From: an uncultured Nitrosomonadales bacterium
GTDB taxonomy: Bacteria; Pseudomonadota; Gammaproteobacteria; Burkholderiales; Methylophilaceae
Assembly: GCA_913048465.1 (NCBI GenBank)
Contig: CAJWVO010000003.1
Span: forward strand, 1 to 64,000
Direction: 5' to 3'
Length of the DNA: 64,000 nucleotides
Positions 1 through 64,000 of this stretch are shown piece by piece. Positions within the stretch are counted from its first letter, which is position 1; each line of letters opens with the position of its first letter. The position numbers and the translations under genes are program-made. Below the pieces are notes generated by a model. The model saw nothing but the letters and a program-made list of their open reading frames with translations. It did not search any database and was not told the origin of the DNA.

Positions 1-1
1 A

Positions 2-589
2 AGATTCTCAGCAAAAAATAATAAAAAAAGTTGTGCATTTTTGGCTGGAATCCCGGGGTCTGTTGGGGGCGCACTTGCGATGAATGCCGGTTGCTATGGT
101 GGTGAAATTTGGCAGTTTGTTTCCAAGGTAAAAATTATGAATTATGAAGGTGACATCCATATAAAAGATAAACAATCTTTCGAAATTGGATATAGAAGTG
201 TCAAAAAGAAAGAAGATGAAATATTCATTGGAGCATGGTTTGATTTTCCATCAAAAGAAAATAATGATGAAAACGAAGAACAGAAAATTGATAATTTACT
301 TAAATTAAGAAGAAGCAGTCAGCCACTTAATTGGCCAACTGCTGGCTCAACATTCAGGAATCCAGAAAAAAATTTTGCTGCTAAATTAATTGAAGAAGTG
401 GGATTAAAAGGTTTCCAAATTGGAGATGCAAGAATATCCAATAAACATGCTAACTTTATTGAAAATATTGGAGACGCCACTGCTAAAGATATTGAGCAAT
501 TAATTTATCTTGCTCAAGAAAAAGTAGAGGAATTAAAAAAAATTCGTTTGCAATTAGAAGTAAAGATTATTGGAGAAAATATTGATTAA
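2..589 (+). CDS. murB: UDP-N-acetylenolpyruvoylglucosamine reductase MurB (5' part cut off by window)
   Basis: This is the C-terminal two thirds of MurB, the cytoplasmic FAD enzyme that reduces UDP-GlcNAc-enolpyruvate to UDP-MurNAc with NADPH in peptidoglycan precursor synthesis. The frame is open to the left window edge. The ORF-track start at 41 is an internal TTG inside the FAD-binding motif LAGIPGSVGGA, so it is not the real start. The substrate-domain motif AGSTFRNP, with the expected active-site serine, is visible about 115 residues into the visible part, followed by the conserved KHANFIEN segment. The gene overlaps the likely ddl start by 8 bases and heads the murB-ddl-ftsQ-ftsA-ftsZ-lpxC division/cell-wall cluster, so it is probably co-transcribed. 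Family assignment is secure; only the N-terminus is unseen. Confidence 0.95.
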   Translation, partial: RFSAKNNKKSCAFLAGIPGSVGGALAMNAGCYGGEIWQFVSKVKIMNYEGDIHIKDKQSFEIGYRSVKKKEDEIFIGAWFDFPSKENNDENEEQKIDNLLKLRRSSQPLNWPTAGSTFRNPEKNFAAKLIEEVGLKGFQIGDARISNKHANFIENIGDATAKDIEQLIYLAQEKVEELKKIRLQLEVKIIGENID

Positions 590-1478
590 AAAAATTGCAT
601 TATTGAGTGGGGGTGATTCAGAAGAAAGAGATATTTCGATTAAAAGTGGACTGGCTGTATATCAAGCCCTAAAAAATTTAAATTATGAAGTATCTTTAAT
701 TGATCCTATAAATACAGATCTATGTACATTAGTTAATTATGATGCCGCTTTTATTTGCCTGCATGGTAAAAATGGAGAAGATGGGAAAATACAATCTCTA
801 CTTGAGTTATTAAAAGTTCCTTTCACTGGATCAGCATCAACAGCATCAATGCTTGCTATGAACAAGTTTTACTCTAAGTTAGTTTGGAATGACCATGCAT
901 TAATAACTCCAAAATTTCTCATACTAAATAAAACCAATCTTGATTATAAAAAAATAATTACACATCTGAGTAATCCGTTTATTGTTAAACCATCATCTTC
1001 AGGTTCATCTTTTGGAATTAATTTAGTAAAAAATAAGGATGATTTAACTTTTGCTTTTACTGATGCATCCAAATATGACCTTGCAGTCATAGCCGAAGAA
1101 TTTATTGAAGGTAGAGAATTTACGGTATCAATTTTAGGTAATAAATCACTGGGTGTTTTAGAGATTTCTTCTAAGAATGAATTCTATGATTACAATGCAA
1201 AATATGTTTCAAATGAAACTGTATTTTCCAAACCATCAGACTTAAATCCAGCAGTATTAGAAAAAATGGAAAATATTGCTTTATGCGCATTTACATCAAT
1301 TGGATGTAGTGGTTGGGGAAGGGTAGATTTTATGATGGATAAGGAATTTAATTTGTATCTGATAGAAGTTAATACTGTTCCTGGAATGACTGATCATAGT
1401 TTGTTTCCTTTGGCCGCTAGAAATGCAGGATTAAATTTTGAGGAAACAGTTCAGCATATCGTTGATTTGATCGAATAA
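582..1478 (+). CDS. ddl: D-alanine--D-alanine ligase
   Basis: Ddl joins two D-alanines using ATP to make the dipeptide that ends the peptidoglycan stem. The ATP-grasp fold is clear: N-terminal LLSGGDSEERDISIKSG, central PSSSGSSFGINLVKNK (the omega/P-loop region), EEFIEGREFTVSILG, and the metal/ATP site EVNTVPGMTDHSLFP near the C-terminus. I prefer the TTG at 582 over the ORF-track TTG at 570, because GGAG at 572-575 sits 6 bases upstream and the protein then begins MIKKIALLSGG, as in the family. Length is then 298 aa, normal for Ddl. No ATG is available, so initiation on TTG is forced. The gene overlaps murB and lies in the dcw cluster between murB and ftsQ. Confidence 0.95.
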   Translation: MIKKIALLSGGDSEERDISIKSGLAVYQALKNLNYEVSLIDPINTDLCTLVNYDAAFICLHGKNGEDGKIQSLLELLKVPFTGSASTASMLAMNKFYSKLVWNDHALITPKFLILNKTNLDYKKIITHLSNPFIVKPSSSGSSFGINLVKNKDDLTFAFTDASKYDLAVIAEEFIEGREFTVSILGNKSLGVLEISSKNEFYDYNAKYVSNETVFSKPSDLNPAVLEKMENIALCAFTSIGCSGWGRVDFMMDKEFNLYLIEVNTVPGMTDHSLFPLAARNAGLNFEETVQHIVDLIE

Positions 1479-1482
1479 TACA

Positions 1483-2193
1483 TTGGAAAAAATACTATAT
1501 AAGTTTCTCTTCAGAGTTTGTTTAATAGGTATTCTAATTTTAGTTGTAAAATTAGCAACACCATTCACATTTGACAAATGGTTCCCTATCGATGAGATTG
1601 TCCTCAGTGGCGAATATAAATACCTAGAAAGAGAGCAGGTTCAAATGGTCGCTAATAATTACCTGGAAGGAAACTTTTTTTCATTAAATATTCATAAATT
1701 AAGGGAGGGGATGAAAAAGCTTCCATGGATAAAGGATGTGGATATATATCGAAAATGGCCAAATAGAATTACAATGCTAATAACGCAACATCAACCTATA
1801 GCTAGGTATGGAATGCAAGGCTTGATAAATGAGGAGGGCGAATTTTTTGGAGCAGCCTATGAGGATTACTTACCAATAATATATGGTCCAAAAGAGAAAT
1901 TACCCTACATAACATCTAAATTTTTTATTTTTAATGAAATTTTGCATGCTGAATTTATTAAAATTCATAAAATTACATACACCAGAAAAGATGACTGGGT
2001 AATAAACACTTCTGACGGCATGGTAATTAAATTAAATGATGATAAATCCGCTGAGGTTTTAAAAAGATTTGTTGATAATTTTCAAATTGTTCTTAAGAGT
2101 ATGAATAAACGTATAACTAGTGTGGATCTTAGATACAGAGATGGTTTTGCTGTATCTTCAGATACAATAAAAAAAATTAACCATAAATTATGA
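1483..2193 (+). CDS. ftsQ: Cell division protein FtsQ
   Basis: FtsQ is the bitopic inner-membrane scaffold of the divisome that links early and late division proteins through FtsB/FtsL. An N-terminal hydrophobic helix (about residues 8-26) is followed by a POTRA domain (FPIDEIVLSGEYKYLEREQV through KKLPWIKDVDIYRKWPNRI) and the periplasmic FtsQ/DivIB beta domain. The length of 236 aa is normal. The start is TTG at 1483, four bases after the ddl stop, with no obvious Shine-Dalgarno sequence, which suggests translational coupling to ddl. The stop overlaps ftsA by 4 bases. Sequence similarity in this family is low, but order, topology and the KxWPNR motif agree. Confidence 0.93.
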   Translation: MEKILYKFLFRVCLIGILILVVKLATPFTFDKWFPIDEIVLSGEYKYLEREQVQMVANNYLEGNFFSLNIHKLREGMKKLPWIKDVDIYRKWPNRITMLITQHQPIARYGMQGLINEEGEFFGAAYEDYLPIIYGPKEKLPYITSKFFIFNEILHAEFIKIHKITYTRKDDWVINTSDGMVIKLNDDKSAEVLKRFVDNFQIVLKSMNKRITSVDLRYRDGFAVSSDTIKKINHKL

Positions 2194-3428
2194 TCAAACA
2201 AAAAGAAGAAAAAAATTTAATTGTAGGTCTTGATATTGGAACATCAAAAATAGTAACCATTGTTTCCGAAATTAAAAATGATGGAGAAATACAAATTCTT
2301 GGTATTGGCCAGCATGTATCACGAGGTTTAAAAAAAGGAGTGGTGGTAAATATTGAATCAACAATGCAAGCCATTCAAAGATCTCTAGAAGAAGCAGAGC
2401 TCATGGCTGATTGTAAGATTAAAGAGGTCTTCACAGGAATTGCAGGAAGTCATATTAGAAGCATTAATTCAACCGGCATGGTTAAAATACGTGATCTTGA
2501 AGTTGATAATTCTGATGTAGAAAGGGTAATAGAAACAGCTCAAGCAATTACACTTCCCCCTGATCAGCAGGTCCTTCATACACTAGTACAGGAATATATC
2601 ATTGATGATCAATATGACATCAGAGAGCCGCGGGGAATGAGTGGCATGAGGCTTGAAGTAAAAGTCCATATTGTTTCTGGTGCAATTGCAGCAGCTCAAA
2701 ATATTGTGAAATGTATTAAAAGATCTGGTTTGGATGTAATGGAATTGATTCTTCAGCCCCTGGCATCAGCCGATGCAGTTTTAACTCATGACGAAAAAGA
2801 ATTAGGTGTATGTCTAATTGATATTGGCGGTGGCACGACAGATATTATTGTGTACAAGGATGGATCTGTTAAACATACTGCAGTTATCCCCATTGCTGGA
2901 GATCAAATAACTAACGATATCTCGGTTGCTTTCAGAACTCCACAACAATCGGCTGAAGAGATCAAGATTAATTATGGCTGCAGTGATTCAGAAAAAGCCA
3001 GCCCTAAAGAAATGATTGACGTGCCTCTTGTTGATGGTCGAGCCCCGAAAAAAATAACAATTAAAGATTTATCTGAGATTATTGAGCCCAGGGTAAATGA
3101 ACTGTTTGAGCTTGTTACTAATGAATTAATTCGTTCTAAATTAAGCAATAAGATTGCATCTGGCATTGTAATAACAGGAGGTTCTTCTCTTATGAACAAT
3201 ATAACTGATGTGGCCGAGAAAAACTTTAAGCAATCAGTTAGAATAGGATACCCACAGGGAATAAGTGGTTTAAAACAAATTATTGATAATCCAAGATATG
3301 CAACAGGAATTGGACTCATAAAAAGGGGTAAAATGGACTTTGATAATGATAAAAAAAGAAAAATTGAGGGTAACTCTTTAGCACAAATTTTTGAAAAAAT
3401 GAAATTATGGTTTCAAGGAAACTTTTAA
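2190..3428 (+). CDS. ftsA: Cell division protein FtsA
   Basis: FtsA is an actin-like ATPase that tethers FtsZ to the inner membrane and recruits later divisome proteins. The phosphate-1 loop GLDIGTSKIVTIV (about residue 14) and phosphate-2 loop LIDIGGGTTDIIV (about residue 210) are present, with the SHS2/1C insertion between them. The C-terminus LAQIFEKMKLWFQGNF is the expected amphipathic membrane-targeting helix. Its length of 412 aa is typical. The ATG overlaps the ftsQ stop as ATGA, and ftsZ follows after 3 bases. An expected partner of the FtsZ C-terminal peptide seen in the next gene. Confidence 0.97.
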   Translation: MIKQKEEKNLIVGLDIGTSKIVTIVSEIKNDGEIQILGIGQHVSRGLKKGVVVNIESTMQAIQRSLEEAELMADCKIKEVFTGIAGSHIRSINSTGMVKIRDLEVDNSDVERVIETAQAITLPPDQQVLHTLVQEYIIDDQYDIREPRGMSGMRLEVKVHIVSGAIAAAQNIVKCIKRSGLDVMELILQPLASADAVLTHDEKELGVCLIDIGGGTTDIIVYKDGSVKHTAVIPIAGDQITNDISVAFRTPQQSAEEIKINYGCSDSEKASPKEMIDVPLVDGRAPKKITIKDLSEIIEPRVNELFELVTNELIRSKLSNKIASGIVITGGSSLMNNITDVAEKNFKQSVRIGYPQGISGLKQIIDNPRYATGIGLIKRGKMDFDNDKKRKIEGNSLAQIFEKMKLWFQGNF

Positions 3429-3431
3429 ATA

Positions 3432-4616
3432 ATGTTTGAAGTTATTAATAATAAAAAACAAGAGGCACTAATCAAGGTTGTTGGTGTCGGCGGATGTGGT
3501 AATAATGCTGTGGATTACATGATTGAAAAAAATATTCAGGGAGTGGATTTTATATCTGTGAATACAGATTTGCAGTCTTTAAAAAAATCTCAAGCAAACA
3601 ACATTGTACAAATTGGATTGCATCTCACAAAAGGTTTGGGTTCCGGGGCCAGGCCGGACTCTGGAAAACAAGCAGCAATTGAAGATAAAGAAAAATTAAA
3701 AGATGCAATTAAAGATGCAGATATGCTTTTTATAACCGCGGGCATGGGTGGAGGCACTGGAACCGGTGCAGCTCCAGTTATTGCTGAAATTGCAAAAGAA
3801 TTAGGTATTTTGACAGTTGCTGTTGTTACTAAACCGTTTAGTTTTGAAGGTAAAAGAAATCAGATTGCCGAAGAAGGTTTGAAAGAATTAAGAAACTATG
3901 TGGACTCGTTGATAGTAATTCCTAACGAAAAATTAATGAATGTACTAGGAGCCGATGTGACCTTTATTAATGCGTTTTCAGCAGCAAATGAAGTGCTTCA
4001 TAACTCAGTCTCTGGTATTTCCGACATAATAAATCACACTGGATTAATCAATGTTGATTTTTCTGATGTGAAAACAGTAATGGCTGAAATGGGTTCAGCA
4101 ATTATAGGTTCAGGTGTGTTTGAAGGAGATAATAGAGCAGTGAAAGCAGCTCAGTTAGCAATTAATAGTCCTTTACTAGAGAATATTGAATTAAAAAATG
4201 CGAAGGGAATTCTTGTCAATATTTCAGCAAGCAGTACATTTAAAATGAAAGAATATATTGATGTGATGAATGAGGTTAAAAGTATCACTGCAAATGATGC
4301 TACTGTTATTGTTGGTAATGTTATTGATGATGAACTTGAGAATAAAATAAAAGTGACCATTGTGGTGACTGGTCTCGACGATAACTATATTTCAGAAATA
4401 AAAGACCAATCCCCCCTACCAGATGATGAAGTTATTGATCATGTTCGATCACTTGAAAACGCAAATACTGCTGACGAAATTGATAAACCCACAAGTGACC
4501 AGTCTGATTTTTCAAATGTTTTTTTTGATGGGGGAGATGAATCTAGTTTAGTTAATAATGGCACTGTTTCTGAAGACGAGTATGACATTCCGTCATTTTT
4601 GAGAAGAAATAAATGA
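3432..4616 (+). CDS. ftsZ: Cell division GTPase FtsZ
   Basis: FtsZ is the tubulin homologue that polymerises into the Z ring at midcell. Visible are the N-terminal GVGGCGNNAVDYMI nucleotide site, the tubulin signature GGGTGTGAAP (about residues 107-116), and the T7 loop NVDFSDVKTVM that completes the neighbour's GTPase site. After an acidic, serine/aspartate-rich linker the protein ends YDIPSFLRRNK, the conserved tail that binds FtsA and ZipA. Length is 394 aa. It lies 3 bases after ftsA and shares an ATGA junction with lpxC, as in many proteobacteria. Nothing odd apart from a rather short, acidic linker. Confidence 0.98.
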   Translation: MFEVINNKKQEALIKVVGVGGCGNNAVDYMIEKNIQGVDFISVNTDLQSLKKSQANNIVQIGLHLTKGLGSGARPDSGKQAAIEDKEKLKDAIKDADMLFITAGMGGGTGTGAAPVIAEIAKELGILTVAVVTKPFSFEGKRNQIAEEGLKELRNYVDSLIVIPNEKLMNVLGADVTFINAFSAANEVLHNSVSGISDIINHTGLINVDFSDVKTVMAEMGSAIIGSGVFEGDNRAVKAAQLAINSPLLENIELKNAKGILVNISASSTFKMKEYIDVMNEVKSITANDATVIVGNVIDDELENKIKVTIVVTGLDDNYISEIKDQSPLPDDEVIDHVRSLENANTADEIDKPTSDQSDFSNVFFDGGDESSLVNNGTVSEDEYDIPSFLRRNK

Positions 4617-5554
4617 TTTTTCAAAAAACAATTTCGAAAAAGGTATCTATTCAAGGTGTTGGCTTGCATTCCGGAGACACTGTTAATCTATCTTTAAAAC
4701 CAGCAAAACCTGACAGCGGAATAACGTTTGTAAGAAAAGATTTAAAATCTAATAATACTATTAAGGTTGATCCATATCTGGTGTCTGATACAAGGCTGTG
4801 TTCGACACTTGAAAAAGAATCAGCAAAGGTAATGACGGTGGAGCACCTCATGTCAGCTTTATATGCCTATTCAATTGACAACATTATCATTGAAATATCT
4901 GGTATTGAAGTACCTATTCTGGACGGGAGCTCAAATCCATTTATTTATCTAATCCAATCTGGCGAACCAATAAATCAAGAAATAGAAAAGAAGTTTATTA
5001 AGGTTAAAAAAGCTCTTAAATATGAAATTGACGGTAAATTTGCAATGTTGGAACCCTATGATGGTTTTAAGATTGATTTTTCAATTGATTTCCCTCACCC
5101 TGTGTTTGCTGATCGAAATAATTCAATATCTATTGATTATTACAACGACTCCTATGTGGATGAAATTGCACGTGCAAGAACTTTTGGTTTTATGCAGGAG
5201 GTTGAATATTTAAGATCTAATGGCTTAGCAAAAGGAGGCTCTTTGGATAATGCTATCGTTATGGATGAGTATAAAATTATAAATAACGACCGATTAAGAT
5301 ATGATGACGAGTTTGTCAGACACAAAGTGCTTGATGCATTTGGTGATTTATATTTAACAGGCTATGCACTTATTGGAAAGTTTACTGCATTCAAGTCAGG
5401 CCATGAAATAAATAACCAACTATTGAGATTACTGATGAAAGATAAAGATTCCTATGATTTAGTTTCATTGACAGAATCAGATAGAGTTTATCAACAAATT
5501 ATTAATCATAATGAACAGCTCGAATTAATTCAAAATGAGGCAGCTTTAGCATGA
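4613..5554 (+). CDS. lpxC: UDP-3-O-acyl-N-acetylglucosamine deacetylase LpxC
   Basis: LpxC is the zinc enzyme for the committed step of lipid A synthesis, removing the N-acetyl group from UDP-3-O-acyl-GlcNAc. The N-terminal KKVSIQGVGLHSGDTV is diagnostic. Zinc ligands are visible as the histidine in TVEHLMSALY and those in HKVLDAFGDLYL; the catalytic GHEINNQLLRLL follows. Its length of 313 aa is close to the usual 305. The ATG overlaps the ftsZ stop, and the stop overlaps the small membrane ORF that follows. Lipid A synthesis confirms a Gram-negative outer membrane, consistent with bamC elsewhere in the window. Confidence 0.97.
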   Translation: MIFQKTISKKVSIQGVGLHSGDTVNLSLKPAKPDSGITFVRKDLKSNNTIKVDPYLVSDTRLCSTLEKESAKVMTVEHLMSALYAYSIDNIIIEISGIEVPILDGSSNPFIYLIQSGEPINQEIEKKFIKVKKALKYEIDGKFAMLEPYDGFKIDFSIDFPHPVFADRNNSISIDYYNDSYVDEIARARTFGFMQEVEYLRSNGLAKGGSLDNAIVMDEYKIINNDRLRYDDEFVRHKVLDAFGDLYLTGYALIGKFTAFKSGHEINNQLLRLLMKDKDSYDLVSLTESDRVYQQIINHNEQLELIQNEAALA

Positions 5555-5730
5555 TTTTTAGGACAGTTGCTTTTTTGTTAGCATTACTATTAATTGTCTT
5601 ATTAGTTTTATATGTAGTAACAAAAAATAAAAATTATTTAGAGTTAGTTAAAAAAATTACTAGATATACCTTAACAGCTTTTTTAATTGTCGTTGTTATT
5701 TATATTTTTATGAGAATAACGCATCTTTGA
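5551..5730 (+). CDS. Small two-helix membrane protein (59 aa), function unknown
   Basis: This ORF is too short for the supplied track. It starts with ATG at 5551, overlapping the lpxC stop in an ATGA junction, and ends with TGA at 5728-5730; the next gene starts one base later. The product has two predicted transmembrane helices (about residues 4-22 and 41-55) separated by a basic loop around KNKNYLELVKKITR, giving an inferred hairpin with both ends on one side. The tight coupling on both sides, and the fact that all 180 bases are open between two real genes, argue that it is expressed. I do not recognise the family. It could be a small cell-envelope or division accessory protein, but that is only position-based inference. 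Confidence 0.7.
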   Translation: MIFRTVAFLLALLLIVLLVLYVVTKNKNYLELVKKITRYTLTAFLIVVVIYIFMRITHL

Positions 5731-5731
5731 C

Positions 5732-6616
5732 ATGAGCAAGATAGTAATTTTTGGAGGCTCTGGTTTTATAGGTTCTGAGCTGATAATCAAATTAGCAAAC
5801 TATAAAAATTTTCAAATTGATGTTATTACTAGAAACAAAAAAAATATCCACCCCTTAAAAGTACTTCCCAATGTTCGTTTTCACGAGATAAATACTTTTA
5901 ATTCCGCAGCGATTGAGAGATATATCAGAGGATCAGAAATTGTCATAAATTTAATGGGAATTCTACATGAGGATAAAAAAAATCTATTTAAAACGATTCA
6001 TACAATATATCCAAAAATAATTCAAAATTTGTGCATTAAAAATAAAGTTAAAAAATTTATTCATATTAGTGCTTTAAAATCTGAAACAAATGCAAGTAAT
6101 TATTTAAAATCAAAACATATGGGCGAAAAACAACTTTCGCAAAAAAATCATCAATTAAACACTTTTATCCTTAAGCCATCCATTATCTTTGGGACAGACG
6201 ATAATTTTATTAATATGTTTTATAAAATAATGAAAATTAGTCCTTTGATGGCAGTAATTTCACCTAATTCCTCATTTCAGCCAATATCAGTGAAGGATTT
6301 GGTATTAATAATCACCGCTTTAATGGACAATGATTCATTCAAAAGTCGAACTTTTGAACTTGGAGGCCCTAAAACTTATTCCTTTCTTGAAATCTTAAAA
6401 GTCATTAAAAAAATAAAAAAATTAAGATGTATTTTACTAAGCTTGCCTAAGATATTCGACTTATTATTTGTTGTAGTGCTGGAATTGAGCCCTAGGAAAA
6501 TAATTACAAGAGATAATTTGAAATCATTGCAAGTGGATAATACATGTGAAATTAATCATTCTTATGAATTTCTTTCAGAATTAAATGAATTAGAGACGCA
6601 TATTAACAAGTTATGA
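5732..6616 (+). CDS. NAD(P)-binding epimerase-like protein of the complex I NDUFA9 family
   Basis: This is an atypical short-chain dehydrogenase/epimerase-fold protein of 294 aa. The Rossmann dinucleotide motif GGSGFIGSELI lies at residues 8-18, followed by strand-loop segments VINLMGILHED and FIHISAL, and a lysine in NYLKSKHMGEKQL instead of a clear catalytic YxxxK. The C-terminal third has two hydrophobic stretches (around CILLSLPKIFDLLFVVVLEL). Homologues are annotated as the complex I NDUFA9 subunit family; a quinone or electron-transfer role is assumed, not shown. It lies directly before cca and overlaps it by 4 bases, a pairing seen in other betaproteobacteria as far as I recall. Enzyme function is unproven. 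Confidence 0.8.
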   Translation: MSKIVIFGGSGFIGSELIIKLANYKNFQIDVITRNKKNIHPLKVLPNVRFHEINTFNSAAIERYIRGSEIVINLMGILHEDKKNLFKTIHTIYPKIIQNLCIKNKVKKFIHISALKSETNASNYLKSKHMGEKQLSQKNHQLNTFILKPSIIFGTDDNFINMFYKIMKISPLMAVISPNSSFQPISVKDLVLIITALMDNDSFKSRTFELGGPKTYSFLEILKVIKKIKKLRCILLSLPKIFDLLFVVVLELSPRKIITRDNLKSLQVDNTCEINHSYEFLSELNELETHINKL

Positions 6617-7710
6617 AAATCTATTTGGTAGGTGGGGCAGTTCGTGATGAAATTTTAAATCAGCCTTATACGGAAAAAGATTACGTTGTGGTGGGGTCGA
6701 CTCCGGAGGAGATGATTGAGAAAAAATTTAAACCTGTAGGCAGAAGTTTCCCTGTTTTTTTACATCCTGATACTCACGAGGAATATGCATTAGCCAGGAC
6801 AGAAAAAAAGGATGGAGTTGGGTATAAAGATTTTATTTTTTATACCAGCCCAACTATTTCATTAGAAGAAGACTTAGTCCGAAGAGACTTAACAATCAAC
6901 GCAATAGCAAAAGATGATCAGAATAAATATATTGATCCATTCAATGGAATTAATGACATTAGTAAAAAAATACTTCGTCATGTTTCAGATGCATTCAAGG
7001 AGGATCCTTTAAGAATATTGCGACTAGCAAGGTTTAAAGCAAAATTACCAGATTTTAAAGTTGCAGAAGAAACCTTAGTCCTATTAAAAACCATGATTAA
7101 TGAGGGAGAATTGAAGTATTTGAGCTATGATCGAATCATCATTGAGATTAAAAAAGTATTTCAACTTAAAGATGGACATATTTTTTTTAAGACATTGGAA
7201 GATATTGGCGCTATTGATCAAATTTTTGAAAACAATAATAAAAGAAAATTATCAGAGTGTTTTCAATCCTTTTTCAAACATGGTCATTATGATAAGAACT
7301 TCAATCTGTGCTGGCTTTTCTTTCAGGAAAAATTCAACTTTAAATTCTGCAAACAGTATTCAGTTAATTTTTCAAAAAAGGATCTCGATATAATCAAGAC
7401 TTTCAAAGAATTAATCAAAGATCTACTTAATTTTAGAAATCTTTCTTCAGTGGATCAATTGTTTGTTTTAAATAGAGTCGGTTTTTTTGGTAAAGATGAC
7501 AAGTTAGATAAAATATTAGAATTAATAAGATTGGATTTATTAATTGATCAGAGTGATTTAAATCTATCTTTATTGACCTATTCCAATAAGTTAGAAAATT
7601 TTTTCAAAAATAAACCAATAAGTATTCCTTCAAATCTTACTGGGAAAGACATTGCAGAACATATCAATAAACAGAGACTTAATTTTTTAGAATCTTTTCA
7701 ATTTGAGTAA
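6613..7710 (+). CDS. cca: CCA-adding enzyme (tRNA nucleotidyltransferase)
   Basis: Cca repairs or adds the 3' CCA of tRNAs without a nucleic-acid template. The class II nucleotidyltransferase head is clear: MKIYLVGGAVRDEIL, YVVVGSTPEEM, FPVFLHPDTHEEYALARTEKK, RRDLTINAIAKD and EDPLRILRLARF. Length is 365 aa, shorter than the roughly 410-aa E. coli enzyme, and no C-terminal HD phosphohydrolase domain is visible. The catalytic metal-binding pair that is DxD in E. coli (Asp21, Asp23) reads E-K-D here (Glu21, Asp23). All four tRNA genes in this window already encode CCA, so a repair role is likely. It overlaps the upstream NDUFA9-like gene by 4 bases and the convergent HAD gene by 24 bases at the 3' end. 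Confidence 0.95.
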   Translation: MKIYLVGGAVRDEILNQPYTEKDYVVVGSTPEEMIEKKFKPVGRSFPVFLHPDTHEEYALARTEKKDGVGYKDFIFYTSPTISLEEDLVRRDLTINAIAKDDQNKYIDPFNGINDISKKILRHVSDAFKEDPLRILRLARFKAKLPDFKVAEETLVLLKTMINEGELKYLSYDRIIIEIKKVFQLKDGHIFFKTLEDIGAIDQIFENNNKRKLSECFQSFFKHGHYDKNFNLCWLFFQEKFNFKFCKQYSVNFSKKDLDIIKTFKELIKDLLNFRNLSSVDQLFVLNRVGFFGKDDKLDKILELIRLDLLIDQSDLNLSLLTYSNKLENFFKNKPISIPSNLTGKDIAEHINKQRLNFLESFQFE

Positions 7711-8301
7711 TTCACCAAGTCCATGTAGCTTATTACTTGCATAGTTTTTATTAATTCTTTCATTTGAAATATGAACTGTTTCCAGTCCTGCGTGGTATGC
7801 GCTTTTTAAATTTTCATGTGAATCGTCAATCAGTATAATTTTTTTATAGGGCATTCGTTTAATTTTTCTAAAAATGCGAATGTCGGGTTTAGATATGAAT
7901 GAATTATCCTCAATACAAATAATCTGTTTGAAAAAATAATGTATATCCAATTTTTTTAAAATGAATTTTGCATAATGTGTTGGTGCATTTGTGAGGATAA
8001 TTTTATCGTCATTAATACTTTTTAAAATCATCCTTAAATTTTTTACGGGCTCTATTTTCTCTTCGATATCTTTTAAATTGTGCGTCTTAAGTAAAAAATC
8101 ATGGGGATCAATTTGATGGTGGATCATTAATCCTCTCAATGTTGAACCATACTTCTTCCAATAGTCGGTTCTTAAAAAATTCGCCTTTTCATGTGAAATA
8201 CTTAAATTTTCAGATATGTATTGAGTCATATCTCTATTGATAAACTCAAAAATATGTGGGCTGGCATGATGAAGTGTGTCATCAAGATCAAATACCCACA
8301 G
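7687..8301 (-). CDS. HAD-superfamily pyrimidine 5'-nucleotidase-like phosphatase, probable CTG start
   Basis: The ORF-track version (ATG at 8229) lacks the catalytic N-terminus. Reading upstream in the same frame without a stop gives LWVFDLDDTLHHASPHIFEF, which contains the HAD nucleophile motif DxDxT. The only start-like codon ahead of this motif and after the argB stop is CTG at 8301-8299, five bases past the argB TAA and 14 bases after AAGGA. Later motifs are LTNAPTHYAKF (motif II) and KKIILIDDSHENL (motif IV acidic pair). Homologues sit directly after argB in other betaproteobacteria and are annotated as pyrimidine 5'-nucleotidases that dephosphorylate UMP-like substrates. Substrate is inferred. 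The product is about 204 aa, and its 3' end overlaps cca by 24 bases. Confidence 0.85.
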   Translation of the reverse strand: MWVFDLDDTLHHASPHIFEFINRDMTQYISENLSISHEKANFLRTDYWKKYGSTLRGLMIHHQIDPHDFLLKTHNLKDIEEKIEPVKNLRMILKSINDDKIILTNAPTHYAKFILKKLDIHYFFKQIICIEDNSFISKPDIRIFRKIKRMPYKKIILIDDSHENLKSAYHAGLETVHISNERINKNYASNKLHGLGELLKLKRF

Positions 8302-8306
8302 TTGTT

Positions 8307-9173
8307 TTAGTTTTTTCCTTTGATTAATGTACCTACACCTTGATTGGTTAAAATTTCTAACAACAATGCATGCTCAACTCTACCGTCTATTATATGTACA
8401 CTATTGACTCCGCCTTTTGCGGCATCCATAGCCGATTCAATTTTAGGCAACATGCCACCACTTAATGTGCCATCTTTAATCAATGTTTCAATATCATTTG
8501 GTTTTATTCCTGTAATCAGATTATTTTGGTTATCAAGTACACCTTTGGTGTTAGTCATAAGGATTAATTTTTCTGCCATGAGAACCTCAGCTAACTTGCC
8601 TGCGACAACATCTGCATTAATGTTGTAAGTTTTTCCATCTGAACCAATTCCAATTGGAGCTATTACAGGAATAAAGTCACCAGTATCTAGAAAATCGATG
8701 AGGCTGGGATCGATGGACTCAATTTTACCCACATAACCAAGGTCTATTTTTTTCCCATCTTTATCTTTAGCAAGCTTTGAAGCATGAATGAAGTTTCCAT
8801 CTTGCCCGGTAAGGCCTACTGCTTTTCCACCATGAATGTTTATTTGATGAACAATTTCTTTATTTATTTGACCTCCTAAAATCATTTCAACAACATCCAT
8901 TGTCTCTTCATCAGTCACTCTGACCCCGTTAATAAATTCACCCTTCTTGCCGATTTTCTCAAGGTGTTCATTGATCTGTGGACCACCTCCATGTACAACA
9001 ACTGGATTCATACCCACTAATTTCAATAACACTACATCCATAGCAAAAGAGCTTTTTAGTTGCTCATCTATCATTGCATTGCCACCAAACTTAATCACAA
9101 TGGTTTTATCAAAAAATTGCTTTATGTAAGGTAATGCTTCACTAAGTATTTTTGCTTTGTCGTTAGGTGCCAT
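8307..9173 (-). CDS. argB: N-acetylglutamate kinase ArgB
   Basis: ArgB phosphorylates N-acetylglutamate, the second step of arginine biosynthesis. The amino-acid-kinase fold is evident: [16 protein letters not shown] near residue 20, [34 protein letters not shown] and [15 protein letters not shown]. It is 288 aa long and has the N-terminal helix ([20 protein letters not shown]) found in arginine-feedback-sensitive hexameric enzymes, so feedback inhibition is plausible. The ATG overlaps the argA stop in a TAATG junction, so argA and argB are probably translated from one mRNA and put the first two arginine steps together. The HAD phosphatase follows five bases downstream. Confidence 0.97.
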
Positions 9174-10675
9174 TATTGCTCCAATTCCTTTAAAAATATT
9201 TTTGAATTTCTTTGTGGGGAGTATTCCTTTTTTTTCTCATCTGGTAAATCATTAATGTTGCCCTGTTTAAAATCATTTTCCATAAACCAGTGACTGGATT
9301 GAGTTGTCATAATAAACGTTTTGTTATTCATTTTTTTGCACTCATTTTCACAATATTCTAAAAGTTTTTTCCCATAACCCATGTTTTGGTAATTTTCATT
9401 TATTGCAAAACAGGCAATTTCAGATATTCCATCATAATGTTTAACTTGGGCACACCCGAGTATCTTATTATCAAATTCTAAAATGTGGAAATGTTGTATT
9501 TCCATTTCTATCTTTTCAAGATTCCTGTCTGCAATGATTTGAGTCTTGATTAAGGGATTAATCATTTTTTCAATCACTTTAGCGTCTTGTATGTTGGCAG
9601 ATCTAAATTTTTCTATTTTTTCTGGTGTAATGACAGTTCCTTGACCCTGGTTAGTAAATAATTCCATAATTAATGAACCATTAACGTGCCTATTAACTAA
9701 ATGAATCTTTGCTAAGCCCTCTTTTAAGCCTTCAGCCGCACCTTCCAATATTGGTAATGTATTTTTTTCTATAAATTCTGGATGCTCTGATCCTTTGATA
9801 TGGGATATCAAATTGTTCAATTTGATGCTTGTCATTTCAGATATAAATTCACCTCTGATATTTTGTACCCCATTATTTTCAGTGATATAAATTAATTTTT
9901 CAGCCTGAATTGAAGAAGCAATTTTGCTTGCCGATGATTCAAAGGATAAATTAAAGATTTCCCCAATTGGAGAGTATCCAATAGGAGACATGATGACGAT
10001 TTCATTGTGGTTAAGTTTTTCAATGATTGCCTCATGATTAATTTCCCTAATAACACCGGTTTGTTCCATATCAACTCCATCAATAACTCCTCTAGGTTTC
10101 GCCATAAGAAAATTGCCAGATGAAATTTTCAACTCACTTTTAAAGATATTATTGTGGTAAATGTTGGAAGATAAAGCTGCCTCAATTTTTGTCTTTACCA
10201 AGCCATTAGCTTCAATAATATGAGGCATCATCTCTGCGGTTGTAACTCTTTGATGCTTATGGAAGCTGGATTTAATACTATTTTTATTCAATCTTAAGTC
10301 GATAAAAGGCCTGATGCCATGAATTAGGATGATTTTAATTCCTAAGGAATGAAGTAAATTAATGTCCGTACATAAATTGACAAAAGAGTTACTCTCAAGA
10401 GCAAAGCCATCAAATGCAATAACGAAAACCTTATTTCTATAATGATGAATATAAGGCGCTGCTGATCTAAAAGCTGATATAAAATCGACACTTGATTGTC
10501 CCACTAAATTATCAATGGAAACTTTGAAGTAATTTGAATATTTTATTAGAACTGGTAAGGAAGGTTTCAGTTTTCCTTGTTCTATTTTCGATAGATTGCC
10601 AGGATCTAAATCAAGGATTTGACTGAGGTTGGCAATAGTTAACTTTCTATCGGTTCTAAGTTGTTTAAGATTCAT
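9173..10675 (-). CDS. argA: N-acetylglutamate synthase ArgA with fused N-terminal XRE helix-turn-helix domain
   Basis: ArgA makes N-acetylglutamate from acetyl-CoA and glutamate, the first arginine step. Three domains are visible in one uninterrupted 500-aa frame. Residues 1-57 are an XRE-type helix-turn-helix ([19 protein letters not shown], then [17 protein letters not shown]). Residues about 64-345 are the amino-acid-kinase-like, arginine-sensing domain, opening with the canonical [16 protein letters not shown]. Residues about 360-500 are the GNAT domain ([16 protein letters not shown], ending [12 protein letters not shown]). Usual ArgA is about 430-450 aa and starts near residue 60 here. 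No ATG lies close to the canonical start, but a GTG at codon 58 (10504-10502) could allow a short form; it has no clear Shine-Dalgarno. Two palindromes lie directly upstream. Enzyme identity is sure; a DNA-binding role is inferred. Confidence 0.93.
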
Positions 10676-10692
10676 ATTGTATATTTTACAAT
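10676..10692. promoter_or_regulatory. Perfect 17-bp palindrome abutting the argA start codon (candidate operator)
   Basis: ATTGTA and TACAAT arms of 6 bp are separated by 5 bp. The element ends exactly at the base before the argA ATG, where a ribosome-binding site would normally lie; no Shine-Dalgarno sequence is visible. Protein bound here would block initiation or a promoter very close to the gene. XRE-family regulators often bind such short palindromes, so the fused HTH domain of ArgA is the obvious candidate ligand, but binding is inference only. Confidence 0.45.
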
Positions 10693-10701
10693 ATTTATAT
10701 T

Positions 10702-10738
10702 TAATTTTGTATAAATTTATGTAATTTATACAAAATTA
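10702..10738. promoter_or_regulatory. Perfect 16-bp inverted repeat overlapping the rsmE stop (candidate operator)
   Basis: Arms TAATTTTGTATAAATT and AATTTATACAAAATTA flank a 5-base spacer. The right arm covers the last codons and stop of rsmE. Both this element and the neighbouring one carry TTGTA...TACAA half-sites, and their centres are 36 bp apart. A pure A/T stem with no T-run after it on the rsmE strand makes a poor intrinsic terminator, so I favour a protein-binding site for argA control. It could also be a weak rsmE 3' hairpin. Confidence 0.45.
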
Positions 10739-11466
10739 TTGGTTAAGGCTAATATCGCGCTTGTAATTGATAAGGAGGCGGTCTCAGTTCGCAATACTCT
10801 ATTGCCCAAAGATAATGACTTGAACCCAGCATTTTCCGCAACTTTGATTTCAGCTTCTGAAAAGCCTCCTTCTGGTCCAATTAAAATTTGAAAACTTTTT
10901 TTATTTATTAAATCGCTATTTCTTAAATTTGATAGTGAGTAATCAGTGTAGGGATTCAAAATTAACTTGCACGAATAATCATCTTCATTTGTTAACTTAT
11001 TTAAACTAATAATTGTTTCATGGACAGTTGGTATTTTTGACCGACCACTCTGCTCGCATGCAGAAGTAATGACTTTTTTCAGATGTTCAATTCTGTTCGC
11101 TGTTTTGGTTTGAGGAATTTTAAAGTTTACTCTTTCGGTATTAATTAAATAGAAATTTTTTATTCCAAGCTCTGTATTTTTTTGAAAAATAAAGTCGAGT
11201 TTATCTCTCGAGGTTACTGATTGCAGGATGCTGATATCAATATCTGCTTCACTAGTGTTGAGTTTTTTCTCATTAACAGAAATATTGACATTTTTTTTAT
11301 CAATGTGAGATACCTCGCCATGATAATCATACCCATCGCCATTAAATAGTATGATTTTATCTGATGGCTTTAATCGCAATGATTTAACAAGATGTTTTGA
11401 GGCATCTTCAGATAGATTGATGTCGCTATGTGCTGAAATAGTGTCTGGATGGTAAAATCTATTCAT
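10726..11466 (-). CDS. rsmE: 16S rRNA (uracil1498-N3)-methyltransferase RsmE
   Basis: RsmE methylates U1498 of 16S rRNA in the assembled 30S subunit using S-adenosylmethionine. N-terminal PUA-like residues (NRFYHPDT, HLVKSLRLKPSDKIILFNGDG) precede the SPOUT knot domain, whose cofactor loops ILIGPEGGFSEAEI and SLGNRVLRTETASL are intact. Its length of 246 aa is typical. The start ATG faces the divergent redoxin gene with only 26 bp between, so one of the promoters must lie inside the other gene. The 3' end lies in the large palindrome upstream of argA, and read-through into argA is possible. Confidence 0.95.
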   Translation of the reverse strand: MNRFYHPDTISAHSDINLSEDASKHLVKSLRLKPSDKIILFNGDGYDYHGEVSHIDKKNVNISVNEKKLNTSEADIDISILQSVTSRDKLDFIFQKNTELGIKNFYLINTERVNFKIPQTKTANRIEHLKKVITSACEQSGRSKIPTVHETIISLNKLTNEDDYSCKLILNPYTDYSLSNLRNSDLINKKSFQILIGPEGGFSEAEIKVAENAGFKSLSLGNRVLRTETASLSITSAILALTNNFV

Positions 11467-11492
11467 CTTTAAAATTTAATAGGGAATATATA

Positions 11493-12062
11493 GTGGTGAG
11501 CCTTACTACTCCAGTCTGTAATTTTGGCTGGAAAGCAAAAAATTTTAATTTAATATCAACTAATAATGAATTGATTAGCCTTGAAGATGCAATGGGCGTT
11601 AATGGTTTATTGGTGATGTTCATTTGCAATCATTGTCCATATGTTAAAGCTATTTTACCAAGATTGATTCATGATACTAGAGAGTTAAAGACATTGGGGA
11701 TTAATACTGTTGCGATATCATCGAATGATGTAATTAATTACCCAGAAGATTCTTTTGAAAACATGCAAAAATTAGCTAAAGAGCATGAATTCCCATTTGA
11801 TTATTGTTTTGACGAAACACAGGTGGTTGCAAAAAGCTACGATGCAATTTGCACACCTGATTTTTTTGGTTTTAATAACAATTATGAGCTTCAGTATCGA
11901 GGCCGTTTTGACTCAACAGGACGTGGTGAGCTGTCTAATAATAATGAAAGAGATTTATTTAATGCGATGCAGCTAGTTGCGGAGTCACAAAAGGGTCCTA
12001 TTGATCAAATACCAAGTATTGGTTGCTCTATAAAATGGAAAGAATCTGCAACAAATCCTTGA
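11493..12062 (+). CDS. Thioredoxin-fold redoxin (AhpC/TSA-like) protein
   Basis: This is a 189-aa cytoplasmic thioredoxin-fold protein with no signal peptide. It shows the redoxin core: GWKAKNFNLISTNNELISLEDA, then FICNHCPYVKAI with a CxxC active site (about residues 46-49), and the cis-proline strand region ICTPDFFGFNNNYELQYRGRFD. Homologues are annotated as thioredoxin family proteins of unknown partner; a thiol peroxidase or reductase role is inferred. The start is one of two adjacent GTG codons (11493, 11496), with AGGGA about 8-11 bases upstream. It runs alone toward tkt, which has its own 123-bp leader. The gene is divergent from rsmE. Confidence 0.85.
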   Translation: MVSLTTPVCNFGWKAKNFNLISTNNELISLEDAMGVNGLLVMFICNHCPYVKAILPRLIHDTRELKTLGINTVAISSNDVINYPEDSFENMQKLAKEHEFPFDYCFDETQVVAKSYDAICTPDFFGFNNNYELQYRGRFDSTGRGELSNNNERDLFNAMQLVAESQKGPIDQIPSIGCSIKWKESATNP

Positions 12063-12185
12063 AGAATAATGCTGTTTAGGCAATAATTATACGTTCGAAT
12101 ACCTAATACAAAGAAAATTACAGGTTGTACATTTATCAGGTTTGAATAAAGAAAATTATTCACCAAAACAAGGGAGAAACAAAGT

Positions 12186-14171
12186 ATGGCAAGTAGACAA
12201 GAATTAGCAAATGCGATCCGTGCCTTATCCATGGATGCGGTTCAAAAAGCAAAATCAGGACACCCTGGTGCTCCTATGGGCATGGCAGAAATAGGAGAAG
12301 TTCTTTGGAATAACCACATGAACCATAATCCTAATAACCCTGATTGGGCAAACAGAGATAGATTTATTTTATCTAATGGTCACGGTTCAATGTTAATTTA
12401 TTCTCTCTTACACTTAACAGGTTACGACCTTCCAATGAGTGAGATCGAATCCTTTAGACAGTTGCATTCTAAGTGTGCAGGTCACCCAGAATATGGCTAT
12501 GCACCTGGTGTTGAAACAACCACTGGGCCTCTAGGTCAGGGTATTAGTAATGCTGTTGGTTTCGCAATGGCTGAGAAATTATTGGCTAACCAATTCAATA
12601 AGCCGGGTCACGATATTGTTGATCATTACACTTATGTGTTTATGGGCGATGGTTGTTTGATGGAAGGCGTTTCTCATGAAACTTGTGCACTTGCTGGAAC
12701 TTGGGGTTTAGGTAAATTAATTGCATTCTGGGATGATAATGGAATTTCAATTGATGGCCACATCGAGGGGTGGTACACCGATGATACAGCGGGTCGATTT
12801 GAGTCATATGGTTGGCATGTAGTCAGAGATGTTGATGGTCATGACTTTGAAGCAATTGACAAAGCTATCCAAGAAGCTAAGTCGGTATCTGACAAGCCGA
12901 CATTAATTTGTTGTAAGACAATAATTGGTAAAGGATCACCTAACAAGTCAGGTTCACATGATTGTCATGGAGCTGCACTAGGTGAAGAAGAAGTTGCACT
13001 TACTAGAAAAGAGCTTGGTTGGGAGCATGATCCATTTGTGATTCCTCAAGATATCTATGATGGTTGGAATCAAAAAGACAAAGGCCAACAAAGCGAGGCT
13101 GCATGGAATGATAAATTTGCAGCATATGAAAAAGAATTCCCAGAATTAGCTGCTGAATTCAAACGTCGTATGGCAAATGAATTACCAGCTGATTGGCAGC
13201 AAAAAGTGGATGCATTAATTAAAGAAACAAACGCTGCTGGCGATAAAGTAGCTACACGAAAAGCATCACAAAATGTTATCACTAAATTAGCTGAAACATT
13301 ACCTGAATTTGTAGGCGGATCTGCTGACTTAACTGGATCAAACTTAACCAGCTGCGGTAGTTTTGAGCACGTCAGCGGTAAGAAACCAGGTAACTACATT
13401 TCATACGGAGTTCGTGAATTTGGTATGGCGGCCATTATGAATGGTATGGCTTTGCACGGAGGTATTTTACCTTACGGCGGAACATTCCATATGTTCACAG
13501 ACTACATGAGAAATGGTATGAGAATGTCAGCGTTGATGAAACAGAGAGTTATCTATGTATTGACCCACGATTCAATTGGCCAAGGTGAAGATGGACCAAC
13601 TCACCAACCTATTGAAACAACATCTGGCTTAAGATTTATTCCGAATATGGAAGTTTGGAGACCTGGTGATGCAACAGAAACAGCGGTGGCTTGGACTCAA
13701 GCTGTAGCAAATACAGGCAATCCAACCAGCCTTGTTCTAACTCGACAAGGCGTTGGATTTAATGAAAGAACAGATGAGCAACTTGAGGGTATTAAAAAAG
13801 GTGGTTATGTTCTGTCAGATGCCAATGACCCCAAAGTTATTCTGATTGCTACCGGATCTGAGCTTGATTTAGCTGTTAAATCTGCTGCTGCATTAAATGA
13901 TGAAGGTATTGCTGCTCGCGTTGTGTCAATGCCATGTACTCATGCATTTGATCGCCAAGATCAGGCTTATAAAGATTCTGTTCTTACTCCGGGAGTAAAA
14001 CGTGTATCTATAGAAGCTGGCGTGACTGATTACTGGACAAAATACGTTGGTCTAGATGGAGCTTCCGTTGGTATTAATACTTACGGTGAATCAGCGCCAG
14101 GTGGTAAATTATTTGAACACTTTGGCTTCACAGTCGAGAATGTGGTTAAGACAGTTAAGTCTGTTCTTTAA
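12186..14171 (+). CDS. tkt: Transketolase
   Basis: Transketolase moves two-carbon ketol units between sugar phosphates using thiamine diphosphate, serving the pentose and ribulose-monophosphate pathways. The ThDP motif [12 protein letters not shown] through [10 protein letters not shown] (about residues 154-192), the N-terminal [14 protein letters not shown], and the pyrimidine domain's [18 protein letters not shown] and FSDYMR-type segment [14 protein letters not shown] are all present; length 661 aa is standard. A strong AGGGAG ribosome site lies 9 bases before ATG. The 123-bp upstream gap probably holds its promoter, though I cannot fix one firmly. Codons look less AT-extreme than in neighbours, as expected for a highly expressed gene. 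A strong intrinsic terminator follows. Confidence 0.98.
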
Positions 14172-14185
14172 TTTGATCTTTCTAC

Positions 14186-14221
14186 AAAAAGGTATTCCTA
14201 AACTTTAGGAATACCTTTTTT
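14186..14221 (+). terminator. Intrinsic terminator after tkt
   Basis: AAAAAGGTATTCCTAAA is followed after one base by its exact reverse complement, ending in a T-run. The near-perfect stem includes the GGTATTCC core and is placed 14 bases after the tkt stop. It should separate tkt from gap-pgk-purC or attenuate read-through. The A-run on the left also makes it potentially bidirectional. Confidence 0.85.
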
Positions 14222-14247
14222 ATTTTAATTTAGGAAAAGCTAGAAAT

Positions 14248-15267
14248 ATGACAGTGAGAGTCGCAATTACAGGTTTTGGAAGAATTGGTCGTTTAGTGCT
14301 ACGGGCAATTTATGAGGAAAAGAGATCAGATCTAAAAGTGGTGGCGATTAACGGAAGTAGTCGTGGCACCATGGAATCAAATTTACATTTATTAAAGTAT
14401 GACTCAGCCCATGGTCGATTTGATTGCGATATTTCTATGGGTGAGCATGAATTTTCTATTAATGGCGATACCATTAAATATTATGCCACTCGAGACCCTG
14501 AAGAACTCCCATGGGGTGAATTAGATGTAGATGTAGTTTTAGAATGTACTGGTGCTTTTAGAAGTAAAAAATTAAACATGGTCCATCTTCATCAGGGCGC
14601 AAAGAAAGTTTTGATTTCAGCTCCTGGAGAATCCGATGTTGATTCCACAATTGTGTACGGTGTTAATCATGATTCTCTTAAGTCATCACATACAGTTGTC
14701 TCTAATGCATCATGTACCACAAATGGATTGGCTCCAATTGTTCATGTGTTAAATGAAAACTACACAATTAAATCTGGGTTAATGAATACGATTCATTCAT
14801 TCACGAATGATCAGGCCCTATTGGATAATATTCACAAAGATATCCGCAGGGCAAGAACAGCAAGTTCATCCATGGTACCCACGAAAACTGGCGCAGCGTC
14901 TGCTGTGGGTTTGGTTATTCCTGAATTAAAAGGAAAGCTTGATGGGGTGGCCATTCGTGTGCCAACCGCCAATGTTTCCTTGGTTGACCTCACTTTAAAT
15001 ATTGCAGAAAAAGTAACGGTTGAAGAAGTGAATGCAGTAGTAAAAAAAGCAGCTGATAATGAATTAAAAGATATTCTTGTTTATTCTGATATTCCTCTTG
15101 TGTCAGTTGATTATAATCACACTCCAGCATCATCATACTTTGATTCTTTGTTAACAAAAGTATCCTCATCGGGTGATTTAGTGAAAGTCTTTGGTTGGTA
15201 TGATAATGAATACGGCTTTAGTTGTCGCATGTTGGATACCGCAGTGGCAATGATGAATGCAAATTAA
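14248..15267 (+). CDS. gap: Type I glyceraldehyde-3-phosphate dehydrogenase
   Basis: GAPDH interconverts glyceraldehyde-3-phosphate and 1,3-bisphosphoglycerate. The Rossmann motif [14 protein letters not shown], catalytic cysteine in [12 protein letters not shown] (about residue 155), HSFTNDQ with the catalytic histidine, [17 protein letters not shown] and the C-terminal [11 protein letters not shown] are all intact over 339 aa. The residue after INxx that is Asp in NAD-specific enzymes (IND) is Gly here ([12 protein letters not shown]), hinting at relaxed or NADP use; this is inference. It starts 26 bases after the tkt terminator and overlaps pgk by one base (TAATG), so these two are translationally linked. 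Confidence 0.96.
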
Positions 15268-16433
15268 TGTCTATTCGAAGCATTAGCCATTTAAATCTTC
15301 AAAATAAAAAGGTCTTTATTCGTGCAGATCTAAATGTCCCAATTGATGGTTCCACAATCTCTTCCACCAGTAGAATTGATGCATCTATTCCGACCATTGA
15401 ATTTGCACTAGATAATGCTCAGGTTGTGATCCTGACCTCACATTTAGGCAGGCCTGAAGAGGGAAATTTTGATGACTCTCTATCACTTAAGCCCATAGTC
15501 GACTACCTTGAAGAAAAATTAAATACCACAATAATATTTCATCGGGATTTTGACAAAGGTCAATCCTTTGAGCCTGGAAGGCTTCATGTTCTTGAAAACG
15601 TAAGGTTTAACCCTGGTGAGAAAAAATGTTCTGATGAGTTATCAGTAAAATATGCTTCTATAGCGGACGTATTTGTCATGGATGCGTTTGGAACAGCACA
15701 CCGTACCGAAGCCAGCACGTATGGTATTGGAAAATATATTGGTGAAAAATGTGCTGGATTACTTTTTTATGATGAAGTTGATGCTCTAACGAAAACATTT
15801 AATCAGCCAAAAAAACCAATGCTAGCGATTGTGGGCGGTAGTAAAGTTTCAACAAAGTTATCTGTTTTAAAAAATCTTGTTAATCGTGTTGATGGTTTAA
15901 TTTTAGGTGGCGGTATCCTAAATACTTTTATAGCAGCCCAAGGATTCAATATTGGAAAGTCATTGCATGAACCTGACTTTGTTGAAGAGGCAAAAGTTAT
16001 TCTTGATGAGATCAAAAATAGGCAAATATTTTTACCCACCATTGATGATGTTATTTGCGGAAAAGAATTTGATGTCAACGCACATGCTGAATTAAAAAAA
16101 ATTGATGACGTTGAATCTGATGATATGATTTTTGATTTAGGTCCCAAAACCTTGAAGAATATTACAGACCACTTATCCAAAGTCTCAACAATCATGTGGA
16201 ATGGACCTCTTGGCGTGTTTGAGTTTGAACAGTTTAGCTCAGGAACTGAAGCCTTATCTCTTGCGATTGCTGATTGTGAGGCATTCTCATTAGCTGGCGG
16301 AGGGGATACGATTGCCGCAATAGAAAAGTATAAGGTATGTAAAAAAATATCATATATTTCAACCGCCGGTGGAGCTTTTCTTGAATTTGCTGAAGGAAAG
16401 AAATTGCCTGCTATTGAAATGCTAGAACAATAA
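15267..16433 (+). CDS. pgk: Phosphoglycerate kinase
   Basis: Pgk transfers phosphate between 1,3-bisphosphoglycerate and ADP. Start is ATG 15267 ([25 protein letters not shown]), not the ORF-track start at 15222, which would extend into gap. The RADLNVP motif, LTSHLGRP, the basic-patch arginines, GGSKVSTKL and the nucleotide loop SLAGGGDTIAAIEKY are all present; length 388 aa is normal. It overlaps gap by one base and is followed five bases later by purC. In many betaproteobacteria pyk and fba follow here; they are absent, see findings. Confidence 0.97.
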   Translation: MSIRSISHLNLQNKKVFIRADLNVPIDGSTISSTSRIDASIPTIEFALDNAQVVILTSHLGRPEEGNFDDSLSLKPIVDYLEEKLNTTIIFHRDFDKGQSFEPGRLHVLENVRFNPGEKKCSDELSVKYASIADVFVMDAFGTAHRTEASTYGIGKYIGEKCAGLLFYDEVDALTKTFNQPKKPMLAIVGGSKVSTKLSVLKNLVNRVDGLILGGGILNTFIAAQGFNIGKSLHEPDFVEEAKVILDEIKNRQIFLPTIDDVICGKEFDVNAHAELKKIDDVESDDMIFDLGPKTLKNITDHLSKVSTIMWNGPLGVFEFEQFSSGTEALSLAIADCEAFSLAGGGDTIAAIEKYKVCKKISYISTAGGAFLEFAEGKKLPAIEMLEQ

Positions 16434-16438
16434 ATCAA

Positions 16439-17314
16439 ATGAATATGACAACAACTATTCAAAGTCTTCAATTATTTCATCAAGGTAAAGTCAGAGATAC
16501 TTATGTTGTGGATGACGGACATTTTTTAATGGTAACCAGTGATCGTATTTCTGCCTTTGATGTCATCATGAATGAAGCTGTTGAGTCAAAAGGAAAGATT
16601 TTATCTCAGATTTCAAATTTCTGGTTTCACAAAACAGAATCCATTATCAAGAATCATTTAACTAACATTGCTCCGGAATCCGTTGTCAAAGATCATGAAA
16701 TACCACTTATTAAAGATAGATCTGTTGTTGTGAAAAGATTGCAGCCTCTTCCTGTCGAGGCGATTGTTAGAGGGTATCTGATTGGAAGTGGTTGGAAAGA
16801 TTATCAATCAAGTGGAAGTGTATCAGGAATTACATTGCCAAAAAATTTACTACAAGCTGAAAAACTCGCTGAACCAATTTTTACTCCGTCAACCAAAGCT
16901 GCCGTCGGAGATCATGATGAGAATATTTCATTTGATCAAATGGCCAACGTGATTGGGGAAGATAGAGCCAAAAATATAAAAGACAAAAGTATTGAAATAT
17001 ATAACTTTGCCAGAAACTATGCTCTTGATCGGGGTATTATTATTGCAGATACAAAATTTGAATTTGGATTAGATGATCAAGGTGATTTAATTTTAATGGA
17101 TGAAATTCTTACACCTGATTCTTCAAGATTTTGGGATGCAGATTTATATAGAATGGGCACGTCCCCCCAGAGTTTTGATAAACAATTCTTGAGAGACTGG
17201 CTTGAGTCAATAGATTGGAACAAACAACCTCCACCACCATCTCTTCCAAGTGATGTTATCGAGATGACAAAACAAAAGTATCAGCATGTTCAACATCTTT
17301 TATTAAATCAATAA
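16439..17314 (+). CDS. purC: SAICAR synthase (PurC)
   Basis: PurC joins aspartate to CAIR with ATP in purine biosynthesis. The N-terminal HQGKVRDTYVVDDGHFLMVTSDRISAFDV, VKRLQPLPVEAIVRGYLIGSGWKDY, and DEILTPDSSRFWDAD motifs are diagnostic. At 291 aa it belongs to the longer (yeast-like) subgroup rather than the roughly 237-aa E. coli type. Two ATG codons (16439 and 16445) are possible; I list the first. It follows pgk by 5 bases and its stop overlaps the next ORF start (TAATG), suggesting one transcript gap-pgk-purC plus the membrane protein. No purE or purK follows. Confidence 0.96.
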   Translation: MNMTTTIQSLQLFHQGKVRDTYVVDDGHFLMVTSDRISAFDVIMNEAVESKGKILSQISNFWFHKTESIIKNHLTNIAPESVVKDHEIPLIKDRSVVVKRLQPLPVEAIVRGYLIGSGWKDYQSSGSVSGITLPKNLLQAEKLAEPIFTPSTKAAVGDHDENISFDQMANVIGEDRAKNIKDKSIEIYNFARNYALDRGIIIADTKFEFGLDDQGDLILMDEILTPDSSRFWDADLYRMGTSPQSFDKQFLRDWLESIDWNKQPPPPSLPSDVIEMTKQKYQHVQHLLLNQ

Positions 17315-17772
17315 TGATCAGCTTTTTAAAAAGAAGGCCATTAATAATATTATTGATAGCTGCATTAATTATTTTATGCTCCTCTAACTTTATTATTTTA
17401 AATTTTGGGTTTGAAGGCGTAACTCAAAAAATAGCTTTAGAAAATAATCGTTATTTCCCTAAAGGATATTTTATTGGTCTTATTTGGACTTTGTTAGTGA
17501 TTCTTCAAACAATCGTTTTTAAATCTTTAAAATCTCAATTTAACTCATTGCTTGTTTTAATACTTATTATAAATTGTTTTTTATATCCAATTTATACTTT
17601 GGGTTTTTCTGTACTAAGTATGATTATTCTTGGTAATTTGACAACATTGATTTTTAGCTCATTTATTGCAGGTTTAATTTATGTCGAATCTAAAATTTTA
17701 TCGTTACTGATTGCCTTAACATCATTGTGGATTTTGTTTGTAACTTACTTTTTGATAAACGTTCACCTATAA
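17314..17772 (+). CDS. Five-helix membrane protein, divergent TspO/MBR-like
   Basis: A 152-aa hydrophobic protein with five predicted membrane helices. Helix 2, FPKGYFIGLIWTLLVILQT, resembles the TspO segment where P-x-G/W is followed by a WTILY-like core, and helix 5, IALTSLWILFVTYFLIN, resembles the TspO C-terminal LLWLLFATYLN helix. Typical tryptophan-rich loops are reduced. TspO proteins bind tetrapyrroles or sterols and are used in stress or pigment regulation; that function is not shown here. The ATG overlaps the purC stop by one base. Alternatively it is an unrelated five-TM protein; the TspO call is tentative. Confidence 0.5.
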   Translation: MISFLKRRPLIILLIAALIILCSSNFIILNFGFEGVTQKIALENNRYFPKGYFIGLIWTLLVILQTIVFKSLKSQFNSLLVLILIINCFLYPIYTLGFSVLSMIILGNLTTLIFSSFIAGLIYVESKILSLLIALTSLWILFVTYFLINVHL

Positions 17773-17803
17773 AAAAAACCCATTTAAAAATGGGCTTTTT
17801 TTT
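17773..17803. terminator. Bidirectional terminator between the TspO-like gene and hppA
   Basis: An A-run, CCCATTT, a short A loop, AAATGGG and a long T-run form a hairpin that works on both strands. It begins right after the stop of the plus-strand gene and lies 17 bases from the end of convergent hppA. It is the only convergent protein-gene pair in this window separated by an evident shared terminator. Confidence 0.85.
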
Positions 17804-17819
17804 GATAATTATTTAAAAC

Positions 17820-19847
17820 TTATAGCAACGGTACAATTAGAAGTGCAACGATGTTAATAATTTTAATAAGAGGGTTGATCGCTGGACCAGCAGTATCTTT
17901 GTATGGGTCTCCAACAGTATCACCTGTTACAGAAGCTTTATGAGCTTCAGAACCTTTACCGCCATGGTGCCCATCTTCAATATGTTTTTTAGCATTATCC
18001 CAAGCACCGCCACCAGTACACATTGAAATTGCCACGAAAAGACCTGTAACAATTGTACCCATCAACAGACCACCTAAGCCTTGAGCTCCTAATGGCGATA
18101 AACCAACAATAATAGGAACAGCAACAGGTAATAGTGATGGAACAACCATCTCTTTAATTGCAGATGAGGTTAATAAATCAACGGCTTTAGCATAATCAGG
18201 TTGACCTTTACCAGTCATAATTCCCTTGATTGTTTTAAACTGTCTTCTCACTTCTTCAACAACCGAACCAGCTGCTCTTCCAACAGCCTCCATCGCCATA
18301 GCTGCAAAGAGATATGGGATCAGACCACCGATGATTAGGCCAATAATTACGTTTGGCTCACTCAGATCAAATGTAGCAATGATTCCGTAGACATCAAGTT
18401 TGTGCGTGTAGTCTGCAAAAAGAACCAATGATGCTAAACCAGCTGAACCAATAGCATAACCTTTAGTTACAGCTTTTGTAGTGTTACCAACCGCATCAAG
18501 TGGATCAGTCACGTCTCTCACTTTTTGTGGAAGACCAGACATCTCGGCAATACCACCAGCGTTGTCAGTAATTGGACCGTATGCATCAAGTGCCACAATA
18601 ATACCCGCCATGCTTAACATTGATGTCGCTGCTATAGCAACACCGTAAAGGTTCGCAAATGAGTATGAAAGAAAAATTGCTAAACAAACAGATATCACAG
18701 GAAGTGCAGTTGCTTTCATTGAGATACCAATACCAGCAATAATATTTGTAGCATGACCAGTTTCAGAAGCTTTAGCTACATGTTGAACTGGTTTATATTC
18801 TGTACCAGTGTAATATTCAGTGATAAATACTAATGCAGCAGTTAACACTAATCCAATTGCAGCTGAACCAAACAAACCTACTGCTGGGTAAGTAATACCA
18901 TCGACAACAATGCCAGATGGGAACAAATACTCAGAAACGTAGAAGAAGGCAATGAGTGATAAAAGACCCGCAATAGCCAAACCCCTGTAAAGTGCAGGCA
19001 TCACATTTGTCATCTTATTGTTAGCTTTAACAAAGAAACAACCAATGATAGACGCAATAATTGAAACAGCACCTAACAATAATGGATACAGAACACCATT
19101 AACACTATCGCCAGTGATCATTAAACCACCTAAAACCATAGTTGCAATAATAGTAACTGCATAAGTTTCAAATAAATCAGCAGCCATACCTGCGCAATCA
19201 CCAACATTGTCACCAACATTGTCTGCGATAACTGCAGGGTTTCTAGGATCGTCTTCAGGAATTCCAGCTTCAACTTTGCCTACTAAGTCAGCACCAACAT
19301 CAGCACCCTTAGTAAAAATACCACCACCAAGTCTTGCAAAAATGGAGATTAGAGATGAGCCAAACGCTAAACCAATTAAAGGATTAAGATTTTCAGCTTC
19401 AGTGCCACCAAGGTATAAATAAAAACCTGCAACGCCTAACAGACCCAATCCAACTACAAGCATACCTGTAATTGCACCGCCTTTAAAAGCCACATCAAAA
19501 GCTGGCACAATTCCTTTAGTTGCTGCTTGAGCTGTTCTTACATTAGAACGAACTGAAACATTCATCCCTATAAAACCACAAGCACCTGATAATATAGCAC
19601 CAACAACAAAACCGATCGCTGTATCAAGGTCAATAAATTGAGCGATTAATATAGTTAAAATAATACCAACAATAGCGATTGTTTTGTATTGACGTGACAA
19701 ATATGCAGACGCACCTTTTTGGATAGCGTTTGCAATATCTTGCATTTTCTTATTTCCTGCCGGTAGGCTAAGAATAGACTTTGAAACTAAGGCACCATAT
19801 ATAACAGCAATTACCGCGGCTGCTAATGCCATTTGGATTTCCGACAT
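17820..19847 (-). CDS. hppA: Membrane-bound K+-independent proton-pumping pyrophosphatase
   Basis: HppA couples pyrophosphate hydrolysis to proton export across the inner membrane, recovering energy from biosynthetic PPi. About 15-16 hydrophobic helices, the PPi site [35 protein letters not shown] region and the later [16 protein letters not shown] and [15 protein letters not shown] motifs are intact. The helix motif [10 protein letters not shown] carries Lys and Thr at the positions that are Ala and Gly in K+-dependent enzymes, so this is predicted to be K+-independent and H+-specific. I place the start at ATG 19847 because GGGAGGAAG lies just upstream; the ORF track adds 9 residues. Product is 675 aa. 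Confidence 0.97.
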
Positions 19848-19919
19848 ACTTCCTCCCTGAGTTACATATTTCAAAAAAAAGCAATTATCTCATATTTAAG
19901 GTGATTTGGACATTATTCC

Positions 19920-20714
19920 TTATAAGTTAAAAAGACTTATAAGTCCTATGCTTATTAAAAGGTAAGCGAATAATTTTTTAATAATATTTTGATTCAAAGA
20001 AACCAAGAGTTTGGTTGAGATGAAGATTGTAAAGATGCTTGGCAAAGTTAAAAATATAAAAGATTTAATGTAAATATTTCCATAGTCAAAAAAAGAATTT
20101 AATAAAGGCGAGGTTTCTAAAATAAGGTTTTGAGAAACAAAACCAAGAATTGTACCAATACCAATTACAACACCGAGAAGTGAACTGCTTGATATAGCAA
20201 GCTTTATATCAATTTTTTTTGCTTCTAAGTAAGGAACAAATAAGGTGCCACCACCAATTCCTACAATGGATGATAATGCTCCAAAAATAAAGCTAATGGC
20301 CTTTAAAGGTAAAGAATATAAAAAATTTAGATTTGCTCGATCCAATAATTTAAGAGCAGAAAAAAAACAATAAAATATAAAAAAATATTTTAGAAAATTA
20401 AAATTTGCAAAGTGGATAATATAACTACCAATTAAAGATCCAAAAAATAAATACCCAATAACGTTAGATAAGTAAGAAAAATTAAAATTATTATTTTTAA
20501 CATGAAAAAAAGTAGCCATAGATCCTGTAAAAATAATTGACAGCATGGAGGATCCAATTCCATAAGCATAAGCATCGGCACCGGGCAAATCGTTGAAATG
20601 AATCATCAAAAAAGTAACAATTGGGACAATAATTAATCCACCGCCGATACCAAACAATCCTGCTAAGAAACCAACCACAATTCCAGTTGAACAGAGTATT
20701 AATATTTCAATCAT
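19920..20714 (-). CDS. TauE/SafE-family membrane transporter
   Basis: A 264-aa membrane protein with about eight helices and the two family repeats visible: AGLFGIGGGLIIVPIVTFLM near the N-terminus and SSIVGIGGGTLFVPYLEAKK in the middle. TauE/SafE proteins move organic sulfonates, sulfoacetate or other small anions; the substrate cannot be read from sequence. Its start overlaps the end of dciA by 8 bases, so the two are probably co-transcribed, which is likely just compaction rather than shared function. The 72-bp gap to hppA holds no evident terminator. Confidence 0.85.
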   Translation of the reverse strand: MIEILILCSTGIVVGFLAGLFGIGGGLIIVPIVTFLMIHFNDLPGADAYAYGIGSSMLSIIFTGSMATFFHVKNNNFNFSYLSNVIGYLFFGSLIGSYIIHFANFNFLKYFFIFYCFFSALKLLDRANLNFLYSLPLKAISFIFGALSSIVGIGGGTLFVPYLEAKKIDIKLAISSSSLLGVVIGIGTILGFVSQNLILETSPLLNSFFDYGNIYIKSFIFLTLPSIFTIFISTKLLVSLNQNIIKKLFAYLLISIGLISLFNL

Positions 20715-21111
20715 TTTTTTTTGACAAATAATCTTTTAGAGGAGAGTCATCAAGGTTTTTAGATAGAGAAGCCCAGATTTTAGCGGCTTTGTTTGATAGT
20801 TTTTTATTTGAAGTGAACTTCATTTCTCTTTTTACAACTGACGGATCTACTTTCGAATAAATTTCAGAGAATACAATTTTATTCTGTATCAAATTGAGTT
20901 CCTTGAGCACTTCTTTTTTAATTATTTTAAATTTACTAGCAAAAGAATTTTTACTGAATGTTATAAAAAGTGAGTTGTCTCGAATGGTAAGTTTTGATTG
21001 CTTATCTCCGATCATTTTTATGAGATTCAATCGAATTCCTTTTAGAATTTCGTTGTTGATTGATATTTCTCTAAATTGATCAGTTTTCAGCAATTTTTTA
21101 AGTGATTCCAT
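20707..21111 (-). CDS. DciA-like (DUF721) protein
   Basis: A 134-aa soluble basic protein. Its placement immediately divergent from an M23 peptidase gene followed by secA is the same as for DUF721/DciA genes in betaproteobacteria, and the N-terminal KH-like core (RLNLIKMIGDKQSKLTIRDNSLFITFSKNSFASKFKIIKKEVLKEL) fits that family's beta-alpha pattern. DciA loads or assists the replicative helicase DnaB in bacteria lacking DnaC. The C-terminal tail (LSNKAAKIWASLSKNLDDSPLKDYL) is charged and probably flexible. Sequence conservation is low, so the call rests on synteny plus pattern. Only 20 bp separate its start from the divergent M23 gene. Confidence 0.65.
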   Translation of the reverse strand: MESLKKLLKTDQFREISINNEILKGIRLNLIKMIGDKQSKLTIRDNSLFITFSKNSFASKFKIIKKEVLKELNLIQNKIVFSEIYSKVDPSVVKREMKFTSNKKLSNKAAKIWASLSKNLDDSPLKDYLSKKND

Positions 21112-21131
21112 ATATAATATGATACTAAATT

Positions 21132-22028
21132 ATGAAAATTTTATTTATAAGTAAAAATAATATTAAAAGACCCTTAACTCTGAGCATACAGTTATTTGTT
21201 TTTTTTATGCTTATCTTGATATTTGTTGTTTCAATTGCTGTGTATAGTGTGAGCAATAAATTAGCAAAACATTATTCTGATGAAAAAATTGAAACTCTTA
21301 AATTAGATTTAGATTTTGCTAGCTACCAAAGAAGCCTTCAGTTATACATACAGCAAATTGGAGAAATCAATGCTCGATTAGCTGATCTGGATAATCAAAC
21401 TGAAAGACTTCAAGGTATTTTGAAAAAACAGATAGTTGGTAAACAAAAATTACCTACCTTGCCAAAAAAAGAAAAAGAATTTGAAAACCAAGGTGGACCT
21501 TTTATAAATTCTAATTTGACTGATCAGGATATTCAGATTGCGTTACAAGCACTAATGTATCGTATGCAAATAAGAGAGGACATTTTTAATGAAACAGAGT
21601 CTATTTTATTAAAGCAAAGTGTTATAAAAGATACATTGCCAGATTTATATCCTGTCAGTGTTGGTTATCGTTCATCGAGTTATGGTTGGAGAATCGATCC
21701 AATTCTTGGAATAAGATCATTCCATGAAGGTTTAGACTTCTCAGCAGCCGAGGGGGATGAAATCAGAGCCACCGCCTCAGGTATTGTTACTGCTGCTGGA
21801 AAAGCACCACATTATGGTAATTATGTAAAAATTAAACATGGAGGCGGAATTGAAACTCGATATGCTCATGCTTCAAAACTATTAGTAAGAAAAGGTGACT
21901 TAATCACTAAAGACCAAGTCATCGCATTAGTTGGTAACACTGGAAGATCGACCGGACCTCATCTGCATTATGAAATAAGGCTCAATGGCAGATCTCTAGA
22001 TCCGAGAAAATATCTAAAGAAAAAATAA
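21132..22028 (+). CDS. M23-family peptidoglycan endopeptidase (LytM domain), membrane-anchored
   Basis: A 298-aa protein with a short basic N-terminus, one transmembrane helix (about residues 17-40), a coiled coil (about 50-100) and a C-terminal LytM/M23 domain. Zinc ligands are intact: the H and D of SFHEGLDFS and the final HxH in STGPHLHYEIRL, plus RYAHAS. The protein therefore should cleave peptidoglycan cross-links or, less likely, act as an amidase activator. In many betaproteobacteria it precedes secA, as here (3-base gap). The start lacks a Shine-Dalgarno site; TATAAT at 21113-21118 would give a near-leaderless message. Confidence 0.92.
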   Translation: MKILFISKNNIKRPLTLSIQLFVFFMLILIFVVSIAVYSVSNKLAKHYSDEKIETLKLDLDFASYQRSLQLYIQQIGEINARLADLDNQTERLQGILKKQIVGKQKLPTLPKKEKEFENQGGPFINSNLTDQDIQIALQALMYRMQIREDIFNETESILLKQSVIKDTLPDLYPVSVGYRSSSYGWRIDPILGIRSFHEGLDFSAAEGDEIRATASGIVTAAGKAPHYGNYVKIKHGGGIETRYAHASKLLVRKGDLITKDQVIALVGNTGRSTGPHLHYEIRLNGRSLDPRKYLKKK

Positions 22029-22031
22029 ATC

Positions 22032-24707
22032 ATGTTAAAGACACTTATCAATGCTGTAATTGGTAACAGCAATCAGAGATTGTTAAAAAAATATTCATCA
22101 ATAGTTAATAAGATTAATGAATTAGAGACCGATATACAAAAATTAAAAGATAAAGAATTTGTAAAAAAAACAAGTGAGTTAAAGGAGCTTTATAAGAAAG
22201 ACGGTTTTTCAGACAATATAATGATACAGGCATTTGCGCTGGTTCGTGAGGCCAGTGTGAGAACTTTAGGTTTAAGACACTTTGATGAGCAAATGATTGG
22301 TGGAATTGCGCTCCATAATGGCAAGGTTGCTGAGATGAAAACGGGCGAGGGAAAAACTTTGGTTGCTACCTTGCCAGCTTACTTAAATGCGCTTACAGGA
22401 AATGGTGTGCACGTTATTACAGTTAATGATTATCTAGCAAGACGTGATGCTGAGTGGATGGGAAAAGTTTATGAGTTTTTAGGTTTAACTGTAGGCATTA
22501 ACCAAACTCAATTGCCAACTGAGGAAAAATTAAAAGCCTACGCTGCAGATATCACTTATGGAACCAATAATGAATTTGGCTTTGATTATTTGAGAGATAA
22601 TATGGTTTACTCACAAGATCAAAAAGTTCAAAAAGGCCTAAATTTCGCTTTAATTGATGAAGTTGATTCCATATTAATTGATGAGGCTAGAACGCCATTA
22701 GTTATCTCAGGTCAATCAGATGTTGATGTCAATCTTTACGGAAAACTTGACCAAATTGTTCCAAGCTTAAAAAGACAAGATAAAGAAGATGGTGATGGAG
22801 ACTATTGGATTGATGAAAAAACGACTGGAGTCATCTTGTCCGAAAGTGGACACAATAATGTTGAAGAAGTATTAACCAAGCTTGGGGTTTTGGAGAAAAA
22901 TTCAAACCTATATGATCCTGAAAATATCAGCCTATTGCATTATGTCCAATCAGCTCTCAAAGCACATAATTTATTCATTAAGGATAAAGATTATGTGGTT
23001 AAAGATGGTGCAGTTGTGATTATAGATGAATTTACTGGTCGTATGATGCCTGGCCGAAGATGGTCAGATGGACTTCATCAGGCTATCGAAGCAAAGGAAA
23101 AGGTTAAAATTCAAAGAGAATCAAAAACACTTGCAGGCATTACATTTCAAAATTACTTCCGCCTCTACAACAAGATATCTGGAATGACGGGAACTGCGGA
23201 AACGGAAGCTGAAGAATTTAAACATATTTATAATTTGGAAACATTAGTCATCCCTCCACATCGGCAAATTACTAGAGTCGATTTAATGGATAAAATTTAT
23301 CGAACCTCCGATGAAAGATATAAAGCGTTAATCAATGACATCTTAGACAGAAACAAAAAATCACAACCGATACTCATCGGCACAACATCAATTGAGAGTT
23401 CAGAGTTTATTAGCAAAATATTAAATAAACATAAATTAAAACATCAAGTTCTTAATGCAAAACAACATGAAAAAGAAGCTCATATTATTGAGCAGGCCGG
23501 AAAGCCAGGAATGATTACAATTGCAACTAATATGGCTGGTAGAGGTACAGATATAGTTCTTGGTGGAAATATAGATCCTGAAATTGAACGTCTGTCTAAC
23601 GAGTCAAAAAAGACAGAAGCGGTGACAAAAAAAATAAAAGCCTTAAAAGCTCAATGGAAAAAAGATCATGAAGTGGTTTTGGCTGCTGGCGGCCTTCATA
23701 TCATAGGGACTGAACGTCATGAATCCAGAAGAATTGATAATCAATTAAGGGGGCGTTCAGGAAGGCAAGGTGATCCTGGATCAAGCTGTTTCTATTTATC
23801 CTTGGAAGACTCATTAATGAGAATTTTTGCATCAGATCGTATTTCAAGCATCATGCAAAAATTAAACATGCCAGATAATGAGCCTATTGAGCATAGTTGG
23901 GTAACTAGATCAATTGAGAGTGCTCAGAAAAAAGTTGAGGGAAGAAACTTTGAAATTCGTAAGCAACTACTTGAGTTTGATGAGGTACCCAACAGCCAGA
24001 GAAAAGTAATATACGAACAACGAAATGATGTTTTAAATTCTGACGAATCTGAGGTGATGATCAAAAATATTCTTCATGAAGCAATATCAAATATCGTCTA
24101 TGAATATATTCCATTGGATACTGTTGAGGAAATGTGGGATATCTCCGGTCTGGAAAATCGACTTCAACTTGAATACAACTTAAGCATTAATATAAAGAAA
24201 TGGCTTGATAAAGAACCTAATATTGAGATTGAAACAATTGCCAGCAGAGTTGTTGAACAAGCACAAAGCGATTACTTTAAAAAAGAGACTATTGCTGGGA
24301 AAGAATCTGTTCGCCATTTTGAGAAGTCAATCATGCTGCAGATTATTGACCACCACTGGCGATCTCATTTAACCGCCTTGGATCACTTACGACAAGGGGT
24401 AAGCATGCGCGCATACGGGGGTAAAGATCCAAAACAAGAATTTAAACGTGAGGCTTTTAATATGTTTGAGGTTCTTCTATCTAATATAAAAAATGAAATT
24501 GCGAAGGTTGTAATGCTGGTTGAAGTAAAAACAGAAGAGCAAACCAAAAAATTAGACCAAAAAAATCAACAAGTAGTAGATAAAGCGAGCTTGGATTCTC
24601 AAAATCAAGATGATCAGATTAGTCAGCAAAGAAAAATCGGCAGGAATGAGAGCTGTCCCTGCGGCAGTGGCAAAAAATATAAACATTGTCATGGTGTGTT
24701 GAGTTAA
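22032..24707 (+). CDS. secA: Protein translocase ATPase SecA
   Basis: SecA drives preproteins through SecYEG using ATP. The DEAD motor motifs are intact: MKTGEGKTLVATLP (Walker A, about residue 100), LIDEVDSILIDEARTPLVIS, TNMAGRGTDIVLGG and GRSGRQGDPGSS. The preprotein cross-linking, scaffold and wing domains fill the rest, and the C-terminus ends in the zinc-binding SEC-C motif CPCGSGKKYKHCH used to contact SecB and phospholipids. Length is 891 aa. It overlaps the DUF1289 gene by one base (TAATG). The window also carries secD, secF, yajC and ffh, so much of the Sec export system is here. Confidence 0.98.
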   Translation: MLKTLINAVIGNSNQRLLKKYSSIVNKINELETDIQKLKDKEFVKKTSELKELYKKDGFSDNIMIQAFALVREASVRTLGLRHFDEQMIGGIALHNGKVAEMKTGEGKTLVATLPAYLNALTGNGVHVITVNDYLARRDAEWMGKVYEFLGLTVGINQTQLPTEEKLKAYAADITYGTNNEFGFDYLRDNMVYSQDQKVQKGLNFALIDEVDSILIDEARTPLVISGQSDVDVNLYGKLDQIVPSLKRQDKEDGDGDYWIDEKTTGVILSESGHNNVEEVLTKLGVLEKNSNLYDPENISLLHYVQSALKAHNLFIKDKDYVVKDGAVVIIDEFTGRMMPGRRWSDGLHQAIEAKEKVKIQRESKTLAGITFQNYFRLYNKISGMTGTAETEAEEFKHIYNLETLVIPPHRQITRVDLMDKIYRTSDERYKALINDILDRNKKSQPILIGTTSIESSEFISKILNKHKLKHQVLNAKQHEKEAHIIEQAGKPGMITIATNMAGRGTDIVLGGNIDPEIERLSNESKKTEAVTKKIKALKAQWKKDHEVVLAAGGLHIIGTERHESRRIDNQLRGRSGRQGDPGSSCFYLSLEDSLMRIFASDRISSIMQKLNMPDNEPIEHSWVTRSIESAQKKVEGRNFEIRKQLLEFDEVPNSQRKVIYEQRNDVLNSDESEVMIKNILHEAISNIVYEYIPLDTVEEMWDISGLENRLQLEYNLSINIKKWLDKEPNIEIETIASRVVEQAQSDYFKKETIAGKESVRHFEKSIMLQIIDHHWRSHLTALDHLRQGVSMRAYGGKDPKQEFKREAFNMFEVLLSNIKNEIAKVVMLVEVKTEEQTKKLDQKNQQVVDKASLDSQNQDDQISQQRKIGRNESCPCGSGKKYKHCHGVLS

Positions 24708-24883
24708 TGAATAAAGAAATCATTACCCCTTGCATTGGAATTTGTTCTTATAATGCTGATGGTCTCTGTGTCGGATGCTTTAGAACATGTGACGAGATAG
24801 TTAATTGGTTTGATATGTCTGACGATGAGAGAAAGTCTGTCATGCTGCAACTTGATAGTAGAGCAGAATCAAGTTTTGATTAA
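24707..24883 (+). CDS. DUF1289 small cysteine-rich protein
   Basis: A 58-aa protein with the DUF1289 pattern: TPCIGICSYNADGLCVGCFRTCDEI, that is C-x3-C-x7-C-x2-C, then WFDMSDDERKSVM. The cysteines suggest a metal or iron-sulfur site; function is unknown. I choose ATG 24707, which overlaps the secA stop as TAATG, over the ORF-track start at 24686. The 3' end overlaps the convergent nth gene by 15 bases. Confidence 0.85.
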   Translation: MNKEIITPCIGICSYNADGLCVGCFRTCDEIVNWFDMSDDERKSVMLQLDSRAESSFD

Positions 24884-25507
24884 TTTTTTTTTATATTCAC
24901 AAAAATCATAAATACAACAATCAGAACAACCAGGGTTTTGAGCTTTACATACGTATCGACCATGTAAAATTAATAAGTGATGTGCATCAATAAGGAATTC
25001 AGTTGGCGTGAGCCTTGTCAGTTTTTTTTCCACCTCTAAAGGTGTTTTTCCTTGAGCTAAATTAATACGATTTGCTAACCTAAAAATATGAGTATCGACT
25101 GCAATTACTGGTTGATCAAATACGGTATTTAAAACAACGTTAGCTGTTTTTCTTCCCACTCCAGGGAGACTTTCAAGCTCTTTTCTAGAATATGGGACCT
25201 CGCCATTATATTCGGTTATTAGTATTGAACTTGTAAGCTGAATATTTTTAGCTTTATTTTTATATAAGCCTATTGAGTTAATTAATGATTCAATTTTATC
25301 AAGTGAAAGCTTAGAAAGTTTGAGTGGATTAGGAGCAATTTTAAAAAGTTTTGCTGTAACGCGATTTACCTGGATATCTGTGGTTTGGGCTGAAAGTATT
25401 ACTGCAATAAGAAGCTCAAATGTATTTTTATAAACAAGCTCTGTTTTTGGTTCTTTGATATGATTTTTTAATGCATTAAAAATATTCCATCTTTTTTCAT
25501 AATTCAT
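24869..25507 (-). CDS. nth: Endonuclease III
   Basis: Nth is the bifunctional DNA glycosylase/AP lyase that removes oxidised pyrimidines. The helix-hairpin-helix SLPGVGRKTANVVLN holds the catalytic lysine, VDTHIFRLANRI holds the catalytic aspartate, and the C-terminal CKAQNPGCSDCCIYDFC gives the C-x6-C-x2-C-x5-C [4Fe-4S] ligand set. Its length of 212 aa is normal. It is the last gene of the rnfABCDGE-nth operon, as in E. coli rsx-nth, 6 bases after rnfE, and its end overlaps the DUF1289 gene on the other strand. Confidence 0.97.
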   Translation of the reverse strand: MNYEKRWNIFNALKNHIKEPKTELVYKNTFELLIAVILSAQTTDIQVNRVTAKLFKIAPNPLKLSKLSLDKIESLINSIGLYKNKAKNIQLTSSILITEYNGEVPYSRKELESLPGVGRKTANVVLNTVFDQPVIAVDTHIFRLANRINLAQGKTPLEVEKKLTRLTPTEFLIDAHHLLILHGRYVCKAQNPGCSDCCIYDFCEYKKKLIKT

Positions 25508-25513
25508 TTGAGT

Positions 25514-26140
25514 TTATCTTTTTTGATTAACCAAGTTAAGAAATAAAATTAATGCAGATAGGGCAATAAAAGCTCCAGGAGGAAGGGCAGCTAATAGAAA
25601 ACCATCCGAACTATCAAAAAGCTGAATAGTTAAAAATTCATATTTATCACCAATTAAAAAATGTACATTTTGGAATAATGTTCCATTACCCACTATTTCA
25701 CGAACTGCTCCCAGAATAATGAGAACAAAGGTTAAACCGATCCCCATAAAAAATCCATCATAAAGGGAGGGGAGGGTTGCGTTTTTTGATGCAAATGCTT
25801 CAACTCGAGCTAGGACAATACAGTTAGTAACAATTAGTGGAATAAAAATTCCTAAAGCATCATACAGTGGTTTTGATAATGCATTGATACTTAGATCAAC
25901 AATTGTAACTAAGCCAGCTATTACCAGAATAAATATGGGCACACGGGCTGACTCTGGTACATAGTTTCGTATTGGAGAAATTGAAATGTTAGATAACATC
26001 ATTACAAAAATTGTTGCAACACCAAGTGCAACACCATTTGTGATATTTACTGTCACTGCAAGAGTTGGACAAAGCCCAAGAAGCTGAACCAAGCCTGCAT
26101 TCTGTTTCCATAAACCATCTTTTATTTGTTCTTTAATCAT
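25514..26140 (-). CDS. rnfE: Rnf electron transport complex subunit E
   Basis: RnfE is one of the two homologous six-helix integral subunits (with RnfA) of the ferredoxin:NAD+ ion-translocating Rnf complex. It is 208 aa, begins IKEQIKDGLWKQNAGLVQLLGLCPTLAVT, and contains FIPLIVTNCIVLARVEAFASKN, the conserved cysteine-bearing motif matched in RnfA by [11 protein letters not shown], thought to hold an inter-subunit [2Fe-2S] cluster. It overlaps rnfG by 8 bases. The complex may run forward (NADH formation) or in reverse (making reduced ferredoxin). Confidence 0.95.
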   Translation of the reverse strand: MIKEQIKDGLWKQNAGLVQLLGLCPTLAVTVNITNGVALGVATIFVMMLSNISISPIRNYVPESARVPIFILVIAGLVTIVDLSINALSKPLYDALGIFIPLIVTNCIVLARVEAFASKNATLPSLYDGFFMGIGLTFVLIILGAVREIVGNGTLFQNVHFLIGDKYEFLTIQLFDSSDGFLLAALPPGAFIALSALILFLNLVNQKR

Positions 26141-26747
26141 TAAACAGCTCTTTATTTTCTTTATAAAATAGTAAAGTATTCTTAACAGAATTTATTACTG
26201 CACGTGGTGTTATCGTAGCTCCTGCTTTGTAATCAAAAGTACCTTGATCTTTCTTAACCCTCCAGTCAAGATCAGCTCTATTACTCAAGCTCATGCCGTT
26301 AAAATTAAAAATCCAAGTTGATTTCTTTTGATCAATGTAATCTCCAAGGCCAGGAGTTTCTTTATGATCAATAATTCTTGATCCAATAATTTCATCATTA
26401 CTGTTGATCGCAGTCAAAATAGTAATATCTCCACTATATCCATCTGGTGCAATGGATTCAATTAAAACAGCCTGAAGGATATTATTTTTTTTAGCTAAAT
26501 AGACATTTGTTACCGTTTTATTTTTTAGTAAATCATTCGGTTTAACAGTTATATAAGTATTAATTAGATTATTGTCATAATCTAAACCATCTAAGATCTC
26601 ATTGAGTAACTTTGTTTTAAATTCAATTTTATTTTGTTTTATTAAAGGATTACTTTTTTCAAAAGTAATGCTCAGGCTGACTGCGAAAATCAAACCTAGC
26701 AATGAAATGATACTTATGGTTTTAAGAATAATTTTGTATTCACTCAT
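26133..26747 (-). CDS. rnfG: Rnf electron transport complex subunit G
   Basis: RnfG is a single-span subunit with a periplasmic domain carrying covalently bound FMN. One N-terminal helix (about residues 9-26) is followed by the FMN-binding domain, with the threonine attachment motif AGATITPRAVINSV near the C-terminus. The motif is AGAT in place of the usual SGAT, keeping the threonine. I set the start at ATG 26747 (MSEYKIILK), overlapping rnfD by 8 bases; the ORF-track start lies deeper in rnfD and adds 11 residues. Length is then 204 aa. Confidence 0.92.
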   Translation of the reverse strand: MSEYKIILKTISIISLLGLIFAVSLSITFEKSNPLIKQNKIEFKTKLLNEILDGLDYDNNLINTYITVKPNDLLKNKTVTNVYLAKKNNILQAVLIESIAPDGYSGDITILTAINSNDEIIGSRIIDHKETPGLGDYIDQKKSTWIFNFNGMSLSNRADLDWRVKKDQGTFDYKAGATITPRAVINSVKNTLLFYKENKELFND

Positions 26748-27738
26748 AGCCAAATACTTTAGGTTGAGTAAACTTTTCAATCAGAGGAACACAGATGTTC
26801 ATAAAAATTACAGCGAAAGCAATTCCATCAGGATAACCTCCATAGTTTCTTATAATTACTGTTATCAGACCTATTAAAATTCCAAAAATAATTTTACCTT
26901 TTAAAGTCGTTGGACTTGATACAGGATCTGTGATGATGAAGAATGCAGCAAGAAAAGTTGCTCCATTTAATAAATGAAACAGTGGAGACATGTATGTGTT
27001 TTGATCGTACAAATGAAGTAAGCCAGAAAAAATATAGATACTTAAGATAAGCGATAATGGTAAGTGCCATGTGATAACTTTTTTATAGACTAAAAATAAA
27101 CCACCAATAAAATAAAACATTGCAATCATCTGGTAAGGAGATAATATTGAAAATGAAATAGGTAAAACGTTAACCTCTTTTCCTAAAAATAAGGAGGTTT
27201 TAATTTGATCAAGAGGGGTCGCACTAACAATTGCATCATATGTTTCATTAATATTAGAAATAGAAAAAAACTGTGAAAATTGGATAAAGTTTCTAATTTC
27301 AAAACCATCAGATATTGGCCAATTAGTCATGATCTTGGGGAAAGAGATTAATAGGACTGCATAACCAATCATAGCGGGATTGAACGGATTGGATCCTATA
27401 CCACCGTAGGCATGTTTTGCCACAACAATTGAGAAAAAGATTCCAATCAGCAAAGTCCAAATAGGAATATTTGCTGGAACAGATATTATTAGTAACCACG
27501 CTGCTACAAAAGCTGAACCATCAAGTATAAATGGGCGAATGGGGTAGTTTCTTAGTTTTAAACAAATGGCCTCCATGAGTAAAGCAAATCCAATACCAAT
27601 AAATAAATTACCTAATATTTGATAACCAAAAAAACCAATTTGTAAGAAGAGTGCAGGCAAAAGACCAAGTATCACTGTAAACATTAACATGCTTACAGTT
27701 GATCTTTCTTTTATCGCAGGTGAATCAATAATTGCCAT
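26740..27738 (-). CDS. rnfD: Rnf electron transport complex subunit D
   Basis: RnfD is the large integral subunit homologous to NqrB, with about nine helices and a covalent FMN. Its length is 332 aa. Conserved features include SPAIKERSTVSMLMFTVILGLLPAL at the start, AKHAYGGIGSNPFNPAMIGYA, and LLNGATFLAAFFIITDPVSSP, where the threonine in GAT is the expected flavin attachment point. The start overlaps the rnfC stop by one base (TAATG), showing tight coupling. It sits fourth in the operon. Confidence 0.95.
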   Translation of the reverse strand: MAIIDSPAIKERSTVSMLMFTVILGLLPALFLQIGFFGYQILGNLFIGIGFALLMEAICLKLRNYPIRPFILDGSAFVAAWLLIISVPANIPIWTLLIGIFFSIVVAKHAYGGIGSNPFNPAMIGYAVLLISFPKIMTNWPISDGFEIRNFIQFSQFFSISNINETYDAIVSATPLDQIKTSLFLGKEVNVLPISFSILSPYQMIAMFYFIGGLFLVYKKVITWHLPLSLILSIYIFSGLLHLYDQNTYMSPLFHLLNGATFLAAFFIITDPVSSPTTLKGKIIFGILIGLITVIIRNYGGYPDGIAFAVIFMNICVPLIEKFTQPKVFGYE

Positions 27739-29249
27739 TATTTTTCTTTTTCCTCAATACGTTTCATTGCTTCTGCAATAGCTGCTTTTTTTTCTTCAAT
27801 TAATTTTTTCTTGTCACTATCGCTAGTTTGAGCTCGTCTTTGGGCGTTGCGCTCAGCACGTTCCTTTTTCTCTCGTTCGAGTCGATATAATCTAAACTCA
27901 TTTCTTTCCCTTGCAATATCAGCTACTTCTGAAGATTTGAGTTGATCTCGAATTTCACTTTTCGCAAAACGGTAATATTGTACTAATGGGATATTGCTTG
28001 GGCAAACATAGGAGCAACATCCACACTCGATACAATCAAATAATTTATAATCCTCAGTCAACTTTTCAAATTGCTTTGATTTCGCGTGCCAATATAATTC
28101 TTGTGGCTGAAGTTGGGCAGGACATACCTCAACACATTTTGTACATCTTATACAAGGCATTTCAAAAGTATCTTTAGCCTTCATTTCATCAGTGATGGCT
28201 AATAAACAATTCATCGCTTTAGTTACACTAACCTCAGTATGAGGAAGTTTAAATCCCATCATAGGCCCGCCCATTATAATTTCTTGATCTGATTTCCCTC
28301 CAGCATCCTTGATCAATTCTTGAATAGGAGTTCCTAGTAACACTTCATAGTTATTAGGTCGTTTTAGCGCTCCAGTCACCGTAACAATTCTACTGATTAC
28401 TGGTTCGCTATGATAAAAAAACCTCCCTATGGATATTAAAGTAGCTACATTAAAAACCTGTATACCAAAATCTACTGGCCGCTTTTCTTTTGAGATTTTT
28501 AATCCAAGCATCAAATAAATGAGTCTCTTTTCATCTCCACTTGGATAGACTGTGGGAACTACCTTGATAGATATATTTTTTGATTGACTTAAGGCAGATT
28601 TTAATTTTTCAATGGCTTTGGGTTTATTGTCTTCAATACCAATTATTGCATGAGGTATTTTGAGGATACCCATTGTAATCTGAATTCCTTCAATAAACTC
28701 TTTGGTTTTTTCCTGCATTGCCATATCATCGCATGTAATATACGGCTCGCATTCTGCGGCATTTACAATAAGAGTTTTGATATTGTTAGAATTTAATTTA
28801 ATGTGTGTTGGAAAGGTTGCGCCACCTAACCCAACAATACCAGAGGACTTCATTGTTTCATATAAAGTTTCAGTAGACAGGCTAGAGGGATCTATTTTAC
28901 TTCTTTTAATCCATTCATCTTTTCCATCGGTTTCAATGGTAATGCAAAGATCAGGTAGTCCTGATGGATGAGGTATTTTGTTAGATTCAATTGCAATTAC
29001 TGTGCCTGATGAAGAGGAGTGAGTTGCAGCTGAAATATTAGCGATAGGTTCAGCTAAAACTTGACCCTTTAAAACTTTATCTCCAATAGAAACTTTAATG
29101 TTTGGAACCTTACCAACATGTTGCCTAACAGGAATAATTAGTTTCTTTGGTATGGGTAATCTTTTGATTGGATTGAGTGTGGATATCGCCTTATGCCCAT
29201 TAGGTTTGATGCCTCCAAAAAATTTAAAAATCTTGTCAGTAAGTTCCAT
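27738..29249 (-). CDS. rnfC: Rnf electron transport complex subunit C
   Basis: RnfC is the soluble NADH-oxidising subunit with FMN and two [4Fe-4S] clusters. The domain order over 503 aa is an N-terminal barrel (KLIIPVRQHVGKVPNIKVSIGDKVLKGQVLA), the NADH/FMN region including GLGGATFPTH and NAAECEPYITCDD, and then cluster motifs CIRCTKCVEVCP and CIECGCCSYVCP. The C-terminal 60 residues form a highly charged Glu/Lys/Arg/Ala helix (REKKERAERNAQRRAQ...), the typical tail in gammaproteobacterial RnfC, here short. Three bases separate it from rnfB. Confidence 0.96.
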   Translation of the reverse strand: MELTDKIFKFFGGIKPNGHKAISTLNPIKRLPIPKKLIIPVRQHVGKVPNIKVSIGDKVLKGQVLAEPIANISAATHSSSSGTVIAIESNKIPHPSGLPDLCITIETDGKDEWIKRSKIDPSSLSTETLYETMKSSGIVGLGGATFPTHIKLNSNNIKTLIVNAAECEPYITCDDMAMQEKTKEFIEGIQITMGILKIPHAIIGIEDNKPKAIEKLKSALSQSKNISIKVVPTVYPSGDEKRLIYLMLGLKISKEKRPVDFGIQVFNVATLISIGRFFYHSEPVISRIVTVTGALKRPNNYEVLLGTPIQELIKDAGGKSDQEIIMGGPMMGFKLPHTEVSVTKAMNCLLAITDEMKAKDTFEMPCIRCTKCVEVCPAQLQPQELYWHAKSKQFEKLTEDYKLFDCIECGCCSYVCPSNIPLVQYYRFAKSEIRDQLKSSEVADIARERNEFRLYRLEREKKERAERNAQRRAQTSDSDKKKLIEEKKAAIAEAMKRIEEKEK

Positions 29250-29252
29250 AAA

Positions 29253-29804
29253 TTAATTCTGTTGTTTAATAGAGTGTATTGGATATTTCCACTTCCAATT
29301 ATCAGTTGTTTCAGGTATCTCAACCATGTCAATACAGTCAACAGGGCATGGTGGTAGACATAACTCACAACCTGTACATTCTTTTTCAACAATTGTATGC
29401 ATCTGTTTAGCTGCTCCAATGATTGCATCAACAGGACAAGCTTGGATGCATAAAGTGCAACCTATGCAGGTTGACTCATCAATAATTGCTATTGATTTCG
29501 GTTTAGTTACTCCGTGCTCTGCATTGAGAGGTTTATACTCTACTCCTAGTAAATCAGCTAACTTATGCACGCCATCATCACCACCGGGCGGACATTGATT
29601 AATATCTGCTTCACCATTCGCAATTGCTGTGGCATATGGCTTACATCCAGGATAACCACATTGTCCACATTGAGTTTGCGGAAGTATATTATCAATCTTA
29701 TCTATTATGGGATCACCATCAGTTTTTAATTTGATTGATGCGTAACCTAAGACTAGACCTATAAATGCTGTGATAGAAAGAATAATCAGAATTGCTGAAA
29801 TCAT
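29253..29804 (-). CDS. rnfB: Rnf electron transport complex subunit B
   Basis: RnfB is the iron-sulfur entry subunit for ferredoxin. An N-terminal transmembrane helix leads to the Fe-S domain with [13 protein letters not shown], and then two ferredoxin-type motifs, [16 protein letters not shown] and [16 protein letters not shown]. The length is 183 aa, without the long C-terminal extension of some clostridial RnfB proteins. It shares an ATGA overlap with rnfA. Three tetranuclear clusters are predicted from the cysteine count. Confidence 0.96.
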
Positions 29805-30382
29805 AATCTATCGAGCCCTATAAAACCCATGAAAGATAGACTCATTAAGCCTGCAGTTAGCATGGCAATAGCACTACCTTTCATTGCCTGTGGTGTATTA
29901 GCACCTTCAAACTTTTCGCGCAATGAGGCGAATAGAATAAGTACAAAAGAAAAACCTAGAGCTCCACCAAGTCCAAAAATTGCAGCTTCTAGCAAATTAT
30001 GACTGAGTTGCGCATTTAACAAGGGAATTCCAAGAACAGCACAGTTGGTTGTTATTAGCGGAAGAAAAATTCCTAGAACTCTATATAAATATGGATAGTT
30101 CTTTTCCATTACCATTTCAGTAAATTGAACTACTGCAGCAATGACAACGATAAAGGAGATCGTTCTTAAATATTCTAAATTATATGGAACAAGCAAAAAA
30201 TAGTTTATCAGCCAGCTTGTTATAGATCCGATTGTAAGAACAAAGGCTGTTGCTGCTGACATACTGATGGACGTATCAAGTTTTTTTGATACACCCATGA
30301 ATGGACACAATCCCAGTATTTTTGTTAACACAATATTGTTAACAAAGACAACACTAATGATGATTAGTAAGTATTCTGTCAT
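29801..30382 (-). CDS. rnfA: Rnf electron transport complex subunit A
   Basis: RnfA is the six-helix integral subunit paired with RnfE. Its length is 193 aa. The N-terminal [20 protein letters not shown] and the later [18 protein letters not shown] are diagnostic. It is the first gene of the rnfABCDGE-nth operon, so the operon promoter should lie in the 176-bp divergent gap shared with dapA. In SoxR-containing bacteria the homologous Rsx complex re-reduces SoxR; no soxR is visible here. Confidence 0.96.
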
Positions 30383-30558
30383 TGAAGTTAATTATATTAT
30401 TTAAAATAAAAAGCTACCGAAAATATAACGCATTATTTATATAATTAAAAAGAATATAAATTAATTTGATTATAACTTTTGAATATATAAAAATTTATTT
30501 AGATCATACCTTAAATCAAGTAAAATATTACGTAATTTGTATATTTCCATTTTATGAC
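30383..30558. other. Divergent intergenic region between rnfA and dapA
   Basis: This 176-bp, very AT-rich gap is one of the longest non-coding stretches in the window and must hold promoters for both rnfA (minus) and dapA (plus). Several TATAAT-like hexamers occur, too many to choose between by eye. The ORF-track dapA extension (30466-30558) translates part of it but does not resemble the DapA family, so I treat it as non-coding. Confidence 0.5.
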
Positions 30559-31416
30559 ATGTTAAAAGGCAGTTTTGTTGCAATCGTTACTCCAATGTTT
30601 GAGGAGGGTACTATTGATTATGAATCATTACGAAAACTAATTGATTTTCATTGCGAGAATAATTCAGATGGTATCGTTATTGTTGGAACCTCTGGAGAAT
30701 CGCCAACGATTACATTTGAAGAACATACCAATTTAATAAAAGAAACGATCGAATACGTTGCCAAAAGATTACCAGTTATTGCAGGAACAGGAGCAAATTC
30801 TACGGAAGAGGCGGTTTTTTTAACAAAATCGGCAAATGAGCTTGGTGCTGATGCAGCGCTCATTGTAGCTCCATACTACAATAAACCTCCTCAAGAGGGC
30901 TTATATCAACATTTTAAGAAAATTAATGATGAGGTCGATATACCTCAAATTTTATATAATGTTCCATCAAGAACTTGCTCTGATCTTCATAACGAAACAG
31001 TGCTTGAGTTATCAAAATTAAAAAATATTGTTGGTATAAAAGATGCGACAGGTGATTTAGCGAGGATTAGGGCTCTTATAAAAGTTATACCTGAGGATTT
31101 TTTATTTTTTAGTGGAGATGATGCTACTGCGTGTAAATTTTTAGAGTTGGGCGGTCATGGTGTAATTTCTGTTACTGCAAATATTAAACCAAGAGAAATG
31201 AGTTCAATTTGTCACTTAAATGCAATAGGTCAGTTTAAAGAGGCGGCCGATATAAACGAAGAAATAAAAGAGCTTCATGAAATCTTATTTGTCGAATCTA
31301 ACCCAATTCCTGTAAAGTATCTCTTAAATAAGATGGGATTAATAAATTCAGGTATTCGATTACCTTTAATTCCATTAAATTCTTCTCATCATAAATTATT
31401 TGAAAAATATGTTTAG
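30559..31416 (+). CDS. dapA: 4-hydroxy-tetrahydrodipicolinate synthase DapA
   Basis: DapA condenses pyruvate with aspartate semialdehyde on the way to lysine and meso-diaminopimelate. The start is ATG 30559, giving MLKGSFVAIVTPMFEEG as in the family; the ORF track's 31 extra residues are unrelated. Catalytic residues are visible: Tyr in LYNVPSRTCSDL and the Schiff-base lysine in VGIKDATGDLARI; the TSGES motif is intact. Length is 285 aa. It overlaps bamC by 8 bases, reproducing the dapA-bamC order of E. coli. LysC in this window supplies the same pathway. Confidence 0.97.
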   Translation: MLKGSFVAIVTPMFEEGTIDYESLRKLIDFHCENNSDGIVIVGTSGESPTITFEEHTNLIKETIEYVAKRLPVIAGTGANSTEEAVFLTKSANELGADAALIVAPYYNKPPQEGLYQHFKKINDEVDIPQILYNVPSRTCSDLHNETVLELSKLKNIVGIKDATGDLARIRALIKVIPEDFLFFSGDDATACKFLELGGHGVISVTANIKPREMSSICHLNAIGQFKEAADINEEIKELHEILFVESNPIPVKYLLNKMGLINSGIRLPLIPLNSSHHKLFEKYV

Positions 31417-32776
31417 ATATTTATTATATTTTATAACTTTTATACTTTTTGGTTGTTCAACTATTGAAGAATTACCTATTATTGATAAAGTTACCCAGCC
31501 TGATTATGTAAGTTCAAAAAAAGCAAAAAAATTAGAAGTTCCTCCTGATTTAGATGATTTAGATGCATCAAATAAATATTCAATTAAAGGTGAGCCAACA
31601 TCATTAAAAAAATATCAAAATAAGGATCAGCAAAAAGAAGTTGAAAGAATAATAAATGAAAAAAAAGCAAAAATTAAAGTTGTAAAATCAGGCTCTATGC
31701 GTTGGCTCGTAATTCCAGCAAGACAAAAGGAAGTATGGCCAGTTGTTGAAAGTTTTTGGGAGGATATGGGCTTTGATGTATCAGCTTCAAAGCGATCAGG
31801 GATAATTGAAACTAAATGGATTGCAGAATCAGACCTTAAGAAAGATGAAGGGGTATTAGGTAAATTTGACGCTTGGTTGGATGCTCTATCAAATACTGGT
31901 TCTCGTAGAAAATTTAGAACTAGAATAGAAGATGGAGTTGAAGATGGAACTACAGAGGTTTATTTATCTCAACGAACCTTACAAAAAGGTTTAGATGATC
32001 ATCTTGAGAGAAAATCAAAACATTATGAGGGAACTGTAAATCCCGACACGGTTTATAAAATTCAAGAGTACAAAGCTGATAAGTCTGAAAAAGATACAGA
32101 GATAATTAGCAACTTCAAAGAAGATGATCTTGAGATTCAATATGAGCTTTTACGACGTCTAATGGTTAAGCTTGGCACTAGCGACTTAACAGCGAGAGAG
32201 ACTCTTGATCAAGCAGTTGAAATTAAAAATGCTGAATTAATTAATCAAGATGATTCCAAATATATAAAATTAAATGACAACTATAGCAGATCATGGAGAA
32301 GACTTAGTCTTGCTATCGATATGGTTGGATTTTTAGTGGAAGATAAAAATCGTTCGGATGGTATTTTTTATATCAAGTATTCAAACTTAGAAATTGATGA
32401 AGATGGAAAAAAACCAAAAAAGAAAAAAGGTCTAATTAGCAAATTAGCTTTTTGGCAAGATGATGATGTTGATAATAAAGAAGATCCGGAGGGTCAAGAA
32501 ATGTACCGAAAAGAAATTGAAGGTGATGATTCCGAGGGTGATATGACAGCTAAATCAAATAAAACATGGTCTGAAAAAAGTTGGTCAGAAAAATTTTCTT
32601 TCTGGGGCGATGATGAAGAAGAGAATGTACCTGAGGGAGAAAAAAGATTCAGAGTAAGAATTGTTGAAATTGATGATGGCACGAAAGTTTATATAGATTA
32701 TCCAAATGAGTCTTTAAATAAAACAAAAACTGCACAATCAATCATTAACATTCTTTATGATTACTTAAAAACATAG
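31409..32776 (+). CDS. bamC: Outer-membrane assembly lipoprotein BamC, with two acidic insertions
   Basis: BamC is a lipoprotein of the BAM complex that folds outer-membrane proteins. I use ATG 31409 (MFRYLLYF); the lipobox ILFGCS puts the lipidated cysteine near residue 16. An unstructured N-terminal segment (VTQPDYVSSKKAKKLEVPPDL) that contacts BamD in E. coli is recognisable, then the first helix-grip domain (MRWLVIPARQKEVWPVVESF). The C-terminal domain is interrupted by a long low-complexity acidic/lysine stretch with two similar copies, KLAFWQDDD near residue 345 and KFSFWGDDE near 396. Length of 455 aa is well above the 344 of E. coli. It follows dapA. Confidence 0.88.
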   Translation: MFRYLLYFITFILFGCSTIEELPIIDKVTQPDYVSSKKAKKLEVPPDLDDLDASNKYSIKGEPTSLKKYQNKDQQKEVERIINEKKAKIKVVKSGSMRWLVIPARQKEVWPVVESFWEDMGFDVSASKRSGIIETKWIAESDLKKDEGVLGKFDAWLDALSNTGSRRKFRTRIEDGVEDGTTEVYLSQRTLQKGLDDHLERKSKHYEGTVNPDTVYKIQEYKADKSEKDTEIISNFKEDDLEIQYELLRRLMVKLGTSDLTARETLDQAVEIKNAELINQDDSKYIKLNDNYSRSWRRLSLAIDMVGFLVEDKNRSDGIFYIKYSNLEIDEDGKKPKKKKGLISKLAFWQDDDVDNKEDPEGQEMYRKEIEGDDSEGDMTAKSNKTWSEKSWSEKFSFWGDDEEENVPEGEKRFRVRIVEIDDGTKVYIDYPNESLNKTKTAQSIINILYDYLKT

Positions 32777-32780
32777 AATA

Positions 32781-33533
32781 ATGTTTTCTTTTGCATCTTT
32801 GGGAAGTGGTAGCGAAGGCAATTCTTTTTTAGTTAAAACTGATAAAACCATCGTTATGGTGGATTGTGGCTTCAATTACAAAGAAACAGAAAATAGACTG
32901 TCAGGCCTAAATCTTACTTTTTCAGATATTGACCATATTTTAATCACACATGAACATGAAGATCACATAAGAGCAATTAAGATGATTATCAAGAAAGAGA
33001 ATATTCAAATAAGTTGTTCTTATGGTACAGCAAAAAAAATTGGAATTGTTGATGAGGTTAATATAATAATCCCTGGCATTACATTACAAGAAAATGATCT
33101 TCAGATTGAAGTCGTTCCTGTTCCTCATGATGCACGCGAACCATGTCATTACATTTTTAAAAAAGACGCGTTAAAAATTGGAATAATTACAGATTTTGGA
33201 TCATTAACTCCTAAAATTATTGAATCTTATTCTAATTTAAATTATTTGGTTCTAGAGGCAAATCATGATGCAAGCTTGCTAATGCAATCCTCCTATCCTA
33301 CAAGTTTAAAGAATAGGATTAATGGCAAATTAGGCCATGCAAACAATGATTTAACATTTGAATTAATTTCTAAAATAAATAAAGAAAAATTAAAAAAAAT
33401 TGTATTTTGTCACTTGAGTAAATTAAATAATCAAAAAGAGATTATTAAGAATACAGTCAAAGAGTACTTTAATGAATTTCAATGTGAGTTTATAAGTCAA
33501 GAGAATATATTTAATTGGTCTGAAATTAAATAA
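32781..33533 (+). CDS. Metallo-beta-lactamase-fold hydrolase (YycJ/WalJ-like)
   Basis: A 250-aa cytoplasmic hydrolase. It begins FASLGSGSEGNSFLV, as in the YycJ/WalJ exonuclease-like group, and contains the metal motif ITHEHEDHIRA (HxHxDH, about residues 57-62), VPHDAREP, GIITDFGS, LEANHD and KLGHANNDLT. Two metal ions and a phosphodiester or other ester substrate are expected; related Gram-positive proteins act on DNA ends. It lies 4 bases after bamC and its 3' end overlaps the convergent roxA-like gene by 8 bases. Exact substrate unknown. Confidence 0.85.
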   Translation: MFSFASLGSGSEGNSFLVKTDKTIVMVDCGFNYKETENRLSGLNLTFSDIDHILITHEHEDHIRAIKMIIKKENIQISCSYGTAKKIGIVDEVNIIIPGITLQENDLQIEVVPVPHDAREPCHYIFKKDALKIGIITDFGSLTPKIIESYSNLNYLVLEANHDASLLMQSSYPTSLKNRINGKLGHANNDLTFELISKINKEKLKKIVFCHLSKLNNQKEIIKNTVKEYFNEFQCEFISQENIFNWSEIK

Positions 33534-34566
33534 CAAATTTTCTTTTAAATACAATATATTCGTTTTTGTATAGTTTATATAAAAGCAAAATAGATTTGTT
33601 ATCTAAATTTTTAGCCTGCATAGTTGACTCATTGAAAAATTTTCTGATTTCTTTCATTGAGTTAGTTTCAATATCAATTTTAATTCCATTCATATAAAAA
33701 TTTTTACCAAAAAATAATGCCCTTGTCTTTTGATTTAAAAAAAGAGGCATTCTTTTTAATTGCTCTTTAAATTTTTTTAAGCTTATAACTTTTGCTTTAA
33801 ATAACTCTAAATCAACGCTTGAAAAATAAATACCTATAAATTCATCTAGAATTATTGGTTTACAGTCTAAGTGGCGAATAAAAAAATCTTTAATATCATT
33901 TGGTATTAATGCCTTTTGTTTCGAAAAAGTTTTATTTTGAAAAAAAATTGTTGAATTTTGATCTAACTTATCAAACATATAGTCATTAAAAATTTCTTTT
34001 AAATTTAAAGAGTCAGGAGATCTAAATCCAACCGAATAGGTATTGCATATTTCAGATTGACTGACCCCATAATGATCAATCCCTGGAGGAACATACAGAA
34101 CATCTCCTTCTTTGGCAGTATATAAAAATACTTTTTTATTTTCATAAATTTTCCAGTTCTTAATTCCCTTTCCCTGAATTAAAAAAACACTGTAATTATC
34201 CTTATGCTTTCCAACTGATCCTTTTAAACTGGATATAGAGATCATGACATCATCTATCAAATATTGTGGAATAAAATCAAATAAATTTTTTATATCAAAA
34301 GAAAGCTGATGAATATAATTTGTTTTAAAGAAGAGCTTACTTCTTGGAGTATTTACATTTAGTTTTTTTTTAATATTGGTGAAATTAATGTATTTTTTTC
34401 CATCTTTTAAAAAAATTTTCTTATTTAAAAATTTTGTGGATGTTAATTTTAAATCATCGAGATCAACAAAGTCATCATTAAAATTTTTTATTCCACCAGG
34501 AAGAAAAAAATGTTTTTTGCCCCAATAATTTTTAGTGAAGGATTTTTTGTTCAATATTAATTTCAT
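33526..34566 (-). CDS. JmjC-type ribosomal oxygenase, RoxA/YcfD-like
   Basis: A 346-aa Fe(II)/2-oxoglutarate oxygenase of the YcfD/RoxA group, which hydroxylates an arginine (Arg81 in E. coli) of ribosomal protein L16. The cupin core matches: SSLKGSVGKHKDNYSVFLIQGKGIKNWKI supplies the HxD iron ligands and VLYVPPGIDHYGVS the distal histidine, followed by TYSVGFRSPDSLNL. N-terminal FTKNYWGKKHFFLPGG is the typical opening. The C-terminal half is lysine-rich and diverged, matching the winged-helix part of the family. It is divergent from pyrD with 38 bp between, and convergent with the MBL gene. L16 as substrate is inferred from family. Confidence 0.8.
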   Translation of the reverse strand: MKLILNKKSFTKNYWGKKHFFLPGGIKNFNDDFVDLDDLKLTSTKFLNKKIFLKDGKKYINFTNIKKKLNVNTPRSKLFFKTNYIHQLSFDIKNLFDFIPQYLIDDVMISISSLKGSVGKHKDNYSVFLIQGKGIKNWKIYENKKVFLYTAKEGDVLYVPPGIDHYGVSQSEICNTYSVGFRSPDSLNLKEIFNDYMFDKLDQNSTIFFQNKTFSKQKALIPNDIKDFFIRHLDCKPIILDEFIGIYFSSVDLELFKAKVISLKKFKEQLKRMPLFLNQKTRALFFGKNFYMNGIKIDIETNSMKEIRKFFNESTMQAKNLDNKSILLLYKLYKNEYIVFKRKFVI

Positions 34567-34604
34567 AAGTTTATTTTAGATTACTTTAAAGATAGAATGT
34601 TGTT

Positions 34605-35612
34605 ATGTTATATCGCATCTTCCGATCAGTCATATTTCTGTTACCTCCTGAATTTTCTCATCATTTCATTTTAAAAATCTTGAAATTTCTTAATTTTTTT
34701 TCACTTTTGAAAGTAAAAGATATAAAAAATGAAAAGCCAATTTTTATCAAGGGATTAAATTTCAAAAATAGGGTAGGTTTGGCTGCTGGTTTCGATAAGA
34801 ATGCAGAGCATATGCAAACATTTGAAAATCTTGGATTTGGTTTTTTAGAAATAGGTACTGTTACCCCCAAACCACAGCCTGGTAATAAAAAACCTAGGAT
34901 TTTTAGAGATCCCACAAGTAAAGCTCTCATTAATTCTTTTGGTTTTAATAATGTTGGTATTTATAAGTTTATTGATAATATTAAAAAATCAGAAATAAAT
35001 CTTGTAATTGGCATAAATATTGGAAAAAATGCTTTAACTCCATATGAGGATTCCATAAATGACTATATAGCATGTATGAGAGAAGCATACATATATGCAG
35101 ATTATTTAACGGTGAATATATCTTCTCCTAATACCAAAAACTTAAGGGATCTTCATAATCTCTCGGATTTAAGAATATTTATAAAAAGTTTAATGATAGA
35201 AAAAAATAAGTTGCAAAAAAAAATGAATAAGTCTGTGCCCATTTTTTTAAAACTATCGCCAGATATTGAAGAATCAAAAATTAAACCAATCATTGACTTA
35301 CTCATTGCCAATAACATTGATGGTGTTATCGTCACTAATACTACAATTGATAAGTCAAAAATATCTAAGCCCTATCAGCATCTTCCGGGGGGTGTATCAG
35401 GAGCACCTTTAAAAATAAAATCAGAACAAATGTTATCAACAATTAAAAAAATATCTAAAAATAAACTCTTAATTATTAGTGTTGGGGGAATTATGACTGC
35501 TGATGATGCATTAAAAAGAATTAGAATGGGAGCTGATTTAGTTCAAATATATACCGGTCTCATTTATCAAGGACCATCTTTAGTCAATGAAATTCGTCAA
35601 AAGTTATCATAG
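34605..35612 (+). CDS. pyrD: Dihydroorotate dehydrogenase (quinone), class 2
   Basis: PyrD oxidises dihydroorotate to orotate and passes electrons to quinone. It is a class 2 enzyme: an N-terminal membrane-associating helical segment (FRSVIFLLPPEFSHHFILKIL) precedes the FMN barrel. AAGFDKNAEHMQTFENLGFGFLEIGTVTPKPQPGN, SFGFNNVG, NISSPNTKNLRDLH (active-site serine region), VTNTTIDKS and GVSGAPLK are all present. Length 335 aa. Its 3' end may overlap the GST gene by 26 bases if that gene starts at 35587. Confidence 0.96.
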   Translation: MLYRIFRSVIFLLPPEFSHHFILKILKFLNFFSLLKVKDIKNEKPIFIKGLNFKNRVGLAAGFDKNAEHMQTFENLGFGFLEIGTVTPKPQPGNKKPRIFRDPTSKALINSFGFNNVGIYKFIDNIKKSEINLVIGINIGKNALTPYEDSINDYIACMREAYIYADYLTVNISSPNTKNLRDLHNLSDLRIFIKSLMIEKNKLQKKMNKSVPIFLKLSPDIEESKIKPIIDLLIANNIDGVIVTNTTIDKSKISKPYQHLPGGVSGAPLKIKSEQMLSTIKKISKNKLLIISVGGIMTADDALKRIRMGADLVQIYTGLIYQGPSLVNEIRQKLS

Positions 35613-36219
35613 GAGTGACTCACCGTTCTTGTATTCTTATAGAAGGTGCCCATACGCGATGCGTGCACGGTTGTCTCTATATCTTGCCAGGATTGAATTT
35701 TGTGTATATGAAATTTCTTTAAGGGATAAACCTGAACATATGTTAACAGTAAGTCCCAAAGGAACGGTCCCAGTTTTAATTTTAGGAGACAATCAAATAA
35801 TAGATGAGAGTCTCGATATAATGATATGGGCGTTTTCACAGCAGGGTATTATGGATAAATACCTTCCTCAGGATAAGAAAAAAATTAGTTTATCTCTGAT
35901 AAATACAAATGACAGTAGTTTTAAAAAATATTTAGATAGCTATAAATATTCAAATGATGACAGAAAAAAAGAGGATGCATTTAAAAAGTGTCTAGATTTT
36001 GTATCAGAGCTTGATTTACTTTTGGAAACAAATGAATATCTATTAGATGAAAGTCCTCTCATGGTTGACTATGCAATCTTCCCATTCATTAGGCAATTTA
36101 TTAATGTCGACGTTCAGAGATTTAAAGACGAGAAACTTAAAAAGATTTATCAATGGTTTAATCGAATGTTGTCATCCAATGAATTTGAACATATTATGAT
36201 GAAGTCAAAGATTTCTTAG
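35587..36219 (+). CDS. Glutathione S-transferase-like protein
   Basis: A 210-aa protein whose N-terminal thioredoxin-like GST domain is clear: FLYSYRRCPYAMRARLSLYLARIEF, with a CPYA (CxxA) active-site cysteine, then SPKGTVPVLILGDNQIIDESLDIMIW (cis-Pro and the Glu-Ser glutathione site). The C-terminal helical domain is short and diverged. Glutathione-dependent dehalogenation, isomerisation or disulfide chemistry are all possible. The start is uncertain: ATG 35587 lies inside pyrD, while TTG 35629 follows AGGAG at 35611-35615 and trims 14 non-conserved residues. Its 3' end overlaps clpA by 26 bases on the other strand. Confidence 0.83.
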   Translation: MKFVKSYHRSDSPFLYSYRRCPYAMRARLSLYLARIEFCVYEISLRDKPEHMLTVSPKGTVPVLILGDNQIIDESLDIMIWAFSQQGIMDKYLPQDKKKISLSLINTNDSSFKKYLDSYKYSNDDRKKEDAFKKCLDFVSELDLLLETNEYLLDESPLMVDYAIFPFIRQFINVDVQRFKDEKLKKIYQWFNRMLSSNEFEHIMMKSKIS

Positions 36220-38479
36220 ATGATGTCAATTGTTTCGACTCAATCTGTAGCTTGATATTTTCATTTTCATCAATATCAATATTAACATCGCCCCCATTAA
36301 CTAATTTTCCAAATAGTAATTCGTCAGCTAGAGCTTTTCTGATAGTATCTTGGATTAATCTTGACATTGGTCTGGCACCCATTTTGATGTCGAAACCATT
36401 TTTAGCTAAATAATTTTTTAAGTTATCTGAAAAGGTTACTTCAACTTTTTTGTCATGCAGCTGGTTCTCAAGCTGGATTAAAAATTTATCTACAACCTTA
36501 AGAATAGTCTCATTCTCAAGCGGGGCAAAAGAAACGATGGCGTCAATACGATTCCTAAACTCTGGAGAGAAGGCTTTATTAATTTCTTTTTTCTCGTCAA
36601 AAATAGTTTGATTATCTGCGATAAATCCTAATGAGGATTTTGATAATGACTCGGCGCCAACGTTTGTAGTCATAATTAATGTGACATTCCTAAAGTCAAT
36701 TTTCCGTCCATTGCTATCGGTGAGGAAGCCATTGTCCATTATTTGAAGAAGTATGTTATGCACATCCGGATGTGCTTTCTCAATCTCATCAAGTAATAAA
36801 ACCGCATATGGATTTTTATTGATTGATTCTGTAAGAGTGCCACCTTGATCAAATCCAATGTATCCAGGGGGAGCGCCAATTAATTTTGATACAGCGTGTC
36901 TCTCCATGAATTCACTCATATCAATACGAATTAATTCAATACCCAATGTATATGCTAATTGCTTAGCGACTTCAGTTTTCCCAACCCCAGTTGGGCCGCT
37001 GAACATAAAACTACCAATCGGTTTATTGTCTGACAGTAAGCCACTGCGAGCCATTTTTATTGCTGTTGAAAGTTTATTAATGGCTTCATCTTGACCAAAA
37101 ATTATCGCTTTCAGATCTCGCTCTAAGTTTCTTAACAAACTTAGATCATCTTGATTAATATTTTTCGATGGGATCTTCGCAATTTTTGAGATCACTTCCT
37201 CTATTTCTTTCGATGAAATGGTTTTCTTTTGTTTATTTTTTGGGAGTATTTTTTGTAATGCCCCAGCTTCATCAATAACATCAATCGCTTTGTCAGGTAG
37301 TTTTCTATCGGTAATATATTTAGCTGATAATTCAACCGCTGAAATTAACGCATTGTTTAAAAACTTAATTTTATGATGACCTTCAAATGATTTTTTTAAA
37401 CCTTTAAGTATTTCTATAGAAATTGGGATCGATGGTTCATCGACATCAATTTTTTGAAAACGTCTGGTTAATGCGTGATCTTTTTCAAAAACAGTTCTAT
37501 ATTCATTAAAAGTTGTAGCGCCAATACATCTCAATTCTCCTTTAGCTAAAGCAGGTTTAAGAAGGTTCGATGCATCTAGTGTGCCACCGCTTGCAGATCC
37601 TGCCCCAATAATGGTATGAATCTCATCAATAAATAATATGGCATTAGGTTTTTTTGTAAGTTGTTTTAAGACATTTTTTAGACGTTGTTCAAAATCACCA
37701 CGATATTTTGTACCAGCAATAAGAGCGCCAAGGTCTAAAGAGTAGATCACTGTGTCTTTAAGTACTTCAGGTATGTCACCATCAACAATTTTTTTTGCAA
37801 GACCTTCAGCTATGGCTGTCTTGCCAACACCTGCATCACCAACTAGAAGTGGATTATTTTTTCTTCTTCTGCATAAGATTTGAGCAACTCTTTCGATTTC
37901 ATTTTCTCTTCCAATAACTGGGTCAATTTTTCCATCAAGAACAACTTTATTCAGGTTTAATGCATAAGATTCAAGATCAGATTCTTTATTTTGTGTTTTT
38001 TGCTCAGTATTTTCATCAACCGCATCAGCTTCGTTATCTTTATCTATTTCTTTTTCAATTCCATGTGCGATAAAATTAACAACATCTAATCTTGCAATTC
38101 CTTGTTGATGAAGAAAGTAAACTGCATGTGAATCTTTCTCACCAAATATTGCAACTAGAACATTTGCCCCTGTCACTTCTTTTTTTCCAGACGACTGGAC
38201 ATGCAACATAGCTCTTTGTATGACTCTTTGAAAACCCAGGGTAGGTTGTGTGTCAACCTCATTTTCTCCATTTACAATAGGAGTATGCTCTTCAATATGG
38301 TTAAGAAGGTCTTTTTTCAGAGAATCAAAATTTGCCCCACAGGCCTTTAATACTTCTTGAGCAGATGGATTATCAAGCATACCCACCAATAAGTGTTCGA
38401 CAGTAATAAGCTCATGTCGTTTTTGGCGAGCATCCATAAATGCCATGTGTAAACTAACTTCTAATTCTTGTGAAATCAT
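36194..38479 (-). CDS. clpA: ClpA, ATPase subunit of the ClpAP protease
   Basis: ClpA unfolds substrates, including N-degron proteins delivered by ClpS, and feeds them to ClpP. Its length is 761 aa. There is an N-terminal repeat domain ([27 protein letters not shown]), AAA+ domain 1 with Walker [16 protein letters not shown], and AAA+ domain 2 with [16 protein letters not shown] and [13 protein letters not shown]. No long ClpB-type middle coiled coil is present, which separates it from ClpB. It is 7 bases after clpS, the adaptor, as in E. coli in the same order. No clpP lies in the window. Confidence 0.97.
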
Positions 38480-38486
38480 AATTTAA

Positions 38487-38795
38487 TCATATCTTTTCTA
38501 TAATACTTTGCAAGGGGTGTTGCGCTTCTTTTGCTAACTTTAATACTTGATTCATCTTCGTTTCAGCAATTTCATATGGGTAGATTCCACATATAGCCAT
38601 TCCCTCAGTATGAATTTTTAACATAATTCTTGTTGCTTCATCTTCAGTTTTTGTGAAAACTTTCATAATGACGTCAACCACAAATTCCATCGGGGTAAAA
38701 TCATCATTAAGAACTAATACTTTGAACATCTTGGGAAGATTTGGTTTAACCTTTTTTTCTGGTTCAACTATTATTTTGTGATCTTCTTGAGCCAT
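38487..38795 (-). CDS. clpS: ClpS, ClpA adaptor for N-degron substrates
   Basis: ClpS binds destabilising N-terminal residues and docks on ClpA. The signature KMFKVLVLNDDFTPMEFVVDVI (Asp-Asp pocket pair) and ATRIMLKIHTEGMAICGIYPYEIAETK (pocket histidine) are intact. Its length of 102 aa and flexible N-terminal tail are normal. It precedes clpA by 7 bases on the same strand and follows the CorB-like gene by 7 bases, so a three-gene transcript is likely. Confidence 0.97.
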   Translation of the reverse strand: MAQEDHKIIVEPEKKVKPNLPKMFKVLVLNDDFTPMEFVVDVIMKVFTKTEDEATRIMLKIHTEGMAICGIYPYEIAETKMNQVLKLAKEAQHPLQSIIEKI

Positions 38796-38802
38796 AGTGT
38801 TT

Positions 38803-40059
38803 TTATTTAAAAATTTTCAAAGTTTTTATACTTTTGTCCTGAGCATTAATAATTTCAAAAGTAACACCATCAATTTTAAAGCTCGTATTTGTTTCAGGAA
38901 TATCTTCAAAATATTCTAAAATATACCCATTAATAGTTTTAGCTTTCTGTGATGACAAATTTAGTTTAGTTACTTTATTAATTTTTTTTAAGTTACATCC
39001 ACCTTCAATAATCCATCCATTACTTTCATTAATAATTTTTGCATCATCTGAAGGTAAGTTTAAACTGAATTCACCAGTAATTTCCTCAAGAATATCTTCA
39101 AGAGTAATTATCCCCATAAAGTCACCATACTCATTTACAACTACAGCAATCTTGTATTTATTTTCTTGAAAATTTTGAATTTGTTTATGCAAAGAAGTTC
39201 CGCTGGCGACAAATTCTGCTGGCTCAACGGTATCCCTTATTTTATCAATTGTAATGCCATCCTGATCATCAATGAATTTTATTAATTTTCGGATATTTAA
39301 TAACCCGGTTATTTGTTGACTATCATTACTTCGGACAAATATAAACTCATGGTGATAAGTTTTTAATTTTTTAAATATCTCATCAACTTTTTGATTTATA
39401 TTGATGAATTCAACATTGGTATGTGGAATCATTAGATCGTCAACACTATCATTCTCTAAGTCGATTAAATTAATCAGCATAGATTGATTTTTATTTGTAA
39501 TGCCCTTGCTTGAAGATGAGATGACAGATTTTAGCTCATCCATAGTAATCAAACTTTTTTCATTAAAATTTAGCTTTATATTGAAGACTTTTAGAATTGA
39601 TAATACAAAAAAGTTAATAAATAAGACTATCGGATAAAGAACTTTAAGAAGTGGATATAGTATAAAGCTACATGCTAACGCTAACTTCTCACTATATGCA
39701 GCTGCAATAACTTTTGGGGTAATTTCACTAAAAATAACAATTAAAAAAGTTACTATTAGAGTTGAGGCCAATAAAATTTCCTCATCTGAATTAAATAGCT
39801 GAATTGATATAACAGTAACCATTGAGGCTGCTGCTGCATTGGAGAAATTGTTACATATCAAAATTACACTCAAAAGCTTGTCAGTTTGTTTAATTAATTT
39901 ATTAGCCAAACGAGCTGATCTCAAACCTTTTTTTTCTAGATACTGAAGTCTGTGTTTGTTGATACCCATCAAACTTGTCTCAGCAATTGAAAAAAAGGCC
40001 GAAATAAAAAGTAGGCAGAATAAAATAGTAATTTGATAAGTTATTGGTAAGTCAATCAC
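38803..40059 (-). CDS. CorB/CNNM-type membrane protein with CBS pair and CorC domain
   Basis: A 418-aa integral protein with domains in order: DUF21/CNNM membrane domain (about residues 1-190; FFSIAETSLMGINKHRLQYLEKKG and FSEITPKVIAAAYSE are signature parts), a CBS pair (about 200-330; NEYGDFMGIITLEDILEEITGEF), and a C-terminal CorC/HlyC domain. CNNM/CorC proteins transport or regulate Mg2+ and bind ATP-Mg at the CBS pair. Earlier annotation as a haemolysin is misleading. The gene lies between secF and clpS with short gaps, so co-transcription with clpS is likely. Confidence 0.9.
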   Translation of the reverse strand: MIDLPITYQITILFCLLFISAFFSIAETSLMGINKHRLQYLEKKGLRSARLANKLIKQTDKLLSVILICNNFSNAAAASMVTVISIQLFNSDEEILLASTLIVTFLIVIFSEITPKVIAAAYSEKLALACSFILYPLLKVLYPIVLFINFFVLSILKVFNIKLNFNEKSLITMDELKSVISSSSKGITNKNQSMLINLIDLENDSVDDLMIPHTNVEFININQKVDEIFKKLKTYHHEFIFVRSNDSQQITGLLNIRKLIKFIDDQDGITIDKIRDTVEPAEFVASGTSLHKQIQNFQENKYKIAVVVNEYGDFMGIITLEDILEEITGEFSLNLPSDDAKIINESNGWIIEGGCNLKKINKVTKLNLSSQKAKTINGYILEYFEDIPETNTSFKIDGVTFEIINAQDKSIKTLKIFK

Positions 40060-40067
40060 TTTTCAAT

Positions 40068-41006
40068 TTATGGAGTAGATTCCATTTCTTGTTTTTTTTG
40101 CGGGGTTGAGCCAGCTAGGTTGGAATGATTAGTGCCAAGCCATAAAGCCATAGGACAGCCAACCATAATCGATGAGTAAATTCCAAATAAAATACCAATT
40201 GTTAAGGCAAGTGAAAAATTATGAAGGATTTCTCCTCCAAAAATTAACATTGAAATAACCACTGTTTGTGTTGATAAATGAGTCATGATGGTTCGTGACA
40301 TGGTTCGTGTAATTGCATTATTCATTACATCAATTACACTAGATCTTCTCATTTTCTTAAAGTTTTCTCTAACCCTATCAAAGACGACAACAGATTCATT
40401 AACTGAGTATCCAAGCACAGCAAGAACTGCAGCTAAAACTGTAAGATTAAATTCCCATTGAAAAAAAGCAAAAAAACCTAAAATAATGATTACGTCGTGC
40501 ATGTTGGCAACAACTGCAGCTACGGCAAATCTCCATTCAAATCTCAATGATAAATACAAGATGATTCCTAAACAGACAAATAGAATAGCCAATGCACCAT
40601 TTTCAAAAAGCTCCTCACCAACTTGACCTCCAACCGATTCGACTCTTTTAATTTCAAATGGAATATTCAGTTTGGTTAGCTCTTGATTAACCAACTCAGA
40701 TAGTTCAGCGATTGTAATAGCTTCATTTAAAGGCATTCTGATTAGAACGTCTTTATCGGTGCCAAAATTTTGAACCTGAATTTCATTTAAGTTGATTTGG
40801 GTGAGCTGCTCTCTAATCTCATCGACATTAGCTTTTTCTTCATAGGATATTTCAATGATCGTCCCACCAGTAAAATCTACACCGTAATTTAAGCCCTTTT
40901 GGAATAAGAAAAAAAATGCCAAAATAAAAGTAATGATTGAGATGAACGCCGCAATCTTTCGATATCTTAAGAAAGGAATATCATTTTTTACGCGAAATAT
41001 TTCCAT
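40068..41006 (-). CDS. secF: Protein translocase subunit SecF
   Basis: SecF works with SecD to use the proton-motive force for late steps in protein export. It is 312 aa with six helices. The N-terminal region has the usual RYRKIAAFISIITFILAFFFLFQKGLNYGVDFTGGTIIEI opening, and VLAVLGYSVNESVVVFDRVRENF is the conserved helix-4 motif of the RND fold. It overlaps secD by one base (TAATG). The C-terminus is a short charged cytosolic tail. Confidence 0.97.
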   Translation of the reverse strand: MEIFRVKNDIPFLRYRKIAAFISIITFILAFFFLFQKGLNYGVDFTGGTIIEISYEEKANVDEIREQLTQINLNEIQVQNFGTDKDVLIRMPLNEAITIAELSELVNQELTKLNIPFEIKRVESVGGQVGEELFENGALAILFVCLGIILYLSLRFEWRFAVAAVVANMHDVIIILGFFAFFQWEFNLTVLAAVLAVLGYSVNESVVVFDRVRENFKKMRRSSVIDVMNNAITRTMSRTIMTHLSTQTVVISMLIFGGEILHNFSLALTIGILFGIYSSIMVGCPMALWLGTNHSNLAGSTPQKKQEMESTP

Positions 41007-42898
41007 TAGTTATTCACCTTATAAATTTCACCAATATTAAGTTTGTCGATTTTTCTTTTTGAGCCATGGAAGAAGTTAACTAAGGCCCTTGAGACTAAGA
41101 TGGCTGAAAACATAGATGTAAGAATGCCTAAAACATGGACAACAGCAAAACCTTTAATAGGCCCAGTCCCAAACATAAATAGCGCAATTCCCGCAATCAG
41201 AGTTGTAATATTTGAGTCTAATATTGTTCCCCATGCTTTCTCGTAACCCAAGTGAATACTTGCTTGTGGAGTATTGCCATTTCTTATTTCATCTCTAATA
41301 CGTTCATTGATTAGAACATTAGAATCAATAGCCATACCAACTGTAAGCGCCATCGCCGCAAGACCGGGTAAAGTTAATGTTGCTTGTATCGTAGATAAAA
41401 GTGCGACAAGTAGAACTAAATTGATACTCAGGGCGATCGATGAGAATAGACCAAACAACATGTAATAAATTGAAATTAATATAATTACTGCAATGAAGCC
41501 CCAAAAAGTCGATTGAATGCCTCTTTGAATGTTTTCTTTACCCATGCTCGGACCAACAGTTCTTTCTTCAATGATCTCCATCGGCGCTGCTAACGAACCC
41601 GCTCTCAACAGTAACGAAACATCTGTAGCTTCTTGTGCGTTTTTCATCCCAGTAATTTGTACTCTACCGCCACCAATCTCACTTTTGATCACTGGTGCAG
41701 TGATTATTTCTGTTATATCTTTTTCAATTAATAAAATAGCAATTCTTTTACCAACATTATCCCGGGTAATTTTTTTGAATATATTTGCACCCTTACTATC
41801 CAAATTCAATGAAACAATTGATTGCCCAGTTTGATTATCCACTCCAGGCCCTGCGTTATTGATATTTTCACCAGTTAAAATCACATCTTTCTTGAGGAGC
41901 AAGGGGTTTTGATTGCGGTCATAAAATAAATCTCTACCGAAAGGAATATTGCCGTCAATGGCATCATCAATATCCGCCGGACTAGCTTCATCGTCAACCA
42001 ACCTCATTTCAAGCAGCGCAGTTCGACCGATAATATCTTTCGCCTTCGCAGTATCTTGCACACCAGGTAATTGAACAACAATCCGATTCTCACCTTGTTG
42101 TTGGATGATTGGCTCAGCTACACCTAGCTCATTGATTCTATTGTTTAATGTTTCTAAATTCTGCTTGATAGCAAATTTTGTCATTTCTTCTTTATTCGCT
42201 TGCGAGCCCTCAATAGCAAGAACAAAGGTTCCATTATCTGTAATTTCTTTAATTTTTTCTTTGCCGTTAGATCCACCTAGATTTATTCTTTGTGAAAATT
42301 CAAAACTTGAATCATCCTGCTTCAGAAGACTTTTTGATTTTTTCAAATCGTCTTCATTGGTAAGCTGAACTAATATTGAACCGTCTTCGACAGAAATCTG
42401 ATCATATCTAATCTTATTTTCTCTTAATAATGTTCTGATTTCATTAATCCTTCCAGAGGACTCTTTTGCTTCAATATTACTTAAATCAACTTGCATTAGA
42501 AAATGGACCCCACCCCTTAAATCAAGACCTAAATACATGGGTTGACCCCCAATACTTTCAAGCCATTTGGGTGAATTAGGAAGTAAATTCAATGCCACCA
42601 CAAAATTAGGACCTAATTTGTCTTCAAGCAAACCTTTCGACGTTAGTTGATCTTCGTTATTGGTGAGTTTAATTTTTATGTAGTTTTCGGTCAGAACAAC
42701 ACCGTTGTATGGAATGTTATTTTCTTCGAGTATTTTTTCGGACTGTGATGCAATGATGGGGTCCATTTTTTCACCCGATTTAATCGGCATAATTTGTACT
42801 GCAGGAGCCTCGCCAAAGAAATTGGGCAGCGCGTAAAATACAGCAAAGACAACTGTTAATAGGATTAAGGTATTTTTCCAACGAGAAAATTGATTCAT
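41006..42898 (-). CDS. secD: Protein translocase subunit SecD
   Basis: SecD is the larger RND-like partner of SecF. Its length is 630 aa. An N-terminal helix is followed by the periplasmic P1 head with LGLDLRGGVHFLMQVD, the RIVVQLPGVQDTAKAKDIIG segment, GRVQITG, and the membrane domain with GLAAMALTVGMAIDSNVLINERIRDEI. All expected features are intact. Several plus-strand ORFs in the track within it are shadows. It lies between yajC and secF, the typical tgt-yajC-secD-secF order. Confidence 0.97.
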   Translation of the reverse strand: MNQFSRWKNTLILLTVVFAVFYALPNFFGEAPAVQIMPIKSGEKMDPIIASQSEKILEENNIPYNGVVLTENYIKIKLTNNEDQLTSKGLLEDKLGPNFVVALNLLPNSPKWLESIGGQPMYLGLDLRGGVHFLMQVDLSNIEAKESSGRINEIRTLLRENKIRYDQISVEDGSILVQLTNEDDLKKSKSLLKQDDSSFEFSQRINLGGSNGKEKIKEITDNGTFVLAIEGSQANKEEMTKFAIKQNLETLNNRINELGVAEPIIQQQGENRIVVQLPGVQDTAKAKDIIGRTALLEMRLVDDEASPADIDDAIDGNIPFGRDLFYDRNQNPLLLKKDVILTGENINNAGPGVDNQTGQSIVSLNLDSKGANIFKKITRDNVGKRIAILLIEKDITEIITAPVIKSEIGGGRVQITGMKNAQEATDVSLLLRAGSLAAPMEIIEERTVGPSMGKENIQRGIQSTFWGFIAVIILISIYYMLFGLFSSIALSINLVLLVALLSTIQATLTLPGLAAMALTVGMAIDSNVLINERIRDEIRNGNTPQASIHLGYEKAWGTILDSNITTLIAGIALFMFGTGPIKGFAVVHVLGILTSMFSAILVSRALVNFFHGSKRKIDKLNIGEIYKVNN

Positions 42899-42910
42899 AG
42901 ACTTATCGAC

Positions 42911-43225
42911 TTAAATAGATTTAATAGTTCCCTTGTTTAAGACTGCTTGCACTGAATTTTTTTGAACCTTGATTTGAGTATTATCGGATATTTCCAATAT
43001 GACAAAATTGTCTGCTACTTTTTCGATCTTTCCAAGGATTCCAGATGCAAGCATAATTTCATCTCCCTTTTTAAGTTCTGACAACAATTTTTTATGCTCT
43101 TTCGCTTGCTTCATTTGTGGGCGAATCAGCATAAAATAAAACAAAATAAAGATAATGATGAACGGAACAAAACTCATTAGACCGCCAGGAGCAGGGGCGT
43201 TGTTTGCGTAAGCTAGTGAAATCAT
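42911..43225 (-). CDS. yajC: Sec translocon accessory protein YajC
   Basis: YajC is a small single-span inner-membrane protein that associates with SecDF. Its length is 104 aa. A periplasmic N-terminus rich in Ala/Pro/Gly is followed by the helix FVPFIIIFILFYFMLIRPQMKQAKEHKKLL, whose LIRPQMKQ end is the family hallmark, then the cytosolic SH3-like domain (LKKGDEIMLASGILGKIEKV). It is 12 bases before secD in the same transcript. An anionic function is not known. Confidence 0.96.
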   Translation of the reverse strand: MISLAYANNAPAPGGLMSFVPFIIIFILFYFMLIRPQMKQAKEHKKLLSELKKGDEIMLASGILGKIEKVADNFVILEISDNTQIKVQKNSVQAVLNKGTIKSI

Positions 43226-43283
43226 TAGAACCTCAAATTAAAAAAATGAAGATGAATTTTAGCATAATTACCCTTATTAAAGT

Positions 43284-44399
<1,116 letters not shown>

Positions 44400-44472
44400 T
44401 TAAAAGCCTATTATATGAGCAATCCTCCTTAAATACGATGAAAAAAGGAATGATCTAGGATAAAATTATGTG

Positions 44473-45231
44473 ATGAACAAATCAGTAAAAAAACAAAGCG
44501 AATTTTATTTACTTCCAAACTTATTTACAACAGCAGCATTATTTTTTGGTTTCTTTTCAATTTTAAATGCGATGAATGGAAAATTTGAATTTGCTGCATT
44601 GGCTATCTTTTTTGCGTTGGTCATGGATGGCCTTGATGGGAGGGTGGCAAGACTCACCAACACAGAAAGCAAGTTTGGTGCTGAGTACGATAGCTTGTCA
44701 GATATGGTATCTTTTGGTGTGGCTCCAGCACTTGTCATGTATGTTTGGGCCCTTAAGCCATTAGGTAAGATTGGATGGATTGGAGCTTTTATCTATTGCG
44801 CTTGTGCAGCATTTCGATTAGCAAGATTTAATACCAAACTAGATGTTCTTGAAAAGAAATATTTTTTCGGGCTTCCATCTCCTGCTGCTGCTGCACTGAT
44901 TGCATCGTTTATTTGGGTTTGTATAGACAATGGCATCAGCGGTAACGATACGTTTTTGAATTTTTTTCAAATGCAGTGGTTCGCATTAATTATGATTCTT
45001 ATTGCTGCACTATCAATGGTTACAGATATTAAGTATTACAGCGGTAAAGATTTAAATTTAAGGAATAGCGTTCCCTCGGTATCCATTCTACTGATTGTGA
45101 TGGCATTCTCTCTTTTATCTCATAGCCCTGCAGAAATAATTTTTATTATACTTTTTGGTTATTTATTGTCTGGATATGTAAACTTTTTTAAAGAAAATTT
45201 TAAATTTGAAAAAAATAGAAAGAAAAAATGA
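44473..45231 (+). CDS. pssA: CDP-diacylglycerol--serine O-phosphatidyltransferase
   Basis: PssA makes phosphatidylserine, precursor of phosphatidylethanolamine, from CDP-diacylglycerol and serine. It is the membrane-type (class II) enzyme: seven or eight helices and the CDP-alcohol phosphotransferase motif [20 protein letters not shown] then YDSLSD (about residues 54-79). Length 252 aa. I start at ATG 44473, one codon in from the ORF-track GTG. The stop overlaps leuA by 4 bases (ATGA), as in other betaproteobacteria where psd-pssA-leuA are linked. psd is not in the window. Confidence 0.95.
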
Positions 45232-46763
45232 CAGAAAAATTAATAATATTTGATACTACTTTAAGAGATGGGGAGCAGAGCCCTGGTGCATCAATGACGC
45301 AAGAAGAAAAAGTGCGTATCGCTCTCCAGCTTGAAAAGCTTGGCGTCAATGTCATTGAGGCAGGTTTTGCCGCAGCGAGCCCTGGAGACTTTAAAGCGAT
45401 CGAGGCGGTTGCAAAAAAAATTCATAAATCGACTGTTTGTTCACTTGCTCGAGCAGTAAGGAATGATATTGAAAGAGCGGGACATGCTATCCAAAGTGCC
45501 GCCTCAGGAAGAATTCACACATTTATTGCAACAAGTCCGATTCACATGGAAAATAAATTAAGAATGACCCCTGATCAAGTCTTAAATAGAGCGGTTGAGG
45601 CTGTGAAATGGGCTCTCGAATATACTGATGACGTTGAATTTTCTGCTGAAGATGCTGTTCGATCTGAGATACCATTCTTGGTTGAAGTGTTTGATGCGGT
45701 TATACAGGCCGGTGCAAAAACAATCAATGTTCCTGACACAGTGGGTTATTCAATACCTTTTCAGTGGGGTGACCGAATTAAACAATTGATTGACAAAGTT
45801 CCTAATTCACAATCAGTTATATGGTCAACTCATTGCCATAATGATCTTGGTATGGCGGTTGCCAATTCATTATCAGCCGTTTTAAATGGTGCAAGACAAG
45901 TTGAATGTACAATCAACGGCCTTGGGGAAAGGGCCGGGAATGCCAGCTTAGAAGAAGTTGTCATGACAGTCAAAACCAGACAAGATATTTTTAATTTACA
46001 AACCAATATTAATACCGAATTTATTGTGCCAACATCCAGGTTGGTATCGACAATTACAGGATATGCTGTTCAGCCTAATAAGGCGATTGTTGGAGCAAAT
46101 GCCTTTGCCCATGAGTCCGGAATTCATCAAGACGGTGTTTTAAAACATAGGGAAACCTATGAAATTATGAAGGCTGAAGATGTAGGGTGGGGTGCTAATA
46201 AAATTTCATTAGGTAAGCTTTCAGGCAGAAATGCCTTTAAAAACCGCCTAGAAACTCTTGGTATTGAGCTGGATTCGGATGAGCTTTTAAATGCGGCATT
46301 TGAAAAATTTAAAAATTTAGCGGATAAGAAATCTGAGATTTTTGATGAAGATATTCATGCGTTAATAAGCGATGAGTATTCAGCAGATACCGCAGAAATT
46401 TTTAAATTAATTTCCTTGAAAGCTACAGCGGAAATAAACAAGAAACCAACGGCCCAAATTACAATAGATAGGGATGGAGAGGAGGTTTCTGAAGATTCCG
46501 AGGGAAGCGGAATGGTTGATGCTACTTTTAAAGCAATTGAAAAAATTGTTAAATCAGATTCTGAATTACTACTCTACTCTGTAAGCAACATTACAACAGG
46601 TACTGATGCTCAGGGTGAGGTCACAGTTAGACTTGCGAAGGGTGGACGAGTTGTCAACGGCCAAGGATCAGATACTGACATTGTTATTGCGTCGGCAAAA
46701 GCCTATATTAACGCAGCGAACAAAATACTTTCCAAGCTCGAGAGAGCACATCCCCAGGTTTAA
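45228..46763 (+). CDS. leuA: 2-isopropylmalate synthase
   Basis: LeuA condenses acetyl-CoA with 2-ketoisovalerate, the first committed leucine step. The TIM-barrel catalytic domain shows [34 protein letters not shown] (metal HxH), [17 protein letters not shown] and [15 protein letters not shown]. The C-terminal third is the leucine-sensing regulatory domain ([17 protein letters not shown]). Length of 511 aa is standard. It overlaps pssA by 4 bases and the HAD gene follows 2 bases after the stop. The leaderless coupling suggests no leucine attenuator directly upstream. Confidence 0.97.
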
Positions 46764-46765
46764 TT

Positions 46766-47431
46766 TTGAATTTAGCATTATTTGATCTAGATAACACTTT
46801 GCTTAGAGGTGATTCTGATTATAACTGGTCAAAATTTCTTATTAAAAATGGCCTCTTGGATAAAGAAGAACATGAAAAACAAAATGAAATTTTTTATCAA
46901 GATTACAAAGATGGGTGTCTTGATATTTATAAATTTTGCGAATTTCAATTTCGTCCGTTTACTTTGATAAAAAGAGATCTACTAAATAAGCTTCGTGAAC
47001 AATATGTAGCTGAGGTTATCAAACCTTTGGTAACTAAAAAGTCTCTAAATTTGGTGAAGTCCCATCAAAAAAATAATGATCTGTGTATTATCATTACTGC
47101 CACGAATTCATTCATTACAAAACCAATTGCTTCACTTTTTGATGTAGATATTTTAATAGGCACTGATCCAGAAGAAGTTGACGGTAATTTTACTGGTCAT
47201 GTTTCCGGTACTCCTTCATTTCAAGAGGGAAAAATTACTAGATTAAAAGTATGGTTGCAAGAGCATCAATATTCGTTTGATAGCTTCAAGCAAACTTATT
47301 TTTATTCAGATTCCCAGAATGATCTTCCTTTGTTAAATTCTGTTTCAAACCCGGTATGCGTAGATCCTGACACTATTTTAGAGTCAAAGGCAAAGGAAAA
47401 TAATTGGCCTATAATTTCTTTGGATGATTAA
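46766..47431 (+). CDS. HAD-IB family phosphatase
   Basis: A 221-aa HAD-superfamily subclass IB hydrolase, related to SerB and CicA-type proteins. The N-terminal LALFDLDNTLLRGDSDYNWSKF carries the DxDxT-type nucleophile, IIITATNSFITKPIA motif II, and TYFYSDSQNDLPLLNSV motif IV. Phosphoserine, histidinol-phosphate or lipid phosphate are all family substrates; none can be chosen here. The start is TTG at 46766, two bases after leuA. Its 3' end overlaps the convergent ccsA-like gene by 4 bases. Confidence 0.85.
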   Translation: MNLALFDLDNTLLRGDSDYNWSKFLIKNGLLDKEEHEKQNEIFYQDYKDGCLDIYKFCEFQFRPFTLIKRDLLNKLREQYVAEVIKPLVTKKSLNLVKSHQKNNDLCIIITATNSFITKPIASLFDVDILIGTDPEEVDGNFTGHVSGTPSFQEGKITRLKVWLQEHQYSFDSFKQTYFYSDSQNDLPLLNSVSNPVCVDPDTILESKAKENNWPIISLDD

Positions 47432-48204
47432 CCTATTAGATATTCAAAAACAAACTTGCTGCCGAAGTAAGAAAGCACTAATAGGATAAAAGCGAATAAA
47501 GACAGCTTTATCGCTTTTCGTCCTCTCAATCCATTTATTAATCTTTGATAAATAATGTAGCCATAAAAAACCCATGAAAATATTCCGAATAAAGTCTTAT
47601 GATTAAAAACAAAGGAGCTGTTAAAAATTTCCTGCGAAAAGAAAATCCCTGTAAAAATTGTAATGGATAAAAGTAAAAAACCTATTCCTATCATAGTAAA
47701 AAGAAACTGTTCCATGCTTAATAAAGAATTGTCAGTTGAAAACAGTGATGAGATCTTTTTTTTATGAAGATTATTTTCTAAATATAAAATAAAAATTGAA
47801 AAAACAGCTGAGTAAGTTAATAGACCATAAGCAATTATCGCAATTGTGATATGAGACAGATAATAAATTGAGTCCGTATTTCTTATCGAATAATCATGAG
47901 AAAAAAAATAATGAAACACTAAGATAATTAGTGTTGGAATAATCACAATTTTTTCCAAGCCTTGGTAATTCATTTTTATATTAAATATAAAATAAAATAT
48001 GACGGTAACAATACTTACCACCAGTAAAGCATTAGAAAAATCAAAGTTTAATTCATTAAGAACAACATCATGGTAGATAAGAGAAAGGTGGCTAATTAAC
48101 GCTACAAATAAAAAAAGATTTTTTAATTGAATATTATTTTTTAAATTTACAAGGCTAAGTAAATAAAAAATCAATGCAGCAGATAGGGTGCCAAAATACA
48201 ACAT
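47428..48204 (-). CDS. CcsA/YpjD-type cytochrome c assembly family membrane protein
   Basis: A membrane protein of about 258 aa with roughly eight helices, matching the cytochrome c assembly (CcsA/YpjD) family commonly divergent from ffh in betaproteobacteria. Segments SHITIAIIAYGLLTYSAVFSIFILYLENNLHKKK and HKTLFGIFSWVFYGYIIYQRLINGLRGRKA match the conserved pattern with paired histidines. Whether it takes part in haem handling is unproven; E. coli YpjD has no known role. I place the start at ATG 48204 (MLYFGTLSAALIF); the ORF-track TTG at 48249 adds 15 polar residues. Confidence 0.83.
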   Translation of the reverse strand: MLYFGTLSAALIFYLLSLVNLKNNIQLKNLFLFVALISHLSLIYHDVVLNELNFDFSNALLVVSIVTVIFYFIFNIKMNYQGLEKIVIIPTLIILVFHYFFSHDYSIRNTDSIYYLSHITIAIIAYGLLTYSAVFSIFILYLENNLHKKKISSLFSTDNSLLSMEQFLFTMIGIGFLLLSITIFTGIFFSQEIFNSSFVFNHKTLFGIFSWVFYGYIIYQRLINGLRGRKAIKLSLFAFILLVLSYFGSKFVFEYLIG

Positions 48205-48257
48205 ATGTCTTATTAATGATTTACAATTATTAATTATATTATAGGTCAAAAAATATT

Positions 48258-49613
48258 ATGTTAGAAAATTTAACAGATAAGCTGCAATCAGTTGTTAGAA
48301 AAATTTCTGGTCAGTCCAGATTTACTGAAGAAAATATTAGCGATGCAATGAGGGAAGTAAGGATTGCTTTAATTGAAGCTGATGTAGCAATTCCAGTTGT
48401 TAAATTTTTTATAGACCAGGTAAAAGAAAAAGCAATTGGTACAGAAGTACTTAAAACAGTGTCTCCAGGGGACGCTATTGTTAAGGTTGTTCAAGATGAA
48501 TTAACAAACTTAATGGGGCCTGAAAATGTTCCCTTAAATTTAGAAAAAAAGCCCCCCTCCGTAATTTTGATGGCAGGCTTGCAAGGCTCAGGTAAAACTA
48601 CTACATCAGCAAAATTAGCGAAATTATTAAAAGAGCAAAAGAAGAAAGTTCTGCTCGTCAGCGCCGATGTCTATCGACCTGCAGCGATTGACCAATTAAA
48701 AACATTGGCAGCAAGTATTGATGTTGAGTGTTATGACTCTACTGAAAAAGAAAAGCCGATCAAAATAGCGGAAAAATCAATCGATTATGCAAAAAAACAT
48801 TTCTTTGATGTTGTCATCTTTGATACGGCAGGTCGTACTGCAATTGATGAAAAAATGATGAAAGAAATCGAAGCATTGCATAAAGAATTAAAACCAGTCG
48901 AAACACTTTTTGTTGTTGATTCTATGCAGGGTCAAGATGCAGTAAATACTGCCAGTGCATTTAATGATGCCCTAGAGTTAACAGGGATTGTTCTTACAAA
49001 AGTTGACGGTGATTCAAGAGGGGGTGCAGCATTATCAGCTAAGCATATTATTGGTAAGCCAATTAAATTTGTCGGTGTGAATGAGAAGATCAATGGTATT
49101 GAGCCATTCTATCCTGATCGATTGGCATCAAGAATACTGGGAATGGGGGATATTGTTGGTCTGGTTGAGGAAGCTCAAAAAAACGTTGACCAAAAAGAAG
49201 CTAAAAAATTAGCTGAAAAAGTCAAATCTGGAAAGAATTTCGATTTGGAGGATTTTAAAAATCAAATTGTTCAAATGAAAAAAATGGGAGGCGTTGGTGC
49301 CCTAATGGATAAGATGCCTTCTCAACTCATGGGCCAGGCTCAGCAAAAGATTAATCCAGAAGATGGAGATAAATCTTTAATACAAATTGAGGCAATCATT
49401 AACTCAATGACCCCGCTTGAGAGGAAAGAGCCTGATTTGATTAAGGCAAAAAGGAAACAGAGGATCGCCAGCGGATCTGGTACCAGGGTTCAAGACATTA
49501 ATCGACTGTTAACGCAGTATGAACAAATGCGAAAAATGATGAAAATGTTTTCAAAAGGCGGCCTATCCAAGATGATGAGAGGGATGGCGGGAAAATTCCC
49601 TGGAATGAGGTAA
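48258..49613 (+). CDS. ffh: Signal recognition particle protein Ffh
   Basis: Ffh binds 4.5S RNA and signal sequences and targets inner-membrane proteins to the Sec translocon through FtsY. Its length is 451 aa. It has an N domain, a GTPase G domain with AGLQGSGKTTTSAKLAKLL, LLVSADVYRPAAIDQL, FDTAGRT and LTKVDGDSRGGAALS, and a methionine-rich M domain (GGVGALMDKMPSQLMGQA, MRKMMKMFSKGGLSKMMRGM). It is divergent from the ccsA-like gene. A strong tRNA promoter follows about 20 bases after its stop. Confidence 0.98.
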   Translation: MLENLTDKLQSVVRKISGQSRFTEENISDAMREVRIALIEADVAIPVVKFFIDQVKEKAIGTEVLKTVSPGDAIVKVVQDELTNLMGPENVPLNLEKKPPSVILMAGLQGSGKTTTSAKLAKLLKEQKKKVLLVSADVYRPAAIDQLKTLAASIDVECYDSTEKEKPIKIAEKSIDYAKKHFFDVVIFDTAGRTAIDEKMMKEIEALHKELKPVETLFVVDSMQGQDAVNTASAFNDALELTGIVLTKVDGDSRGGAALSAKHIIGKPIKFVGVNEKINGIEPFYPDRLASRILGMGDIVGLVEEAQKNVDQKEAKKLAEKVKSGKNFDLEDFKNQIVQMKKMGGVGALMDKMPSQLMGQAQQKINPEDGDKSLIQIEAIINSMTPLERKEPDLIKAKRKQRIASGSGTRVQDINRLLTQYEQMRKMMKMFSKGGLSKMMRGMAGKFPGMR

Positions 49614-49630
49614 AAATTCCTTTTTGTTTA

Positions 49631-49659
49631 TTGACCAATTAAAAGATCTAGTCCATAAT
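49631..49659 (+). promoter_or_regulatory. Sigma-70 promoter for tRNA-Lys
   Basis: TTGACC at 49631-49636 and CATAAT at 49654-49659 are separated by exactly 17 bases. The start of tRNA-Lys is 17 bases after the -10 element, and the stretch just after -10 (TGCGTG) is locally GC-rich, as in stable-RNA promoters. It is the best consensus promoter I see in the window. Confidence 0.75.
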
Positions 49660-49675
49660 TGCGTGTTTGATTTAT

Positions 49676-49751
49676 GGGGTGTTAGCTCAGTTGGTAGAGC
49701 AGCGGACTTTTAATCCGTTGGTCGCGAGTTCGAATCTCGCACACCCTACCA
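49676..49751 (+). tRNA. tRNA-Lys (anticodon TTT)
   Basis: The cloverleaf folds: acceptor GGGGTGT with ACACCCT, D stem GCTC/GAGC, anticodon stem GCGGA/TCCGT with loop CTTTTAA (anticodon TTT), T stem GCGAG/CTCGC with TTCGAAT, and encoded CCA. The total is 76 bases. The first acceptor pair is a G-T wobble. It reads AAA/AAG. It lies between ffh and the end of modC. Confidence 0.97.
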
Positions 49752-49757
49752 CTAAAT

Positions 49758-50387
49758 TTACTCAGCAACGACAATCCCTTTTTCTTTTTTGATCCTAATA
49801 ATTTCTGCAGAGTATTTTTTCGCATCTGACAGTTGATGGCTTATTAAAATCGTAATAATCTGATTTTTAATAATGTGGTTATGGAGTTTTTTAATTAATT
49901 GATCACGATATTGTTTGTCAATTGCATGAAAAGATTCATCAATAAGTAAAATTTTTGGACTTTTTACTAGCGCTCTAGCGATAGATACTTTTTGAGATTC
50001 ACCACCAGATAGACTTCTTATATTTTTATGAAGTAATTCATCAATATCCATGAGATCAATGATCGCATTGTAATTATCATGTTTTAATGCCCCAAAAGTT
50101 ATATTATCTTTGACGCTCAAATGGGAAAATAATCTAAGATCTTGGAATATGTAACCTACATCTCTAAACTGAGGCGCGATATTGATTTTTTTATTCCTAT
50201 CAAACAATCTTTTATCAGCTATATCAATGAAGCCATGATGTGGCTCTTTTATCCCTGCAATGATATTCAGGATAGTAGTTTTGCCAATACCTGAGTGCCC
50301 ATGCAAACATACAATTTGTGATTTTGTTTTCACTTTAATTTGCATGGACAAGCTTGGATTTTGATATGTAAAGTCTAAATGTATCAT
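49758..50387 (-). CDS. modC: Molybdate ABC transporter ATP-binding protein ModC (short form)
   Basis: ModC powers molybdate import. The ABC core is complete: Walker A LHGHSGIGKTTILNIIAG (about residue 30), signature SLSGGESQKVSIARALV, Walker B ILLIDESFHAID (Ser in place of the usual Pro) and the H-loop ISHQLS. At 209 aa it ends right after the ATPase domain, so the C-terminal molybdate-binding TOBE/Mop domain of the roughly 350-aa E. coli ModC is missing. Assignment to molybdate depends on ModA and ModB next to it; the three overlap each other (ATGA). Tungstate or sulfate use cannot be excluded. Confidence 0.88.
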   Translation of the reverse strand: MIHLDFTYQNPSLSMQIKVKTKSQIVCLHGHSGIGKTTILNIIAGIKEPHHGFIDIADKRLFDRNKKINIAPQFRDVGYIFQDLRLFSHLSVKDNITFGALKHDNYNAIIDLMDIDELLHKNIRSLSGGESQKVSIARALVKSPKILLIDESFHAIDKQYRDQLIKKLHNHIIKNQIITILISHQLSDAKKYSAEIIRIKKEKGIVVAE

Positions 50388-51052
50388 TTGCTTAATCTGT
50401 TGCTGATCATTAACGCTGCCAATGAGATAAAAATACTGATCCCAACTAGTCGAATAACTATAAGATTAGCATCTGGATCTTGAAGAGATGAGTAAATAGC
50501 CAGGGGGAGTGTTTGTGTTTCGCCAAAAATATTTCCAGCAAAAGTAATCGTAGCACCAAATTCTCCAAGACTTCTACTGAAGCTTAAAATAAAACCCGTG
50601 ATGATTCCTTTTTTACTTAGTGGAATAATAATTTTTTTTAATATTTTTAGTTTATTTGCACCTAAGGTTTGTGCAGCCTCGATTATTTTTGGATCTATTT
50701 CAGAGATTGATTGCCGAATCGATCTCACAAAAAGAGGAAAACCCATGACTGCTGAGGCAATCACTGCTGCTATCCATGTAAAAGAAATTCTTATATTAAA
50801 TGTTGAGAAGAAAATATCACCTACCAATCCATTCTTGCCAAAAATAATCAATAGAAAAAAGCCAATGACTACAGGCGGCAAAACTAAGGGAAGATGAATA
50901 AGGCCATCAACAAAAGACTTGCCAAAAAAATTTTTTCTAGCTAGAAAGTAAGCTATTATTAGTGAAGGAAAAAAAGCAATGATTGATGAAATAGATGCTA
51001 CCTTTAGTGAGAGTAATAGAACGGTAATTTCATAATCAGATATAATCATCAT
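50384..51052 (-). CDS. modB: Molybdate ABC transporter permease ModB
   Basis: A 222-aa permease with five or six helices. The conserved cytoplasmic loop EAAQTLGANKLKILKKIIIPLSKKGIITG is the EAA motif that docks on the ATPase. The opening region LPLVLPPVVIGFFLLIIFGKNGLVG and SRSLGEFGATITFAGNIFGETQTLPLAIY are highly typical of ModB. It overlaps modA and modC by 4 bases each, so the operon is modA-modB-modC read on the minus strand. Confidence 0.93.
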   Translation of the reverse strand: MMIISDYEITVLLLSLKVASISSIIAFFPSLIIAYFLARKNFFGKSFVDGLIHLPLVLPPVVIGFFLLIIFGKNGLVGDIFFSTFNIRISFTWIAAVIASAVMGFPLFVRSIRQSISEIDPKIIEAAQTLGANKLKILKKIIIPLSKKGIITGFILSFSRSLGEFGATITFAGNIFGETQTLPLAIYSSLQDPDANLIVIRLVGISIFISLAALMISNRLSK

Positions 51053-51801
51053 CGATCTATTATAAACCCATGATTTTTTAAAATTCCTAAAACACTAGGT
51101 TGATGTAAATAATTTACAAAATCCTGAGTATCTTTATTTAATCTAAGAATACCAATTTCATATGCAATATCGGAGTATAAATTTAATGGAATATTATGGA
51201 CATCAATATTATTAGCTAAATTTGAGATATTGCTTGAATAGGTAATCGCGTAGTCACATTCATTAATTGATAAGTAATATTGTACTGATGCCGCATCTTT
51301 CAAAAAAATAATTTGATTATCAGGTATTTTTAGATTCAGAGCATTAATGGCTTCACGACTATAAAGTCCAAGGGGAGCATTCTTTGGATCAGCTAGACAA
51401 AAACGTTCGTTGGCATTCAACGTTAAATTATCAATCGATTTCATAGGACCTATTACCGACAAAGAATTAGAAATCCATGGTTGTCTTTCTTTAATTTTCT
51501 GATGTTTATCTAAATAATTTATCCATTTTTTATTTGCTGAAATAAAAATATCGTAGGGCGCGTCTCTCATGATTTGTTGAGCAATATTTCCTGAGGCACC
51601 CATGCCAAATTTCAATTTTACATCGCTCTGTTTTTCGTAATTGTTGATTATCTCTTTCATTACATTGTGAAGGCTAGAAGCATAACCGATGTAGGTGTTT
51701 TCAGTTGCTTTTAATGCTTCTGAAAAAAGAATAAAAAATATAAAAATTATTTTTAAATAATTTTTAAAGATAATTGAATTTAATGAATTATGGATAATCA
51801 T
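51049..51801 (-). CDS. modA: Molybdate-binding periplasmic protein ModA
   Basis: ModA is the substrate-binding protein of the molybdate importer. A hydrophobic signal segment (YLKIIFIFFILFSEALKA, about residues 15-32) precedes the mature domain. Binding-protein features are AASSLHNV-like YASSLHNVMKEIINNY, FGMGASGNIAQQIMRDAPYDIFISANKKWINYL and NAPLGLYSREAINAL. Length 250 aa is typical. The ATG is six bases away from the start of the divergent protease gene, so the shared promoter region must extend into coding sequence. No clear ModE-type palindrome is visible there. Confidence 0.92.
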   Translation of the reverse strand: MIIHNSLNSIIFKNYLKIIFIFFILFSEALKATENTYIGYASSLHNVMKEIINNYEKQSDVKLKFGMGASGNIAQQIMRDAPYDIFISANKKWINYLDKHQKIKERQPWISNSLSVIGPMKSIDNLTLNANERFCLADPKNAPLGLYSREAINALNLKIPDNQIIFLKDAASVQYYLSINECDYAITYSSNISNLANNIDVHNIPLNLYSDIAYEIGILRLNKDTQDFVNYLHQPSVLGILKNHGFIIDR

Positions 51802-51807
51802 AAAAAA

Positions 51808-52803
51808 ATGAAAAAATTCTCATTCTCAATTGTAACTTTATTATTCCCCTTTTTGGTGTTTGCATACCCAGCTCAACATGAGCTTTTTGAGCTAAATAAG
51901 TCCATGATTCAATTATGGGTGAGTTATGAGAAGGGTGTCACTGGAACAGGTTCTGGTGTGGTGATTAAAAAAAATCACGTGGCAACTGATTGCCATGTTT
52001 TTCAGAATGCTACAGGTGTAAACGTAGTTAAATACCATGATACTTATAGCCCCATAGGAGTTTATGCGGACTGGGAACATGATATATGTGTGCTTAAGTT
52101 TGATAACCTGCCTCTTGAGCCGGTTGAGGTTCGGCAAAGTGAATCTATCCAGTATGAGGAGGAGGTGTTTACCTTAACCTTCCCAAACGATAATCCAGTT
52201 CCGTTACCCTCTTATGGCAAGGTAAAAGCTCTTTATAACTATGACAAAGGCTCCATAATCCGCACCTCTGCAACGTTTACAGTTGGTTCTAGTGGAGGGG
52301 CTTTGTTTGATAACGATTTTAATTTGATTGGCATTACAACATTTAAGAGCCCTGGAAAACGATTGGGTTATTTTTATTGCTTGCCAACTGAATGGATAGA
52401 TAAAGTTATGCAAACAAAAATGCTTACCGATATTAGAAGTGAAACTGCACCTTTCTGGGCCTTGCCTGATGAGCAGAAACCATTTTTTATGCAAGTGGTT
52501 TTGCCACTTCAAGACTCTAACTGGGCTGAAGTAAAAAGGATTGCTAAGATGTGGACACAGTCTGAAGATGACAGTACCAATGCATGGTTTTATTTAGGTT
52601 TGGCGGAGAAGGAGTTTAATCGAGATTTCGCAAAGCTCTTTTTAAATAAATCTATTTCTTTAAACCCACGAAACTTAGATGCTCTCGAAGTCTTGTATGA
52701 ATTATCGTCTGAAGAGGGCGATGATGAATTAGTTCAGAAATATAAATCGATGATTGAAACTGTTGATCCAGATTATTTCGTCGATTATAACAGCCAAGTT
52801 TAA
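51808..52803 (+). CDS. Secreted trypsin-like serine protease with C-terminal TPR-like region
   Basis: A 331-aa protein from ATG 51808 (MKKFSFSIVTLLFPFLVFAYPAQ), with a Sec signal peptide probably cleaved near residue 18. The chymotrypsin-fold triad is intact by position: His63 in VATDCHVF, Asp92 in WEHDICVLKF and Ser162 in VGSSGGALFD. No PDZ domain follows. Instead residues about 215-320 form helix pairs with TPR-like features (AWFYLGLAEKEFNRDFAKLFLNKSISLNPRNLDALEVL). It is probably a periplasmic protease or protease-derived binding protein. It is divergent from modA by 6 bases and ends 3 bases before tRNA-Arg. I do not know a named orthologue. The 12 residues of ORF-track extension are not needed. 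Confidence 0.8.
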   Translation: MKKFSFSIVTLLFPFLVFAYPAQHELFELNKSMIQLWVSYEKGVTGTGSGVVIKKNHVATDCHVFQNATGVNVVKYHDTYSPIGVYADWEHDICVLKFDNLPLEPVEVRQSESIQYEEEVFTLTFPNDNPVPLPSYGKVKALYNYDKGSIIRTSATFTVGSSGGALFDNDFNLIGITTFKSPGKRLGYFYCLPTEWIDKVMQTKMLTDIRSETAPFWALPDEQKPFFMQVVLPLQDSNWAEVKRIAKMWTQSEDDSTNAWFYLGLAEKEFNRDFAKLFLNKSISLNPRNLDALEVLYELSSEEGDDELVQKYKSMIETVDPDYFVDYNSQV

Positions 52804-52806
52804 TAT

Positions 52807-52883
52807 TGGCGCGCCCGAAGAGATTCGAACTCCTGACCACTTGGTTCGAAGCCAAGTACTCTATCCAGCTGAGCTACGGGCGC
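52807..52883 (-). tRNA. tRNA-Arg (anticodon TCG)
   Basis: On the minus strand: acceptor GCGCCCG/CGGGCGC, D stem GCTC/GAGT, anticodon stem CTTGG/CCAAG with loop CTTCGAA (anticodon TCG), T arm AGGAG-TTCGAAT-CTCTT, discriminator G and encoded CCA; 77 bases. It is downstream of the ACG copy by 13 bases and differs from it in only two bases. It should read CGA and perhaps CGG. Confidence 0.96.
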
Positions 52884-52896
52884 AGATAGATTTAAT

Positions 52897-52973
52897 TGGC
52901 GCGCCCGAAGAGATTCGAACTCCTGACCCCTTGGTTCGTAGCCAAGTACTCTATCCAGCTGAGCTACGGGCGC
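52897..52973 (-). tRNA. tRNA-Arg (anticodon ACG)
   Basis: Same fold as the neighbouring tRNA-Arg, with anticodon loop CTACGAA (anticodon ACG) and a variable-loop G where the other has T; 77 bases including CCA. A34 should be edited to inosine by TadA, so this tRNA reads CGU, CGC and CGA. It is promoter-proximal of the pair. Confidence 0.97.
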
Positions 52974-52982
52974 GTCACCGCT

Positions 52983-53010
52983 ATTATATCCCTAATTTAG
53001 TTGTTTTAAC
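52983..53010 (-). promoter_or_regulatory. Probable promoter for the tRNA-Arg pair
   Basis: On the minus strand a perfect TATAAT (52988-52983) precedes tRNA-Arg(ACG) by 9 bases, with a weak -35 (GTTAAA at 53010-53005) 16 bases upstream. The -35 reaches the last base of the lipoprotein gene. The discriminator AGCGGTGA is GC-rich, like other stable RNA promoters. Confidence 0.55.
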
Positions 53011-54101
53011 TAGTTGCTTGAGACGGGGAGTGTCAAAATAGGTCCAGCCTTTTCAATCTGTCCTGATTGCAGGGCTGCAATTTGATTGAGGAGCATAAGG
53101 GTGTATTTACTTTGCATATCATTGTCTTTGATATAAAACCAATTTCCTCGGTATTCAACAGCGATAGTTGCCTGTTCAGGTGGTTTTTTTGAGGTATGAA
53201 CAGTAAACAAATTATCCATAACAACTTGCCAGTCAAAATCATCTCCATTTTCATTCTTAGTGACTGTTACTCGACCTTCCTTAATATCATCAGCTGGAAT
53301 TGAAACTCCGTGCGACAAGAAAAATAAAATACCTGCTAGAGATCTAGATTCGATTTGAATGTTGTCATTCGATGAAGCGTCAAAATAATTTGGGGTGATG
53401 GGAATGATATTATTTTTTTTATTTATCTTAAGATCAGATAAAAACTTTCCTACATCAGCATCGCCGATGTAATCTTTTTTAATTAACAATGCTAAATCAC
53501 CAGGATTTCCATCAAGCTGATAACCTAAAGTAATCTTCGATGTTTTTTGTAACAATCTAAAATCTTTAGCAATTTGGTTAAATGCAGCATAATCTGGAGA
53601 ATTTGTTGGTGTTGGCCCTGAAGCTTCGGAAGCATTGTCAATGTGATTAATTTTGTTGACAGTAAGTCGAAGAATTCTTTCCAGACTCCATCCAGATCGT
53701 GCTAAAAGCAGAATAACTTGATGATCGATTGGGGTAAGTACATTTTTTACAAAGTCTGCACCAGACAAAGGTGAATAAGAAATGGTTGGTTTTTCAATGT
53801 ATTCTGTATTGCCACGAATACCAATATTATTTTTTCCAACTGCATCACTCTCAAAAATAGAGCCATCTAAACCAAAACCTTCTTTCCAATTAAATGAAGT
53901 GGACACGCTATTCACTTTTAAAAAAGCTGGATTGTCCGCATATCTTAATCGAACAAGATTCAATAAGGTTTCTTCATCGTCAGTTTGTGCAAGCACTTTG
54001 TTGTAGTCATTTCTTCCTGCTTTCATAAAGTCTGGACCAAATTGACTACAGCTTGACAAAAGTATGCATGAGATAAGAAAGCATATTATTTTTCGAATCA
54101 T
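53010..54101 (-). CDS. Uncharacterised outer-envelope lipoprotein
   Basis: A 363-aa protein with signal peptide and lipobox LISCILLSSCSQFG (lipidated Cys about residue 18). No +2 Asp is present, so outer-membrane sorting is expected. The conserved-looking opening DYNKVLAQTDDEETLLNLVRLRYADNPAFLKVNSVSTSFN resembles a family of hypothetical proteobacterial lipoproteins I know only as uncharacterised. A middle part has mixed alpha/beta character, and the C-terminal TIAVEYRGNWFYIKDNDMQSKYTLMLLNQIAALQSG looks like a compact domain. Its ATG overlaps the DUF1993 stop by one base (TAATG), so the pair forms one operon. I do not assign a function. Confidence 0.75.
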   Translation of the reverse strand: MIRKIICFLISCILLSSCSQFGPDFMKAGRNDYNKVLAQTDDEETLLNLVRLRYADNPAFLKVNSVSTSFNWKEGFGLDGSIFESDAVGKNNIGIRGNTEYIEKPTISYSPLSGADFVKNVLTPIDHQVILLLARSGWSLERILRLTVNKINHIDNASEASGPTPTNSPDYAAFNQIAKDFRLLQKTSKITLGYQLDGNPGDLALLIKKDYIGDADVGKFLSDLKINKKNNIIPITPNYFDASSNDNIQIESRSLAGILFFLSHGVSIPADDIKEGRVTVTKNENGDDFDWQVVMDNLFTVHTSKKPPEQATIAVEYRGNWFYIKDNDMQSKYTLMLLNQIAALQSGQIEKAGPILTLPVSSN

Positions 54102-54610
54102 TAAAATTTACCTGTAAAATCCCATTTACCTAAATTGACCCCATTCATTCTAAGAATATTGTATGTGGTAGTCACATGAAAAAAGAAATGGGGAATAATC
54201 CATCTTTTTAAATAATCTTCACCATTTTTGAAAGTAAATTTTTTATCTCGAATAGAAAATTCGATGTATTTATTTTCAGACCCTACCATCTGAGCAGGTT
54301 TAATTTTTTTTAAAAAGCTAATTGTTTTAGTGATGCGGCTTTGAAGCTGTTTTATTGTTTTTTCATTATCTGAGTAGCTGGGTGCATTTTTTCCTGCCAA
54401 TCTTCCAATACCTTTTCTTACCATATCTGTGCCAATTTGAATTTGTCGAGATAATGGATACATGTCAGCAATTAATCGACTGTTAACATATATTGTTGAG
54501 TCAATTTTTCTTTTGTCTGCAAATCGTTGGGCTTTATTGAGAATTTTAGATAGATTTTCTAGCATATTGATTATCATGGGCACTGATAATTCATACATTG
54601 GAACTTGCAT
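54101..54610 (-). CDS. DUF1993 family protein
   Basis: A 169-aa soluble protein of the DUF1993 family: SVPMIINMLENLSKILNKAQRFADKRKID near the N-terminus, a central helical part (DMYPLSRQIQIGTDMV), and the C-terminal ending LKRWIIPHFFFHVTTTYNILRMNGVNLGKWDFTG, which is typical. The four-helix architecture resembles the DinB/YfiT superfamily, in which a His triad binds metal; histidines here lie in IPHFFFHVTT. Function unknown. It is the promoter-proximal gene of the DUF1993-lipoprotein pair and begins 15 bases from tRNA-Ser. Confidence 0.85.
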   Translation of the reverse strand: MQVPMYELSVPMIINMLENLSKILNKAQRFADKRKIDSTIYVNSRLIADMYPLSRQIQIGTDMVRKGIGRLAGKNAPSYSDNEKTIKQLQSRITKTISFLKKIKPAQMVGSENKYIEFSIRDKKFTFKNGEDYLKRWIIPHFFFHVTTTYNILRMNGVNLGKWDFTGKF

Positions 54611-54625
54611 AACTTTCCTTAAAAG

Positions 54626-54719
54626 TGGCGGAGAGCGAGGGATTCGAACCCTCGATACAGGCTTAAACCCGTATGCTTCCTTAGCAGGGAAGTGCCTTCG
54701 ACCACTCGGCCAGCTCTCC
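54626..54719 (-). tRNA. tRNA-Ser (anticodon GCT)
   Basis: On the minus strand the acceptor GGAGAGC pairs with GCTCTCC, the anticodon stem CTTCC/GGAAG encloses loop CTGCTAA (anticodon GCT), a long class II variable arm (CATACGGGTTTAAGCCTGTAT) follows, then the T stem GAGGG-TTCGAAT-CCCTC and encoded CCA; 94 bases. It reads AGC and AGU. Confidence 0.97.
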
Positions 54720-54734
54720 TTGTTCTAAAAGGAT

Positions 54735-54763
54735 ATTTTAAATGAAAATCTTCAACTTCCCAA
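54735..54763 (-). promoter_or_regulatory. Probable promoter for tRNA-Ser
   Basis: On the minus strand TTGGGA (54763-54758) and TAAAAT (54740-54735) are 17 bases apart, and the tRNA begins 15 bases after the -10. It fills the whole gap between the lysC stop and the tRNA. The tRNA might also be co-transcribed with lysC. Confidence 0.45.
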
Positions 54764-55984
54764 TTATTGATCTAAATTAAATGCTTTATGGAGAGACTGA
54801 ACTGCCATATCTAAGAGATTTTCGTCGATAAGAATAGATATCTTTATTTCGCTAGTTGAAATAGTGCTGATATTAATCCCCTCTTCAGAAAGTGTTCTAA
54901 ACATTTTGCTAGCTACTCCAACATGGGATTTCATGCCGACACCAACTAGAGAGAGTTTTGCAATGTTAGGATCTCCAATAATTTGTTTTGCCTTTAAATG
55001 ACTTTTCATCCCTTCAACAATTTCTAAAGTTTTATCTAACTCATTCTTATTAACAGTAAATGTAAAATCATTTTCACCGTCATGGCCAATATTTTGAATA
55101 ATCATGTCAACATCAATATTTTGCTCAGCAATTGGGCCTAGGATTTGATAGGCCAGCCCAGGGGTATCGGGTATTCCTTGAACAGTAACTTTGGCTTCAT
55201 CTCGATTGAAGGCAATTCCTGAAATAATTGGATCTTCCATTTTGTGATCTTCCTCATAAGTAATTATTGTCCCATCACCATTTTTTTCAAAACTTGATAA
55301 AACTCTTAATTTAACTTTGTATTTTCCAGCAAACTCAACAGAACGAATTTGTAAGACCTTTGAGCCTAAGCTGGCTAATTCTAACATTTCTTCAAAGGTG
55401 ATGGATTTGAGCTTTCTTGCGGTTGAAACAACCCTAGGATCTGTTGTATATATTCCATTAACATCAGTATATATTTGACACTCATCCGCCTTGAGAGCAG
55501 CAGCAATCGCAACTGCAGTAGTGTCTGATCCACCTCTTCCTAACGTGGTGATATTTCCATTTTCGTCAGCGCCTTGAAAACCAGCAATGACTAATACATA
55601 TCCATCTGCTAAATCTTTTTGAATATTTTCGGTTCCAATATTAATGATTCTTGCCTTGGAGTGTGCATCGTCAGTCAGAATTTTCACTTGCGACCCTGTG
55701 TAACTTTTAGATTTGATTCCTCTTTCCTGAATTGCTAGCGCAGTGAGACCGATAGTCACTTGCTCACCTGTTGAGACTATAACGTCAGATTCTCTGGGAC
55801 TTGGTTTTTTACTAACATCTTTAATTAATTGTAAGAGCTTATTTGTTTCACCTGACATTGCAGACACGACAACGACTACTTGATGACCATCATCAACAAG
55901 TCTTTTTACGCGGTCAGCGACCGCATTTATTCTTTCAGGATTGGCAACTGAAGTACCACCGTATTTTTGTACAATCAAGCTCAT
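54764..55984 (-). CDS. lysC: Aspartate kinase LysC
   Basis: LysC phosphorylates aspartate at the head of the lysine, threonine, methionine and DAP pathways. The kinase domain begins IVQKYGGTSVANPERI and has GRGGSDTTAVAIAAAL. Two ACT domains at the C-terminus (about residues 265-400; VQGIPDTPGLAYQILGPIAEQNIDVDMIIQNI and VGVGMKSHVGVASKMFRTLSEEGINISTISTSEI) give feedback control by lysine and/or threonine. Its length of 406 aa is that of the monofunctional type. An internal start could also make a regulatory subunit, as in some bacteria, but I see no proof. It overlaps alaS by 4 bases. Confidence 0.96.
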   Translation of the reverse strand: MSLIVQKYGGTSVANPERINAVADRVKRLVDDGHQVVVVVSAMSGETNKLLQLIKDVSKKPSPRESDVIVSTGEQVTIGLTALAIQERGIKSKSYTGSQVKILTDDAHSKARIINIGTENIQKDLADGYVLVIAGFQGADENGNITTLGRGGSDTTAVAIAAALKADECQIYTDVNGIYTTDPRVVSTARKLKSITFEEMLELASLGSKVLQIRSVEFAGKYKVKLRVLSSFEKNGDGTIITYEEDHKMEDPIISGIAFNRDEAKVTVQGIPDTPGLAYQILGPIAEQNIDVDMIIQNIGHDGENDFTFTVNKNELDKTLEIVEGMKSHLKAKQIIGDPNIAKLSLVGVGMKSHVGVASKMFRTLSEEGINISTISTSEIKISILIDENLLDMAVQSLHKAFNLDQ

Positions 55985-58599
55985 GAATTTAATAGTTTTT
56001 TAATCTTAATTAAGGCTTCTGGTAGATCATTGATGTTTTGACCCCCAGCCATTGCCATATCTGGCTTGCCACCACCATTACCACCAACCATATTTGCAAG
56101 TTGGCCGGCTATTTTACCAGCATGGAATTGATTTGTGATATCTTTTGTTACGCCGACAGCGATATTAATCTTACCTTGATTGATTGTTGCTAAGATGATG
56201 ATACCGGATCCAATATTATTTTTTAGGTCATCTATCAAAGCTCTCAGTTGAGGTATCTCCATATTATCAATACTTGTTGAAAGAACTTTTGTTCCATCAA
56301 TCACTTCAATTTGATCTAAAAGATCATTCTTTGAAGCATTGGTAATCTTTTGTTTTAATTGGGCAATGGTTTTTTCTTGAGTTTTAACTTGATCAATCAC
56401 CAGCTTTATTTTTTCAGCTACATCATCTTTTGTAGTTTTTAATTCTTTAGCAGTTGTATTCAACAGCTGATTTTGTTTATCAATAATTTGAATTAAACTC
56501 ATCCCTGTGGTCGCTTCAATTCTTCTGACACCTGATGATATTCCGCTTTCATTTAAAATCTTAAAGAGTCCAATATCTCCAGTTGCATTAACGTGAGTGC
56601 CTCCACAAAGCTCCTTACTATTCCCAATTGTTAAAACACGTACCTCATCATCATACTTTTCTCCAAAAAGCATCATAGCCCCACTTTTTTTTGCTTTATC
56701 TATAGCCATTACTTCTGCAGAGGTTGGATTATTTTGAAGAATTTCATTGTTTACAATTTGTTCAACTTGTTGAATTTCTGTTTCGCTGAGAGCATTAGAA
56801 TGTGAAAAATCAAAACGTGTTCTTAACTCATTCACAAGAGACCCTTTTTGTTCAACATGATCGCCCAATACAGTTTTTAATGCCTTGTGAAGCAAATGGG
56901 TGGCCGAGTGATTTCTTTTGATTGAATCTCTTCTAACATGATCTACCTGGCATAAAACAGGATCTTTTTTCTTTAATCGTCCACGAATCAATTCACCGAT
57001 ATGAAGAATTACTCCATTGGGCAGTTTCTGGGTGTCATGAACAATAAACTCAGCTTGATCATTAAAAATCTTTCCAGTATCGCCTACTTGACCTCCAGAT
57101 TCAGCATAAAATGGAGATTCTTTCACTACTAAATTACATGCGTTATTTGCCGATACTTCAACTGCAGGTTCATTGTTGAAAATAATTGATTCAATTGTAG
57201 AGAATTCCTCATTATGCGTGTACGCCAAAAACTTTGTTGGATCAGTATCAATGACGGTCGAGTCTTTTGCTTTAAATTGGGAGGCATTTTTGGCTTTATT
57301 TTTTTGTTCAGCCATATCTTGATCAAAACCTGCCTGATCAATAGTAATGTCATGTTCTCGACAAATGTCAGCTGTTAAATCTATTGGAAATCCAAATGTG
57401 TCATGTAGTTTAAAAGCTACTGAGCCATTTAAAGTTGATTTATTCTTTTTGGTGAGGTTTATTTCTTGCTCGAGGATACTCATACCGTTAGCAATGGTTT
57501 CAAAAAACTTGTCCTCTTCTTGAAGTGTCGTTTTTTCAATTTTCTTTATATTGGTTAAGAGCTCGGGATAGGCTTCTTGCATGTTATTAGCAAGACTATT
57601 CAGTATGGGCATTAAAAAAGATCCTGTTGCACCCAGCTTATAACCATGACGAATTGCACGTCTTAGTATTCTTCTTAAGACATAACCTCTTCCATCATTG
57701 GAAGGTTGCACGCCATCATTAATTAGAAATGCAATGGACCTGATGTGATCGGCAATGACCTTTAAAGATGAATGAGATAAATCCTTGCATTTTAGAGTTT
57801 GGGCGGTGTCTTGAATTAAATTTTGAAACAAATCAATGTCATAATTCGAATGAACAGACTGCAAAACAGCTGATATTCTTTCAAGACCCATTCCAGTATC
57901 GACGGAAGGTTTTGGTAATGCTTCCATTTCGCCATTCTCATTCCTATTGAATTGCATAAACACTAAGTTCCAAATTTCAATAAAACGATCACCATCTTCA
58001 TCTTTACTTCCAGGAGGGCCTCCTGGAATATCTGCACCATGATCATAAAAAATTTCACTGCATGGACCACATGGCCCAGTATCACCCATCATCCAGAAAT
58101 TATCAGAAATGTACTTTTCAGATTTGTCTGAAATCTTAATAATTTTTTCAGCTGGAAGCTTTATTACGTTTTTCCATATGTCATATGCCTCTAAATCTTC
58201 ATGGTAAACGGTGACTAATAGTTTTTCCGAAGGTATTTGTAATCTTTCAGTTAGTAATTCCCATGCGTACTGAATCGCCTCCAATTTAAAGTAATCTCCA
58301 AAGCTAAAGTTACCAAGCATTTCGAAAAACGTATGATGTCTTGCTGTATAACCGACATTTTCCAAATCATTATGCTTACCTCCTGCTCGGACACATTTTT
58401 GACTGGATGTTGCGGTTGTGTATTTTGGTTTTTTATAACCAAGGAAAAAATCTTTGAATTGGTTCATACCAGCATTGGCAAACAGTAAAGTTGGATCATC
58501 GCCAGGAACTAAGCTGCTCGAAGAAACAACAGTATGTCCTTTTTCCTTAAAAAAATTAAGGAATATTTCTCGTATTTGGTTACTGGTTAATGATTTCAT
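55981..58599 (-). CDS. alaS: Alanyl-tRNA synthetase
   Basis: AlaS charges tRNA-Ala. It is 872 aa in four parts: class II catalytic core (HTFFEMLGNFSFGDYFKLEAIQYAWELLT; GPCSEIFYDHG; VDTGMGLERISAVLQ), tRNA recognition domain (DHIRSIAFLINDGVQPSNDGRGYVLRRILRRAIRHGYKLG), the editing domain with zinc-binding HSATHLLHKAL and CGGTHV, and the C-Ala tail ending GNGGGKPDMAMAGGQN. All key residues are in place. It overlaps recX by 4 bases upstream and lysC by 4 bases downstream. Confidence 0.98.
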   Translation of the reverse strand: MKSLTSNQIREIFLNFFKEKGHTVVSSSSLVPGDDPTLLFANAGMNQFKDFFLGYKKPKYTTATSSQKCVRAGGKHNDLENVGYTARHHTFFEMLGNFSFGDYFKLEAIQYAWELLTERLQIPSEKLLVTVYHEDLEAYDIWKNVIKLPAEKIIKISDKSEKYISDNFWMMGDTGPCGPCSEIFYDHGADIPGGPPGSKDEDGDRFIEIWNLVFMQFNRNENGEMEALPKPSVDTGMGLERISAVLQSVHSNYDIDLFQNLIQDTAQTLKCKDLSHSSLKVIADHIRSIAFLINDGVQPSNDGRGYVLRRILRRAIRHGYKLGATGSFLMPILNSLANNMQEAYPELLTNIKKIEKTTLQEEDKFFETIANGMSILEQEINLTKKNKSTLNGSVAFKLHDTFGFPIDLTADICREHDITIDQAGFDQDMAEQKNKAKNASQFKAKDSTVIDTDPTKFLAYTHNEEFSTIESIIFNNEPAVEVSANNACNLVVKESPFYAESGGQVGDTGKIFNDQAEFIVHDTQKLPNGVILHIGELIRGRLKKKDPVLCQVDHVRRDSIKRNHSATHLLHKALKTVLGDHVEQKGSLVNELRTRFDFSHSNALSETEIQQVEQIVNNEILQNNPTSAEVMAIDKAKKSGAMMLFGEKYDDEVRVLTIGNSKELCGGTHVNATGDIGLFKILNESGISSGVRRIEATTGMSLIQIIDKQNQLLNTTAKELKTTKDDVAEKIKLVIDQVKTQEKTIAQLKQKITNASKNDLLDQIEVIDGTKVLSTSIDNMEIPQLRALIDDLKNNIGSGIIILATINQGKINIAVGVTKDITNQFHAGKIAGQLANMVGGNGGGKPDMAMAGGQNINDLPEALIKIKKLLNS

Positions 58600-59051
58600 T
58601 TAATAATTTTTTTTATAGTATCGAAACTAAAACCTCTATTTTGCATAAATTTTATTTGTTTATTTTTTTCATTTAAATCTGTTGGTAGAGATGAATATTT
58701 TTTCTCCCAAACTATTTTTGCAGACTCGTATTCCTCGCCTCTTAACACCTCAATAAATTCTTCAATCAAAAAATCATCAATTTCTTTTTGTTTCAACTCA
58801 TAACTAATTTTTTGAAGACCAAACTTTCTTTTTTTCGAGTTAACGTATGATTCACAAAATCGATAATCTGATTGCAGACCTTTTAGTTTGAGTTCTTCGA
58901 CTATTTGATAACAACTATCTAAATTCAAATCTAATTCATCAGCAGCGAAGGGTTTAATTTTATTTACCAATTCGATAAAGCCATATTCTCTTTTAGCAAG
59001 ATAGTAAAGAGCTCTGTTTTTTAATCTTTTGAGAGGATCATCAGCTTGCAT
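58596..59051 (-). CDS. recX: RecA regulator RecX
   Basis: RecX binds the RecA filament and inhibits strand exchange. It is a helical protein with RecX repeats: [54 protein letters not shown] and a third near the C-terminus ([16 protein letters not shown]). The ORF track starts at TTG 59090 with 13 extra residues ([10 protein letters not shown]...). I prefer ATG 59051 ([15 protein letters not shown]), still overlapping the recA stop by 11 bases; ATG codons at 59072, 59066 and 59057 are alternatives. Length about 151 aa. The recA-recX overlap is typical and suggests coupled dosage. Confidence 0.88.
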
Positions 59052-60093
59052 CTTCATCAACTGCATCTTCATCAGTTTGATTCTCGACAATCATTTTTGA
59101 GTTTGCAAGATTAGCGTTCGCTCTGATTTGGTCTTCAAGGTTCTTAGAGATTTCAGGATTTTGTTTTAAATACTCTCGAACATTATCTTTACCTTGGCCA
59201 ATTTTTTCACCATTATAGCTGTACCAAGCCCCAGCTTTTTCGATCAATTTCAATTGAACACCTTGCTCAATAATTTCTCCTTCTAAAGAAATTCCCTCGC
59301 CGTACATTACATCGAATTCTGCTTGACGGAAAGGAGGTGCAACTTTATTCTTAACTACTTTTACTCGTGTTTCGGCACCAATGACTTCATCACCTTTTTT
59401 GATTGCGCCAATTCTACGGATATCAAGCCTTACAGATGAGTAAAACTTTAGTGCATTACCACCTGTAGTAGTTTCAGGATTTCCAAACATAACCCCGATC
59501 TTCATTCGGATTTGGTTAATAAAAATTACAAGGGTATTGGTTTTCTTAATATTTCCAGTGAGCTTTCTTAAAGCTTGTGACATCAATCTAGCTTGTAAAC
59601 CCATATGAGAATCACCCATATCACCTTCAATTTCAGCCCGTGGGGTCAGGGCTGCAACCGAATCCACCACGACCACATCAACCGAACCACTTCTGACAAG
59701 CATGTCTGTAATTTCCAGTGCTTGTTCACCAGTATCAGGCTGTGAAATAAGAAGGTCGGTCAAATTAACACCTAGTTTGGCAGCATACTGTGTATCGAGC
59801 GCATGTTCCGCATCTATAAAGGCTGCTGTTCCGCCTGCTTTTTGAGCAGCTGCAATTACAGATAGTGTTAGGGATGTTTTCCCGGATGATTCAGGCCCAT
59901 AAATTTCAACAACTCTCCCTTTTGGAAGACCTCCGATACCGAGGGCTATATCTAAACCTAAAGAGCCTGTAGAAATTGCCTCAATGGACTCATCTATTTC
60001 TGTGCCATCCATCTTCATTACAGAGCCTTTGCCATATTGTTTTTCAATTTGGGCCATCGCGGCTTCTAGCGCTTTTTGTTTATTTTCATCCAT
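59041..60093 (-). CDS. recA: Recombinase RecA
   Basis: RecA polymerises on single-stranded DNA, drives homologous strand exchange and activates LexA cleavage. Its length is 350 aa. Walker A is [19 protein letters not shown] (about residues 66-74), with [45 protein letters not shown] (loop L1) and [26 protein letters not shown] (L2) all present. The acidic tail reads [11 protein letters not shown]. The gene is 44 bp after cinA; no LexA-type CTGT-N8-ACAG box is visible in that gap. A repeated GATGAAGATGCA is present in the recA/recX overlap. Confidence 0.98.
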
Positions 60094-60137
60094 TATTTTT
60101 ATACCCTAAGATTTAATTTAATTGACTTGTAATTATT

Positions 60138-60626
60138 TCATATTTGGTCACTAAAAGTAAGTTTATCAAGCTCTTCAATAATAAAACTTACCGTCTGTTC
60201 TCTGATAGAAGACCTTTCTCCTGATAGCTCTAATTTATAGTCTTTTAATACAGTTTCCTTAAAAGCAAAACACACATGAACAGTGCCAACCGGCTTTTCT
60301 GCTGACCCCCCATTAGGTCCAGCAATCCCTGTGATTGAAATAGAAAAAATAGCTCTTGAATTTTTTTGTACTCCAATGGCCATTTCTTGCGCTACCTCTC
60401 GACTGACAGCACCAAATTCTTCTATTGCTTCTTTATTAACACCCAACATTCTTACCTTAGACTCATTGCTGTATGTTATGAATCCACAATCAAACCATGT
60501 AGAGCTTCCTGATTCATCAGTAATTTTCTTTGCAAATAAACCACCAGTACAGGATTCAGCCACACCGAGAAGAAAATTTTGATCAATAAATTTTTTAGAA
60601 ATATTTTGAAGTTTATTAGATGACAT
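60138..60626 (-). CDS. CinA C-terminal domain protein (PncC, nicotinamide-nucleotide amidase)
   Basis: A 162-aa single-domain protein equal to the C-terminal half of CinA. The motif LGVAESCTGGLFAKKITD holds the catalytic serine, and SISITGIAGPNGGSAEKPVGTVHVCFA is the conserved core. PncC hydrolyses nicotinamide mononucleotide to nicotinate mononucleotide and recycles NAD. The recA neighbour is the usual setting of cinA/pncC. It overlaps pgpA by 11 bases. The upstream FAD/pterin domain of full-length CinA is absent. Confidence 0.93.
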   Translation of the reverse strand: MSSNKLQNISKKFIDQNFLLGVAESCTGGLFAKKITDESGSSTWFDCGFITYSNESKVRMLGVNKEAIEEFGAVSREVAQEMAIGVQKNSRAIFSISITGIAGPNGGSAEKPVGTVHVCFAFKETVLKDYKLELSGERSSIREQTVSFIIEELDKLTFSDQI

Positions 60627-61086
60627 AAGAAGAGACCATTTGTGTCATTATTAGGGCAAAAATAGCTGCGCCAAAGTCATCTGCAATCACCCCGGTTGCC
60701 CCTGGTAATTCCTCAAGCTTATTTATCGGCCAAGGTTTTAAAATATCAAAAAAACGAAAAAGAATGAAACTGATTAGATAAAGTAAATAATTATTTGGCA
60801 GAAGAATAAGCACAATTAAATAGGCAATAATTTCGTCGATTACTACACATGAGGGATCTTTGATTTTTAAAGACTGAAGTGTTTTCTTTACACTCACATA
60901 GCTAATCAGAAGAAGTATGAAAAATATAAATAACTGGGACTGCAAATTGAGTTTATAAAGAAATAAAAAGTAAATGAAAGTGACTAAGGTCCCAAAGGTT
61001 CCTGTTCCTTTTTTTATCAAACCGGTACCAAAACCTAGTGCAATAAAATGCCAAATATTACTAAATAAAAATTTTAAGTTAACCAA
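60616..61086 (-). CDS. pgpA: Phosphatidylglycerophosphatase A
   Basis: PgpA removes phosphate from phosphatidylglycerophosphate to give phosphatidylglycerol. It is a 156-aa membrane protein with about four helices. Motifs: FGTGLIKKGTGTFGTLV near the N-terminus, DPSCVVIDEIIAYL with the acidic catalytic pair, FRFFDILKPWPINKLE and GVIADDFGAAIFA. Length and motif spacing are normal. It overlaps thiL by 8 bases and cinA by 11 bases. With pssA this window carries two steps of phospholipid synthesis. Confidence 0.95.
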   Translation of the reverse strand: MVNLKFLFSNIWHFIALGFGTGLIKKGTGTFGTLVTFIYFLFLYKLNLQSQLFIFFILLLISYVSVKKTLQSLKIKDPSCVVIDEIIAYLIVLILLPNNYLLYLISFILFRFFDILKPWPINKLEELPGATGVIADDFGAAIFALIMTQMVSSYVI

Positions 61087-62029
61087 AGTGAGTATATCCT
61101 TCCTTACTTAATTTTATTTTTTTACCATGAAGTGAATATTCAATTTTTTTATCCTTAGTTATCTTTCCAATCATGGCACCTTTAAGGCAGTATTTCTTTA
61201 GTAAATTTTGAATTTTGTTATGATATTTATGTGAGGCAGTCATTAAAATTTGGTAATCCTCACCACCGCATATTGCTAGTTCATATTGATTATTTTCCAT
61301 AAACCATTTATGCATAGGAATTTCGTTAATTTCTATTTTGGCTCCAACGGAACTGCTCTTCAGTATATGTTTAAGATCTCCAACCAAACCATCAGATAAA
61401 TCAATAGCTGAATTAATCATTGATTTCGTTTCTTGAATGAATTCTAAGGGGGGTTGTGGTTTGAGGAATTCTTCTTGGGATCTTTTTTTTAAGCAGTTTG
61501 AAATAGATTTTTTGTACTTAGGCAACAGGGAATGTTGATTAAAATGTAATGCAGCGTAACCAACCTCATTAGTCACCCAAATTTCATCCTCTGGAATTGC
61601 CCCACTTCTTTTTAAAACATTCTTGGAGGATACATTACCCATAATAGCAATTGAAATTGATGTGGATCCTTTATTCGTATCACCACCAATGATTTCAATA
61701 TTATATTTTTTAGCACAAGCCTTAATTCCTTTGGTGAATTTTCCAATCCAATTTACATCAAGATTTTTTAGGGAAATTGAAAGGAGGGCATAGCGAGGTT
61801 GACCGCCCATTGAGACTATGTCCGAGACATTTACAGCAAGTGACTTCCACCCCAAATAATATGGATCCGAATCTTCAGTAAAATGATGACCAATATTTAA
61901 AGTATCCATAGATATGGCCATAAATTCATTTTTATTTATTGGGATGAGGGCGGCATCGTCACCAATACCTAATACCGCATGTTTGCTTGTGAAATTAAAA
62001 TATTTTTTTATTAAATCAAATTCATTCAT
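61079..62029 (-). CDS. thiL: Thiamine-monophosphate kinase
   Basis: ThiL phosphorylates thiamine monophosphate to the active cofactor thiamine diphosphate, needed by transketolase in this same window. Its length is 316 aa. The AIR-synthase-like fold shows VLGIGDDAALIPI, AVNVSDIVSMGGQPRYALLS, EIIGGDTNKGSTSISI and NSAIDLSDGLVGDLKHI. No thiamine riboswitch is visible upstream, since it overlaps mogA by 4 bases. Downstream pgpA overlaps it by 8. Confidence 0.96.
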   Translation of the reverse strand: MNEFDLIKKYFNFTSKHAVLGIGDDAALIPINKNEFMAISMDTLNIGHHFTEDSDPYYLGWKSLAVNVSDIVSMGGQPRYALLSISLKNLDVNWIGKFTKGIKACAKKYNIEIIGGDTNKGSTSISIAIMGNVSSKNVLKRSGAIPEDEIWVTNEVGYAALHFNQHSLLPKYKKSISNCLKKRSQEEFLKPQPPLEFIQETKSMINSAIDLSDGLVGDLKHILKSSSVGAKIEINEIPMHKWFMENNQYELAICGGEDYQILMTASHKYHNKIQNLLKKYCLKGAMIGKITKDKKIEYSLHGKKIKLSKEGYTHFG

Positions 62030-62598
62030 TTTTTTGGCCTAAAAGCCTTAACAATATCGTCATTTGTTTTAATGACTGGGCCTCCAATGAGCTCTATGCA
62101 GTATGGTACAGCAGCAAATATTCCTGGAACAGTTATTTCATTATTTTTATTTTTTAAACCTTCAAGAGTCTCTTTGATTGCTTTTGGTTGTCCAGGGAGA
62201 TTGATAATAAGAGCCTTATTTCTTATCACAGCAATTTGCCTGGACAGGATAGCAGTTGGCACAAAATTAAGACTAATTTGTCTCATTTGCTCGCCGAATC
62301 CTGGCATAATTTTATCTGCAACAGCATCGGTAGCATCCGGCGTCACGTCTCTTTTACTAGGGCCAGTTCCTCCAGTGGTGAGGATTAAATGACATTGGTC
62401 AATGTCTGCTAAATCAATTAATGTTGACTTGATGAGCTCAAATTCATCTGGGATTAGTTTTTCTACAAAAATAATTTCATCAATAATCACCTGTTGGCAC
62501 CATTCTTTCAAGTGAGGTAGACCCAGATCCTCATACTCACCTTTTGTTGCGCGATCACTAATTGAAACTAAACCAATCTTAATGAATTTTTTTCCCAT
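62026..62598 (-). CDS. mogA: Molybdopterin adenylyltransferase MogA/MoaB
   Basis: MogA adenylylates molybdopterin to prepare molybdenum insertion. It is 190 aa. Core motifs: IGLVSISDRATKGEYEDLGLP (near N-terminus), HLILTTGGTGPSKRDVTPDAT and LIINLPGQPKAIKETLEGL, followed by a family-typical C-terminal stretch VPYCIELIGGPVI. The C-terminal form fits MogA better than MoaB. With modABC 10 kb away, it points to at least one molybdoenzyme in the genome; none is in view. It is the first gene of the mogA-thiL-pgpA-cinA-recA set, and is divergent from the PDZ gene by 42 bp. Confidence 0.92.
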   Translation of the reverse strand: MGKKFIKIGLVSISDRATKGEYEDLGLPHLKEWCQQVIIDEIIFVEKLIPDEFELIKSTLIDLADIDQCHLILTTGGTGPSKRDVTPDATDAVADKIMPGFGEQMRQISLNFVPTAILSRQIAVIRNKALIINLPGQPKAIKETLEGLKNKNNEITVPGIFAAVPYCIELIGGPVIKTNDDIVKAFRPKK

Positions 62599-62640
62599 AT
62601 ATAAGTCAGATCTCCTGTGATTAATTTTAAAGAAGACACC

Positions 62641-63375
62641 ATGAAAAAATACATAGTTGCGCTCCTCACATTTTTTATTTTACCAAATCTATATGCCGAG
62701 AATGTGTTTGAAAAAAATTATCAACAACAAGGAGACAAGAACCTTAAATCACTTAATCCAGATCCTCAAACTGAAATTTACAGAGGTTGGGACAAAGACA
62801 AAGACAATATAATGATGTTAGAAGAAGGGTATGACTTAATTGGCTTTTCATCTTTTGCTGGAACATATGTGCCTCCTGCAGAAGCGTTAGATTTTGGTAA
62901 GCAAATCAAAGCCGACACTTTGCTTGTTTATGATCGTCAAATCAATGAGGCAACTAGAGCTACGGCAATAAAGAGGGCAAGAGAAAATATTAAAAAGAAA
63001 AAATTAGATGATGATGGAAAAATTGAAGAAATCATCATTGATCCGAATGATCTTGCTGACTCAGATGCAATGTTTGATTTTTACGTATCCTATTGGGCAA
63101 AATTACCTAAACCTCTTTTTGGAACCCATCTAATAAGTTTTAAGGAAGATGATGAAAGATATGAAGACGGTGGCTTGTTTGTTGTAGCTGTTATAAAGGA
63201 TTCTGCTGCAGCGAATTCAGGAATCGTAAGAAAAGATCGAATAATGACTATCAATGGTATTAGCTTAAAAGAGCCTAATGAGTTTATCAAGGAATTGATA
63301 AAGAATAAGGGAAATGTTGTAGAAATTGCATACATGCGAGATGGCAACTTAAATAATATTAAGGTGCAGATCTAA
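62641..63375 (+). CDS. Secreted PDZ-domain protein of unknown function
   Basis: From ATG 62641 the product is 244 aa with a signal peptide (MKKYIVALLTFFILPNLYA, cleavage near residue 19). The middle part has charged helices (ATRATAIKRARENIKKKKLDDDGKIEEI) and FYVSYWAKLPKPLFGTHLISF. Residues about 175-244 form a PDZ domain (GGLFVVAVIKDSAAANSGIVRKDRIMTINGISLKEPNEFIKELI), but no protease triad precedes it. It may be a periplasmic adaptor or binding protein. The ORF-track start at 62617 adds 8 residues. GAAG lies upstream. Its 3' end overlaps darP by 17 bases. Confidence 0.78.
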   Translation: MKKYIVALLTFFILPNLYAENVFEKNYQQQGDKNLKSLNPDPQTEIYRGWDKDKDNIMMLEEGYDLIGFSSFAGTYVPPAEALDFGKQIKADTLLVYDRQINEATRATAIKRARENIKKKKLDDDGKIEEIIIDPNDLADSDAMFDFYVSYWAKLPKPLFGTHLISFKEDDERYEDGGLFVVAVIKDSAAANSGIVRKDRIMTINGISLKEPNEFIKELIKNKGNVVEIAYMRDGNLNNIKVQI

Positions 63376-63853
63376 TTTTTTTTATATCTGTAAGAATGAT
63401 TCGATATAAGTTTCTGTAATTTTTACTTTTCTTGTCAGATTGAAATTCTTTGCGAGCAGCATTTATTGTTTGGTTTAAATTGGTTAAATCAGGATGGAAT
63501 TCATTGATGTATTCATTCAATGCTGATTGATCATTAATGAGTTTTTTTCTCCATAACTCTGCCTCATGTTCGAATTTGATTTGTAGTCTTGAGAAGGCTT
63601 TTAATGTGTCCATTTCTTGAGTGACATTTGATAGATCGAAGTCTCGCAATAGTTTTCCTAAAAACTGTGCTTGCCTTCGCTTAGCACTATTTTTTTTTAT
63701 CTCCTTATAAAAAATAATAGCTTCAATTATTTCGTCACTTAAGGATAGCTCTTTTATTTTATGATCTGGAAGATTAGATATTTCAATACCAAATTGTTGT
63801 ATATCATCAGCTTCTTTTTTTAATTGAGTTTTACTTTTTATTGAATCTTCCAT
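63359..63853 (-). CDS. darP: Ribosome biogenesis factor DarP (YjgA, DUF615)
   Basis: DarP is a helical protein that binds late 50S assembly intermediates. It is 164 aa. The DUF615 pattern is seen: SKTQLKKEADDIQQFGIEISNLPDHKIKELSLSDEIIEAI, KRRQAQFLGKLLRDFD and a C-terminal KNYRNLYRIILTDI. It is divergent from pmbA by 40 bp, the same arrangement as yjgA/pmbA in E. coli. Its 3' end overlaps the PDZ gene. It is highly basic, consistent with rRNA binding. Confidence 0.93.
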   Translation of the reverse strand: MEDSIKSKTQLKKEADDIQQFGIEISNLPDHKIKELSLSDEIIEAIIFYKEIKKNSAKRRQAQFLGKLLRDFDLSNVTQEMDTLKAFSRLQIKFEHEAELWRKKLINDQSALNEYINEFHPDLTNLNQTINAARKEFQSDKKSKNYRNLYRIILTDIKKIRSAP

Positions 63854-63893
63854 ATGATAACGAGCAATATTATTAGTTAGTTTTAGGATTTTT

Positions 63894-64000
63894 ATGCAAA
63901 ATGAAATTCTTGGTTACTCCGAAGAAAAACTAAAAAATTTCTGTGAAGACATTATAACGCAGTCCAAGAAACTAGGCGCTGAATCTGCTGAGGTCGATGT
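63894..64000 (+). CDS. pmbA: PmbA/TldE metalloprotease subunit (3' part outside window)
   Basis: Only 35 codons are in view. They start at ATG 63894 with AGGA five bases upstream, and the frame stays open to the window edge. KKLGAESAEVDV matches the family's N-terminal LGAxxAEV pattern, and the divergence from darP supports PmbA (TldE) rather than TldD. TldD/TldE processes peptides such as microcins and the antitoxin CcdA in E. coli. This ORF was too short for the track. Confidence 0.85.
   Translation, partial: MQNEILGYSEEKLKNFCEDIITQSKKLGAESAEVD

Follow-up and report, generated by a model that had tools for sequence, protein, structure and literature searches.

The window, a 64,000-nucleotide stretch of DNA from an uncultured Nitrosomonadales bacterium placed in the Methylophilaceae, carries on its minus strand an arginine-pathway locus in which argA begins with a helix-turn-helix (HTH) domain. 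The genes and protein features of the locus are:

9173..10675, minus strand: argA, the XRE-ArgA fusion gene, 500 aa from an ATG start in a single open frame
10505..10672, minus strand: XRE/Cro-CI type HTH domain of five helices, aa 2-57 (Pfam, AF2, Foldseek)
10580..10603, minus strand: recognition helix PGNLSKIE, aa 25-32 (AF2 helix)
9692..10432, minus strand: amino-acid-kinase-like, arginine-binding domain, aa 82-328 (Pfam AA_kinase, alignment to 2r8v)
9635..9664, minus strand: arginine-binding motif, aa 338-347 (fits the motif of PMC4490483)
9299..9502, minus strand: GNAT acetyltransferase domain, aa 392-459 (Pfam)
8307..9173, minus strand: argB (N-acetylglutamate kinase), immediately downstream of argA
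10726..11466, minus strand: rsmE-like 16S rRNA methyltransferase, the upstream gene, assigned from its own sequence with no search

The product of the argA frame is a classical ArgA with an XRE/Cro-CI HTH added in frame. ORF reading and translation show no stop codon within 9173-10675 on the minus strand, and Pfam places HTH_19 at aa 2-57 (E 2e-9, 37.5 bits against a cut-off of 30.2) and HTH_3 at aa 3-55 (37 bits against 23), together with AA_kinase at aa 82-328 and Acetyltransf_1 at aa 392-459. The ArgA equivalog NF003641 of NCBIfam, its model matched over the full length, covers aa 61-498 (E 6e-142, 473.5 bits against 344), and TIGR01890 scores 409 bits against a cut-off of 202.85. In the alignment to the NAGS of N. 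gonorrhoeae (2r8v), the N-helix of the ArgA part starts at about aa 63. The first-pass annotation, made from the DNA letters, had placed the HTH and ArgA domains in one open frame, with the usual ArgA N-terminus beginning near residue 62 and the HTH as an added rather than a changed domain. ORF, Pfam and NCBIfam agree on the shared frame, the equivalog match puts the ArgA start at about residues 61-65, and comparison across the family likewise points to an added domain. At the other end of the gene, argA and argB overlap by one base, 9173, with which the argA stop codon ends and argB begins; this adjacency is kept across the genus, in which the two genes are likely co-transcribed.

A frameshift or assembly artefact is ruled out by identical architecture in complete genomes of isolates. 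The near relatives of the window's genome are beta proteobacterium KB13 and LSUCC Methylophilaceae isolates, and four complete genomes contain the fusion at 96-97% identity. Because it recurs in these four and in ~115 of 120 Methylophilaceae genomes, covering 22 genera, the HTH is far beyond chance. Every sampled genome of the family with an intact argA carries the fusion, and the ArgA match in the 120 genomes starts at profile position 1-5, split or damaged genes apart. It had been suggested that relatives might hold the XRE domain as a separate gene, with a frameshift in the window, and these data exclude both. In loci L065 (genome G029) and L141 (G113) argA is in pieces, with stops or frame changes, and these look like assembly errors or decay and not separate genes.

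Sampling beyond the family gave a consistent boundary. Among the matches listed from 399 Burkholderiales genomes, only those of Methylophilaceae (family f1) begin in the HTH, and the fusion is not seen, among the same matches, in ~50 other Burkholderiales families. Direct reading of argA from 24 other families showed proteins that open with the ArgA N-terminus itself. A 123-position profile of the HTH plus the ArgA N-terminus was also searched against 398 Pseudomonadota genomes; only the 2 Methylophilaceae sampled there were positive, with no joined HTH and ArgA outside the family. Independent fusions elsewhere were considered and rejected, as other Pseudomonadota match the HTH alone, in other ORFs, or ArgA alone. 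Since the fusion is family-wide and confined to the family in these samples, it is most simply read as an ancestral trait of Methylophilaceae, a family of methanol users. The best stand-alone HTH matches are ORFs of ~200-240 aa in other families, for example L156; these are perhaps XRE-cupin regulators, and a possible source of the argA HTH domain.

Only ~50 bases separate the end of the rsmE-like gene from the argA ATG, and both operator-like sites are contained in this interval. With an overlapping repeat, they are:

10677..10691, no strand: operator-like site 2, TTGTATATTTTACAA, a perfect dyad centred at -9 from the ATG
10719..10733, no strand: operator-like site 1, TTGTATAAATTACAT on the minus strand, with one mismatch, centred at -51 and overlapping the rsmE stop codon
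10702..10738, no strand: perfect inverted repeat with 16-bp arms, overlapping site 1, its length not conserved in relatives

The two sites lie 42 bp apart. Site 1 is kept across the genus in the upstream alignment; site 2 is kept in 5 close genomes and is the only non-coding exact match common to them. Two other identities were discarded: the inverted repeat at 10702-10738 as the conserved operator, since it decays in L005-L007 whereas the 15-bp dyads persist, and a terminator of rsmE, as no terminator-like site is present.

Across the family the palindromes take the form TTG-N9-CAA, as either TTGTA-N5-TACAA or TTGC-N7-GCAA, and are often paired at ~30, 42 or 50 bp. We counted them in 87 distinct Methylophilaceae argA upstream regions and in shuffled controls. 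Perfect TTG-N9-CAA occurs 65 times against 5.5 +/- 2.1 in the shuffles, near-perfect dyads 95 times against 8.5 +/- 2.6, an excess of ~11-fold, and 28 upstream sequences hold at least two sites where 0.4 are expected. Tallied by genus, at least one palindrome is present in 17 of 22; genera g2, g3, g38, g39 and g41 have weaker dyads only by the same criterion, and several species carry one site only. The same scan found zero TTG-N9-CAA-type sites upstream of the HTH-less argA of 24 other families, a comparison less strict than the shuffle because many of those upstream regions are richer in G+C. TTTGTAW5TACAAA, the strict form, is present in 3 of 10 genomes and lies solely in front of argA in all three, and in six genomes of the window's genus the exact TTGTAN5TACAA matches common to the species are that of argA and one within coding sequence.

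The placement of the sites is that of candidate repressor targets. By eye, the pair in several genera flanks a -10-like element, and 16-17 bases upstream of it a -35-like TTGYAW opens site 1. In many genera site 1 starts with TTGYAW and site 2 is directly downstream of the -10-like element; a pair around such an element is how the sites of a simple repressor are laid out. At the window's argA no consensus promoter was found on the minus strand, and the -10 is degenerate. The spacings concentrate in phase (R ~0.86 at a period of 10.25-10.5 bp), with ~30, 42 and 50 bp corresponding to roughly 3, 4 and 5 helical turns. This would fit one oligomer on two sites of one DNA face, and is suggestive only, because the clades are few and related. 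In some sub-clades of the genus (L011, L017, L021 and L023-L027), the second operator, centred at -2, spans the ATG and codon 2 (TTGTATTTTATGCAA), and the proteins therefore start Met-Gln; operator and coding sequence are mutually constrained in these loci.

Operator class also follows the HTH. Residue 36 is Q with TTGC-type half-sites in 25 of 26 cases (25:1) and L with TTGT-type half-sites in 29 of 34 (29:5), counts that ignore kinship. Variation at HTH residues 25, 26 and 36 goes with operator class, and the half-site class switches in at least two parts of the tree. Where Gly26 has become Ser, in lineages of genera g1 and g42, the TTGTA site is mostly gone or altered. In L016, L019 and L022 the recognition helix has gone from GN to SS and TTGTA site 1 is replaced by a TTTATCATAAATCGATAAAT-like symmetry, with the TTGC-N7-GCAA site still at the ATG, a possible natural specificity change.

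AF2 places HTH helices at residues 2-9, 14-21, 25-32, 40-50 and 54-58, with pLDDT ~75-92 over aa 1-50; the full-length model, built from only 6 sequences, has a mean pLDDT of 43 and is poor outside the HTH, and a single-sequence model of the HTH by itself is of middling quality. In Foldseek, the HTH of the AF2 model superposes on the SinR-DNA structure 3zkc with an rmsd of ~1.1-1.2 A (TM 0.81) and on P22 c2-operator structures at ~1.1 A. Among 27 family members, L28 and E32 are invariant and S29, I31 and G34 nearly so.

The enzyme half is complete, with catalytic and arginine-binding residues all present. In ngNAGS the substrate and catalytic residues are R316, E353, R425 and S427 (PMC4490483), to which R384, E419, R489 and S491 align in the fusion; the first three are invariant and S491 nearly so in the 27 members. 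The loop at aa 338-347 matches exactly the published NAGS arginine motif E-(L/I)-(F/M)-(T/S)-X-X-G-X-G-T, and K260 and E338, counterparts of the arginine ligands K201 and E270 of ngNAGS (PMC4490483), are both invariant. Arginine binding shifts the N-terminal helix of NAGS and greatly changes the hexamer (PMC4490483), and it is to this helix that the XRE domain is joined, via a short linker (~30 residues in other genera).

Since the operator-like palindromes are confined to argA genes with the fusion and change along with its HTH, control of its own gene is well supported, and the fusion NAGS would act directly as an autorepressor of argA. We give a probability of roughly 0.78 to the reading that this is a bifunctional NAGS, in which an arginine-inhibited ArgA carries an XRE head that binds the palindromes of its own promoter and represses argA, with arginine as the likely co-repressor. 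The ArgA part would make N-acetylglutamate under feedback inhibition by arginine, and through its XRE domain the hexamer would dock on a single short palindrome of the TTGTA-N5-TACAA type or on two. Once bound, the fusion would repress argA and, in the window's genus, probably argA-argB. Arginine is probably the co-repressor, and the most likely one because it moves the helix to which the head is attached. We infer DNA binding, repression as the sign of control, arginine as the effector and the bridging of two sites by a hexamer from these comparisons. The earlier proposal was of a single protein with three roles, namely production of N-acetylglutamate, arginine sensing and control of its own transcription. 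The third is well supported by conserved, fusion-specific palindromes that vary with the HTH, and the sensing is supported by conserved arginine-binding residues alone; arginine gating of DNA binding stays conjectural.

There are possible explanations other than an arginine-gated autorepressor. The fusion may repress argA irrespective of arginine, either as constant negative autoregulation by enzyme amount or with acetyl-CoA, glutamate or N-acetylglutamate as the effector, and neither the operators nor the signs of autoregulation themselves single out an effector. This is unlikely, as the arginine pocket is fully conserved and the arginine-driven movement of the N-helix (PMC4490483) takes place exactly where the HTH attaches. 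A less probable hypothesis is that the fusion stands in for ArgR more broadly and regulates several arg genes by way of degenerate sites. In gammaproteobacteria ArgR provides arginine-responsive control of arg genes, and it is reported absent outside them in the set of PMC5343134. The first-pass annotation had proposed looking for an argR, and the C-terminal domain of the repressor (Arg_repressor, PF02863) is found in 0 of 61 Burkholderiales genomes across 25 families; no ArgR domain is among the Pfam matches of the fusion protein. ArgR is thus missing from the whole order as sampled, which would leave room for a substitute, but exact and strict motif searches found no second conserved non-coding target, other shared sites lie in coding sequence, and exact motifs give no support to a regulon beyond argA. 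The HTH-less NAGS of other Burkholderiales are likewise without ArgR, so autoregulation of argA is not obligatory.

The HTH could also be vestigial or purely structural, since XRE folds can serve dimerisation, with the palindromes belonging to another regulator. Selection on the domain makes this very improbable. In species pairs with unsaturated synonymous sites, dN/dS over the HTH (codons 1-58) is 0.02-0.05, and 0 for L008 versus L009, not above that of the kinase-like or GNAT parts, which puts the HTH under purifying selection as strong as that on the catalytic domains. The recognition helix is conserved, the palindromes are present only where the fusion is, and their half-site class varies with HTH residues. 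Several genomes are also without any other HTH_3 protein that could take the role: the argA head is the sole HTH_3 match in the complete or near-complete genomes G008, G014, G015 and G018 (several complete ones 1.3 Mb), and the streamlined genomes G001, G003, G006, G008, G014, G015 and G018 have 1-2 such matches in total, the argA head being the only strong one. An untranslated HTH with the true start at GTG codon 58, the alternative named in the first-pass annotation, has next to no likelihood: the GTG is present in the closest species, but the codon is TTG in L009 and TTA in L008, where codons 40-75 offer no other start, and the codons upstream of it evolve as protein (HTH dN/dS ~0.02-0.05).

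Returning to the arginine-gated autorepressor, we slightly favour a fuller version of it, a three-in-one controller in which catalysis, allosteric feedback and autorepression would share one arginine site. The N-helices moved by arginine would place XRE heads pairwise so that they bridge two operators whole turns apart (~30, 42 or 50 bp), giving a one-gene circuit kept in streamlined 1.3-Mb marine genomes without another HTH_3 protein. If true, ~60 residues added to an arginine-moved helix turn a feedback-inhibited enzyme into a genetic switch, a candidate answer to how arginine is sensed at the gene level in a bacterial family without ArgR. The proposal is directly testable because ~90 natural operator/HTH pairs exist, changed specificities included. 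It would also be relevant to amino-acid production in methylotrophs, deregulation of argA being a usual target in such production.

Among known systems, classical NAGS as in N. gonorrhoeae (2R8V/3D2P) consists of AAK and GNAT domains with the same catalytic and arginine residues, at ~28% identity to the fusion in the Foldseek alignment. Unlike XRE-ArgA, it is without a DNA-binding domain, and control by the enzyme of its own gene is not known there. ArgR differs in being a separate protein with no homology to the fusion. ArgH(A) of marine gammaproteobacteria (PMC1382215) also belongs to the arginine pathway. In this enzyme-enzyme fusion a pathway enzyme is joined to a NAGS-type domain, with no DNA-binding domain. 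Yeast Arg5,6 is eukaryotic and not a NAGS, and it moonlights where XRE-ArgA has an added domain. It is not known to have an HTH domain. Arg5,6, which contains the NAGK domain, is an arginine-pathway enzyme and also a DNA-binding regulator of transcription (PMC10672435). NadR, like XRE-ArgA, unites a biosynthetic enzyme and a transcriptional regulator in one chain, but the enzyme, effector and operon are others and homology is in the HTH only. NadR combines an N-terminal XRE-type HTH with NMN adenylyltransferase and ribosylnicotinamide kinase. BirA (winged helix plus biotin ligase) and PutA (ribbon-helix-helix plus proline dehydrogenase) are also enzyme and regulator in one chain, although their folds and ligands are unrelated to those of XRE-ArgA. 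NadR, BirA and PutA are listed as multi-domain enzymes acting as transcription regulators (PMC4307903). A literature search, with subscription papers outside its coverage, returned no description of an HTH-NAGS. By analogy with NadR, BirA and PutA, XRE-ArgA would be a new enzyme-regulator fusion and, if true, NAGS becomes one more of the few biosynthetic enzymes known to double as transcription factors.
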